From Paludibacteraceae bacterium (GTDB taxonomy: Bacteria; Bacteroidota; Bacteroidia; Bacteroidales; Paludibacteraceae): 34,762 nt of DNA. Each line of letters opens with the position of its first letter. Within the stretch, counting starts at the first letter, position 1. Shown piece after piece: positions 1 to 34,762 of this stretch. The stretch covers positions 1-34,762 of the forward strand of contig JAKSNW010000018.1 in assembly GCA_024405895.1 (NCBI GenBank), read 5' to 3'. The notes under the pieces are model-generated. The model was not told the DNA's origin. It saw nothing but the letters and a program-made list of their open reading frames with translations, and did no database searches. Position numbers and translations under genes: made by a program.

Positions 1-69
1 TGGAACACTATGGTTTACGGTACTCCACGCATTGCACCTCGCTATGTGAAAGCCAGACGCAAGAAATAA
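1..69 (+). CDS. 3' end of an unidentified protein gene (partial)
   Basis: An open frame enters from the left edge in frame 1 and gives 22 residues ending in YVKARRKK before TAA at 67-69. It is followed 23 bases later by a clear intrinsic terminator, which supports it being a real gene end on this strand. The basic tail and the phrase GTPRIAPRYV do not identify a family for me. Too little is present to assign a function. Confidence 0.5.
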   Translation, partial: WNTMVYGTPRIAPRYVKARRKK

Positions 70-92
70 ATTTCGCACTCATAAGTACTTAC

Positions 93-123
93 AAGCCCGA
101 CAATTAATATTGCCGGGCTTTTC
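93..123 (+). terminator. Intrinsic terminator after the left-edge gene
   Basis: A perfect 7-base stem (AAGCCCG at 93-99, CGGGCTT at 114-120) runs straight into a short T-rich stretch. It lies just downstream of the stop codon at 69 and is oriented to end plus-strand transcription. Confidence 0.75.
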
Positions 124-254
124 GTTGTAAAACAAACAGGAACGATAGGTGTTGGAAATTAGTTCTTGATGATTGAGTCTTTGTGAGGGCAAGCTGAAGA
201 CAAATCTGTCTATGTTATTTTTATTATATGATAAAAACATTGCACATAGGGCAT

Positions 255-286
255 AAAAAAGAGGACAACCCTCAAGGATTGTCCTC
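255..286 (-). terminator. Intrinsic terminator of the HTH gene
   Basis: GAGGACAA (261-268) pairs with TTGTCCTC (279-286). Read on the minus strand the hairpin is followed by six T residues. It lies 29 bases downstream of the stop codon of the HTH gene at 316. Confidence 0.85.
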
Positions 287-315
287 ATAAAACTTATTCT
301 TGTTCAGAAAACAGA

Positions 316-567
316 TTATTTGTTTTCTGCAGCGATTTTGCAAGCCAAATCGTAGATAGTGGTGTCGTCCAAAACAACCAAGCCACCGTCAGGTCCTGGT
401 TCGATGTGAACACCGCAGCCGTCACCCTCTTTGAAGTTTTGACCACCGAAATAGTTACGAACGGTATCAGCTGTGAGACCTAATTCGTCGGCAATGCGTT
501 GCATTGAACCGTTTGGCAGACTGTCTTTGAGTTTGCGCAATTCGTTAAATGTGATTGTCTTAGTCAT
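316..567 (-). CDS. Small helix-turn-helix DNA-binding protein
   Basis: This 83-residue protein has an HTH-like segment at about residues 19-42 (SMQRIADELGLTADTVRNYF), the pattern of a sequence-specific DNA-binding helix pair in which A-D-E-L-G-L leads into a recognition helix T-A-D-T-V-R-N. The C-terminal half is Gly/Asp-rich (residues 45-70) and ends in a short helix. Similar small HTH proteins occur across Bacteroidales, but I know of no assigned role. The gene stands alone, with its own terminator and a 175-base AT-rich upstream region that carries TTGTAC-type inverted repeats, which suggests autoregulation (inference). The ATG at 567 is the only sensible start. Confidence 0.8.
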   Translation of the reverse strand: MTKTITFNELRKLKDSLPNGSMQRIADELGLTADTVRNYFGGQNFKEGDGCGVHIEPGPDGGLVVLDDTTIYDLACKIAAENK

Positions 568-587
568 GATGAAATATGATTAAGGGG

Positions 588-629
588 TTGTACAAAAATT
601 TCTTATTATTTCTGTTGTAAATATACAAC
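588..629. promoter_or_regulatory. Possible operator: two TTGTA-type palindromes upstream of the HTH gene
   Basis: TTGTACAA (588-595) is a perfect 8-base palindrome lying 20 bases upstream of the HTH start codon. GTTGTA-AATA-TACAAC (614-629) is a 6-base inverted repeat with the same half-site. A third TTTGTACC half-site lies at 652-659. The repeated half-site next to a DNA-binding protein gene suggests an operator. No clear TAnnTTTG promoter was found here. Confidence 0.4.
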
Positions 630-742
630 CTTATTTTCGAATATCCGACTGTTTGTACCTATTTTTTGAAATATTTTTTACTTTTATTTTATAGCAAAGG
701 TTATCAACAGATTATGCAGTCTGGAGTTTCGTTGATTAATCG

Positions 743-1387
743 TTAAACAAACGCAGCCACGACAATGGTGATGAGCCAAAGTTCTGTGAAATATCCTGCA
801 TCCGACTTGTCCAGCTGCCTGCATTGCTCAAGCAAGTACGGTTGTGCCTTACGTAGTGTTGCATAGGTTGCCCATGCTACGAGCATGCCGACAATGGCAC
901 CACAAAGGATATCGCCAGGATAGTGTACGCCCAGATACATTCGGCTGTAGGAAAAGAGCGCAGCCCACAAGAATGAGACGATAGATAGCAGTGTCTGTCG
1001 ATGCATCAAGGTGAGAAATAGAGCCAAGCCAAAACTGTTGGCTGCATGCGAGGAGACAAATCCGAATGCGCCGCCACGATAGCCATTGACAACATGGACG
1101 AGGTTCTCCAAGCCTGGAGTATGTGTAGGACGTGGACGCGCCACCAATGGTTTTATCAGGTCAGAAGAAATCTGGTCGGCACACAAGATGACAACAGCCA
1201 TAAATGCCACATACCACCACGTCAACTTCCCAAGCTTACGATAGATTCGCCACAACAACAAGACAAGCAATGGAATCCACGTTGTCTGTTTTGTGATGAT
1301 GTTGAAAAAGTGGTCGAAGAATGGGGAGTTGCAGCCGTTGATTGCCAAAAGCAACGACTGATCCCATTGCAAGAGTGTCTGAAACAT
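743..1387 (-). CDS. PAP2-family membrane phosphatase
   Basis: A 214-residue integral membrane protein with all three PAP2 signatures: K79-x6-RP (KPLVARPRP), a second motif reduced to S112-S113-H114 (family form PSGH), and S148-R-x5-H155-x3-D159 (SRMYLGVHYPGD). H114 and H155 are the expected nucleophile and acid/base. About five to six hydrophobic helices surround them. The family hydrolyses lipid phosphates, for example undecaprenyl pyrophosphate or phosphatidic acid derivatives, at the membrane; the substrate here is unknown. The ATG overlaps the batE stop codon (TAATG), so translation is probably coupled and the gene belongs to the Bat unit. An upstream in-frame start at 1456 lies well inside batE and is unlikely. 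No convincing terminator follows it. Confidence 0.88.
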   Translation of the reverse strand: MFQTLLQWDQSLLLAINGCNSPFFDHFFNIITKQTTWIPLLVLLLWRIYRKLGKLTWWYVAFMAVVILCADQISSDLIKPLVARPRPTHTPGLENLVHVVNGYRGGAFGFVSSHAANSFGLALFLTLMHRQTLLSIVSFLWAALFSYSRMYLGVHYPGDILCGAIVGMLVAWATYATLRKAQPYLLEQCRQLDKSDAGYFTELWLITIVVAAFV

Positions 1388-2151
1388 TAAATCGGTTGGA
1401 TTGTTGTGGTTAGCAGCCAGCCTACCTGACCATCGGCGATGCGGATTTTTGTCCATCCGCCTAATACGTCCTGACGTTCTACCTTTGTGCCTTCGTGCAG
1501 AACGAAGATTTCCGTGCCGCTAGTGTCAGGCGAACTCTTTACGGTAACAGAGCCATCCATGACAATGGCTTCAACACGCTGCTCGATATATCGTTTCTGG
1601 CTGAACGCGTAGATGCAAGAGACAAGGGCAAAGACGCAGCAGAACAGCATGACGCCAAATGAGACTTTTCGCAACACCATACGTTTGCCGAATATCAGAA
1701 GAAGCAATGAAATCAAGGCAAGCACGAACAACACGACAGACATTTTTGCCCAGGTGTTGGACGACAACGATCTTCCCAAGCCACGGAAGAAAGCGGTGAT
1801 GAAGAAGACGTTTAGAGGTTCAATCTTGTCGGTTATCTGCTGATTGACAAACTCGAGATTGGCTTTGGCATCGGCATGCTGTGGATTGAGACGCAATGCA
1901 CGCTCGAAGTTGAGCACAGCCAAAGCAAGGTTGCCCTGTTTGTAACATGTGGTGGCATAGTTATAATAGAGGTCTGCCGATTCGTTTTTCTCCAACAGAG
2001 CAGCATAGATGTCTGCAGCTTCGTCGTAGGAACCGTTGGCATACAACTCATTGGCACGAGTAATCTGATTTTCTATGGTCTCAGCCTGCGCACAAAGCGC
2101 AACAACCAGAAGAGAAAGGATAAATATGACTTTTTTCATAACTCTGTGCAT
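1387..2151 (-). CDS. batE: BatE: TPR and SH3-like domain aerotolerance protein
   Basis: A 254-residue protein with a signal sequence (about residues 5-23), TPR-type helical repeats (about 28-105, with ASADLYYNYAT-like and NFERALRLNP phrases), two transmembrane helices (about 136-156 and 163-185) and a C-terminal bacterial SH3 domain (about 190-252, ending GWLLTTTIQPI). This is the BatE layout of Bacteroidales. BatE is part of the Bacteroides aerotolerance (Bat) group, thought to form a membrane complex with the VWA proteins BatA and BatB; its molecular task is not established. It starts three bases after batD ends. The ATG at 2139 (MKKVIFIL) would give a more typical signal peptide than the one at 2151, and I cannot decide between them. 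Confidence 0.88.
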   Translation of the reverse strand: MHRVMKKVIFILSLLVVALCAQAETIENQITRANELYANGSYDEAADIYAALLEKNESADLYYNYATTCYKQGNLALAVLNFERALRLNPQHADAKANLEFVNQQITDKIEPLNVFFITAFFRGLGRSLSSNTWAKMSVVLFVLALISLLLLIFGKRMVLRKVSFGVMLFCCVFALVSCIYAFSQKRYIEQRVEAIVMDGSVTVKSSPDTSGTEIFVLHEGTKVERQDVLGGWTKIRIADGQVGWLLTTTIQPI

Positions 2152-2154
2152 TTA

Positions 2155-3996
2155 CTATTTGACAATCATATCCTCCAATTGAGAAATCACTTTTACACTA
2201 TTATTATATATGTTTGCCATTGCCTCGTGTGTATTCTGCGATGGCGCATAGCGTTCATATTCGCAATCGTTCAACAGTTTGACAAATTCGGCAACGGTGT
2301 CTGCGGTCACGCCGCTATTTGCCAACTCAGCCTCAACATTTTCTTTCGTAAGGTCTGCCATTGGCATTGAGAGTTTGTCGCAGAGATAGCCCCAGAGTGT
2401 CTTGAGTACCTCGTCGTAGAACTCGTTCTTCTTATCAGCCTTAAGCAGTTGTTCAGCCGTTTTCAGGCGTTTCACAGCCACCTTGTTGGCTTTCTTGGAT
2501 TTCACAAGTGCAACGTTGGCATTCAGTTGAGCTTGTTTGCGGAAGAAGATAATCAAGGCAAGGGTCAGCAATGCAGGAAGTAAGTAAGCGAGCCAGAAGG
2601 ACAGCGAGCCCGTCCAGATTTTCTTACGAGGAGAAGCCGTTACGTTATCCGTACGAATGTAACGCACGTCGGTTGCAATGGCTTTGACTTGCTCCTGGTT
2701 GTTCGAGTAGTTGACAGCAGCTTCGGAAGGTGCGCCGCTACCTTTGTTGACAACGATATCGAACGATTCGCTCGACAGGGTCTTATAAGTATTGGTGGAG
2801 AGGTCGAAGTAGGTCACCTCAAAGCCAGGGATATTAAAGTTGCCAGCATGACGAGGAATAGCGAGATACTCGATGGTCTTCGTTCCCGACATTCCTTCCG
2901 ATGTAGTGCGGTAATCTTGTGAAACGGTTGGTTCGTACACTTCGAAATCTGCAGGGAAGGTGATTTCCGGAGTTTTTATCATCTTGAGGTTACCAACACC
3001 TTTCAAAGTCAGTTTGATGGTGACAGGCTCGTTTGCACTCAGTTCTGTCTTGTCTATCACGGTAGACATTGAGAGTTTGCCCACGCCGTTGCAGAAATTG
3101 TCTGGCTGTGGTTTAGGCAACTCGGTAACGTTAACAGCCACACTCTTTGAAGAGAGTGCTTTCTCCACCTCGTTGTAGACAGGTACGATGCCAAAGAAGC
3201 TACGTTGCTGTCCAACCTGAACACGCACAGCTGCCGTGAGTTTCATTGGTTCGATGACCAGTTTGCCACCTTTCTGTGGGAAGACAAGCAGTTGTTTCAA
3301 TATCGAGGTGTTGTAGTTTTTGCCGTTGTAATGCTCTACGCCATTGCGACGTGAATCGTCGATGTCTACTTCCTGTGAGGTGAAGCCTTTCAGGTCAGGA
3401 AATTTGACGTTATCGATGCTGATTACATCCACTTTGTAGAACAATTTGTAGGTAACCATCAGTGCCTCCTGTTCTCTGACAGATGTTTTGGATACCTGCG
3501 TAAGAAGGAACAGATTGTCGGCGGTTATCTGTTGCGAAGTGGCAACGGTTTGCTGTGCACTCTGTTGACCAGAGCCTTGCTGCTTTGCACCTTCCTCTTG
3601 CGGAAGCACGTTCATGGACAAAGCATTTGATTTGTAGGCATCGCCGTCCACAGTAGCCGTAGCGGCTGGGATGGTCAGTTTACCCGCACGTTTTGCCTTG
3701 AGGATATACGTTACGGTATAAGCAAACGAGGAGCTTTTCTGTCCATTGACAAACGATACGCTGGTGCTTGTTGATGTTGACGGACCAGCAAGAATCTCGA
3801 AGCCATCCAACTCAGGCATGCGTACGTCGCTTGCTTTCTGGTTGAGCACATAGGAGAGCTGGAAGGGTTCACCAACCACTACATCCTTTGAACGCACCTG
3901 TGCGTTGAATTCCACCTTGTCCTTGGCGAAAGCCGTGTTCACCAAGCACAGTTGTATGAGAATCAGAAATAATAAGGCGAATCTTTTTCTTGCCAT
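2155..3996 (-). CDS. batD: BatD: aerotolerance protein with Ig-like periplasmic domains
   Basis: A 613-residue protein with a signal peptide (about 1-24, cleaved after NTAFA), a long beta-rich periplasmic region with repeated Ig-like segments (about 27-415, e.g. SKDVVVGEPFQLSY and ANEPVTIKLTLKGVGNL), one transmembrane helix (about 463-485) and a cytoplasmic tail of mainly helices. This matches the BatD/oxygen-tolerance family in length and layout. BatD is predicted to hold the Bat VWA proteins together at the inner membrane. It begins four bases after batC ends and stops three bases before batE, so it is inside one transcript. Confidence 0.92.
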   Translation of the reverse strand: MARKRFALLFLILIQLCLVNTAFAKDKVEFNAQVRSKDVVVGEPFQLSYVLNQKASDVRMPELDGFEILAGPSTSTSTSVSFVNGQKSSSFAYTVTYILKAKRAGKLTIPAATATVDGDAYKSNALSMNVLPQEEGAKQQGSGQQSAQQTVATSQQITADNLFLLTQVSKTSVREQEALMVTYKLFYKVDVISIDNVKFPDLKGFTSQEVDIDDSRRNGVEHYNGKNYNTSILKQLLVFPQKGGKLVIEPMKLTAAVRVQVGQQRSFFGIVPVYNEVEKALSSKSVAVNVTELPKPQPDNFCNGVGKLSMSTVIDKTELSANEPVTIKLTLKGVGNLKMIKTPEITFPADFEVYEPTVSQDYRTTSEGMSGTKTIEYLAIPRHAGNFNIPGFEVTYFDLSTNTYKTLSSESFDIVVNKGSGAPSEAAVNYSNNQEQVKAIATDVRYIRTDNVTASPRKKIWTGSLSFWLAYLLPALLTLALIIFFRKQAQLNANVALVKSKKANKVAVKRLKTAEQLLKADKKNEFYDEVLKTLWGYLCDKLSMPMADLTKENVEAELANSGVTADTVAEFVKLLNDCEYERYAPSQNTHEAMANIYNNSVKVISQLEDMIVK

Positions 3997-4000
3997 AGTA

Positions 4001-4687
4001 TTACCAGTCTTTTTCCACTTTACTACGTTTAGCCATGCGAGCCTCTTTTTCCTTCACTTTGTCTTGTGTCTGTTTTTCGTCTTGTTGAAGCATTTCAAGC
4101 AGTTGTTCAGCTTTGTCTTTCGACATATTAGGCTGAGGCTGCTGTTGAGGCTGTTGCTGTTGTTGTTGATCTTGTTGCTGCTGCTGTTGTTGCTGTTGCT
4201 GATCCTGCTTTTGTTCCTGCTGTTGCTGATTTTGCTGGTTTTGCTGCTGCTGTTGTTTTTGGAGCAGTGCCTGTGCAAAAGCCAGATTATAGCGGGTATC
4301 ATTGTCGGTTGGATTATTGCGCAGAGCCTGTTTGTAGGCGGCGATACATTGTTCCAACTGACCAGCCTTAAGCAACGAGTTACCCATGTTATGAAGGCAT
4401 GAAGCCTTACGTTTCTTGTCATCGCCAGCCAACGAGAGCGCATGACTGTATTGCTTGGCAGCTTCCTCGTATTTCTCCTGACGGAACAACGAGTTGCCCA
4501 GATTGTAGCTGCTGGCAAACGATTTGTCGTTCTTTTCCAAGCCGCGACGATACTCTACCTCAGCATCCACATACTCATCTTTATTGTAGAGGCGGTTGCC
4601 ATGTCTCACATCCTTGGCTTCCTGTTGTGCACTGAGCGAAAGTGATATGAGAAGGAGCATTATGATTAATGAATAACACGGTTTCAT
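4001..4687 (-). CDS. batC: BatC: TPR protein with long glutamine tract
   Basis: A 228-residue exported protein: signal peptide (1-20, SLSA then QQ), TPR repeats (about 28-140, e.g. RHGNRLYNKDEYVDAEVEYRRGLE and HNMGNSLLKAGQLEQCIAAY in part), a glutamine-rich stretch (143-186) broken only by a few N, D, E, K and P, then a charged tail ending KVEKDW. BatC proteins are periplasmic TPR partners of the Bat complex. Its ATG overlaps the batB stop by four bases (ATGA), which implies translational coupling. The Gln tract is encoded by mixed CAA/CAG codons and is much longer than needed for a plain linker. Confidence 0.9.
   Translation of the reverse strand: MKPCYSLIIMLLLISLSLSAQQEAKDVRHGNRLYNKDEYVDAEVEYRRGLEKNDKSFASSYNLGNSLFRQEKYEEAAKQYSHALSLAGDDKKRKASCLHNMGNSLLKAGQLEQCIAAYKQALRNNPTDNDTRYNLAFAQALLQKQQQQQNQQNQQQQEQKQDQQQQQQQQQQDQQQQQQPQQQPQPNMSKDKAEQLLEMLQQDEKQTQDKVKEKEARMAKRSKVEKDW
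4130..4261 (-). repeat. Low-complexity CAG/CAA tract encoding poly-Gln in BatC
   Basis: The DNA encodes residues 143-186 of BatC and is an irregular run of CAG and CAA codons, read on the plus strand as TTG/CTG triplets. The mixture of the two codons makes slippage less likely than in a pure repeat, but length differences between strains would be expected. Confidence 0.85.
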
Positions 4688-5718
4688 TTGCGTTCCTCCT
4701 TGAAAAGGTTGATTTTGCGAAGCCAGTGGTTCTGGCGTCCCAAAACGAAATATTCAATGAACAAGACAAACATGGCAAGCCAGAGGAAGATGAAGAAGTG
4801 GTCTTCGTACTGTGAATACGACTGAACCTCCAGTTCGCCTTTCTGCATTGACTCAATCTGGTTGTTGATGGCTCTAAGTGCAGAGTTGCTATTGTCTGCA
4901 TGCACATAGATGCCTTTGCCGGCAGCAGCAATGTTCTTACACATCTCCTCGTTGAGTTTGGTGATAACGACCTCACCGTCTTTGTCTCGCCAGAAATTGC
5001 TGGTTCCTTCAATCGGGATGAGTGCGCCTTCCGTTTTACCCAATCCGACCACGTTGACGGTGACACCGTTTTCGGCAGCCATCTTGGCAGCCTCAACAGC
5101 ATTGTCTTCGTGGTTCTCGCCGTCGGTAATCAGAATGATGGTGCGGCCAGCACTACTCTTCTCGCTACCAAACGAACTGACGCACAACTCAATGGCAGAA
5201 CCAATAGCAGTGCCAGGACGTGGTACGGTGTTGGTGGAGATATTTGAGAGGAACATCTTGGCAGAGACATTGTCGGAGGTGATAGGCAGTTGGATGAAGG
5301 CATCGCCTGCAAACACCACCAGTCCCACTTTGTCGTCGGCCATTTTGTCTATCATCTTTGATATCATCAATTTGGAATTCTCCAATCTGTTAGGCGACAC
5401 ATCCTGTGCCAACATGGAATTGGAGACATCAAGGGCGATCATCGCTTCCACACCTTCGCGAATGTTCGTCTCCTGCTTGACGCCGTATTGTGGACGTGCA
5501 GCTGCAAGAATCAGAAGCGAGAGCGCCAGCATCTGAAGGAAAAACTTAACGTAAGAGCGGCTCTTCGAGAAATCTGGCATGAGTTGACGCAGAATCTCAG
5601 GGTCACCAAACTTTTGCAAGCGCTTACGCTGACTGTATTTGCCGTAGAAGAACAGCAGAATAAGCAGCGGCACTAACGCGAGTGCATATAGTAAATGTGG
5701 GTTGGCAAATCTAAACAT
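4684..5718 (-). CDS. batB: BatB: membrane-anchored von Willebrand A domain protein
   Basis: A 344-residue protein with two N-terminal transmembrane helices (about 8-25 and 57-75), a VWA domain (about 90-280) and a C-terminal helix (about 310-328). The metal-ion-dependent adhesion site is intact: D97-x-S99-x-S101 in DVSNSM, the Thr of PGTAIG, and the Asp of ITDGEN. This fits BatB, a component of the Bat aerotolerance system whose VWA domain is expected to bind a divalent cation and partner proteins. It lies 14 bases after batA and overlaps batC by four bases. Confidence 0.92.
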   Translation of the reverse strand: MFRFANPHLLYALALVPLLILLFFYGKYSQRKRLQKFGDPEILRQLMPDFSKSRSYVKFFLQMLALSLLILAAARPQYGVKQETNIREGVEAMIALDVSNSMLAQDVSPNRLENSKLMISKMIDKMADDKVGLVVFAGDAFIQLPITSDNVSAKMFLSNISTNTVPRPGTAIGSAIELCVSSFGSEKSSAGRTIILITDGENHEDNAVEAAKMAAENGVTVNVVGLGKTEGALIPIEGTSNFWRDKDGEVVITKLNEEMCKNIAAAGKGIYVHADNSNSALRAINNQIESMQKGELEVQSYSQYEDHFFIFLWLAMFVLFIEYFVLGRQNHWLRKINLFKEERK

Positions 5719-5732
5719 AATTCGTTCGATTA

Positions 5733-6725
5733 TTATTCAGGCAAACGACGTAATACGGTGTTTCTCAACAGGATTTCAGCCACAAAGAAAAGCAATGCAG
5801 CCAATGCCCAAGGAAGGTATTTCTCATCCTTCTTGCTGTATTCGTTGACATGCAGTTTGGTTTTCTCCATTTGGTCAATTTCCTCATAGATGGCCTTCAG
5901 TTTGTTGGCATCGGTGGCACGGAAGTATTTACCGTCTGTAAGCGAAGCAATCTGTTTAAGTGTCTGCTCATCAATGTCAACCGGGCGGTCTACGTAGTGA
6001 ATATTACCGAAGTTATCATATACAGGGGTAGGAGCCACGCCACGTGTACCCACACCAATGGTATACACGCGAATACCCATTGTTTGGGCGATTTCTGCGG
6101 CTGTGATAGGGTCAACGTCACCGGCATTGTTGGTACCGTCAGTCAAAAGGATAATGACTTTGGATTTTGCCTGGCTGTCTTTGATGCGGTTGATACTGTT
6201 GGCAAGGCCAAGGCCGATGGCTGTTCCGTCTTCAATCATACCGTATTCAATGCTGTTGAACAGGTTGACCAAGGCGGCGTGGTCACCGGTAAGCGGACAT
6301 TGCGTAAAGCTTTCGCCTGCAAAAACCACAAGACCGATGTTGTCGTTAGGACGGCTTGAGGCAAACTCAATGCCTACTTTCTTGGCTGCCTGAAGACGAT
6401 CTGGACGAAGGTCGCGAGAGAGCATGGTGCCTGACACGTCAAGTGCCATGACGATATCGATGCCTTCAGTGGTTTCTGAGTGATATGAGTTATTGAGTTG
6501 CGGACGGGCAATTGCAACGATGACGCAAGCCAATGTCAACATTCGCAACACAAACAATAGATGACGAAGTAGGGATTTCCAACTGGAACTTGCCTGGTTT
6601 GTGAAAGCACCCAGCGTGGAAACCTGAAGGTCTGCTTCTGCCTCACGATGAGAATAGATGTACCAACAAACGGCTGGTACAAGCAAGAGAAGAAGCCACA
6701 AATATTCGGGATTGCTGAAGCTCAT
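5733..6725 (-). CDS. batA: BatA: membrane-anchored von Willebrand A domain protein
   Basis: A 330-residue paralogue of BatB with the same plan: helices at about 10-24 and 56-73, a VWA domain (about 88-285), and a C-terminal helix (about 308-324). The metal site is complete: D96-x-S98-x-T100 (DVSGTM), DGTAIG and LLTDGTNN. BatA is the namesake of the Bacteroides aerotolerance cluster. In related systems VWA proteins are clients of MoxR ATPases, and moxR sits three genes upstream. The start is two bases after the preceding gene ends. Confidence 0.93.
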   Translation of the reverse strand: MSFSNPEYLWLLLLLVPAVCWYIYSHREAEADLQVSTLGAFTNQASSSWKSLLRHLLFVLRMLTLACVIVAIARPQLNNSYHSETTEGIDIVMALDVSGTMLSRDLRPDRLQAAKKVGIEFASSRPNDNIGLVVFAGESFTQCPLTGDHAALVNLFNSIEYGMIEDGTAIGLGLANSINRIKDSQAKSKVIILLTDGTNNAGDVDPITAAEIAQTMGIRVYTIGVGTRGVAPTPVYDNFGNIHYVDRPVDIDEQTLKQIASLTDGKYFRATDANKLKAIYEEIDQMEKTKLHVNEYSKKDEKYLPWALAALLFFVAEILLRNTVLRRLPE

Positions 6726-6727
6726 AC

Positions 6728-7684
6728 TTATTTCTGTTTTTCAGTTTCAGACATCTGGGCATCTTGCTGATGTTTCCATGCAGTAGCCTCACGAACAAAG
6801 TCTTCTGCTTTCGACATCGATTGCTGATGTTCATCGACAGGAGGGTTGTATTTAGCAAACTTCACCAAGTCGGCAAGCGACAGTATCTGTCGGAGATCAT
6901 CGTATGTGTCAGCAGATTTTTTCTTCAGTTGGTTGAGAGAGGAGAGAATCTCATCAGAGGTTCTTTCCATGGTAGGAACCTCAAAGGTACGCTCAATGAA
7001 GACACGCAGCACATCCACCAGACGTGTCTGATAGATTTTATACTGTCCACGCATCAGCAAGTCTTCCTTAGCCAAGAGTTGCAAAGCAGCAAGTGCCTCT
7101 TCGTCAGCAGGAGCACGCTGTTCTTCTTTCACTTCTTCTTCGCCTTCAGCAGGACGATTCTTCCAGCGTTTGTAGAACACGAAGCCTAACCATGCTGCCA
7201 AACCAATCAAGAGGAGAATCAAGGCATACAAGGCCCATTCTTTCCAGTTGAAAGGGGCTTTTTCTATTGGTTTGATATCTGTGATTGCCATCTCCGTGGT
7301 ATCCACCGGGATGGTCATCACTTTCAATGATAATGCATTGCTCAAGAAAGTGTCGCCATCAAGAACGAACGGCATCTCTGGGATATAGAAGAGTGCAGAA
7401 TCAAAAGCTGTAACTATGAAGCTATAATCCACCTCAACGACACCATCAATCGCAACAGTATCAATGGAGCGGTCAACGATTTCAAGGTCGGTAATGATGG
7501 TATCAGCAAATACAGGCGGAATGATGGTGCCTTTGCTGTTGAATACTTTGTAGGTTAGACGAGCCTGCTCGCCAATCAGCAACACCGTTGAGTCGATCTC
7601 TGCCTTTACCGAAGGGGTCTGGGCGACGATGAACGATGCCGTCATCAGCATCAGTGTCAATAAAACTAATTTTATCTTGTTCAT
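6728..7684 (-). CDS. Membrane-anchored BatD-like protein of the Bat cluster
   Basis: A 318-residue protein with a signal peptide (about 1-21), a beta-rich exported domain (about 24-130) that resembles a single BatD-type Ig-like unit (STVLLIGEQARLTYKVF), a transmembrane helix (149-171), and a basic then acidic cytoplasmic tail with helical segments (about 190-300). A gene of this size and layout is regularly found between the DUF58 gene and batA in Bacteroidales and has no agreed name. Its position implies that it works with BatA/BatB. It follows the DUF58 gene after eight bases. Function unknown beyond that. Confidence 0.75.
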   Translation of the reverse strand: MNKIKLVLLTLMLMTASFIVAQTPSVKAEIDSTVLLIGEQARLTYKVFNSKGTIIPPVFADTIITDLEIVDRSIDTVAIDGVVEVDYSFIVTAFDSALFYIPEMPFVLDGDTFLSNALSLKVMTIPVDTTEMAITDIKPIEKAPFNWKEWALYALILLLIGLAAWLGFVFYKRWKNRPAEGEEEVKEEQRAPADEEALAALQLLAKEDLLMRGQYKIYQTRLVDVLRVFIERTFEVPTMERTSDEILSSLNQLKKKSADTYDDLRQILSLADLVKFAKYNPPVDEHQQSMSKAEDFVREATAWKHQQDAQMSETEKQK

Positions 7685-7692
7685 AGCTGATT

Positions 7693-8571
7693 CTATCTTT
7701 TTGCACCTCTACTACGGAACAGTTGGAGCAGAGATTTCACATAGTCTTGCTGGGTTTCTATTGATACGAAGTCCATACCAGACTTGGCAACAACTTTCTG
7801 CAGGGCAAGGTATTTCTGTACGACATAGTCGCTATACATCATTCTTACTTTCTGACTGCTGGTATCCACCCATTTCGTCTCGCCAGTCTCAGCATCACGC
7901 AATTTCATCAATCCCACATCTGGGATTTCCTTGTCGCGTTCATCATAGAGATGTATTGCAATAAGGTCGTGCTTACGTTTGGCAATGACAGCCGAATCCT
8001 CGTAGCTGATATCAGTAAGGAAGTCGGACAACAAGAACGCCGTACAGCGTTTCTTGATTGCATTGGTCATGTAACGCAAGGCTTGGTCAATATCTGTACC
8101 CTTGCCTTCAGGCTGAAACTCCAGCAACTCACGAATGATATATAGGATATGCTTCTTACCTTTTTGAGGCGGGATAAGTTTCTCTACTCTATCGGAGAAA
8201 AAGATGATGCCGATTTTATCGTTGTTCTGAATGGCAGAGAATGCCAAAGTGGCAGCAATCTCAGTGATGACGTCACGTTTCAGTTGGTTGTGCGAAGCGA
8301 AGACGTTACTGCGTGAGACGTCCACCAACAGCATGACTGTTTGTTCACGCTCCTCCTCAAAGACCTTGACATAAGGTTTCTGCAGACGAGCAGTGACGTT
8401 CCAGTCGATAGAACGGACATCGTCGCCATACTGATACTCGCGCACTTCCGCAAAGGTCATACCACGACCCTTGAAGGCCGAATGATACTCACCGGCAAAA
8501 ATGTCACGAGAAAGGCCCTTGGTCTTAATCTCAATCTGACGAACTTTTTTTAATAGTTCATTTGCTTCCAT
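7693..8571 (-). CDS. DUF58 domain protein of the MoxR-Bat cluster
   Basis: A 292-residue soluble protein with the family signature at about residues 33-62: FKGRGMTFAEVREYQYGDD then VRSIDWNVTAR. A degenerate VWA-like fold follows (VDVSRSNVF, FLLSDFLTD). DUF58 proteins are almost always encoded beside MoxR AAA+ ATPases and are thought to be adaptor or client proteins; no catalytic activity is known. The gene lies 32 bases after moxR and eight bases before the next gene. The single ATG at 8571 gives the usual family N-terminus. Confidence 0.9.
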   Translation of the reverse strand: MEANELLKKVRQIEIKTKGLSRDIFAGEYHSAFKGRGMTFAEVREYQYGDDVRSIDWNVTARLQKPYVKVFEEEREQTVMLLVDVSRSNVFASHNQLKRDVITEIAATLAFSAIQNNDKIGIIFFSDRVEKLIPPQKGKKHILYIIRELLEFQPEGKGTDIDQALRYMTNAIKKRCTAFLLSDFLTDISYEDSAVIAKRKHDLIAIHLYDERDKEIPDVGLMKLRDAETGETKWVDTSSQKVRMMYSDYVVQKYLALQKVVAKSGMDFVSIETQQDYVKSLLQLFRSRGAKR

Positions 8572-8603
8572 AGTTCAATGCAAACAACTATAATCGAGCA
8601 AAA

Positions 8604-9599
8604 TTAAGGTACTTCTACAGCGTTGATGATTTCATTGACAATCTCATCGGCTGTCACGTTATTAGCCTCAGCCTCATAGCTCAGACCGATACGGTGGCGA
8701 AGCACGTCAGGAGCAACGGCACGCACGTCTTCTGGAATTACAAAGCCACGACGTTTGATGAATGCGTATGCACGGGCTGCAAGTGCCATATTGATAGAAG
8801 CACGTGGAGAAGCACCAAATGAGATCATATTTTTGAGATTCTTGAGGTTGTAATCCTCTGGGTTACGAGTAGCGAACACGATGTCAACGATATAGCGTTC
8901 GATCTTCTCATCAAGGTAAACCTCGCGAACAATCTGACGGGCTTTTTCAATCTCTTCCAATTTAAGCACCGGACGAACGGTGTTCTCTGTAGCAGAGATA
9001 TTCTGACGAAGGATACGCTGTTCTTCTTCTTTCTTTGGATAACCGATAACCACTTTCATCATGAAACGGTCAACCTGAGCTTCAGGAAGAGGATAAGTAC
9101 CTTCCTGTTCAATTGGGTTCTGAGTAGCCAACACAAGGAAAGGAGTTGGAAGTTTGAATGTCTCCTCACCAATGGTTACTTGACGCTCTTGCATAGCCTC
9201 AAGCAATGCGCTCTGCACCTTTGCAGGAGCACGGTTAATTTCGTCGGCAAGCACAAAATTAGCAAATACAGGACCTTTTTTGATGCTGAATTCTTCGCGC
9301 TTCTGACTATAAATCAATGTACCGATTACATCAGCAGGAAGAAGGTCTGGAGTAAACTGAATGCGACGGAAATCAGCCTCAACTAATTGTGCCAATGTTT
9401 TGATGGCCATAGTCTTAGCCAAACCAGGAACACCTTCCAAGAGGATATGTCCATCGGCAAGCAAACCAACCAACAACGATTCAACCAAATGCTTTTGTCC
9501 AACAATCATTTGGTTCATTCCCATCACAAGGGTATCTACAAACGCACTATTTTTCTCGATGCGTTCGTTCAATTCATGAATATCAATCGTTTGATTCAT
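8604..9599 (-). CDS. moxR: MoxR-family AAA+ ATPase
   Basis: A 331-residue ATPase with Walker A GVPGLAKT (56-63), Walker B VLADE (116-120) followed by INRAP, a polar loop LATQNP, and the GASPRAS sensor-2 region near residue 265. MoxR ATPases act as chaperone-like remodelers that help assemble or activate VWA proteins with metal cofactors. As the first gene of the unit, with VWA genes batA and batB downstream, it probably serves them. A good promoter match lies 62 bases upstream. Confidence 0.95.
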   Translation of the reverse strand: MNQTIDIHELNERIEKNSAFVDTLVMGMNQMIVGQKHLVESLLVGLLADGHILLEGVPGLAKTMAIKTLAQLVEADFRRIQFTPDLLPADVIGTLIYSQKREEFSIKKGPVFANFVLADEINRAPAKVQSALLEAMQERQVTIGEETFKLPTPFLVLATQNPIEQEGTYPLPEAQVDRFMMKVVIGYPKKEEEQRILRQNISATENTVRPVLKLEEIEKARQIVREVYLDEKIERYIVDIVFATRNPEDYNLKNLKNMISFGASPRASINMALAARAYAFIKRRGFVIPEDVRAVAPDVLRHRIGLSYEAEANNVTADEIVNEIINAVEVP

Positions 9600-9661
9600 A
9601 GTATATTGAAATTATTTTTTCGTGATTTATTATGCCACTACAGAACCTGTCAATGACATTG

Positions 9662-9692
9662 CAAAGATAATTTATTTTGTTAAACTACGCAA
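9662..9692 (-). promoter_or_regulatory. Promoter of the moxR-bat unit
   Basis: On the minus strand TTG (9692-9690) and TATCTTTG (9669-9662) are separated by 20 bases, matching the Bacteroidota primary sigma factor consensus (TTTG, 19-21 bases, TAnnTTTG). The -33 element falls inside an inverted repeat AATAGCA-AAG-TGCTATT at 9691-9707. Confidence 0.75.
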
Positions 9693-9730
9693 TAGCAAAG
9701 TGCTATTTTTTTACTTTTAGCACTAATTTA

Positions 9731-9763
9731 ACAAACAAAGGCGATGCTCACAGCATCGCCTTT
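9731..9763 (-). terminator. Intrinsic terminator of the ftsY-rimO-HU unit
   Basis: A perfect 12-base stem, AAAGGCGATGCT (9737-9748) and AGCATCGCCTTT (9752-9763), closes a 3-base loop and begins directly after the stop of the HU-LysM gene. On the minus strand it is followed by a T-rich stretch (TTTGTTTG). Confidence 0.85.
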
Positions 9764-9765
9764 AA

Positions 9766-11166
9766 CTATTTACCCACATATACATCGCCTAATTTTTTAA
9801 CATACTCCATCAATTCAGAGTTGCCAGTATCAATTAGCGACGTATCTATTTGCGGAATTTTCAGTTGTTGTCCGACCGTAAGTTTATCCGGATGTGACAA
9901 GACATCGCGGTTTGCTTCATAGATATAAACCCAGAAGAACTTATGACCATAGTACTGCAGCGCAAGCGTCACAAGTCTATCCTCCGATGTTACTGTACGA
10001 TAGGCAATATAGTCGGTATATTTACGAGGAATGTCGTATGCTTCATAGCCTGTTTCTGGCGGGAAGTAATAGGTTGAGTCATAAACAACTTCTTCTACAG
10101 TTTCCTCTGCGACATTCACAAGTGAATCGACCGGTTCAACCGACTCTTCAGCTATAAGATTTTCCTGCACGTTATTGTCACCAGTATAATATGTATTGTA
10201 GAAATAATATCCCAAGCCAGCGACAACAAGCAGACACAAGACACCAACTAACCACGGCCAAACGCAAGTTTTATGTTTCGTTGGTTCTTGAGGCTCATTA
10301 TCTTGCTCCTTTGGAACCTGAGGTTCTTCTTTAACAGAATCATCTTCTGCTTCTGTTTCTTCCATCTGCTCTTCAGCCACCGTTTCGACAACAGGCTCTT
10401 CCTGTTGAGCTTCCGGCAAGACCTCAACCACTTCCGACTCTTCTGACAATTCGTCGGAAACATCATCAACAGTTTGTTCCTGATTTGGCTCTACATTCGA
10501 TTCAACTTCTGGAACAGCCTGTATCTCAGAAACCAAATCAGTAACTTCTTTTATTTGAGGGATATTGATTTCGATAGTTTCTTCTGCTACAGAATCCTCT
10601 TCGACTGCATTCTCTTCGATTGATTCTTGTACTTCAGCCACTTCAGAAGATTCATCAGGTTCACTGGTCATATTTGCGCTATCGCCCATAATACCTGCAA
10701 GCAGAGATTTCACCTCGGTAACCTGTTCATTCAGGTGTTCCATAGGAAGAACATAGTCATCCGCCTTGCCACCGTTTTCTTCAAGAGGCATTTCCGAATC
10801 AATATCCTCAACGGTATCTGTCGGAACCGTGATAACATCGCCTTCACCAGGCAATTCTACAGCTTCCAGATGAGCCATCGGCTCGTTAACCTTAGTATTC
10901 CAATCACCATCCGGAAGAAAGGATATTTTATAGTGACCGGCAATTTCCATCTCATCGCCAGTTCGCACATTCACACTCTTACGTGGTGCATGCCAAACCA
11001 ACTTAAACGTACCGACACCATTTATTTTAACAACCTTGTCGCGAAGCAATGCCTCTTCAAAAACATCTTGAAAAGCTTCCAAGAAAGCATTCGAAGCCTG
11101 CAATGACACACCTAGGTGAGACGCCATCAACTTCGCCAGTTCTTTGCTATTGATTTTCTCACTCAT
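9766..11166 (-). CDS. HU/IHF-like DNA-binding domain fused to a transmembrane helix and LysM domain
   Basis: A 466-residue protein in three parts: an HU-like fold (1-95, with KINGVGTFKLVWHAPRKSVN and a basic arm), a very acidic Glu-rich linker (about 100-295), one transmembrane helix (302-323), a second linker and a LysM domain (about 388-438, ending GQQLKIPQ). Lysines just before the helix suggest that the HU part is cytoplasmic and the LysM part periplasmic. LysM binds peptidoglycan-type glycans and HU binds DNA, so the protein could physically join nucleoid and cell wall (inference). The ATG at 11166 overlaps the upstream HU gene by eight bases; the longer in-frame version would need a TTG start at 11175. 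Confidence 0.88.
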   Translation of the reverse strand: MSEKINSKELAKLMASHLGVSLQASNAFLEAFQDVFEEALLRDKVVKINGVGTFKLVWHAPRKSVNVRTGDEMEIAGHYKISFLPDGDWNTKVNEPMAHLEAVELPGEGDVITVPTDTVEDIDSEMPLEENGGKADDYVLPMEHLNEQVTEVKSLLAGIMGDSANMTSEPDESSEVAEVQESIEENAVEEDSVAEETIEINIPQIKEVTDLVSEIQAVPEVESNVEPNQEQTVDDVSDELSEESEVVEVLPEAQQEEPVVETVAEEQMEETEAEDDSVKEEPQVPKEQDNEPQEPTKHKTCVWPWLVGVLCLLVVAGLGYYFYNTYYTGDNNVQENLIAEESVEPVDSLVNVAEETVEEVVYDSTYYFPPETGYEAYDIPRKYTDYIAYRTVTSEDRLVTLALQYYGHKFFWVYIYEANRDVLSHPDKLTVGQQLKIPQIDTSLIDTGNSELMEYVKKLGDVYVGK

Positions 11167-11449
11167 CTTGTCCAAGTTGTTTGATTTTAGACTTCAGCAC
11201 GGTTGTAGGAACAAAATTAAGCACCATCTTAGGCGGAACCAGCAGGCGCTTTTTTGTCTTTGGATTAACAGAGAGTCGTTGTTCACGCACCTTTACCTCA
11301 AAGTTTCCGGCATTAAGAAACGCCACTGGCTGTTCAACAGTCAACACCTTTTGAGCTTCTTCTACATAGACGCCCAAAAGCGCAGCAGCCTCTTTCTGAG
11401 TAACTGCCATCTTTTCGGCAAGCGCCACAACCAACTCTTTGTTATTCAT
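11159..11449 (-). CDS. HU-family DNA-binding protein
   Basis: A 96-residue protein with the HU/IHF fold: helical N-terminus (NNKELVVALAEKMAVTQKEA) and beta-arm region NAGNFEVKVREQRLSVNP rich in basic residues. The Pro of the RxNPxT tip motif is present as VNPKTKK. HU proteins bend and compact DNA. It follows rimO after 14 bases, and its last codons overlap the start of the HU-LysM gene, so the two are co-translated. It is divergent from classical HU, for example in lacking the strict GFGxF motif (here GNFEV). Confidence 0.85.
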   Translation of the reverse strand: MNNKELVVALAEKMAVTQKEAAALLGVYVEEAQKVLTVEQPVAFLNAGNFEVKVREQRLSVNPKTKKRLLVPPKMVLNFVPTTVLKSKIKQLGQDE

Positions 11450-11463
11450 ATTATAATAATGTA

Positions 11464-12771
11464 TTATTTGTCGCAGACCACTTCACCGTAGAGGTCAAAT
11501 GTATCTGCTTCCGTGATTTTCACTTGATAGAATTCACCGAGTTTCAAGGCTCCGTTCTTACGAGGAATCAGCACTTCGTTGTCAACCTCTGGCGAATCAA
11601 ACTCTGTGCGGCCAACATAATATTCAGCCTCCTTACGATCGATAATCACACGCATGGTTTTGCCAACTTTTTCATCATTGATGTCTGCGGCAATACCTTC
11701 TTGAATACGCATGATTTCATCCAATCGTTGCATCTTGATATACTGCGGAATCTCGTCCTCATAATGTTTATAAGCATACGTACCCTCTTCATGAGAGTAG
11801 GCAAATGCGCCCATTCTTTCGAAACGAGCCTTGCGAACAAATGCTTTCAATTCCTCGAAGTCCTGTTCCGTTTCACCCGGATGTCCTACCATCAATGTAG
11901 TACGCAGATGAATGCCAGGTACTTTTTCACGAATTTCCTGCAAAAGAGCATAAGTCTCTTCAGAAGTTATATGTCGACGCATCTGTGTCAACATGTGCGT
12001 GCTGATATGCTGAAGCGCCATATCGAGATAAGCGCAGACTTTAGGCTCTTCACGCATAACATCGAGGATATCTTTAGGGAATTGATAAGGATAGGCATAA
12101 TGCAGACGAATCCATTCAATACCATCAATAGCAGCTATACGACGCACCAGCTCCGCCAGTTTCGACTCGCCATAGATATCACGACCATAATAAGTCAGAT
12201 CCTGAGCAATCAGTTGAATCTCTTTGACACCTTTGGCAGCAAGAGAACTCACCTCCTCCACAAGATCCTCCATCGTTTGAGACTGATGAGCACCCGTCAT
12301 TAAAGGGATGGCGCAATATGAGCAATGGCGATTACATCCCTCAGAAATCTTAACGTAGGCATAGTGCTTAGGCGTAGTGATAACGCGCTGTGATACCAAG
12401 TCGTTGTTAAAGGCCTTACCGAGGTCTGCCAAGAGGTTTTGCCAACTGAATTTACCATAGTAGCCATCAACCTCCGGCAACTCTTTTTCCAAATCTGCGC
12501 GGTAACGTTCCGACAGGCAACCCATAACATACAGTTTGCCTATTCGACCCTGTTTCTTCTCTTCCACAAGTTCGAGAATCGCATTTACAGACTCTTCCTT
12601 GGCGTCACCAATAAATCCGCAGGTGTTGACCACCACGATTTCTCCTTCCACACGACGTGGATCATGCTTCACGGTATAACCGCAGCTTTTCAATTGCATC
12701 ATGAGATGCTCCGAATCAACAAGATTCTTGGAACATCCCAGTGTGATTATGTCTACTTCGTTCTTTTTCAA
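11464..12771 (-). CDS. rimO: Ribosomal protein S12 methylthiotransferase RimO
   Basis: A 435-residue radical-SAM enzyme. The N-terminal domain has the three cysteines of the auxiliary [4Fe-4S] cluster (TLGCSKN, VNTCGF, VMGCLSE). The radical-SAM cluster motif is CNRHCSYC, and a C-terminal TRAM domain follows (about 370-435). LGCSKNLVDSE and the SEGCNRHCSYCAIP context identify RimO rather than MiaB. It methylthiolates an Asp of ribosomal protein S12. The start overlaps the ftsY stop by four bases (ATGA). Confidence 0.96.
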   Translation of the reverse strand: MKKNEVDIITLGCSKNLVDSEHLMMQLKSCGYTVKHDPRRVEGEIVVVNTCGFIGDAKEESVNAILELVEEKKQGRIGKLYVMGCLSERYRADLEKELPEVDGYYGKFSWQNLLADLGKAFNNDLVSQRVITTPKHYAYVKISEGCNRHCSYCAIPLMTGAHQSQTMEDLVEEVSSLAAKGVKEIQLIAQDLTYYGRDIYGESKLAELVRRIAAIDGIEWIRLHYAYPYQFPKDILDVMREEPKVCAYLDMALQHISTHMLTQMRRHITSEETYALLQEIREKVPGIHLRTTLMVGHPGETEQDFEELKAFVRKARFERMGAFAYSHEEGTYAYKHYEDEIPQYIKMQRLDEIMRIQEGIAADINDEKVGKTMRVIIDRKEAEYYVGRTEFDSPEVDNEVLIPRKNGALKLGEFYQVKITEADTFDLYGEVVCDK

Positions 12772-13736
12772 TCTTTCAAATTATCAGGAAGCAACGATTC
12801 TACAAACTCAAATTTATCAAATGGCTGCAAATCAGTCATCTGTTCGCCAAGTCCGATATAACGAACCGGAATCTTGAATTGATCAGAAATACCGATAACG
12901 ACGCCACCCTTGGCCGTGCCGTCAAGTTTGGTCACAGCCAACGAAGTGATACGGGTTACTTTGCTGAACTGCTTAGCCTGCTCGTAAGCATTCTGACCTG
13001 TAGAGCCATCCAACACCAAAAGAACTTCATCTGGAGCTGATGGAGACAAGCGGCCGAGTACGGTAGAGATTTTCGACAACTCGTTCATCAAGTTAACCTT
13101 GTTATGCAGACGACCAGCAGTATCAATAATAACAACATCGGCATCGTTAGCCTTGGCAGAAGCCAAAGTATCGTATGCCACAGAGGCAGGGTCAGCACCC
13201 ATCTGCTGCTTCACTACAGGTACACCAACACGTTCACCCCAAATACAGAGCTGATCGACAGCAGCTGCACGGAACGTATCAGCAGCACCAAGATAAACCT
13301 TCTTGCCTGCCTGCTTATACTGATAAGCCAGTTTACCAATCGTAGTGGTTTTGCCCACACCATTGACGCCGACCACCAAGATTACATACGGTCTTGTTGG
13401 CAATTCGTCGCCGAAAGCGACAAATTTTCCGGTTTCTGTTTCTGCAAGCAGTGCGGCAATTTCTTCTTTCAGGATAGTAAAAAGTTCTGATGTGCTGACA
13501 TACTTGTCTCTTTCCACGCGCTGTTCGATACGTTCTATGATACGTACAGTAGTATCAACGCCAACATCCGAACTAACGAGTGCTTCCTCAAGATTATCAA
13601 GCACTTCATCATCTACCTTCGACTTACCAACGATAGCGTGTGAAATCTTCTCAAAAACGCTACGTTTTGTCTTTTCAAGGCCTTGATCCAGGACCTCTTT
13701 TTTCTCCTTGGAGAACCATTTGTTGAATAAACCCAT
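12768..13736 (-). CDS. ftsY: Signal recognition particle receptor FtsY
   Basis: A 322-residue SRP GTPase with an N domain (about 1-105) and G domain. Visible motifs: G1 GVNGVGKT (123-130), the DTFRAAA insertion-box motif, G3 DTAGR, G4 TKLDGTAKGG and the C-terminal GLGEQMTDLQPF. It docks ribosome-SRP complexes at the inner membrane for co-translational targeting. There is no long acidic A domain, only a short lysine-rich N-terminus, as usual for Bacteroidota. It is the first gene of a unit with rimO; a TACCTTTG promoter element lies 29 bases upstream. Confidence 0.97.
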   Translation of the reverse strand: MGLFNKWFSKEKKEVLDQGLEKTKRSVFEKISHAIVGKSKVDDEVLDNLEEALVSSDVGVDTTVRIIERIEQRVERDKYVSTSELFTILKEEIAALLAETETGKFVAFGDELPTRPYVILVVGVNGVGKTTTIGKLAYQYKQAGKKVYLGAADTFRAAAVDQLCIWGERVGVPVVKQQMGADPASVAYDTLASAKANDADVVIIDTAGRLHNKVNLMNELSKISTVLGRLSPSAPDEVLLVLDGSTGQNAYEQAKQFSKVTRITSLAVTKLDGTAKGGVVIGISDQFKIPVRYIGLGEQMTDLQPFDKFEFVESLLPDNLKD

Positions 13737-13765
13737 TACGAAATTCTTTGGAAATCAATGCGACA

Positions 13766-13773
13766 CAAAGGTA
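13766..13773 (-). promoter_or_regulatory. Probable -7 element of the ftsY promoter
   Basis: TACCTTTG on the minus strand, 29 bases before the ftsY ATG. The usual TTG at -33 is absent at 19-21 bases (TGC at 20 bases; a TTG only at 26), so this may be a weak or activator-dependent promoter, with read-through from the ribosomal genes also possible. Confidence 0.5.
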
Positions 13774-13800
13774 CACTTTTTTCTTGATGTAGAGCATAGC

Positions 13801-13843
13801 AAACGCTCCCTTGAGCCAAAATTTTGGTTACAAGGGAGCGTTT
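13801..13843 (-). terminator. Long nested hairpin between the DUF4295 gene and ftsY
   Basis: AAACGCTCCCTTG (13801-13813) and CAAGGGAGCGTTT (13831-13843) form a perfect 13-base stem, and the loop contains the 12-base palindrome CCAAAATTTTGG (13816-13827). It lies 27 bases past the DUF4295 stop. The T-run after the stem is weak in both directions, so it could be a partial terminator, an RNA-processing site or a transcript-stabilising end. Confidence 0.6.
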
Positions 13844-13870
13844 ACGCCTATTTTGTTAGGAAGGATATAC

Positions 13871-14023
13871 TTATTTTGCGAAGTAATCCTTTACTTTTTC
13901 ATTCTGAATCATTTCTTCCTGAAAAACATAGGCGCCGGTTTTTGGTGACTTCACCATTTTGATAACTTTAGAGAAGCCACGTCCTTCACCTTTTTGCAAG
14001 GTAGCAACTACTTTCTTAGCCAT
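13871..14023 (-). CDS. DUF4295 small protein of the L28-L33 operon
   Basis: A 50-residue basic protein (starts MAKKVVATLQKGEGRGFSK, ends VKDYFAK). I derived it by direct translation of the minus strand. This short protein is conserved in Bacteroidota just after rpmG and is annotated as DUF4295; a role linked to the ribosome is presumed from its position, size and charge but not shown. It starts 13 bases after rpmG ends and is the last gene before the nested hairpin. Confidence 0.88.
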   Translation of the reverse strand: MAKKVVATLQKGEGRGFSKVIKMVKSPKTGAYVFQEEMIQNEKVKDYFAK

Positions 14024-14036
14024 GGTCTATGTATTT

Positions 14037-14225
14037 TTATTTAATTTCTCTATGTACTGTAACCCTTTTCAGGATAGGGTTATACTTCTTCAACTCCAAA
14101 CGACCTGGAGTGTTTTTACGATTCTTCATCGTAATGTAGCGTGATGTACCTGGCATGCCGCTGTCTTTGTGCTCAGTGCATTCCAAGATAACTTGTACGC
14201 GTGCGTCTTTTTGTTTCTTAGACAT
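14037..14225 (-). CDS. rpmG: 50S ribosomal protein L33
   Basis: A 62-residue L33 (family core [20 protein letters not shown]). Zinc-binding L33 forms carry two CxxC pairs; here only one cysteine remains (LECTEHKD) and the second pair is replaced by YNPILKR, so this is a zinc-independent (C-minus) form. Unusually for Bacteroidota, a strong Shine-Dalgarno AGGAGG lies upstream. It sits 19 bases after rpmB. Confidence 0.96.
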
Positions 14226-14233
14226 TATTCTTT

Positions 14234-14239
14234 CCTCCT
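14234..14239 (-). promoter_or_regulatory. Strong ribosome binding site of rpmG
   Basis: AGGAGG on the minus strand, eight bases before the rpmG ATG. Most start codons in this window lack such a site, in line with the weak use of Shine-Dalgarno pairing in Bacteroidota. Confidence 0.7.
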
Positions 14240-14244
14240 ACTAA

Positions 14245-14505
14245 TTACGCAATAACTTTGATATCGTTGATGTTAAGGTATCCTTTAGCGATAGCATCTT
14301 TTATTGCTGCGTCAAGACCTTTCTTGTTGATGGTGCGCAAACCTGCAGCTGAAATGCGAAGCATGATCCAGCAATCTTCTTCTACATAGTAGAATTTCTT
14401 GTAGAACAAATTCACATCAAATGTGCGTCTTGTGTGACGTTTTGAGTGTGAGACGTTGCATCCACCAAGCGCCTTCTTACCTGTAATCTGACAAATTTTA
14501 GACAT
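14245..14505 (-). CDS. rpmB: 50S ribosomal protein L28
   Basis: An 86-residue L28 protein. The N-terminus [20 protein letters not shown] and the segment [16 protein letters not shown] are typical of the family. It is a component of the large ribosomal subunit. It is the first gene of rpmB-rpmG-DUF4295 and has a perfect Bacteroidota promoter upstream. Confidence 0.97.
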
Positions 14506-14551
14506 TTGACTATATATCTTTTTACGTTTTACATTTCACATTTTGAGTGCG

Positions 14552-14583
14552 CAAAGGTACATCATTTCTCTTTCACAGCCAAA
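14552..14583 (-). promoter_or_regulatory. Promoter of the rpmB-rpmG operon
   Basis: On the minus strand TTTG (14583-14580), 20 bases, then TACCTTTG (14559-14552): a complete match to the Bacteroidota primary promoter consensus. It ends 46 bases before the rpmB ATG. Confidence 0.85.
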
Positions 14584-14653
14584 TTTTTTAGTCCCGAAAG
14601 TTGATTTTCTCCAATTTTTACGCACAAATACACTTATTTCAGATAGTTACAAA

Positions 14654-17086
14654 TCAACCCTTCTTGCGTCTACTCTGGAAAAGTGCCCTTCTAATCTTAT
14701 TCAGACGGCTTTCTTCCACATCATCATCGGTGTAATAATTGTGAGAACCGCCATAATTTCCGTAACCATAGCCGTAACCGTAGCCATAACCATAGCCGTA
14801 GCCATAACCAGACAGTTTACGTTGGTTCACATCGTTGACAACGACATGAAGATCGCTCACACAATCCTTCATCAATTGTTTTGTGAACGATTTGAATCCA
14901 GACATACTGGTCTTAGTACTACGAACCACTAAGAGGTTGATATCAGAGATAGGCATCAACGCATAGGCATCTGGCACGAGACCAAGAGGACTTGTATCTA
15001 TAATAATATAGTTGTATCGTTTTTTGAGTTCCTGCAACATATCCACGCAAGCCTGAGAGCGAATCAACTCAGCAGGATCAGGAGGAATGGTACCTACAGG
15101 GAGGAAATCGAAGCCGAATTCCGTATTCTTCATGATTACGTCATCAAGCGAGCAATTACCTATCATATAGTCCACAGAGCCTCTTTCCTGATAGGAGAAA
15201 CCGAGCAGGGCACGTTGACTCGGCTTACGAAGGTCAAAGTCAATAAGCAAGGTATTCTTGTTCATCAAGCCATAAGTAGCGGCAAAGTTCGCGGAGAAGA
15301 AACTCTTACCATCACCAGACTCTGCAGAAGTAATCGTAATCATCATTGGAGCCTTACGTTTCAAGATAAACTCAATACGGGTACGCAACGTACGCAATGA
15401 CTCCAAGAACACCGAATTAGGATAGTGAATGGCTGCAATGGTCTTGCGGCCGGTTTGCTGGTGTTGAACTTCACCAAGGACAGGGAAGTTGCAGCAACGC
15501 TCCACATCAGCCGATGTTTTGACGGTAAAGGAGAGGAATTCCTTCAAGATTACAAATGCCGTAGGAATCAACAAGCCAATCAAAAGGAACATCAGGTAAA
15601 CCTTCGATTTGTTGCCGCCGTTTGTCATCGACAGAACACGTGCTTCCTGAAGGATACGGTAGTCGGTTGTATTGGAGACCTTACGAATCTGTGATTCGAA
15701 ACGTTTTTGCAGCAGGAAGGTATAGTACGAGTCGTTGATTTTATACTGACGCTCGTAACTGATCATGCGTTGCTGTTTCTCTGGCAACTGACTCATCGCA
15801 AGGTTCAGCTTAGCGACCTCTGAGTTGAAGCTGTTGCGTTCAAGACGATATACCTGCTTAACATTATTCAAGACCTCCAACAAAGACTGACGGAGGTGAG
15901 CCATTTGTTTTGTGTAAACTTCGTAGTTCGGGTTTTTAGGACCAACCTCCATACGTTTTGTCTGAACAGTATTATACTGTCCAACCAAAGAAAGCAACGT
16001 AGGATCTGCCACGCCAAGACTTGAAGGTGCAACCAGTGCATTCTCATCCTCAGTTCCATGTGACAAATAGTCGGAGAGGTAACGGAAATACTTATCCTTA
16101 TTATCAAGTTCCAGACGTTTCTGATCAAGTGAATTTGTCTTGGTAATCAGTTCCTGAGAATAAGAGTTGATATCCAAGATATTATTTGACACACGATAGT
16201 TACGCATGCTATTCTCAGCAACGGCAAGTGAGTCGCCAAGATAAAGCAACTGATCGTCGATAAACTCAATAGTTCTTACCGCCTCACGGTTTTTCTCCTC
16301 GAGGTTATCAGCAAGGAACATAGTATCCAACGTATTCAAGAAGTCCTGGTCACGTTTAATATCGTTACTTACGAGCGAAATGCTGATAACTGAAGAACGG
16401 TCAGTTACGTAGCTCGCATTCAGTCGACCTGCAAACTCGCTGACCAAAGACTCTTCCGTGCGGAAACGGAAACCAAATGTGCGGTCTTTCAAGTCGGTGT
16501 AGATAGGTTCAACTTTCACAGAGAACACCTCATTACCGACAGGAACACCATAATTTCCATCCAAAGAGAAAACCTCATCTTTATCCCGAAGAGCTGTAAT
16601 ACGGAACTTATCCTTCGATTTTCCCTCAAATTTGAATATATAGCTATAAGCAGAGCCGCTAATGCTAAGTACCTCCATACTTACAGGAGGATTTTCATAA
16701 AGCGAGCGTTGACGGAAGCGGCCCATCTGGAAAAAGTCGATTTGCAGCTTCGGCATCTGTTGCACAGTCTTACGCATCATCTCATAGCTCTTGAGCATGA
16801 GGAGCACGTCGCTGTTGTTCGAGTAGCTGGCTGAGGCAAAGCCCTGCATAAAAGCATAGTCACGCGAATTCTGAGAGTTAGAAACCATCACTTTGGTTTC
16901 ACTCATATAAGTAGGCAACCATTTGCGGTTCTTAAGATAAGCCAATGACAATGCCACCAACACGGCAAGCACGAAAAGATACCAATAGTGGACGAAACGC
17001 GCCACCCACATCATAATATCAAACGAGGAGCTTTCCTCGGTGAAAACTTCGCCTTGCACGTATTTATTTGTTTGATTTTCTTCCAT
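14654..17086 (-). CDS. Wzc-type polysaccharide co-polymerase and tyrosine autokinase
   Basis: An 810-residue BY-kinase. Layout: transmembrane helix (about 33-50), Wzz-type periplasmic domain with coiled coils (about 55-490), second helix (about 496-515), cytoplasmic kinase with Walker A SAESGDGKS (587-595), Walker A' LLIDFDLRKP (612-621), and Walker B IIIDTSP (694-700). The C-terminal tyrosine cluster, the site of trans-autophosphorylation, is an alternating Gly-Tyr repeat (760-779) followed by two more Tyr (784-785). These kinases control chain length and export of capsule or exopolysaccharide with an outer-membrane Wza channel, and two Wza-like genes precede it. It starts 27 bases after the second of them. 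Confidence 0.94.
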   Translation of the reverse strand: MEENQTNKYVQGEVFTEESSSFDIMMWVARFVHYWYLFVLAVLVALSLAYLKNRKWLPTYMSETKVMVSNSQNSRDYAFMQGFASASYSNNSDVLLMLKSYEMMRKTVQQMPKLQIDFFQMGRFRQRSLYENPPVSMEVLSISGSAYSYIFKFEGKSKDKFRITALRDKDEVFSLDGNYGVPVGNEVFSVKVEPIYTDLKDRTFGFRFRTEESLVSEFAGRLNASYVTDRSSVISISLVSNDIKRDQDFLNTLDTMFLADNLEEKNREAVRTIEFIDDQLLYLGDSLAVAENSMRNYRVSNNILDINSYSQELITKTNSLDQKRLELDNKDKYFRYLSDYLSHGTEDENALVAPSSLGVADPTLLSLVGQYNTVQTKRMEVGPKNPNYEVYTKQMAHLRQSLLEVLNNVKQVYRLERNSFNSEVAKLNLAMSQLPEKQQRMISYERQYKINDSYYTFLLQKRFESQIRKVSNTTDYRILQEARVLSMTNGGNKSKVYLMFLLIGLLIPTAFVILKEFLSFTVKTSADVERCCNFPVLGEVQHQQTGRKTIAAIHYPNSVFLESLRTLRTRIEFILKRKAPMMITITSAESGDGKSFFSANFAATYGLMNKNTLLIDFDLRKPSQRALLGFSYQERGSVDYMIGNCSLDDVIMKNTEFGFDFLPVGTIPPDPAELIRSQACVDMLQELKKRYNYIIIDTSPLGLVPDAYALMPISDINLLVVRSTKTSMSGFKSFTKQLMKDCVSDLHVVVNDVNQRKLSGYGYGYGYGYGYGYGYGNYGGSHNYYTDDDVEESRLNKIRRALFQSRRKKG
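14750..14809 (-). repeat. Gly-Tyr codon repeat at the kinase C-terminus
   Basis: About eight tandem 6-base units (GGN TAY) encode residues 760-775 as an unbroken Gly-Tyr alternation, followed by an imperfect unit to residue 779. Third-base differences between units show it is not a very recent pure expansion. It supplies at least nine tyrosines in 19 residues. Confidence 0.85.
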
Positions 17087-17113
17087 TGTATGAATAGTTC
17101 GACAATGAGTTTA

Positions 17114-17914
17114 TTATTTTTCTGCTCCTGCTCTCTGTTTTACCTGCAAGATGAGGTTGGTCATCGTGGCCACAAAGCCTACAGACGAAGATATCATGCC
17201 AATGATATTCGAATAGGACGATGCTGCCCAGAATCGTTTAGCAGAGAGATCTACATAGATAATATCGTTAGGATAAACATAGTAGTATTCAGAATCGAGA
17301 ATTGAGAGCGTTCGGATATCAAACTCTTTGATTTCTGTTCCGTGTGGTGTTTCACGAATAATTTTCACATTCGAGAAATCGCCATACTCGCTTATATCGC
17401 CCGAAGCTGCCAAGGCTTGGAAGATAGTCAGTCGCTCTTTGTAAATAGGATAATAACCACGTTTTGCACTACCTATCACGCAGTAAGTGCTGGTATTGAG
17501 TGCCAGTTTCACGCGAATATCATCAGCAAAGCCCTTAAGTTGTTCTTCCACGTATCTTTCAGCCTCACGAAGTGTCTTGCCCGCCAGATTGACATGAGAG
17601 AGATGAGGAAGATCTGCCGTTCCGTCAGGATAGATTGTGTAAGTAAAGGTATTTGCGGAATTATTATTACCACCATTATCCATCGTAGGGAACAACGACA
17701 TCACATCTTTATTACTGCTTATCACACGAATCACCAATTCATCGTAAGGACGAAGTTTGTATTCCTGGTACACGCCCTGTTCATAAACAGGCAAGCCGCT
17801 ACGGTCTTGCAGGTAGCCATTGGCGCGTCGTGAATAACAGCCGGAGCACACCACTGTAACAACAATGCAGTAGCATACTATATATAATATATGTAATCTT
17901 GAGTTCTTCATCAT
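17114..17914 (-). CDS. Wza-type polysaccharide export lipoprotein (second copy)
   Basis: About 266 residues from ATG 17914 (MMKNSRLH). It has a lipoprotein signal peptide with lipobox VCSGC, then the polysaccharide export domain (YKLRPYDELVIRV) and a SLBB-type segment (GYYPIYKERLTIFQALAASGDISEY). A C-terminal hydrophobic helix (SNIIGMISSSVGFVATM) would cross the outer membrane as in Wza. An in-frame upstream ATG at 17941 overlaps the preceding gene by 17 bases and gives an unusually polar N-terminus, so I prefer 17914. It is a paralogue of the preceding gene and directly precedes the tyrosine kinase. Confidence 0.88.
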   Translation of the reverse strand: MMKNSRLHILYIVCYCIVVTVVCSGCYSRRANGYLQDRSGLPVYEQGVYQEYKLRPYDELVIRVISSNKDVMSLFPTMDNGGNNNSANTFTYTIYPDGTADLPHLSHVNLAGKTLREAERYVEEQLKGFADDIRVKLALNTSTYCVIGSAKRGYYPIYKERLTIFQALAASGDISEYGDFSNVKIIRETPHGTEIKEFDIRTLSILDSEYYYVYPNDIIYVDLSAKRFWAASSYSNIIGMISSSVGFVATMTNLILQVKQRAGAEK

Positions 17915-17924
17915 TTCCGTGGGG

Positions 17925-18692
17925 TTATCTAAAGCGTTCAACTAATCCCCACACCAACATTCCAAGCGAAACGGTGGAAAGCACTGTGGATATCAAACCG
18001 GTGATGTGACGCACTCCAAAATACTTAGCATTAGAGAATTGCACATATATCACATCATTCGGTTGAATATAATAATACTCCGAATTGATGATTGATTCGC
18101 TACGCAAGTCAAACTCCTTGACTACCGTGCCGTTGACGGTCTGGCGAATCAGTTTTATTTTTGTGCGGTCGGAATAATCCGAGAGGTCGCCACTCATGGC
18201 AAGCGCCTGGAAGATATTCAGTTGTTCCTTAGGAATAGTATATCTGCCGGCACCGCTCTCCCCTATTATTGAGAACGTTCCATTGGCAAGACGAACATCC
18301 ACCGTAAACGTATTCATCATATCCTTCAAAGCATCCTCAAGGGTTGCCTTAACCTCACGCAATGTCTTACCCAGCACAGGTACAGAGCCTACATAAGGGA
18401 AATTGATTGTTCCGTCTTCTTCAACAAGATAAAGATAGAGACGTGAATGTGCATTATCGCCATTGAGACGGATCTGTCGACGACCGTTGTTAAAAAGCTG
18501 TTCGTCCGACTCAACCATTGAGCTCACGCGAACATCCAGATAGTCGCCCCGTTGCATCGTGTACTCAGAAAAAGGCACACTATCATACTGCGGAAGCGAA
18601 CTACGTTTCTGCAAATAGTTGTAATTGCTGCGCGAAACACACGAGCAAAGACTCACAACCATCAATAAATAAAGGAGATATCTAAACTTCAT
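17925..18692 (-). CDS. Wza-type polysaccharide export lipoprotein (first copy)
   Basis: A 255-residue protein with lipobox LCSC at about residues 15-18, the export domain (YTMQRGDYLDVRVSS), a SLBB-like segment (GRYTIPKEQLNIFQALAMSGDLSDY in part) and a C-terminal hydrophobic helix (about 230-252). It belongs to the outer-membrane polysaccharide export family that forms the Wza channel. It is the first gene of the module, with its own promoter. Shared phrases with the next gene (NIFQALA.SGD, YYY.PNDIIYV) show an old tandem duplication. Confidence 0.9.
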   Translation of the reverse strand: MKFRYLLYLLMVVSLCSCVSRSNYNYLQKRSSLPQYDSVPFSEYTMQRGDYLDVRVSSMVESDEQLFNNGRRQIRLNGDNAHSRLYLYLVEEDGTINFPYVGSVPVLGKTLREVKATLEDALKDMMNTFTVDVRLANGTFSIIGESGAGRYTIPKEQLNIFQALAMSGDLSDYSDRTKIKLIRQTVNGTVVKEFDLRSESIINSEYYYIQPNDVIYVQFSNAKYFGVRHITGLISTVLSTVSLGMLVWGLVERFR

Positions 18693-18724
18693 AGATAATT
18701 ACCCAAAGCCTATTGTTGGACTTG

Positions 18725-18754
18725 CAAAGATAACACAAATACTCGGAATAACAA
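18725..18754 (-). promoter_or_regulatory. Promoter of the polysaccharide export module
   Basis: On the minus strand TTG (18754-18752), 19 bases, TATCTTTG (18732-18725), 32 bases before the start of the first Wza gene. It is a complete match to the Bacteroidota consensus. Confidence 0.8.
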
Positions 18755-18915
18755 GCAACAATTTTTATCTTCTTTGAACAATACTATAATTAATAAAGAA
18801 ATTGCAATTGGGCAATAGGCTGAAAATGGAACATTTTGCTCCTCTTGAAACGAAATGAACAACAGTAATGCTATTTTAACCCCTAAAACATACGCCATAA
18901 ACCAACGAAAAGCCG

Positions 18916-18923
18916 TACCTTTG
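18916..18923 (+). promoter_or_regulatory. Probable -7 element of the prs promoter
   Basis: TACCTTTG, 43 bases before the prs ATG. No TTG is present at 19-21 bases upstream, so only half of the consensus is seen. Confidence 0.55.
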
Positions 18924-18966
18924 CAGTGCAAAACAAAAAAGTACTCCCAAACAAACACACACAAAC

Positions 18967-19908
18967 ATGGCAACAGAACTTCCATACAAAATTTTCACGG
19001 GAAGAAAGAGTAAGTATCTGGCCGACAAGATTTGCGAACATCTCAACACAAACCTCGGCAACTCTACCACCCAACAGTTCTCTGATGGCGAATTTGCCGT
19101 ATGGTACAACGAGACCGTTCGCGGCCGCTACGTTTATATCGTTCAATCAACATGTCCAAATGCAGACAACCTCATGGAACTGCTTTTGATGATTGACGCA
19201 GCAAAACGTGCTTCAGCCTACAAAATCATTGCAGTAATTCCTTATTTCGGTTGGGCTCGTCAGGACCGCAAAGACAAACCACGTGTTTCTATCGGCGCAA
19301 AACTGATGGCAGACCTTTTGAGTGCTGCAGGTGTTGACCGCATCATCACCATGGACCTCCATGCTGATCAGATTCAAGGTTTCTTCAACGTTCCTGTTGA
19401 CCATCTCTACGCTTCATCAGTATTCGTTCCATTCATCCGTAGCCTCAAACTGAAAGACCTCGTAATCGCTTCACCAGACGTTGGCGGTTCAAAACGTGCC
19501 AGCACCTATGCTAAGCACCTCGAGGCTCCACTGGTACTTTGCCACAAGACCCGCGAAAAAGCTAACGTCGTTAGCGACATGCGTATCATCGGTGATGTAA
19601 AAGGCAAAGATGTTGTCATCATCGACGATATGGCTGATACCGCAGGAACACTCTGCAAAGCAGCTAACCTGATGAAAGAAAACGGCGCAAAGAGCGTTCG
19701 CGCTATCGTTACACACCCAGTTCTTTCTGGCAAAGCTTATGAGAACCTCAATGCTTCAGAACTTGAGGAACTCATCTGCACAGACTCAATTCCATGCGAT
19801 ACCGCAAAATGCCCAAAAATCCGCGTTATCTCTATCGCAGGGATGTTTGCTGACGCTATCCAAAGCGTTTACAACAACCAATCAATCAGCTCACACTATC
19901 TTCTCTAA
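18967..19908 (+). CDS. prs: Ribose-phosphate pyrophosphokinase
   Basis: A 313-residue PRPP synthetase that makes phosphoribosyl pyrophosphate from ribose 5-phosphate and ATP for nucleotide, His and Trp synthesis. Family features: FSDGEFAVWYNE near residue 40, the metal/ATP region TMDLHADQIQGFF with VPVDHLYA, and the PRPP-binding loop VVIIDDMADTAGTL. Length is normal for a class I enzyme. It is single, divergent from the polysaccharide export genes, and followed by a strong terminator. Confidence 0.97.
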   Translation: MATELPYKIFTGRKSKYLADKICEHLNTNLGNSTTQQFSDGEFAVWYNETVRGRYVYIVQSTCPNADNLMELLLMIDAAKRASAYKIIAVIPYFGWARQDRKDKPRVSIGAKLMADLLSAAGVDRIITMDLHADQIQGFFNVPVDHLYASSVFVPFIRSLKLKDLVIASPDVGGSKRASTYAKHLEAPLVLCHKTREKANVVSDMRIIGDVKGKDVVIIDDMADTAGTLCKAANLMKENGAKSVRAIVTHPVLSGKAYENLNASELEELICTDSIPCDTAKCPKIRVISIAGMFADAIQSVYNNQSISSHYLL

Positions 19909-19931
19909 TCAGAAGAGTTTGTTGATAACCA

Positions 19932-19966
19932 CAGAGGCAAGCCGTTCTACGGTTTGCCTCTTTTTT
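19932..19966 (+). terminator. Intrinsic terminator of prs
   Basis: AGAGGCAAGCCG (19932-19943) pairs with CGGTTTGCCTCT (19949-19960) through 11 Watson-Crick pairs and one G-T, then a run of T to 19966. Confidence 0.92.
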
Positions 19967-20256
19967 TCATCATCACTTCAAGGAATCAGCCTACCAGATT
20001 GTTTTATAGAAAGACACGGAACAACGGCAACGATTTTTTCTTCAGCACATTAGCCCAACGAACGGTTTGGAACAAGCAGACAATATAACAACAAAATACA
20101 AAACGGTTTTTGCCATTTTCATCAGCAAAACAGAGACTATCAAACCGTAGTACACAATCGTAACAGCAGAATGAAAGCTGCTATACTTCAGGAACCGGAT
20201 TTACCAACCAACTATCAACAGCCAATCAGTATCACCCTTTAGGGCTATACGTTCAA

Positions 20257-20309
20257 GAAAAACAAAGTGGATTTCCACACTCGGACCATCCGATTTTAGA
20301 AATCCACTT
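20257..20309 (-). terminator. Compound hairpin, probable terminator of the fucP unit
   Basis: Outer stem AAGTGGATTT (20265-20274) with AAATCCACTT (20300-20309); inner hairpin TCGGA-CCA-TCCGA (20281-20293). On the minus strand it is followed by TTTGTTTTTC and lies 82 bases after the permease stop. Confidence 0.65.
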
Positions 20310-20391
20310 GACACCAGTAGCTAAAGACCGGCGAATTCCTTTTGTCAACTCTAAGCCTTGCAGCAAGTTGACACTATGGAAAACACAATTA

Positions 20392-21585
20392 TTACTTGTG
20401 ACTACGTTTATGAAGCAGGCAACCAAAGACCAGCACGAAAACAAAGCAGCACAATGGTAGCACAAAGCCAAAACTGATACTGTTCTCACCAATCCTACCC
20501 ATAACGACAGGAGCAATGGCACCTCCCACAATCGACATGGTCAGCAGCGAAGAAGCCAATGCCGTATGCTCTCCCGCCAAAACAATGCTTTGCGAGAAAA
20601 TGGTTGGAAACATCACACTCTCAAAGAAAAAGCATAGACAGAGGGCAACAACAGAGAAAATGCCATGATTGGCAATCACAGCCAGCATGCAAGCTACTGC
20701 GCCAAGTGCGCATATTATCAGCAGTTTGGCAGGAGCCACACGACTCATCACTGCAGTACCCAACAGACGACCGAGCATAAACAATGCCATACCGCCAAAT
20801 GACAGCAAGACAGCAGCCATTCGAGGTGTCATGTCTGGCAAACTTTCCAAAACGAAATTGATAAAGAAACTATTGATACCAGTCTGAGCTGCCACATAGA
20901 GCATCAAGGTCAATATGCCAAAAAGAAACAAACCATTACGCCAAAGCATTCCAGACTGCGTATCAGCCACATCCGCTTGTTTTTCCACAGAAATCTCCGG
21001 CAGTTTCACAAAGACAAAAACCACAGCCAAGACAGCCACCACGCAGCCAATCAACGCATAAGGAAGTGCCAGGTTGCTGTCTTCGCCAAAAATCAGCAAG
21101 CCACCAAGCAGTGGGCCGACAATCCAACCTAAGCCATTGAATGACTGAGCGAGATTCAATCGTCTTGACGCATCGGCAGAGTCGCCCATGATGGAGACGT
21201 AAGGATTTGACGATGTTTCCAGACAGGTCAAACCGCATCCTATCACAAAAAGAGAGAATAGGAAAAACGGGAACGACATCAGCCTGCTACCAGGAATAAA
21301 CAGAAAAGCACCGATGGCAAACAGCGTCAATCCCACGATGATACCACGACGGTAGCCCCACTTGCGGATTATCCAGCCGGCAGGCAAAGCCATAAGGAAA
21401 TAGCCGCCATAAACCATGGTTTGGACCAATCCCGACTGTGCCTTCGATATCTCCAACACCGTCTGAAAGTGTTTGTTAAGCACATCGAGTATGCTATGGG
21501 CTACACCCCAAAGCAAAAACAATGATGCCACCAGAAAAAACGGAGCTATATAGTTTACGCCTTGTTTGGTTTTGAACATCGACAT
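20392..21585 (-). CDS. FucP-family sugar:proton symporter
   Basis: A 397-residue MFS transporter with about 12 hydrophobic helices. The FucP-type signatures are FLLWGVAHSILDVLNKHFQ in helix 1, YGGYFLMALPAGW, CLETSSNPYVS, and LAQSFNGLGWIVGP. FucP homologues import L-fucose and related sugars with protons; the exact sugar is not readable from sequence. The ATG at 21585 (MSMFKTKQG) lies ten bases after the mutarotase stop; the longer frame to 21615 starts with TTG and overlaps that gene, so I reject it. It is the last gene of the three-gene sugar unit. Confidence 0.88.
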   Translation of the reverse strand: MSMFKTKQGVNYIAPFFLVASLFLLWGVAHSILDVLNKHFQTVLEISKAQSGLVQTMVYGGYFLMALPAGWIIRKWGYRRGIIVGLTLFAIGAFLFIPGSRLMSFPFFLFSLFVIGCGLTCLETSSNPYVSIMGDSADASRRLNLAQSFNGLGWIVGPLLGGLLIFGEDSNLALPYALIGCVVAVLAVVFVFVKLPEISVEKQADVADTQSGMLWRNGLFLFGILTLMLYVAAQTGINSFFINFVLESLPDMTPRMAAVLLSFGGMALFMLGRLLGTAVMSRVAPAKLLIICALGAVACMLAVIANHGIFSVVALCLCFFFESVMFPTIFSQSIVLAGEHTALASSLLTMSIVGGAIAPVVMGRIGENSISFGFVLPLCCFVFVLVFGCLLHKRSHK

Positions 21586-21595
21586 ATCAATAAGA

Positions 21596-21934
21596 TTATT
21601 TCTTATCCAACTCAAAAATCTTCTCCATCAATTGCCACTTCTCCGTTGAAGGTACATTAGGGTCACAGCCCTGAAACTGCGCTACATAGGCTTCCCATTC
21701 AGCCTGGCGTGGCAACGTTGCCAAACGGGCATTATCCTTTACCCAATCAAAATCATCCACCGTATCGCAAATCATAAAGAGCGTTGTTCCCTTGCGGAAA
21801 ATCTGCATATCAAGGATGCCGACACTACGGATACCTTGCTGAATTTCAGGCCACACATGAGCATGTGCCTCACAATATTGCTCTATGAGTTTCGGGTCGT
21901 CTTTGAGATTGAGAATCTGACAATAGCGTTTCAT
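21596..21934 (-). CDS. L-rhamnose mutarotase (RhaM/COG3254) family protein
   Basis: A 112-residue protein of the RhaM fold. The conserved N-terminal motif appears as AHAHVWPE (residues 23-30), in which H24 aligns with the catalytic His of E. coli RhaM. The family interconverts alpha and beta anomers of L-rhamnose and, in several Bacteroidota clusters, L-fucose. Here it stands between a FucP-type permease and a kinase-like gene, so its job is probably to supply the anomer that the next enzyme needs. It starts one base after the fusion gene ends. Confidence 0.85.
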   Translation of the reverse strand: MKRYCQILNLKDDPKLIEQYCEAHAHVWPEIQQGIRSVGILDMQIFRKGTTLFMICDTVDDFDWVKDNARLATLPRQAEWEAYVAQFQGCDPNVPSTEKWQLMEKIFELDKK

Positions 21935-21935
21935 A

Positions 21936-23114
21936 TTACATACCTTTTCTACGGATATTCAACTTGATAGCCTCAGGATGTTTAGCCATAAAGGCAGAGA
22001 GGTCGTCAACCACGAGAGCAAGATAGCCTCCACCACCGGCACCAGCCATTTTCCATGCCAAAGCCTCATCGGCATATTTGCGGATATAATTCTCCACACC
22101 AGGCTGCATCATGGCAGGGAACATAGCCACCTGAGCATCGAACGAGGCTTTGAAATATTTGGCAAAGTCGGGCAGATTGCGGGCAATGATAGCATACCAG
22201 CATCCGTCGGCAGCATCTGCCAATCGTTCCACACCCTCCTTAGTGATGTTTTTGTTCAAGGTCACGTCAAGGCCTGCACGTCTTGGAAACATTTTCACCA
22301 TGCAGAAATGATGCTCCAACCATCGCAAAACCGTTTCGTCATGACAAGATTCAAGACGTTCCGGCCAGAATGCATTATTATAATAGTGACGACAGAGTCC
22401 TGGCATACAGATACCCAAAGCGTCCTGAGCGCCAGAAATATGTCCTTCACGTTTCGACGGATCGTTTTCGAAGCAGAATGCCAGCTTCGCAATCATTTCA
22501 GGATTGAAAGAAGGCAGCTGCACAGGCCATATCTTCTTCATCATATTACGGGTAGAGGTAGAAAGGCCGCAGCGCTCCTCTATCGGGAAACTCGGTTCGA
22601 GCGAAATTGTCAAAGCCCAGCCTGGTGCATAGCATGAGACATAAGGTTGGTCAATCCAAGTACCAGCCAAGTCGAGACGTGTTGGCAACTGCGACGTTTC
22701 CTTACGCAATGCCGTGGTAGAGCGAGCCTTAAGACCTGTGTCTGGCAGTCGCTGAAGCACCACATACTCAATGCCACGCTCTCGGCAGAACTCAGCTTTT
22801 ACATCGGAAGCACCGTCTTCGTTCACCACAAAGATGTCTGGTTTTACCACACGGTCTACGATGTCCACAAAGTCCATGATTCCGCTATTGGTATTGATAT
22901 AGGCATCAGTAACGTAACGAATGGCCTTAACCATATAGAGACGTTCGGTTTCCGAATAAACCGGCAGTCGGCCCTTATAGCCAAGAATGGTCTGATCGGA
23001 ACCGATACCTACATAGAGGTCACCGTATTGCGATGCCTCCTTGAAGAATGCCACGTGACCGCTGTGCAACATGTCATAGCAACCACTAACAAATACTTTC
23101 TTTCTTTTTTCCAT
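21936..23114 (-). CDS. Nucleotidyltransferase-GHMP kinase fusion protein
   Basis: 392 residues in two domains. Residues 4-140 form a cytidylyltransferase-like Rossmann domain: FVSGCYDMLHSGH with HxGH at 17-20, VGIGSD, and RSTTALR (131-137) as the ISSTxIR-type motif. Residues about 143-392 resemble a GHMP sugar kinase: RLDLAGTWID (146-155, motif 1), CGLSTST (182-188, a degenerate GLGSS motif 2), GAQDALG (228-234) and AGAGGGGY (357-364, motif 3). The kinase part is shorter than most. The layout parallels HldE (sugar kinase plus HxGH transferase) but with a different kinase family. The ATG at 23114 is chosen because a promoter lies between it and the in-frame ATG at 23171. Substrate unknown; a fucose- or heptose-like sugar is the best guess from its neighbours. 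Confidence 0.8.
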   Translation of the reverse strand: MEKRKKVFVSGCYDMLHSGHVAFFKEASQYGDLYVGIGSDQTILGYKGRLPVYSETERLYMVKAIRYVTDAYINTNSGIMDFVDIVDRVVKPDIFVVNEDGASDVKAEFCRERGIEYVVLQRLPDTGLKARSTTALRKETSQLPTRLDLAGTWIDQPYVSCYAPGWALTISLEPSFPIEERCGLSTSTRNMMKKIWPVQLPSFNPEMIAKLAFCFENDPSKREGHISGAQDALGICMPGLCRHYYNNAFWPERLESCHDETVLRWLEHHFCMVKMFPRRAGLDVTLNKNITKEGVERLADAADGCWYAIIARNLPDFAKYFKASFDAQVAMFPAMMQPGVENYIRKYADEALAWKMAGAGGGGYLALVVDDLSAFMAKHPEAIKLNIRRKGM

Positions 23115-23141
23115 CTTGCAGATGCTGAGTTTTTGACAATG

Positions 23142-23149
23142 CAAAGATA
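23142..23149 (-). promoter_or_regulatory. Probable -7 element for the sugar operon
   Basis: TATCTTTG on the minus strand, 27 bases before the ATG at 23114. There is no TTG at 19-21 bases upstream. Its position decides the start of the fusion gene, because 23171 lies upstream of it. Confidence 0.6.
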
Positions 23150-23176
23150 GCACTTTTTGTCCGAATCGCATCCTCC

Positions 23177-23197
23177 ATACTATATAAACTATAGTAT
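23177..23197. promoter_or_regulatory. Inverted repeat between two divergent promoters
   Basis: ATACTATA (23177-23184), a 5-base spacer, TATAGTAT (23190-23197). It sits where the -33 element of the rightward promoter should be (around 23189-23192) and about 28 bases behind the leftward -7 element. Both promoters lack the TTG box, so the repeat could be an operator or activator site shared by both. Confidence 0.5.
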
Positions 23198-23211
23198 TCG
23201 AAAATTTTTGC

Positions 23212-23219
23212 TATCTTTG
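23212..23219 (+). promoter_or_regulatory. Probable -7 element for the tricorn-type protease gene
   Basis: TATCTTTG, 57 bases before the ATG at 23277. No -33 TTG is seen; the inverted repeat occupies that place. Confidence 0.6.
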
Positions 23220-23276
23220 TGCTCCATATACCCCAATGGGTAATCGGATTCAGCAAATATTAAACACAACGATAAT

Positions 23277-26200
23277 ATGAAAAAAATCGCTTCACTTATA
23301 GTTCTTTGCCTCAGCGCATTGACTATGTTGCAAGCCTCACCTCTGTGGATGCGTTACAACACCATCTCACCACAAGGCGACCGCATTGCATTCAGTTACA
23401 AAGGCGACATCTACGTGGTAAACGCCCAAGGCGGCACAGCTCGGCAGCTCACCACCAACAGCGCCTACGATTTCAATCCTGTTTGGAGTAACGACGGCAA
23501 GACCATTGCTTTTGCGTCCGACCGCAACGGCAACTTCGACGTCTACACAGTGCCTGCTCAAGGCGGTGTAGCCAAACGTGTCACCTACAACTCCGCTGCA
23601 GAAACACCTATGGCTTTCTCTGCCGACGACAAAGCCATCTATTTCACAGCTTATATCCAGAAAGACTTTGCCTATGTGCAATTCCCTTCTGGTTGGATGA
23701 CAGAGCTCTACTCTGTTCCTGTGGAAGGTGGTCGCCCAGTACAGGTTACACCTGCCACCGTTTGCTCCATGAGTCTTGCTGCAGACGGCAAATCATTCCT
23801 CTACACCAACCGCACAGGCAGTGAGAACATCTGGCGTAAGCACCAGGTTTCTTCCGTAGCTCGCGACATTTTCTACTATGATGCCAAGAAAGGTACACAC
23901 CGCCAAATCACCACCAACGTTGGTGAAGACCGCGATGCACGTTTCATTGCCGGCACCAAAGATATGGTATTCCTCAGCGAACGCAACGGCGGCACATTCA
24001 ATGTCTACCGTGCTTCTGTTGACAACGCAGAAAAAGCTGTGGCTATCACCAATTTCAAGAACCACCCAGTTCGTTTCCTTTCCGTTGCCAACAATGGTAC
24101 CGTTTGTTATAACTACATGGGCGAGATTTACACCCAAATGCCTAACGGTCAACCAAAGAAAGTAAACATTGAATTGGTAAACGACCAAGACAACACCCCA
24201 CAACGCGGTTCATTCGGCCGTGCATCTCAACTGCGAATCACCCCTGACGGCAAGCAGATTGCTTTCGTGGTTCGCGGTGAAATCTTTGTGACTACCGACG
24301 AATACGCCACAACCAAGCAAATCACCCATACTGCCGAAGCCGAACTCCAGCCAACCTTCTCACCTGACGGTAAGAAACTCGTCTACACCTCAGAGCGCGA
24401 CGGTTTCTTTGCACTCTACATGGCAACCATGGAGCGCAGCGAGGAGAAGAACTTCGCCTATGCGACCCTTGTCAAGGAAGAGCCTCTCTTCAAAGACCAC
24501 ATCGAACGCACCAACGCAGAGTTCTCACCAGACGGCAAGGAGATTGCGTTCATTGAACAACGCCGCTACCTTAAGGTAATGAACTTGGCAACCAAGGCTG
24601 TACGTCAAATCACCGATGGCACACAACATTACGGCACCGACGAGTGGACCATGGATTACCAGTGGTCGCCTGACGGCAAATGGTTTGCCATCACACTCAT
24701 CAGCAACCGCCGCGAACCATATTCTGACGTTGGCATCATCTCTGCCGACGGCAAGGATCACAAGATCCACAATATCACCAACGACGGTTATATCACCACC
24801 AACCCACAATGGGTGCTCGACGGCAACGCCATCATCTTCCAATCCAACCGCCTCGGCATGCGTTCACATGCTTCATGGGGTTCACAGGAAGACGTATTCA
24901 TCGCCTTCATGAACCAAGACGCCTACGATAAATTCCATCTTTCAAAAGAGGAATACCAACGCGTTAAGGAAGAAGAAGAGGCCATGAAGAAAGCAGCCAA
25001 AGCTAACGAGAGCAACGACAAGAAGAAAGACGACAAGAAAGGAAAAGACGAAAAGAAGGAAGAGACCAAGGAGTCAAAAGGCGTTGAGGTTGACACCGAA
25101 CGTCTTGAAGAACGTGTCAGCCGCCTCACCCCAATGTCATCCAACCTCAGCGGCATCGCTCTTTCAAACGACGGCGAGAAACTCTATTTCCTCAGTGCAT
25201 TTGAAAAAGGTTACGACCTCTGGGAACTCAACACCCGCGAAGGCGGCACCAAGATTCTCAAGAAACTCGGCAGCAATGGCGGCAGCAATATCCTCATGAC
25301 CAAGAAAGGCGATGCCATGTTCCTGACAGCCAACGGAAGCATCCAGAAGATTGATACCAAAGGTTCTGCTACCCCAATCCAATACGACGCAACCATGGAA
25401 CTCGACCGTGCTGCTGAACGTGAGTATATGTTCAACCACGTGTTCCTCCAAGAGAACAAGCGTCTCTTCCGCCGCGACCACAACGGCGCCGACATGGACC
25501 TCATCCGTCGCGACTACGAGCCATTCCTTGAACATATCAACAACAACTACGACTTCTCTGAACTTCTCTCAGAAATTCTCGGCGAACTCAACGTATCACA
25601 CTCTGGTTCTGGCTACACCGGAACAAGCGTTGCCAATGGCGACGTGACCGCACAACTCGGTGTATTGCTTGACATGAGCTACACAGGCAAGGGCATCAAG
25701 ATCACCGAAGTGCTCAAAGATGGTCCGTTCGACAATAAGCACTCAAAAGTGAAAGCCGGCGACGTCATCGAGAAAATTGATGGTGTGGAAATCGAAGCCG
25801 ACAAAGACTACTACGCATTGCTTAACAAGAAAGTAGGCAAGATGGTGCTCGTAAGCATCAGCCGCGGTGGTCAGAAATGGGACGAGATTATCAAGCCAAT
25901 CAGCAAGAGCGCCCAGAACGAACTGCTCTATCAACGTTGGGTAAAACATAATGCCGAAATGGTAGAGAAACTCTCAGGCGGCAAACTCGGCTACGTTCAC
26001 ATCCGCAGCATGGCCGACGCAAGCTATCGTGATGTCTATGCAGACATTCTCGGTAAATACAATATGAAAGAAGGTATCGTTATCGACACCCGTTTCAACG
26101 GAGGTGGCCGTCTGCACGAAGACATCGAGACCCTCTTTAGCGGCGAGAAATATCTCGAGCAGGTAATCCGCGACACTGTATCATGTGTAATGCCTTCACG

Positions 26201-26558
26201 CCGTTACAACAAGCCATCTATCATGCTCGTCTGCGAAGCCAACTACAGCAACGCTCACGGCACACCATGGGTTTACAACTACAAGAAGATGGGCAAGATT
26301 GTCGGCATGCCTGTTCCTGGCACCATGAGTAGTGTTACCTGGGAAACCTTGCAAGACCCAACCCTCTACTTCGGTTTACCAGTTATCGGTTATCGCACCG
26401 AACAAGGCAACTACCTCGAGAACACACAACTCGAGCCAGACATCAAAGTACGCAACACACCAGAAAAAATGGCAGAAGGCGTTGACGAACAACTTGAGGC
26501 TGCTGTAAAAGCACTGCTTGAAGACCTCAAGAACTTCCACACTTGGGGCGAAAAATAA
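23277..26558 (+). CDS. Secreted tricorn-type S41 protease
   Basis: A 1093-residue exported protein: signal peptide (about 1-20, MLQA then SPLW), two beta-propeller regions built from PD40/TolB-like repeats (about 25-550 and 610-720, many with the SPDGKxIAF pattern), a highly charged Lys/Glu linker (about 555-603), a PDZ domain (about 790-865) and a C-terminal S41 peptidase core. Candidate catalytic residues are S774-H775 (NVSHSG), S991 (NYSNAHG) and E1023 (TWETLQ), with DTRFNGGG near 937. Tricorn proteases degrade peptides; bacterial versions in Bacteroidota are exported and probably act on peptides in the periplasm or outside. The gene stands alone with a promoter element and strong terminator. 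Confidence 0.9.
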   Translation: MKKIASLIVLCLSALTMLQASPLWMRYNTISPQGDRIAFSYKGDIYVVNAQGGTARQLTTNSAYDFNPVWSNDGKTIAFASDRNGNFDVYTVPAQGGVAKRVTYNSAAETPMAFSADDKAIYFTAYIQKDFAYVQFPSGWMTELYSVPVEGGRPVQVTPATVCSMSLAADGKSFLYTNRTGSENIWRKHQVSSVARDIFYYDAKKGTHRQITTNVGEDRDARFIAGTKDMVFLSERNGGTFNVYRASVDNAEKAVAITNFKNHPVRFLSVANNGTVCYNYMGEIYTQMPNGQPKKVNIELVNDQDNTPQRGSFGRASQLRITPDGKQIAFVVRGEIFVTTDEYATTKQITHTAEAELQPTFSPDGKKLVYTSERDGFFALYMATMERSEEKNFAYATLVKEEPLFKDHIERTNAEFSPDGKEIAFIEQRRYLKVMNLATKAVRQITDGTQHYGTDEWTMDYQWSPDGKWFAITLISNRREPYSDVGIISADGKDHKIHNITNDGYITTNPQWVLDGNAIIFQSNRLGMRSHASWGSQEDVFIAFMNQDAYDKFHLSKEEYQRVKEEEEAMKKAAKANESNDKKKDDKKGKDEKKEETKESKGVEVDTERLEERVSRLTPMSSNLSGIALSNDGEKLYFLSAFEKGYDLWELNTREGGTKILKKLGSNGGSNILMTKKGDAMFLTANGSIQKIDTKGSATPIQYDATMELDRAAEREYMFNHVFLQENKRLFRRDHNGADMDLIRRDYEPFLEHINNNYDFSELLSEILGELNVSHSGSGYTGTSVANGDVTAQLGVLLDMSYTGKGIKITEVLKDGPFDNKHSKVKAGDVIEKIDGVEIEADKDYYALLNKKVGKMVLVSISRGGQKWDEIIKPISKSAQNELLYQRWVKHNAEMVEKLSGGKLGYVHIRSMADASYRDVYADILGKYNMKEGIVIDTRFNGGGRLHEDIETLFSGEKYLEQVIRDTVSCVMPSRRYNKPSIMLVCEANYSNAHGTPWVYNYKKMGKIVGMPVPGTMSSVTWETLQDPTLYFGLPVIGYRTEQGNYLENTQLEPDIKVRNTPEKMAEGVDEQLEAAVKALLEDLKNFHTWGEK

Positions 26559-26576
26559 CCTCAACAAAATATCTCG

Positions 26577-26610
26577 AGAGGATGTCGATTTTCGGCATCC
26601 TCTTTTTTTT
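26577..26610 (+). terminator. Intrinsic terminator of the tricorn-type protease gene
   Basis: AGAGGATG (26577-26584) pairs with CATCCTCT (26596-26603), extended inward by CGA/TCG, then eight T residues to 26610. Confidence 0.92.
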
Positions 26611-26618
26611 CTACAAAA

Positions 26619-26650
26619 TTTGGTAAGTCCCCCAAAAACATATACTTTTG
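26619..26650 (+). promoter_or_regulatory. Promoter of the cysteine-rich lipoprotein gene
   Basis: TTTG (26619-26622), 20 bases, TACTTTTG (26643-26650): a full consensus match, beginning just nine bases after the upstream terminator and ending 45 bases before the ATG. Confidence 0.82.
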
Positions 26651-26695
26651 CAAAACTATAATAATCATCTACAAACAACTAAAACTAAAATTTTT

Positions 26696-27367
26696 ATGAA
26701 CTACAAATCATTCGTAGTAACGATGCTGCTATGCATCGCATCTTGCGCCGTTGCAAGCAACCCTCAACAAGCCAATGCGCTTCCCGAACCAGGTTTTCGT
26801 ATCTATTGCAAAGGAGCCTGCCCCGACAAAATCACCCCCTGTATTGCAAATTACAAATGGGACAACATAACAGAACGTCCTATTGACATTATGTGCAATT
26901 GCAATACTTGCCAAAGGGTAATAGAGCCATTAAATCCAGAGCAACCAATGCCGAAAAGCATCAAAATTGCCGTTGACATGCCACTTCTTCTTGATTACGC
27001 AACAACCTTCATGAGCGAAAAGCACCTTGTTGACAAACACTCACTTGGCATCAATTCGCTATGGTATCTCCCAGGCCAGGGCAACTACATCAATATCACT
27101 ATCGACTTTGTCATTATTACAGGAAAGGGAGAATCTTATACCGACGCAGTGTCCATTGTCACAGAGTTTACCGACGAAAGCCACTGCACCCCAAAAGAAA
27201 CCATCATGTACGCCTATTCCAATAGTAATGGAGACCCACAGTGCTGTGGCAAAGTCGACTTGGAAAACCACAAAATCCAAGGAACAAAAGGCGACACTTG
27301 TGGTGTAGGAATCTATCGAATTGACATCTCCAAATGGCAAACCACGCCCGACTTTTTCAACAAATAA
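26696..27367 (+). CDS. Cysteine-rich putative lipoprotein, function unknown
   Basis: 223 residues from ATG 26696. The N-terminus has a lipobox I14-A15-S16-C17, so it is probably lipid-anchored. The mature part has clustered cysteines: C38-x3-C42-x6-C49 and C67-x-C69-x2-C72, plus ESHC, PQCC and DTCG further on, at least ten in all. They suggest disulfides or metal binding. I do not recognise a family. An upstream in-frame ATG at 26648 overlaps the promoter -7 element, so it cannot be used. The gene is monocistronic by position, with its own promoter, between the protease and the rimP operon. Confidence 0.75.
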   Translation: MNYKSFVVTMLLCIASCAVASNPQQANALPEPGFRIYCKGACPDKITPCIANYKWDNITERPIDIMCNCNTCQRVIEPLNPEQPMPKSIKIAVDMPLLLDYATTFMSEKHLVDKHSLGINSLWYLPGQGNYINITIDFVIITGKGESYTDAVSIVTEFTDESHCTPKETIMYAYSNSNGDPQCCGKVDLENHKIQGTKGDTCGVGIYRIDISKWQTTPDFFNK

Positions 27368-27410
27368 CACCACACAACAAGACGGACAACAAAAAAATGC
27401 CGCAAAAGTA

Positions 27411-27440
27411 TTGAGAATTAGAAAATAATTAGTACTTTTG
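27411..27440 (+). promoter_or_regulatory. Promoter of the rimP-nusA-infB operon
   Basis: TTG (27411-27413), 19 bases, TACTTTTG (27433-27440), followed by a 53-base leader containing a hairpin. Confidence 0.85.
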
Positions 27441-27449
27441 CAGTCGATT

Positions 27450-27473
27450 AGAGGGGGACGAAAGTTCCCCTCT
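27450..27473 (+). promoter_or_regulatory. GNRA-capped hairpin in the rimP leader
   Basis: AGAGGGGGAC (27450-27459) pairs with GTTCCCCTCT (27464-27473) across a GAAA tetraloop: nine Watson-Crick pairs and one G-T. It starts a few bases after the likely transcription start. It is followed by TTAATT, not a T-run, so a terminator is unlikely; mRNA protection or translational control of the operon is possible. Confidence 0.65.
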
Positions 27474-27493
27474 CTTAATTTACTTTTATCACA

Positions 27494-27958
27494 ATGATTT
27501 CAACATCCGAACTTACCCAATTGGTAGAAAAGAGCATCGCCGACCGCGACGCATTCATTGTAACAGTGGAGATTAGCGCCAGCAACGCCATCACCATCGA
27601 GCTCGACTCCAAAGAGGGTCTCGATATGGAACTCTGCGCCGAAATCAACCGCAGTCTGCAAGCGCATTACGGCGAGGAACTCGACAACTACGACCTCGAA
27701 GTGGGCTCAACAGGCCTCACCACCCCATTCAAAATCGTCAAACAATATGAAAACGTAGTGGGCGAAAAGGTGGAAGTAGTTACCAAAGAGGGCAAGAAAC
27801 TCAAAGGCATCATGAAAGAAGCCAACAATGAGCACTTCACCATTGAAGTGGAAATGATGGTCAAACTGGAAGGTGCAAAACGTAAGACCTTGCAGAAACA
27901 GGACTTCACCTTTGCCTATGGCGACGTGAAAAGCACCTGCCGCATGATTGAAATCTAA
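27494..27958 (+). CDS. rimP: Ribosome maturation factor RimP
   Basis: A 154-residue protein with the RimP N-terminal alpha/beta domain (IELDSKEGLDMELCAEINRSL in part; DLEVGSTGLTTPF matches the family's LEVSSPGLxRPL) and C-terminal Sm-like barrel (about 85-154). It assists 30S subunit maturation. It is the first gene of the conserved rimP-nusA-infB order, with nusA 43 bases downstream. Confidence 0.95.
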   Translation: MISTSELTQLVEKSIADRDAFIVTVEISASNAITIELDSKEGLDMELCAEINRSLQAHYGEELDNYDLEVGSTGLTTPFKIVKQYENVVGEKVEVVTKEGKKLKGIMKEANNEHFTIEVEMMVKLEGAKRKTLQKQDFTFAYGDVKSTCRMIEI

Positions 27959-28001
27959 ACCAACAAACGAATAAAAAAGTAATCTTCAAAGATACACAGC
28001 T

Positions 28002-29255
28002 ATGGCTAAAACAGAAAGCGCTAACCTCATCAGCACATTTGCCGAGTTCAAAGAATCAAAGAACATCGACCGCAAGACCCTGATGAGCATCATGGAGGAA
28101 TCGTTCCGCAACGTCATCACCAAGACATACGGTTCCGACAAAAACTATAAAATCGTTATCAACCCTGACAAAGGTGACGTACAAATCTGGCGTAACCGCA
28201 TCGTGGTAGAAGAGGACAAAGTAACCGATCCTAACCTCGAGATTCCATTGTCAGAGGCACAAAAAATCCAGGAAGACTACGAAGTAGGCGAGGAAGTAAC
28301 AGAACAAGTAGAATTCAGTTCTTTCAGCCGTCGCGCCGTACTCAACCTCCGTCAAATGCTTGCTTCAAAAGTATTGGACGTTCAAAAAGATACTCTCTAC
28401 GAGAAATACAGTGAGATGGTTGGACAAATCGTCAAAGGCACCGTATATCAAATGTGGAAGAAAGAAGTGCTCATGCTTGACGACGAAGGCAACGAACTCC
28501 TTCTCCCAAAAGCAGAACAGATTCCTTCCGACTTCTACCACAAAGAAGATTATGTACGTGCTGTTGTTGTAAAAGTGGACAACCAAAACAACAACCCAAA
28601 AATCTATCTCTCACGTACTTCACCACTCTTCCTTGAGCGTCTCTTCGAATTGGAAGTTCCTGAAATCAAAGACGGACTCATCACCATCAAGAAAGTGGTT
28701 CGTGTACCAGGCGAACGTGCCAAAGTGGCTGTAGAAAGCTACGACGACCGTATCGATCCAGTAGGTGCATGCGTAGGCGTGAAAGGTGCACGTATCAGCG
28801 GCATCGTTCGCGAACTCCGCAACGAGAGCATCGACGTAATCAACTGGACCAACAACGTGAGCCTCCTTATCTCACGCGCATTGAGCCCAGCAAAAATCAG
28901 TTCTATCGGTCTTGACAACGAAAACAAACGCGCCGATGTTTACATGAAACAAGAGGACATCTCCCTTGCTATCGGCAAGAACGGCAACAACATCAAACTT
29001 GCCAGCATGCTCTCTGGCTATACCATCGATGTATACCGTGAGGAAGACGAACTCACCGACGGCGATGATATCTATCTCGACGAGTTCTCAGACGAAATCG
29101 ACAGCTGGGTAATTGACATGCTCAAACAAGCTGGCTACAACACAGCAAAAGAAGTGCTCAACACCAGCAAAGAAGAACTGCTTAGAAACGTCGACTTCGA
29201 AGAAGAAACTGTAGACGATATTTATCGCATCCTCAGCGAGGAATTCAGCGAATAA
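28002..29255 (+). CDS. nusA: Transcription termination/antitermination factor NusA
   Basis: A 417-residue protein: N-terminal RNA-polymerase-binding domain (about 1-125), S1 domain (about 130-200), KH1 and KH2 (about 230-345; VGACVGVKGARISGIVRELRNE and ISLAIGKNGNNIKLAS carry the GxxG loops as GVKG and GKNG), and a short acidic C-terminal helix-hairpin segment (about 365-417). It regulates pausing, termination and antitermination by RNA polymerase. It lies between rimP and infB as usual; 70 bases separate it from infB. Confidence 0.97.
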   Translation: MAKTESANLISTFAEFKESKNIDRKTLMSIMEESFRNVITKTYGSDKNYKIVINPDKGDVQIWRNRIVVEEDKVTDPNLEIPLSEAQKIQEDYEVGEEVTEQVEFSSFSRRAVLNLRQMLASKVLDVQKDTLYEKYSEMVGQIVKGTVYQMWKKEVLMLDDEGNELLLPKAEQIPSDFYHKEDYVRAVVVKVDNQNNNPKIYLSRTSPLFLERLFELEVPEIKDGLITIKKVVRVPGERAKVAVESYDDRIDPVGACVGVKGARISGIVRELRNESIDVINWTNNVSLLISRALSPAKISSIGLDNENKRADVYMKQEDISLAIGKNGNNIKLASMLSGYTIDVYREEDELTDGDDIYLDEFSDEIDSWVIDMLKQAGYNTAKEVLNTSKEELLRNVDFEEETVDDIYRILSEEFSE

Positions 29256-29313
29256 TCATCTATTCTTTCGGGCATTTTTAGGACTATCAACAACAAACGA
29301 TTAACAACAAACA

Positions 29314-29319
29314 AAGGAG
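29314..29319 (+). promoter_or_regulatory. Shine-Dalgarno site of infB
   Basis: AAGGAG six bases before the infB ATG. Such a site is uncommon in this window and fixes the start of this unusually long protein. Confidence 0.65.
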
Positions 29320-29325
29320 TAAGTA

Positions 29326-32300
29326 ATGGCATATAGATTAGCGAATTTGGTACAAGAACTCAATATCAGTACAGACACAGCACGCGAATTTTTGCGTAAA
29401 AAAGGCATTGAATTGAGTGAGAACGACAGCGTAAAACTCACAGCTGAACAGGAAGAACTGCTCAACACACAATTCGGCAAAGACAAAGACCTCAAGAAAC
29501 AGAGTGAGGCATTGTCAAACGAACGTAAGAGCAAGGACACCAGCTCTGTTGTAACTGCCCCTGGCTACGAGAAAAAAGAAGAGCCAAAAGCAGCACCAAA
29601 GAAAGAGAAAGCTGTTCCTGCCGCCAAAGCAGAAAAAGCCGAAGAAAAAGAACCTGCTGCAAAGGCAGAGACTCCAGCTGCAGAACCTGTAGCCGAGCCT
29701 AAAAAAGAAGAACCAAAGAAAGAGGAAATGCCTCAGCCAAAAGCCGAAGAGAAACCTCAGCCAGCCAAAGAAGAACCGAAAGCCACCCAGCCTACTCCAA
29801 AGAAAGAAGAACCGAAAGTTGTTGAACCAGCGCCAGCTGCTCCTAAGAAAAAAGAAGAAAAGAAACAGTCCGAGCCTCAGCCTAAAAAGCAAGAGAAGCC
29901 TGTTGAGAAGCCAGCAGTAAAAGAAGCTGCCAAACCAGCAGCCGAAAAGCCACAGCCAATGAAACCGGTTGTCGTAGCTGCCCAGCAACAGACAGCCGTG
30001 AAGATTACTCCAGTGGAACAGACTGCAACAACAGCCGCCACAACCACAACATCTGCTCCGCTCATCACAGGTCCAAAAGTGATTGGTAAGATTCAACTCG
30101 ATGAAATCAACCCATCCACTCGCCCTCCAAAGCAGAAACACGAAAAGAACAAGAAAGACAAGAACGGCAAGCCTAACAACAATCCTAACAATAAGGAGAA
30201 CAAGCCTAATCAGCAAGGCAAGCCTAATAACAACAATGGTCAGAACAACAACGGTGAAGGCAAGAAAAAACGCGAACGTATAGGCCATACAAAAGTAGAC
30301 ATCAATGCTGTTGTCAACCAAAACAAGAACCAAGGCAACAACGGCAACAACAATGGCAAGGATGCTCAGCGTAACAACAAGAACGCCGGTAAACCAAACA
30401 ACAAAGGCAACAATCGTAATGCTGCCAACAATGCCCCAACCGACGAGGATATGTCCAAGAAGGTAAAAGAGGCACTCAACAACCTGACCAACAATAAAGA
30501 AATCAACAAGAAAGGTGCTTCACACCGTCGTGAAAAACGCCAAAACATCCGCGAGCAGCAGCAAGAGCAGTTCGGTCAGGAATTGGCAGAATCAAAGATT
30601 TTGAAGATTACCGAGTTCGTAACAGCCAACGAACTTGCCACCATGATGAAGAAGAGCGTGAACGAAATCATCGGCACCTGCTTCGCCATGGGTCTTGTGG
30701 TTTCCATCAACCAACGCCTTAACGCAGAGACCATCAACATCGTAGCCGAAGAGTTCGGTTTCCAGACCGAGTTCGTAAGTGCCGAGGTGGTTCATGCCAT
30801 CAAAGAGGAAGAGGTGAACGAAGAAGCCCTCGTGCCACGCTCACCAATCGTTACCGTCATGGGTCACGTCGACCATGGTAAAACCTCTTTGCTCGACTAC
30901 ATCCGTAAATCCAACGTCATCGCCGGTGAGGCAGGCGGTATCACCCAGCACATCGGTGCATACCACGTAACCCTTGAAGACGGACGTCAGATTACCTTCC
31001 TTGACACCCCTGGTCACGAAGCCTTTACCGCGATGCGTGCCCGTGGTGCTCAGGTTACCGATATCGCTATTATTATTGTAGCAGCCGACGACGACGTCAT
31101 GCCTCAGACTGTTGAGGCTATCAACCACGCTGCAGCCGCCGGTGTTCCTATCGTCTTCGCCATCAACAAGATTGATAAACCAGGTGCTAATGCAGAGAAA
31201 GTAAAAGAGAGCCTTGCTGCCATGAACTACCTCGTTGAGGAATGGGGCGGCAAATATCAGTCACAGGACATCTCTGCCAAGAAAGGTATCGGTGTCAACG
31301 AACTCTTGGAGAAGGTATTGCTTGAAGCCGAGTTGCTCGACCTTAAAGCCGACCCAACCAAAGAGGCTACCGGCTCTGTCATCGAGTCATCCTTGGACAA
31401 AGGTCGTGGCTATGTAGCTACTCTCTTGGTTCAAAACGGCACATTGCACGTTGGCGACGTTGTCTTGGCAGGCAAGTGCTACGGCAAGGTTCGCGCCATG
31501 TTCAACGAGCGTAACCAACGTATCAAAGAGGCCGGTCCTGCCGAGCCAGTCATCATCCTCGGCTTGAACAATGCACCTCAGGCAGGCGATAAGTTCAACG
31601 TCTTTGCTGCAGAGCACGAAGCCCGCGAGTTGGCAAACAAACGCGAACAACTCCAACGCGAACAAGATATCCGCACCACAACCCACTTGACCTTGGACGA
31701 AATCGGCCGTCGTATCGCACTCGGCAACTTCCAAGAGATGAACATCATCGTCAAGGGCGACGTAGACGGTTCAATCGAGGCATTGTCCGACTCACTCATC
31801 AAACTCTCAACTCCAGAGTTGCAGGTCAACATCGTCCACAAGGCAGTCGGTCAGATCTCCGAATCAGATATCCTCTTGGCAGCCGCTTCCAACGCCATCA
31901 TCGTCGGCTTCCAGGTACGTCCTTCAATGGCAGCCCGCAAACTCGCCGAGCAAGAGCAAATCGATATCCGCCTCTACTCTATCATCTACGATGCCATCGA
32001 GGAGGTGAAAGCCGCTATGGAAGGCATGCTCTCACCTGAGGTTAAAGAGGTGGTTACAGCAACCCTCGAAGTGCTCCAGACATTCAAAATCTCGAAAGTC
32101 GGCACCGTGGCAGGCTGCTTGGTACGCGACGGTAAGATCAAACGTGGCAACAAGATTCGTCTTATCCGCGACGGCATAGTGGTCTACACTGGCGACCTCG
32201 CCTCACTCAAACGTATGAAAGACGACGTCAAGGAGGTACCAGCAGGTATGGACTGTGGCTTGAACCTCGACAAGTACAACGACATCAAGGTGGGCGACAT

Positions 32301-32346
32301 CATCGAGTCATTCGAAGAAGTAGAAGAAAAACGCACATTGTCATAA
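29326..32346 (+). CDS. infB: Translation initiation factor IF-2
   Basis: A 1006-residue IF-2, longer than E. coli IF-2 because of its N-terminal half. Residues 1-55 are an IF2_N domain ([19 protein letters not shown]). Residues about 60-260 are Lys/Glu/Pro/Ala-rich and about 285-370 Asn-rich, probably disordered. A second IF2_N-like domain lies near 425-480, and the GTPase core has G1 GHVDHGKT (513-520), DTPGHE and NKID, followed by domains II, III and the C-terminal domain. It positions initiator tRNA on the 30S subunit. It is preceded by a Shine-Dalgarno site and ends three bases before cvpA. Confidence 0.97.
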
Positions 32347-32349
32347 GCC

Positions 32350-32886
32350 ATGCACTTCACAGGATTGGATTTTCTGATTATCGTACCCATAGGCTACGGC
32401 ATCGTACGAGGTCTCTACCGCGGATTCTTCAAGGAACTGAGTGCCACCATCGGCGTGGTGCTTGCCTTGATTGCCGTACGACTCTTCGGCGGACTCCTGA
32501 CTGGCTTCATGTCAAGCACGTTCAACGTATCGCCACTTCAAGGCAAGGCATTTGCCTGCATCGTGGTCTTCCTTGTGGCCATGGCAGGCGTGAAGTTCGC
32601 CATGAACTCAGCCCGCAGCCTCTTCCGTGCTGTCAAGATGGGCACTTTGGAGAAAGCCGGCGGCGGATTGCTCGGCGGACTCAAGATTCTCCTCGTAGTC
32701 AGCCTGTTGCTCAATCTCTTCACCGCAGTAAACAAGGTGATCAAGCCGGAGCGCAACGAGCAGTGGGCAGAGTCACGATTCTACACCCCAGCCAAGAAAT
32801 TCGTTCCTTCGCTGATGCCTTTCCTCTCCCAAGAGAAATTCTTCAACAAGGAAGCCGATGATTCTGAAGCGAATACAGAAGAATAG
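32350..32886 (+). CDS. CvpA family membrane protein
   Basis: A 178-residue protein with four predicted hydrophobic helices (about 8-25, 33-53, 67-85, 104-124) and an acidic soluble tail (ends SEANTEE). The N-terminal phrase FLIIVPIGYGIVRGLYRGFFKEL and the glycines in GGGLLGGLK are typical of the CvpA (colicin V production) family. CvpA homologues are involved in envelope homeostasis in proteobacteria; the role in Bacteroidota is not settled. It starts three bases after infB and is the last gene of the operon. Confidence 0.88.
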   Translation: MHFTGLDFLIIVPIGYGIVRGLYRGFFKELSATIGVVLALIAVRLFGGLLTGFMSSTFNVSPLQGKAFACIVVFLVAMAGVKFAMNSARSLFRAVKMGTLEKAGGGLLGGLKILLVVSLLLNLFTAVNKVIKPERNEQWAESRFYTPAKKFVPSLMPFLSQEKFFNKEADDSEANTEE

Positions 32887-32911
32887 AATCAACAACTACC
32901 ATAAACAAAAG

Positions 32912-32941
32912 ATAGCACCCGAAAAAAGGTGCTATTTTTTT
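32912..32941 (+). terminator. Intrinsic terminator of the rimP-nusA-infB-cvpA operon
   Basis: ATAGCACC (32912-32919) and GGTGCTAT (32928-32935), followed by seven T residues. Confidence 0.92.
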
Positions 32942-33001
32942 GCATTTTGGTGTAGCAAACCCACCGACTCGTGCGTCTAACAGATAGAAACAACACAAGA
33001 A

Positions 33002-33328
33002 ATGACGATGGAATCAATCAAAGACTTTGTGATGGCAGCACTGCCATGGGTGATGTTCGGACTCTCAGTAGCCCTGCTCGCCAGCAATTATTTCGGTAAA
33101 AAAGGGAAGAAACACGGCAAGAGCACGGCATGGTTCACAGCCAGCACGCTGATGTATCTGGCCAGCGCACTCACCTGGTTAGGCAGCGACGGCTCGTCGG
33201 GTGCCGTCACTTGGTTATGCCTCGGTTCAGCCTATCTCTGCTTCGGAGCCACGGAGTACAACAAGGAGAAACAGGCCGACAACAAGGACGACGAAAAGAA
33301 AGACGAAGCAGAACAGAAGGAAAATTAG
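33002..33328 (+). CDS. Small membrane protein with charged tail, function unknown
   Basis: A 108-residue protein (106 if the second ATG at 33008, MESIKD, is used). It has three hydrophobic stretches (about 9-27, 43-60 and 67-84) separated by short loops, the first loop strongly basic (GKKGKKHGK), and a highly charged Lys/Asp/Glu tail from about residue 85. The layout suggests an inner-membrane protein with a cytoplasmic tail. I do not recognise a family. It lies 60 bases after the cvpA operon terminator, so it has a separate transcript, but no consensus promoter is visible. Confidence 0.65.
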   Translation: MTMESIKDFVMAALPWVMFGLSVALLASNYFGKKGKKHGKSTAWFTASTLMYLASALTWLGSDGSSGAVTWLCLGSAYLCFGATEYNKEKQADNKDDEKKDEAEQKEN

Positions 33329-33436
33329 CCTTCCGACTACCTTGTCTTCAACTCACTGTTCCTTCCGACGCATTGGATTTGACAGAAAAGAAAAGTAGAA
33401 ACAACGGATAGATTGTTGGTTTTTTACGGCCAGAAG

Positions 33437-33474
33437 CAGACAGATTTCACAACAGAGATCCGTCTGTTTTTTTT
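33437..33474 (+). terminator. Intrinsic terminator after the small membrane protein gene
   Basis: CAGACAGAT (33437-33445) pairs with ATCCGTCTG (33458-33466) with one mismatch, then eight T residues. It lies 108 bases after the stop codon. Confidence 0.75.
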
Positions 33475-33518
33475 GCTGCAGAAGCAGAAAACGGGAGAAA
33501 TGGCATTTTCTGGAGTCA

Positions 33519-33552
33519 AACAAAATCAGCCCCGCTGTGTGAGCGAGGCTGA
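33519..33552 (-). terminator. Intrinsic terminator of the right-end lipoprotein gene
   Basis: TCAGCCCCGCT (33526-33536) pairs with AGCGAGGCTGA (33542-33552) with one mismatch. On the minus strand it is followed by TTTTGTTTG. It is tail-to-tail with the terminator at 33437-33474. Confidence 0.75.
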
Positions 33553-33573
33553 GGGGTATGAGGGTGAAGATTT

Positions 33574-34419
33574 TTAGAAAGTGATTTCTACAGGAATGTC
33601 GGCTTTGACGTTTTGTTTACCATCGAAGGCGGTAATTTTGATGATGAGCGGCTGCTTGTATCCCTTTGTCGGCTTTTGCGTGAACACCAAGAAGGCTGCG
33701 GTCCAACTTTTAACATACAAATTCTCCAGGACATCTTTGTCTCCGCCCAATATCATCAAGTCTTCAGGCAGCACTTCCGTAAGTGGCTTATCAACAAGAT
33801 GGGTATATTTGACATTACTGTTGGCGGTTTCTATCTGACCATAAAGACTTTCGACGATTCGTTCGTTCAAAACACCTGTCTGCCAATCGTATTCGTCAAC
33901 ATAACCGCTTTTAATGTATGGTGACGGTGTGATGCCAACGAAGCGAATCAGGTCATTAAGCGAAGTTCCTGCCGGATGCTGTTCATCAAAATCCTCAGAG
34001 CCTATGACATCGATAGTATTAATATCAAAGCACACATAGTATCTGCAAGAGAATAGATGCAAGAAATCTGCCGTACAATATTGATTGAATGATGTATCAC
34101 AGTGACGCTCATTCATTTTCTCGTAAATCGCATTTCTTGTTTTATTATACTGTTGGCTTATCGGGAAATCGTAACAATAGCCATACCAATTATAATATTT
34201 GTCACTTGTGTGGTATTTGATTCTGATTGTAAACTCGCTATGGTCGTATTGTTCAGCAGTGATGCTATCTAAACGAATAAAACTATTCGCAAATGAACTC
34301 TTTTTTACTACCGTAAACTCATCAATACCAGGTTCTGGTAAATGAGTTTGAGGGTCGCAAGCAATAAGCAGCAAACAACAAATTCCAAAAACAAAATTAA
34401 TTGAAAATTTCTTTTTCAT
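33574..34419 (-). CDS. Lineage-specific putative lipoprotein, function unknown
   Basis: A 281-residue protein with a lipobox LIAC at residues 18-21 and a following Asp (CDPQ), which in Bacteroidota does not by itself predict inner-membrane retention. The mature part is rich in Tyr, Asp and beta-prone stretches, has a few internal cysteines (YGYCYDF, RHCDTSF, QYCTAD, SCRYYVCF), and ends in a beta strand (VKADIPVEITF). It resembles the many variable Bacteroidales surface lipoproteins; I cannot place it in a named family with confidence. It is monocistronic: perfect promoter upstream, terminator downstream. Confidence 0.72.
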   Translation of the reverse strand: MKKKFSINFVFGICCLLLIACDPQTHLPEPGIDEFTVVKKSSFANSFIRLDSITAEQYDHSEFTIRIKYHTSDKYYNWYGYCYDFPISQQYNKTRNAIYEKMNERHCDTSFNQYCTADFLHLFSCRYYVCFDINTIDVIGSEDFDEQHPAGTSLNDLIRFVGITPSPYIKSGYVDEYDWQTGVLNERIVESLYGQIETANSNVKYTHLVDKPLTEVLPEDLMILGGDKDVLENLYVKSWTAAFLVFTQKPTKGYKQPLIIKITAFDGKQNVKADIPVEITF

Positions 34420-34522
34420 ATTCTGATAGTTGTTTTATGAGTTAGTAATGAGAAAAAACAATGCTTTGAGAAAGAAACTAGTGTGTTTCATAAAGAATAA
34501 TTGATCTGCTTGTTTTCAGCGG

Positions 34523-34554
34523 CAAAGTTAACAATTATCTATTATACCACCAAA
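34523..34554 (-). promoter_or_regulatory. Promoter of the right-end lipoprotein gene
   Basis: On the minus strand TTTG (34554-34551), 20 bases, TAACTTTG (34530-34523): a full consensus match. The leader to the ATG at 34419 is about 100 bases long. Confidence 0.8.
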
Positions 34555-34695
34555 CGTTTCTCAGAAAAAATCGCTGATACTATGAAATTTGCTTGTTTGC
34601 TTACAGTCTTTAAGCAAACCATAGCTGCAGCCCCGACTTCCCGCAGTGCAATGCTTGCAGAATGAAACCTCACGCTCTGAAATGCTGTTTTTAGA

Positions 34696-34762
34696 TTTTC
34701 TAAAACGATCGTGCAGGTCTTGCACGGTCACAAAATATTTTCTGAAAACATCGTGCAGGTCT
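34696..34762. repeat. Start of a tandem repeat with a period of about 42 bases
   Basis: A 25-base segment at 34696-34720 recurs at 34738-34762 with a few changes; both copies end ATCGTGCAGGTCT. Inside it CGTGCA-GGTCT-TGCACG (34710-34726) is a 6-base inverted repeat. The second copy is cut by the window edge, so more copies may follow. Confidence 0.7.

Follow-up and report, generated by a model that had tools for sequence, protein, structure and literature searches.

Three genes on the minus strand of the window, which is the whole 34,762-nucleotide stretch of Paludibacteraceae DNA analysed here, form a unit in the order of a fusion gene, a RhaM-family gene and a FucP-type gene. The fusion gene (21936..23114) encodes 392 amino acids from the ATG at 23114, and a further in-frame ATG at 23171 is likewise open. 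Its product, a proposed L-fucose-1-kinase/fucose-1-phosphate nucleotidyltransferase, consists of an HxGH nucleotidyltransferase (NT) domain (residues 1-135; 22710..23114), recognized by PF01467, TIGR00125, PDB relatives and conservation, and a compact GHMP-type domain (residues 143-392; 21939..22688), recognized by an Fkp-kinase profile match and alignment to 20 Fkp proteins. After a gap of one base follows the gene for a RhaM-family mutarotase of 112 amino acids (21596..21934; PF05336, 1.7e-30 and 105.8 bits in Pfam), for which L-fucose anomer exchange is proposed. Since this protein scores 19.7 bits against the L-rhamnose equivalog TIGR02625 (cut-off 99.6), it is assigned to the RhaM family only and not as a demonstrated rhamnose enzyme. 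Ten bases further lies the gene for a FucP-type L-fucose:H+ symporter permease of 397 amino acids (20392..21585), which exceeds the cut-off of the TIGR00885 equivalog (295.6 against 280.4 bits) and stays below that of a second model, NF007524 (245 against 427). The genes and their spacing are as described in the initial annotation.

Distribution and domain architecture of the fusion

The NT-GHMP fusion is a protein family and more than a chance joining of two domains. Matches (E up to 1e-20) occur in 43 of 295 genomes drawn from the order, or 37 when five distant matches and one partial match are left aside, and in 32 of 200 genomes drawn from the family. The order draw comprises 45 loci, of which 39 are close and six (L128-L133) are distant or partial. 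The five distant proteins (L128-L132) are HxGH-GHMP fusions of 449-450 residues with about 30% identity; none of the five marker genes introduced below lies near them, and they were set apart as a sister family. In two other relatives (L109 and L125), a RhaM domain is fused N-terminally to the enzyme (PF05336, 1.5e-20 and 2.9e-21, respectively). Two alignments were used. For A1, three of 50 loci were skipped (the short L060 and L075, and L032 with its in-frame stop), and 35 of the 47 usable ones were aligned with the window. A2 contains the window and 35 of 43 selected loci, nine genes without the STT motif being excluded, including five copies with a degenerate NT domain.

Judged by its motifs and a PF01467 match above cut-off (6.5e-12 over residues 9-109), the NT domain belongs to the HxGH nucleotidyltransferase superfamily, and TIGR00125 is also matched above cut-off (2.5e-14). 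The HxGH and (I/R)STT motifs read HSGH (17-20) and RSTT (131-134) in the window protein, which also has K47 and R58. Among 89 fusions, H17 is kept in 83 (88 readable), H20 in 87, and S132 and T134 in 84 each. A surprise was that five relatives adjoining gmd and fcl have lost both HxGH and RSTT while their GHMP residues are intact, which counts against a role in L-fucose salvage. Known relatives with this NT fold take CTP or ATP as their nucleotide. Most of the closest relatives with a solved structure are cytidylyltransferases for ethanolamine phosphate and glycerol 3-phosphate, and equivalog matches to HldE domain II and TagD-like proteins remain below cut-off (TIGR02199, 50 bits against 181.5). 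TagD/Pcyt2-type cytidylyltransferases (1coz, 3elb), which are among these closest relatives and act on alcohol phosphates, share the HxGH and (I/R)STT-type motifs with the fusion but have no GHMP partner. HldE, like the fusion, joins an HxGH NT domain to a sugar kinase; however, the HldE kinase is PfkB-type and N-terminal, whereas that of the fusion is GHMP-type and C-terminal, and the HldE model NF008454 matches only the NT part of the fusion (33 bits against 521), while Pfam finds no PfkB domain in the protein.

The GHMP assignment is weak from the window protein alone (PF08544, 14.5 bits, cut-off 21; Fkp model NF009948, 28.8 bits and 2.5e-07 over residues 306-374 only, cut-off 721 bits) and firm as a family profile, the fold being assigned by sequence-profile comparison. 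In the PDB, this profile matches the Fkp kinase best (1.4e-14), then the heptose-1-phosphate kinase 3k85 (1.2e-09) and mevalonate kinase (0.002). HddA/WcbL-type heptose kinases and their relatives (3k85, 4n3o, 4usk), the second-best matches, belong to the same GHMP family but have motifs 1 and 2 further apart, and their chains of 342-357 residues lack an NT part; heptose-7-phosphate kinase 4n3o and the sugar kinases 4usk/4usm have G where Fkp and the fusion have the fucose-stacking W. By sequence, the third combination of folds proposed in the initial annotation, HxGH NT plus GHMP, is supported.

That annotation had also made its proposal depend on a GHMP fold and an ATP site in the second domain. 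All three GHMP motifs are present, namely RLDLAGTW, GLSTST and GAGGGG (358-363), and R146, W153, D155, E216, Q230 and D231 each occur in 88-89 of 89 fusions, with W153, at the position of the stacking W599 of Fkp, being W in all 89. In the phosphate loop (183-188), S187 is kept in 88-89 of 89, and positions 184-186 and 188 are variable. The ATP site is another matter: motifs 1 and 2 are separated by 29-30 residues in 15 fusions, whereas 20 Fkp proteins have 108-115 there, and the approximately 85 absent residues include, unexpectedly, most of what is modelled as the adenine pocket in Fkp. By sequence spacing, therefore, the domain lacks the adenine pocket that the GHMP superfamily has between these motifs, and ATP as the phosphate donor is not assured; the five sister-family proteins likewise lack the segment (spacing 39). 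Two phosphate-loop arginines, R181 and R189, are present in all 89 fusions, and the corresponding positions in Fkp are K/R in 19 of 20 and hydrophobic in 19 of 20, respectively. It is conceivable, if doubtful, that a GHMP domain without an adenine lobe is a pyrophosphate-using fucose 1-kinase, perhaps supplied with pyrophosphate by its own NT partner; the net reaction would then convert fucose and one NTP to NDP-fucose and phosphate.

Comparison with Fkp and genomic neighbourhoods

Fkp of Bacteroides fragilis (PDB 5yys, 9iip, 9iit) has the same two-activity layout of a nucleotidyltransferase followed by a GHMP kinase, but it has about 950 residues instead of 392, its kinase half is longer by the segment described above, and its NT fold, a sugar-nucleotide pyrophosphorylase with a beta-helix, is unrelated to HxGH. 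Fucose_pyrophosphorylase (PF07959) has no match in the fusion protein or in the 78%-complete MAG to which the window belongs. The sugar- and catalytic-site residues given for Fkp are R592, W599, D601, T602, E751, Q761 and D762 (PMC11982464). In the alignment, R592, W599, D601, E751, Q761 and D762 correspond to R146, W153, D155, E216, Q230 and D231 of the fusion, so that six of the seven fucokinase side chains are matched. The seventh, T602, is replaced by Q, and the loop residue G717 by S or A; both changes count against the reading as an Fkp-like salvage enzyme. Elsewhere among the mapped residues, the fusion retains S719 and G759 and has T or S for S720, and the mapping of A900 is uncertain.

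No genome drawn carries both Fkp and the fusion. In the order draw they occur in 24 and 43 of 295 genomes (P 0.019, kinship ignored), or in 24 and 37 without the distant and partial matches (P 0.035, kinship ignored). In the family draw, compared by reading, Fkp occurs in 3 and the fusion in 32 of 200 genomes, and none is shared, where 0.5 would be expected, which is uninformative alone. The 31 of 55 genomes with sub-cut-off Fkp matches only (frames of 178-374 residues) were not counted as Fkp, and two of these, G107 and G142, carry the fusion. The mutual exclusivity is modest, and it suggests that the two enzymes make the same product. FucP is found near 5 of the 20 Fkp loci and a RhaM homologue near 3, and the window FucP is 51-60% identical to those five permeases.

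Five markers, gmd (GMD), fcl (FCL), manC, fucP and rhaM, were scored within 6 kb of the fusion. The 45 order-draw loci have GMD in 13, FCL in 10, ManC in 8, FucP in 12 and RhaM in 7, and the 51 genome-contig loci have GMD in 17, FCL in 19, FucP in 17, RhaM in 7 and ManC in 1. At least one marker adjoins 26 of the 39 close order-draw loci and none of the six distant or partial ones; 13 of the 39 close loci and 20 of the 51 genome-contig loci have none of the five within 6 kb, some being cut by contig ends. The genome-contig count took 51 of 53 loci, with the contig-edge fragments L080 and L081, which gave no match of sufficient length, out and L083, an archaeal NT-only locus, in. The marker scoring treats L109 and L125 as having none in spite of their fused RhaM domains. 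When fucosidases and fuc catabolic genes are added, with looser limits and all 53 genome-contig loci, the numbers become 28 of 45 and 35 of 53. At the level of single loci, GMD, FCL, fusion, RhaM and FucP are contiguous in L069 of Leyella lascolaii; L115 has the order FucI, FGGY kinase, fusion, FucP and GH29; and L096 has GH29, class II aldolase, FucP, FucU, fusion, FucI (1074 bits to TIGR01089), FucK and GH29. The aldolase of L096 is best matched as rhamnulose-1-phosphate aldolase (NF002963, 285 bits, cut-off 170), which counts against the L-fucose salvage reading. GH95 adjoins the fusion in L099 and L100 (Pfam being run on L099), and of four loci that do not belong to the order, three have RhaM nearby and two have GMD-FCL. 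The window's own MAG has no FucI match and no Gmd, only an Fcl-like SDR of 24% identity, but these absences are weak because the MAG is only 78% complete; a genus relative (G310) has Gmd. Searches with PF01531 and PF00852 (fucosyltransferase) gave zero matches, controls included, and so had no positive control.

A putative salvage route for L-fucose

Taken together, these data make it probable, with some reserve, that the unit serves L-fucose salvage through fucose 1-phosphate to GDP-L-fucose, with the fusion as a non-orthologous counterpart of Fkp. FucP would import free L-fucose, and the RhaM-family protein would exchange its anomers to give beta-L-fucose, which the compact GHMP domain may phosphorylate at C1; the HxGH domain would then transfer a nucleotidyl group onto fucose 1-phosphate. 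The enzyme would act like Fkp, as a trimmed Fkp-like kinase attached to an unrelated nucleotidyltransferase fold. The most likely product, GDP-L-fucose, would add to what Gmd and Fcl synthesize de novo and would be used for capsule, exopolysaccharide or glycoprotein. Salvage, as the initial annotation proposed, is supported by gmd, fcl, fucP, rhaM, GH29, GH95, fucI and fucK as neighbours and by the Fkp-type sugar residues, and the neighbours and residues also make L-fucose the best of the substrates listed there. Its argument from the lack of breakdown genes is weak, given the incomplete MAG and the two fusions that lie in a fucI-fucK-fucP-GH29 cluster (L096, L115).

That annotation named CTP or ATP as the nucleotide. 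The same pathway ending in CDP- or ADP-L-fucose for separate transferases would suit the cytidylyltransferases nearest to the NT domain and its sub-cut-off matches to HldE domain II and TagD-like proteins, but it is unlikely: gmd, fcl and manC as neighbours indicate a GDP-fucose pool, and the gmd-fcl neighbours and the apparent exclusivity with Fkp favour GTP as the putative nucleotide. Marginally less likely still, the compact GHMP domain could be a non-kinase sensor of L-fucose or fucose 1-phosphate that regulates or scaffolds GDP-fucose synthesis by Gmd and Fcl. Loss of the adenine-pocket segment and the five gmd/fcl-adjoining relatives with GHMP residues but no HxGH or RSTT would fit such a role. 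However, a pure binder would not need D231 (the proposed general base), R146, E216 and S187, the NT residue H17 is also widely conserved, and neither gmd nor fcl is matched at 28 of the 45 order-draw loci, where fucP or rhaM occurs by itself or none of these is present; an obligatory link of the enzyme to Gmd and Fcl is thus not seen.

L-Galactose and D-arabinose are often tolerated by L-fucose enzymes, and activation of one of these, of 6-deoxy-talose or of a heptose may be considered because of the matches of the GHMP profile to 3k85 and of the NT domain to HldE domain II; this is improbable, as fucI, fucU, GH29, GH95, gmd and fcl jointly indicate L-fucose and the stacking W is invariant. 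Least probable of all is a unit for breaking down L-fucose in which the fusion has an accessory role. L096 and L115, within their fucI-fucK clusters, speak for it; against it, 43 of the 45 order-draw loci, including some truncated at contig ends, lack a fucI match within 6 kb, the window's incomplete MAG has no FucI match, and activation at C1 is not a catabolic step.

This fusion is undescribed in the titles and abstract openings of the papers listed by literature searches that covered mainly open-access journal articles and no preprints, and the words cytidylyltransferase, adenylyltransferase and GHMP have zero uses in the main text of PMC12732313. According to another report, B. fragilis that has lost both GDP-L-fucose routes is rapidly outcompeted in the mouse gut, and absence of fkp from T. 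forsythia was taken as absence of salvage (PMC8698959). If the family makes GDP-fucose, Bacteroidales classed as lacking salvage may possess an overlooked pathway for it. A 392-residue enzyme would then achieve what otherwise takes one of about 950 residues, which would be useful for producing GDP-fucose and fucosylated milk sugars, and the family would represent an HxGH enzyme acting on a hexose 1-phosphate, perhaps with GTP, as well as a GHMP kinase that lacks the usual adenine pocket. The host is a gut-type bacterium, in which activated fucose is probably used for surface decoration.

Composition of the proposed fucose unit and its putative kinase site

The fusion gene (23114-21936), encoding the nucleotidyltransferase (NT) and GHMP domains, a RhaM gene (21934-21596, PF05336) and a FucP gene (21585-20392, fucP equivalog) all lie on the minus strand with next to no spacing between them. 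The permease scored above the fucP equivalog cut-off, and the mutarotase is a PF05336 member yet falls under the rhamnose equivalog cut-off. The NT domain of the fusion exceeded the cut-offs for PF01467 and TIGR00125, and no NCBIfam equivalog model matched the fusion at or above its own cut-off. The metagenome-assembled genome (MAG) holding the window (1.72 Mb, 78% complete) contains a single match to the fusion. The fusion is likely to activate L-fucose to some nucleotide sugar; somewhat less firmly, the unit is read as a fucose salvage route with a GDP-linked product, using a domain pair different from that of Fkp, the L-fucokinase/GDP-fucose pyrophosphorylase of Bacteroides fragilis.

The fusion has the same domain order as Fkp, and a profile from the fusion-family alignment ranked Fkp first (1.4e-14), with heptose-1-P kinase at 1.2e-09 and mevalonate kinase at 0.002 behind it. 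In the Fkp crystal-structure report (PMC11982464), D762 is the general base, R592 serves the developing charge, W599 stacks on the sugar, D601 and T602 contact O3, D601 and Q761 contact O4, S719 contacts the metal, and the nucleotide base is modelled against I669, L722, M645, D644 and P666. The matching residues R146, W153, D155, S187, E216, Q230 and D231 (numbered as in the fusion protein of the window) are identical in 15 fusions, five distant fusions of about 30% identity and 20 Fkp proteins. Across all 89 fusions R146, W153, D155, Q156, R181, S187, R189, Q230 and D231 are invariant, and position 216 is E in 88. The T602 position of Fkp is Q in the 15 fusions and V in the five distant ones; at the G717 position both groups have S or A. 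Spacing from the first motif to the phosphate loop is 29-30 in the 15 fusions and 39 in the distant group, as against 108-115 in the 20 Fkp proteins; four of the five modelled base-contact positions fall, by alignment, inside the missing stretch.

NT residues are also largely kept in the 89 fusions (H17 in 83, H20 in 87, K47 and R58 in 89, S132 and T134 in 84). Five copies (L070, L071, L072, L073 and L075) carry N17, which turns HxGH into NxGH or NxGQ, and have lost RSTT; their GHMP site is intact, and gmd and fcl both lie within 6 kb. Three of the five share one MAG, and the MAGs of L073 and L075, matched by isolate name, additionally carry a canonical fusion (L058 and L053, respectively). 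This natural split, with NT degenerate and the GHMP site kept, suggests an independent function for the GHMP part.

Gene neighbourhoods of the fusions

Within 6 kb of the fusion, the 45 loci drawn from Bacteroidales showed GMD at 13, FCL at 10, ManC at 8, FucP at 12 and RhaM at 7, and the 51 genome_contigs loci showed GMD at 17, FCL at 19, FucP at 17, RhaM at 7 and ManC at 1. All five markers were absent from 19 of the 45 (13 of 39 close fusions and all six distant or partial ones) and from 20 of the 51. When fucosidases and fuc catabolic genes are counted with the markers, at least one is present at 28/45 and 35/53 loci, respectively. Recurrence across the 44 order loci that were fetched served as an internal control; seven families of neighbours were each present at no fewer than five of them: a short-chain dehydrogenase (SDR) cluster that includes gmd and fcl plus other SDRs (19), FucP (11), ManC (10), RhaM (6), GH29 (6), and the general glycan-assembly families Polysacc_synt_2 (6) and WecA-like Glycos_transf_4 (5). 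Families were checked via representatives; those of FucI, FucK, FucU and Gmd exceeded their equivalog cut-offs, those of Fcl and ManC were best matches yet stayed under theirs (425 bits against 500 and 288 against 373, respectively), and GH29 and GH95 were assigned by Pfam.

Individual loci show the order GMD-FCL-fusion-RhaM-FucP (L069), a fusion between FucU and FucI (L096, where the aldolase scores as rhamnulose-1-phosphate aldolase), and a fusion flanked by an FGGY kinase and FucP in a cluster with FucI and GH29 (L115). An N-terminal RhaM domain is joined to the fusion in two proteins of 593 and 592 aa (L109 and L125; PF05336 1.5e-20 and 2.9e-21). Four loci were fetched from other orders; three of them have RhaM nearby, two have GMD-FCL and one has FucP.

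Distribution and relation to Fkp

Fusion matches (E up to 1e-20) occur in 43 of 295 Bacteroidales genomes, or 37 without the five distant matches (about 30% identity, frames of 453-470 residues) and one partial match, and in 32 of 200 Paludibacteraceae genomes. The 53 genome_contigs loci comprise 50 with both domains, two contig-edge fragments and one archaeal NT-only match. A GHMP-only profile against 296 Bacteroidota genomes gave strong matches in the window genome and three others; since all these frames have at least 378 residues, no stand-alone compact GHMP domain was seen among the strong matches. Two weaker matches (~1e-12) have frames of 352 and 355 residues.

Fkp, scored as PF07959 above cut-off, was found in 24 of the 295 order genomes, none of which has the fusion, where chance would give 3.5 genomes with both (hypergeometric P 0.019; P 0.035 when only the 37 close fusions are counted; uncorrected for kinship), and in three of the 200 family genomes, again with no overlap when the lists were compared by reading. 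Both kinds occur, in separate genomes, in three families (f8, f20, f23) and two genera (g185, g204). Of 20 Fkp loci, each trimmed tightly around the gene, five have FucP (51-60% identity to the window FucP) and three RhaM. The complete one-strand row FCL, Fkp, RhaM, FucP occurs at L136 only; FucP lies downstream of Fkp on the same strand at L139 and L140, a RhaM-FucP pair is divergent from Fkp at L151, and at L144 RhaM is divergent from Fkp with FucP past it. The window FucP is mostly 32-37% identical to fusion-linked permeases (exceptions 59-75%) and is thus closer to Fkp-linked permeases than to most of them, as if the fusion took the position that Fkp has elsewhere.

Surroundings in the window and at distant fusions

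An exopolysaccharide export set (14654-18692) consists of two Poly_export proteins together with a GNVR/AAA tyrosine-kinase-like protein that has a GY repeat run in its C-terminal part. It shares its strand with the fucose unit, from which it is separated by about 1.7 kb and by a PRPP synthase on the opposite strand. A Tricorn-like protease of 1093 aa (23277-26558; PD40 repeats, PDZ, Peptidase_S41) is divergent from the fusion gene, and a 228-aa protein with long glutamine runs (4001-4687) is TPR-like in appearance. The distant fusions (L128-L132, 449-450 aa) are likewise without the adenine segment and have the Fkp-type W, yet lie in other neighbourhoods; examples of their neighbours are an SDR, a glycosyltransferase and Wzi at L128, and ribonucleotide reductase, a sugar transporter and GH2 at L129.
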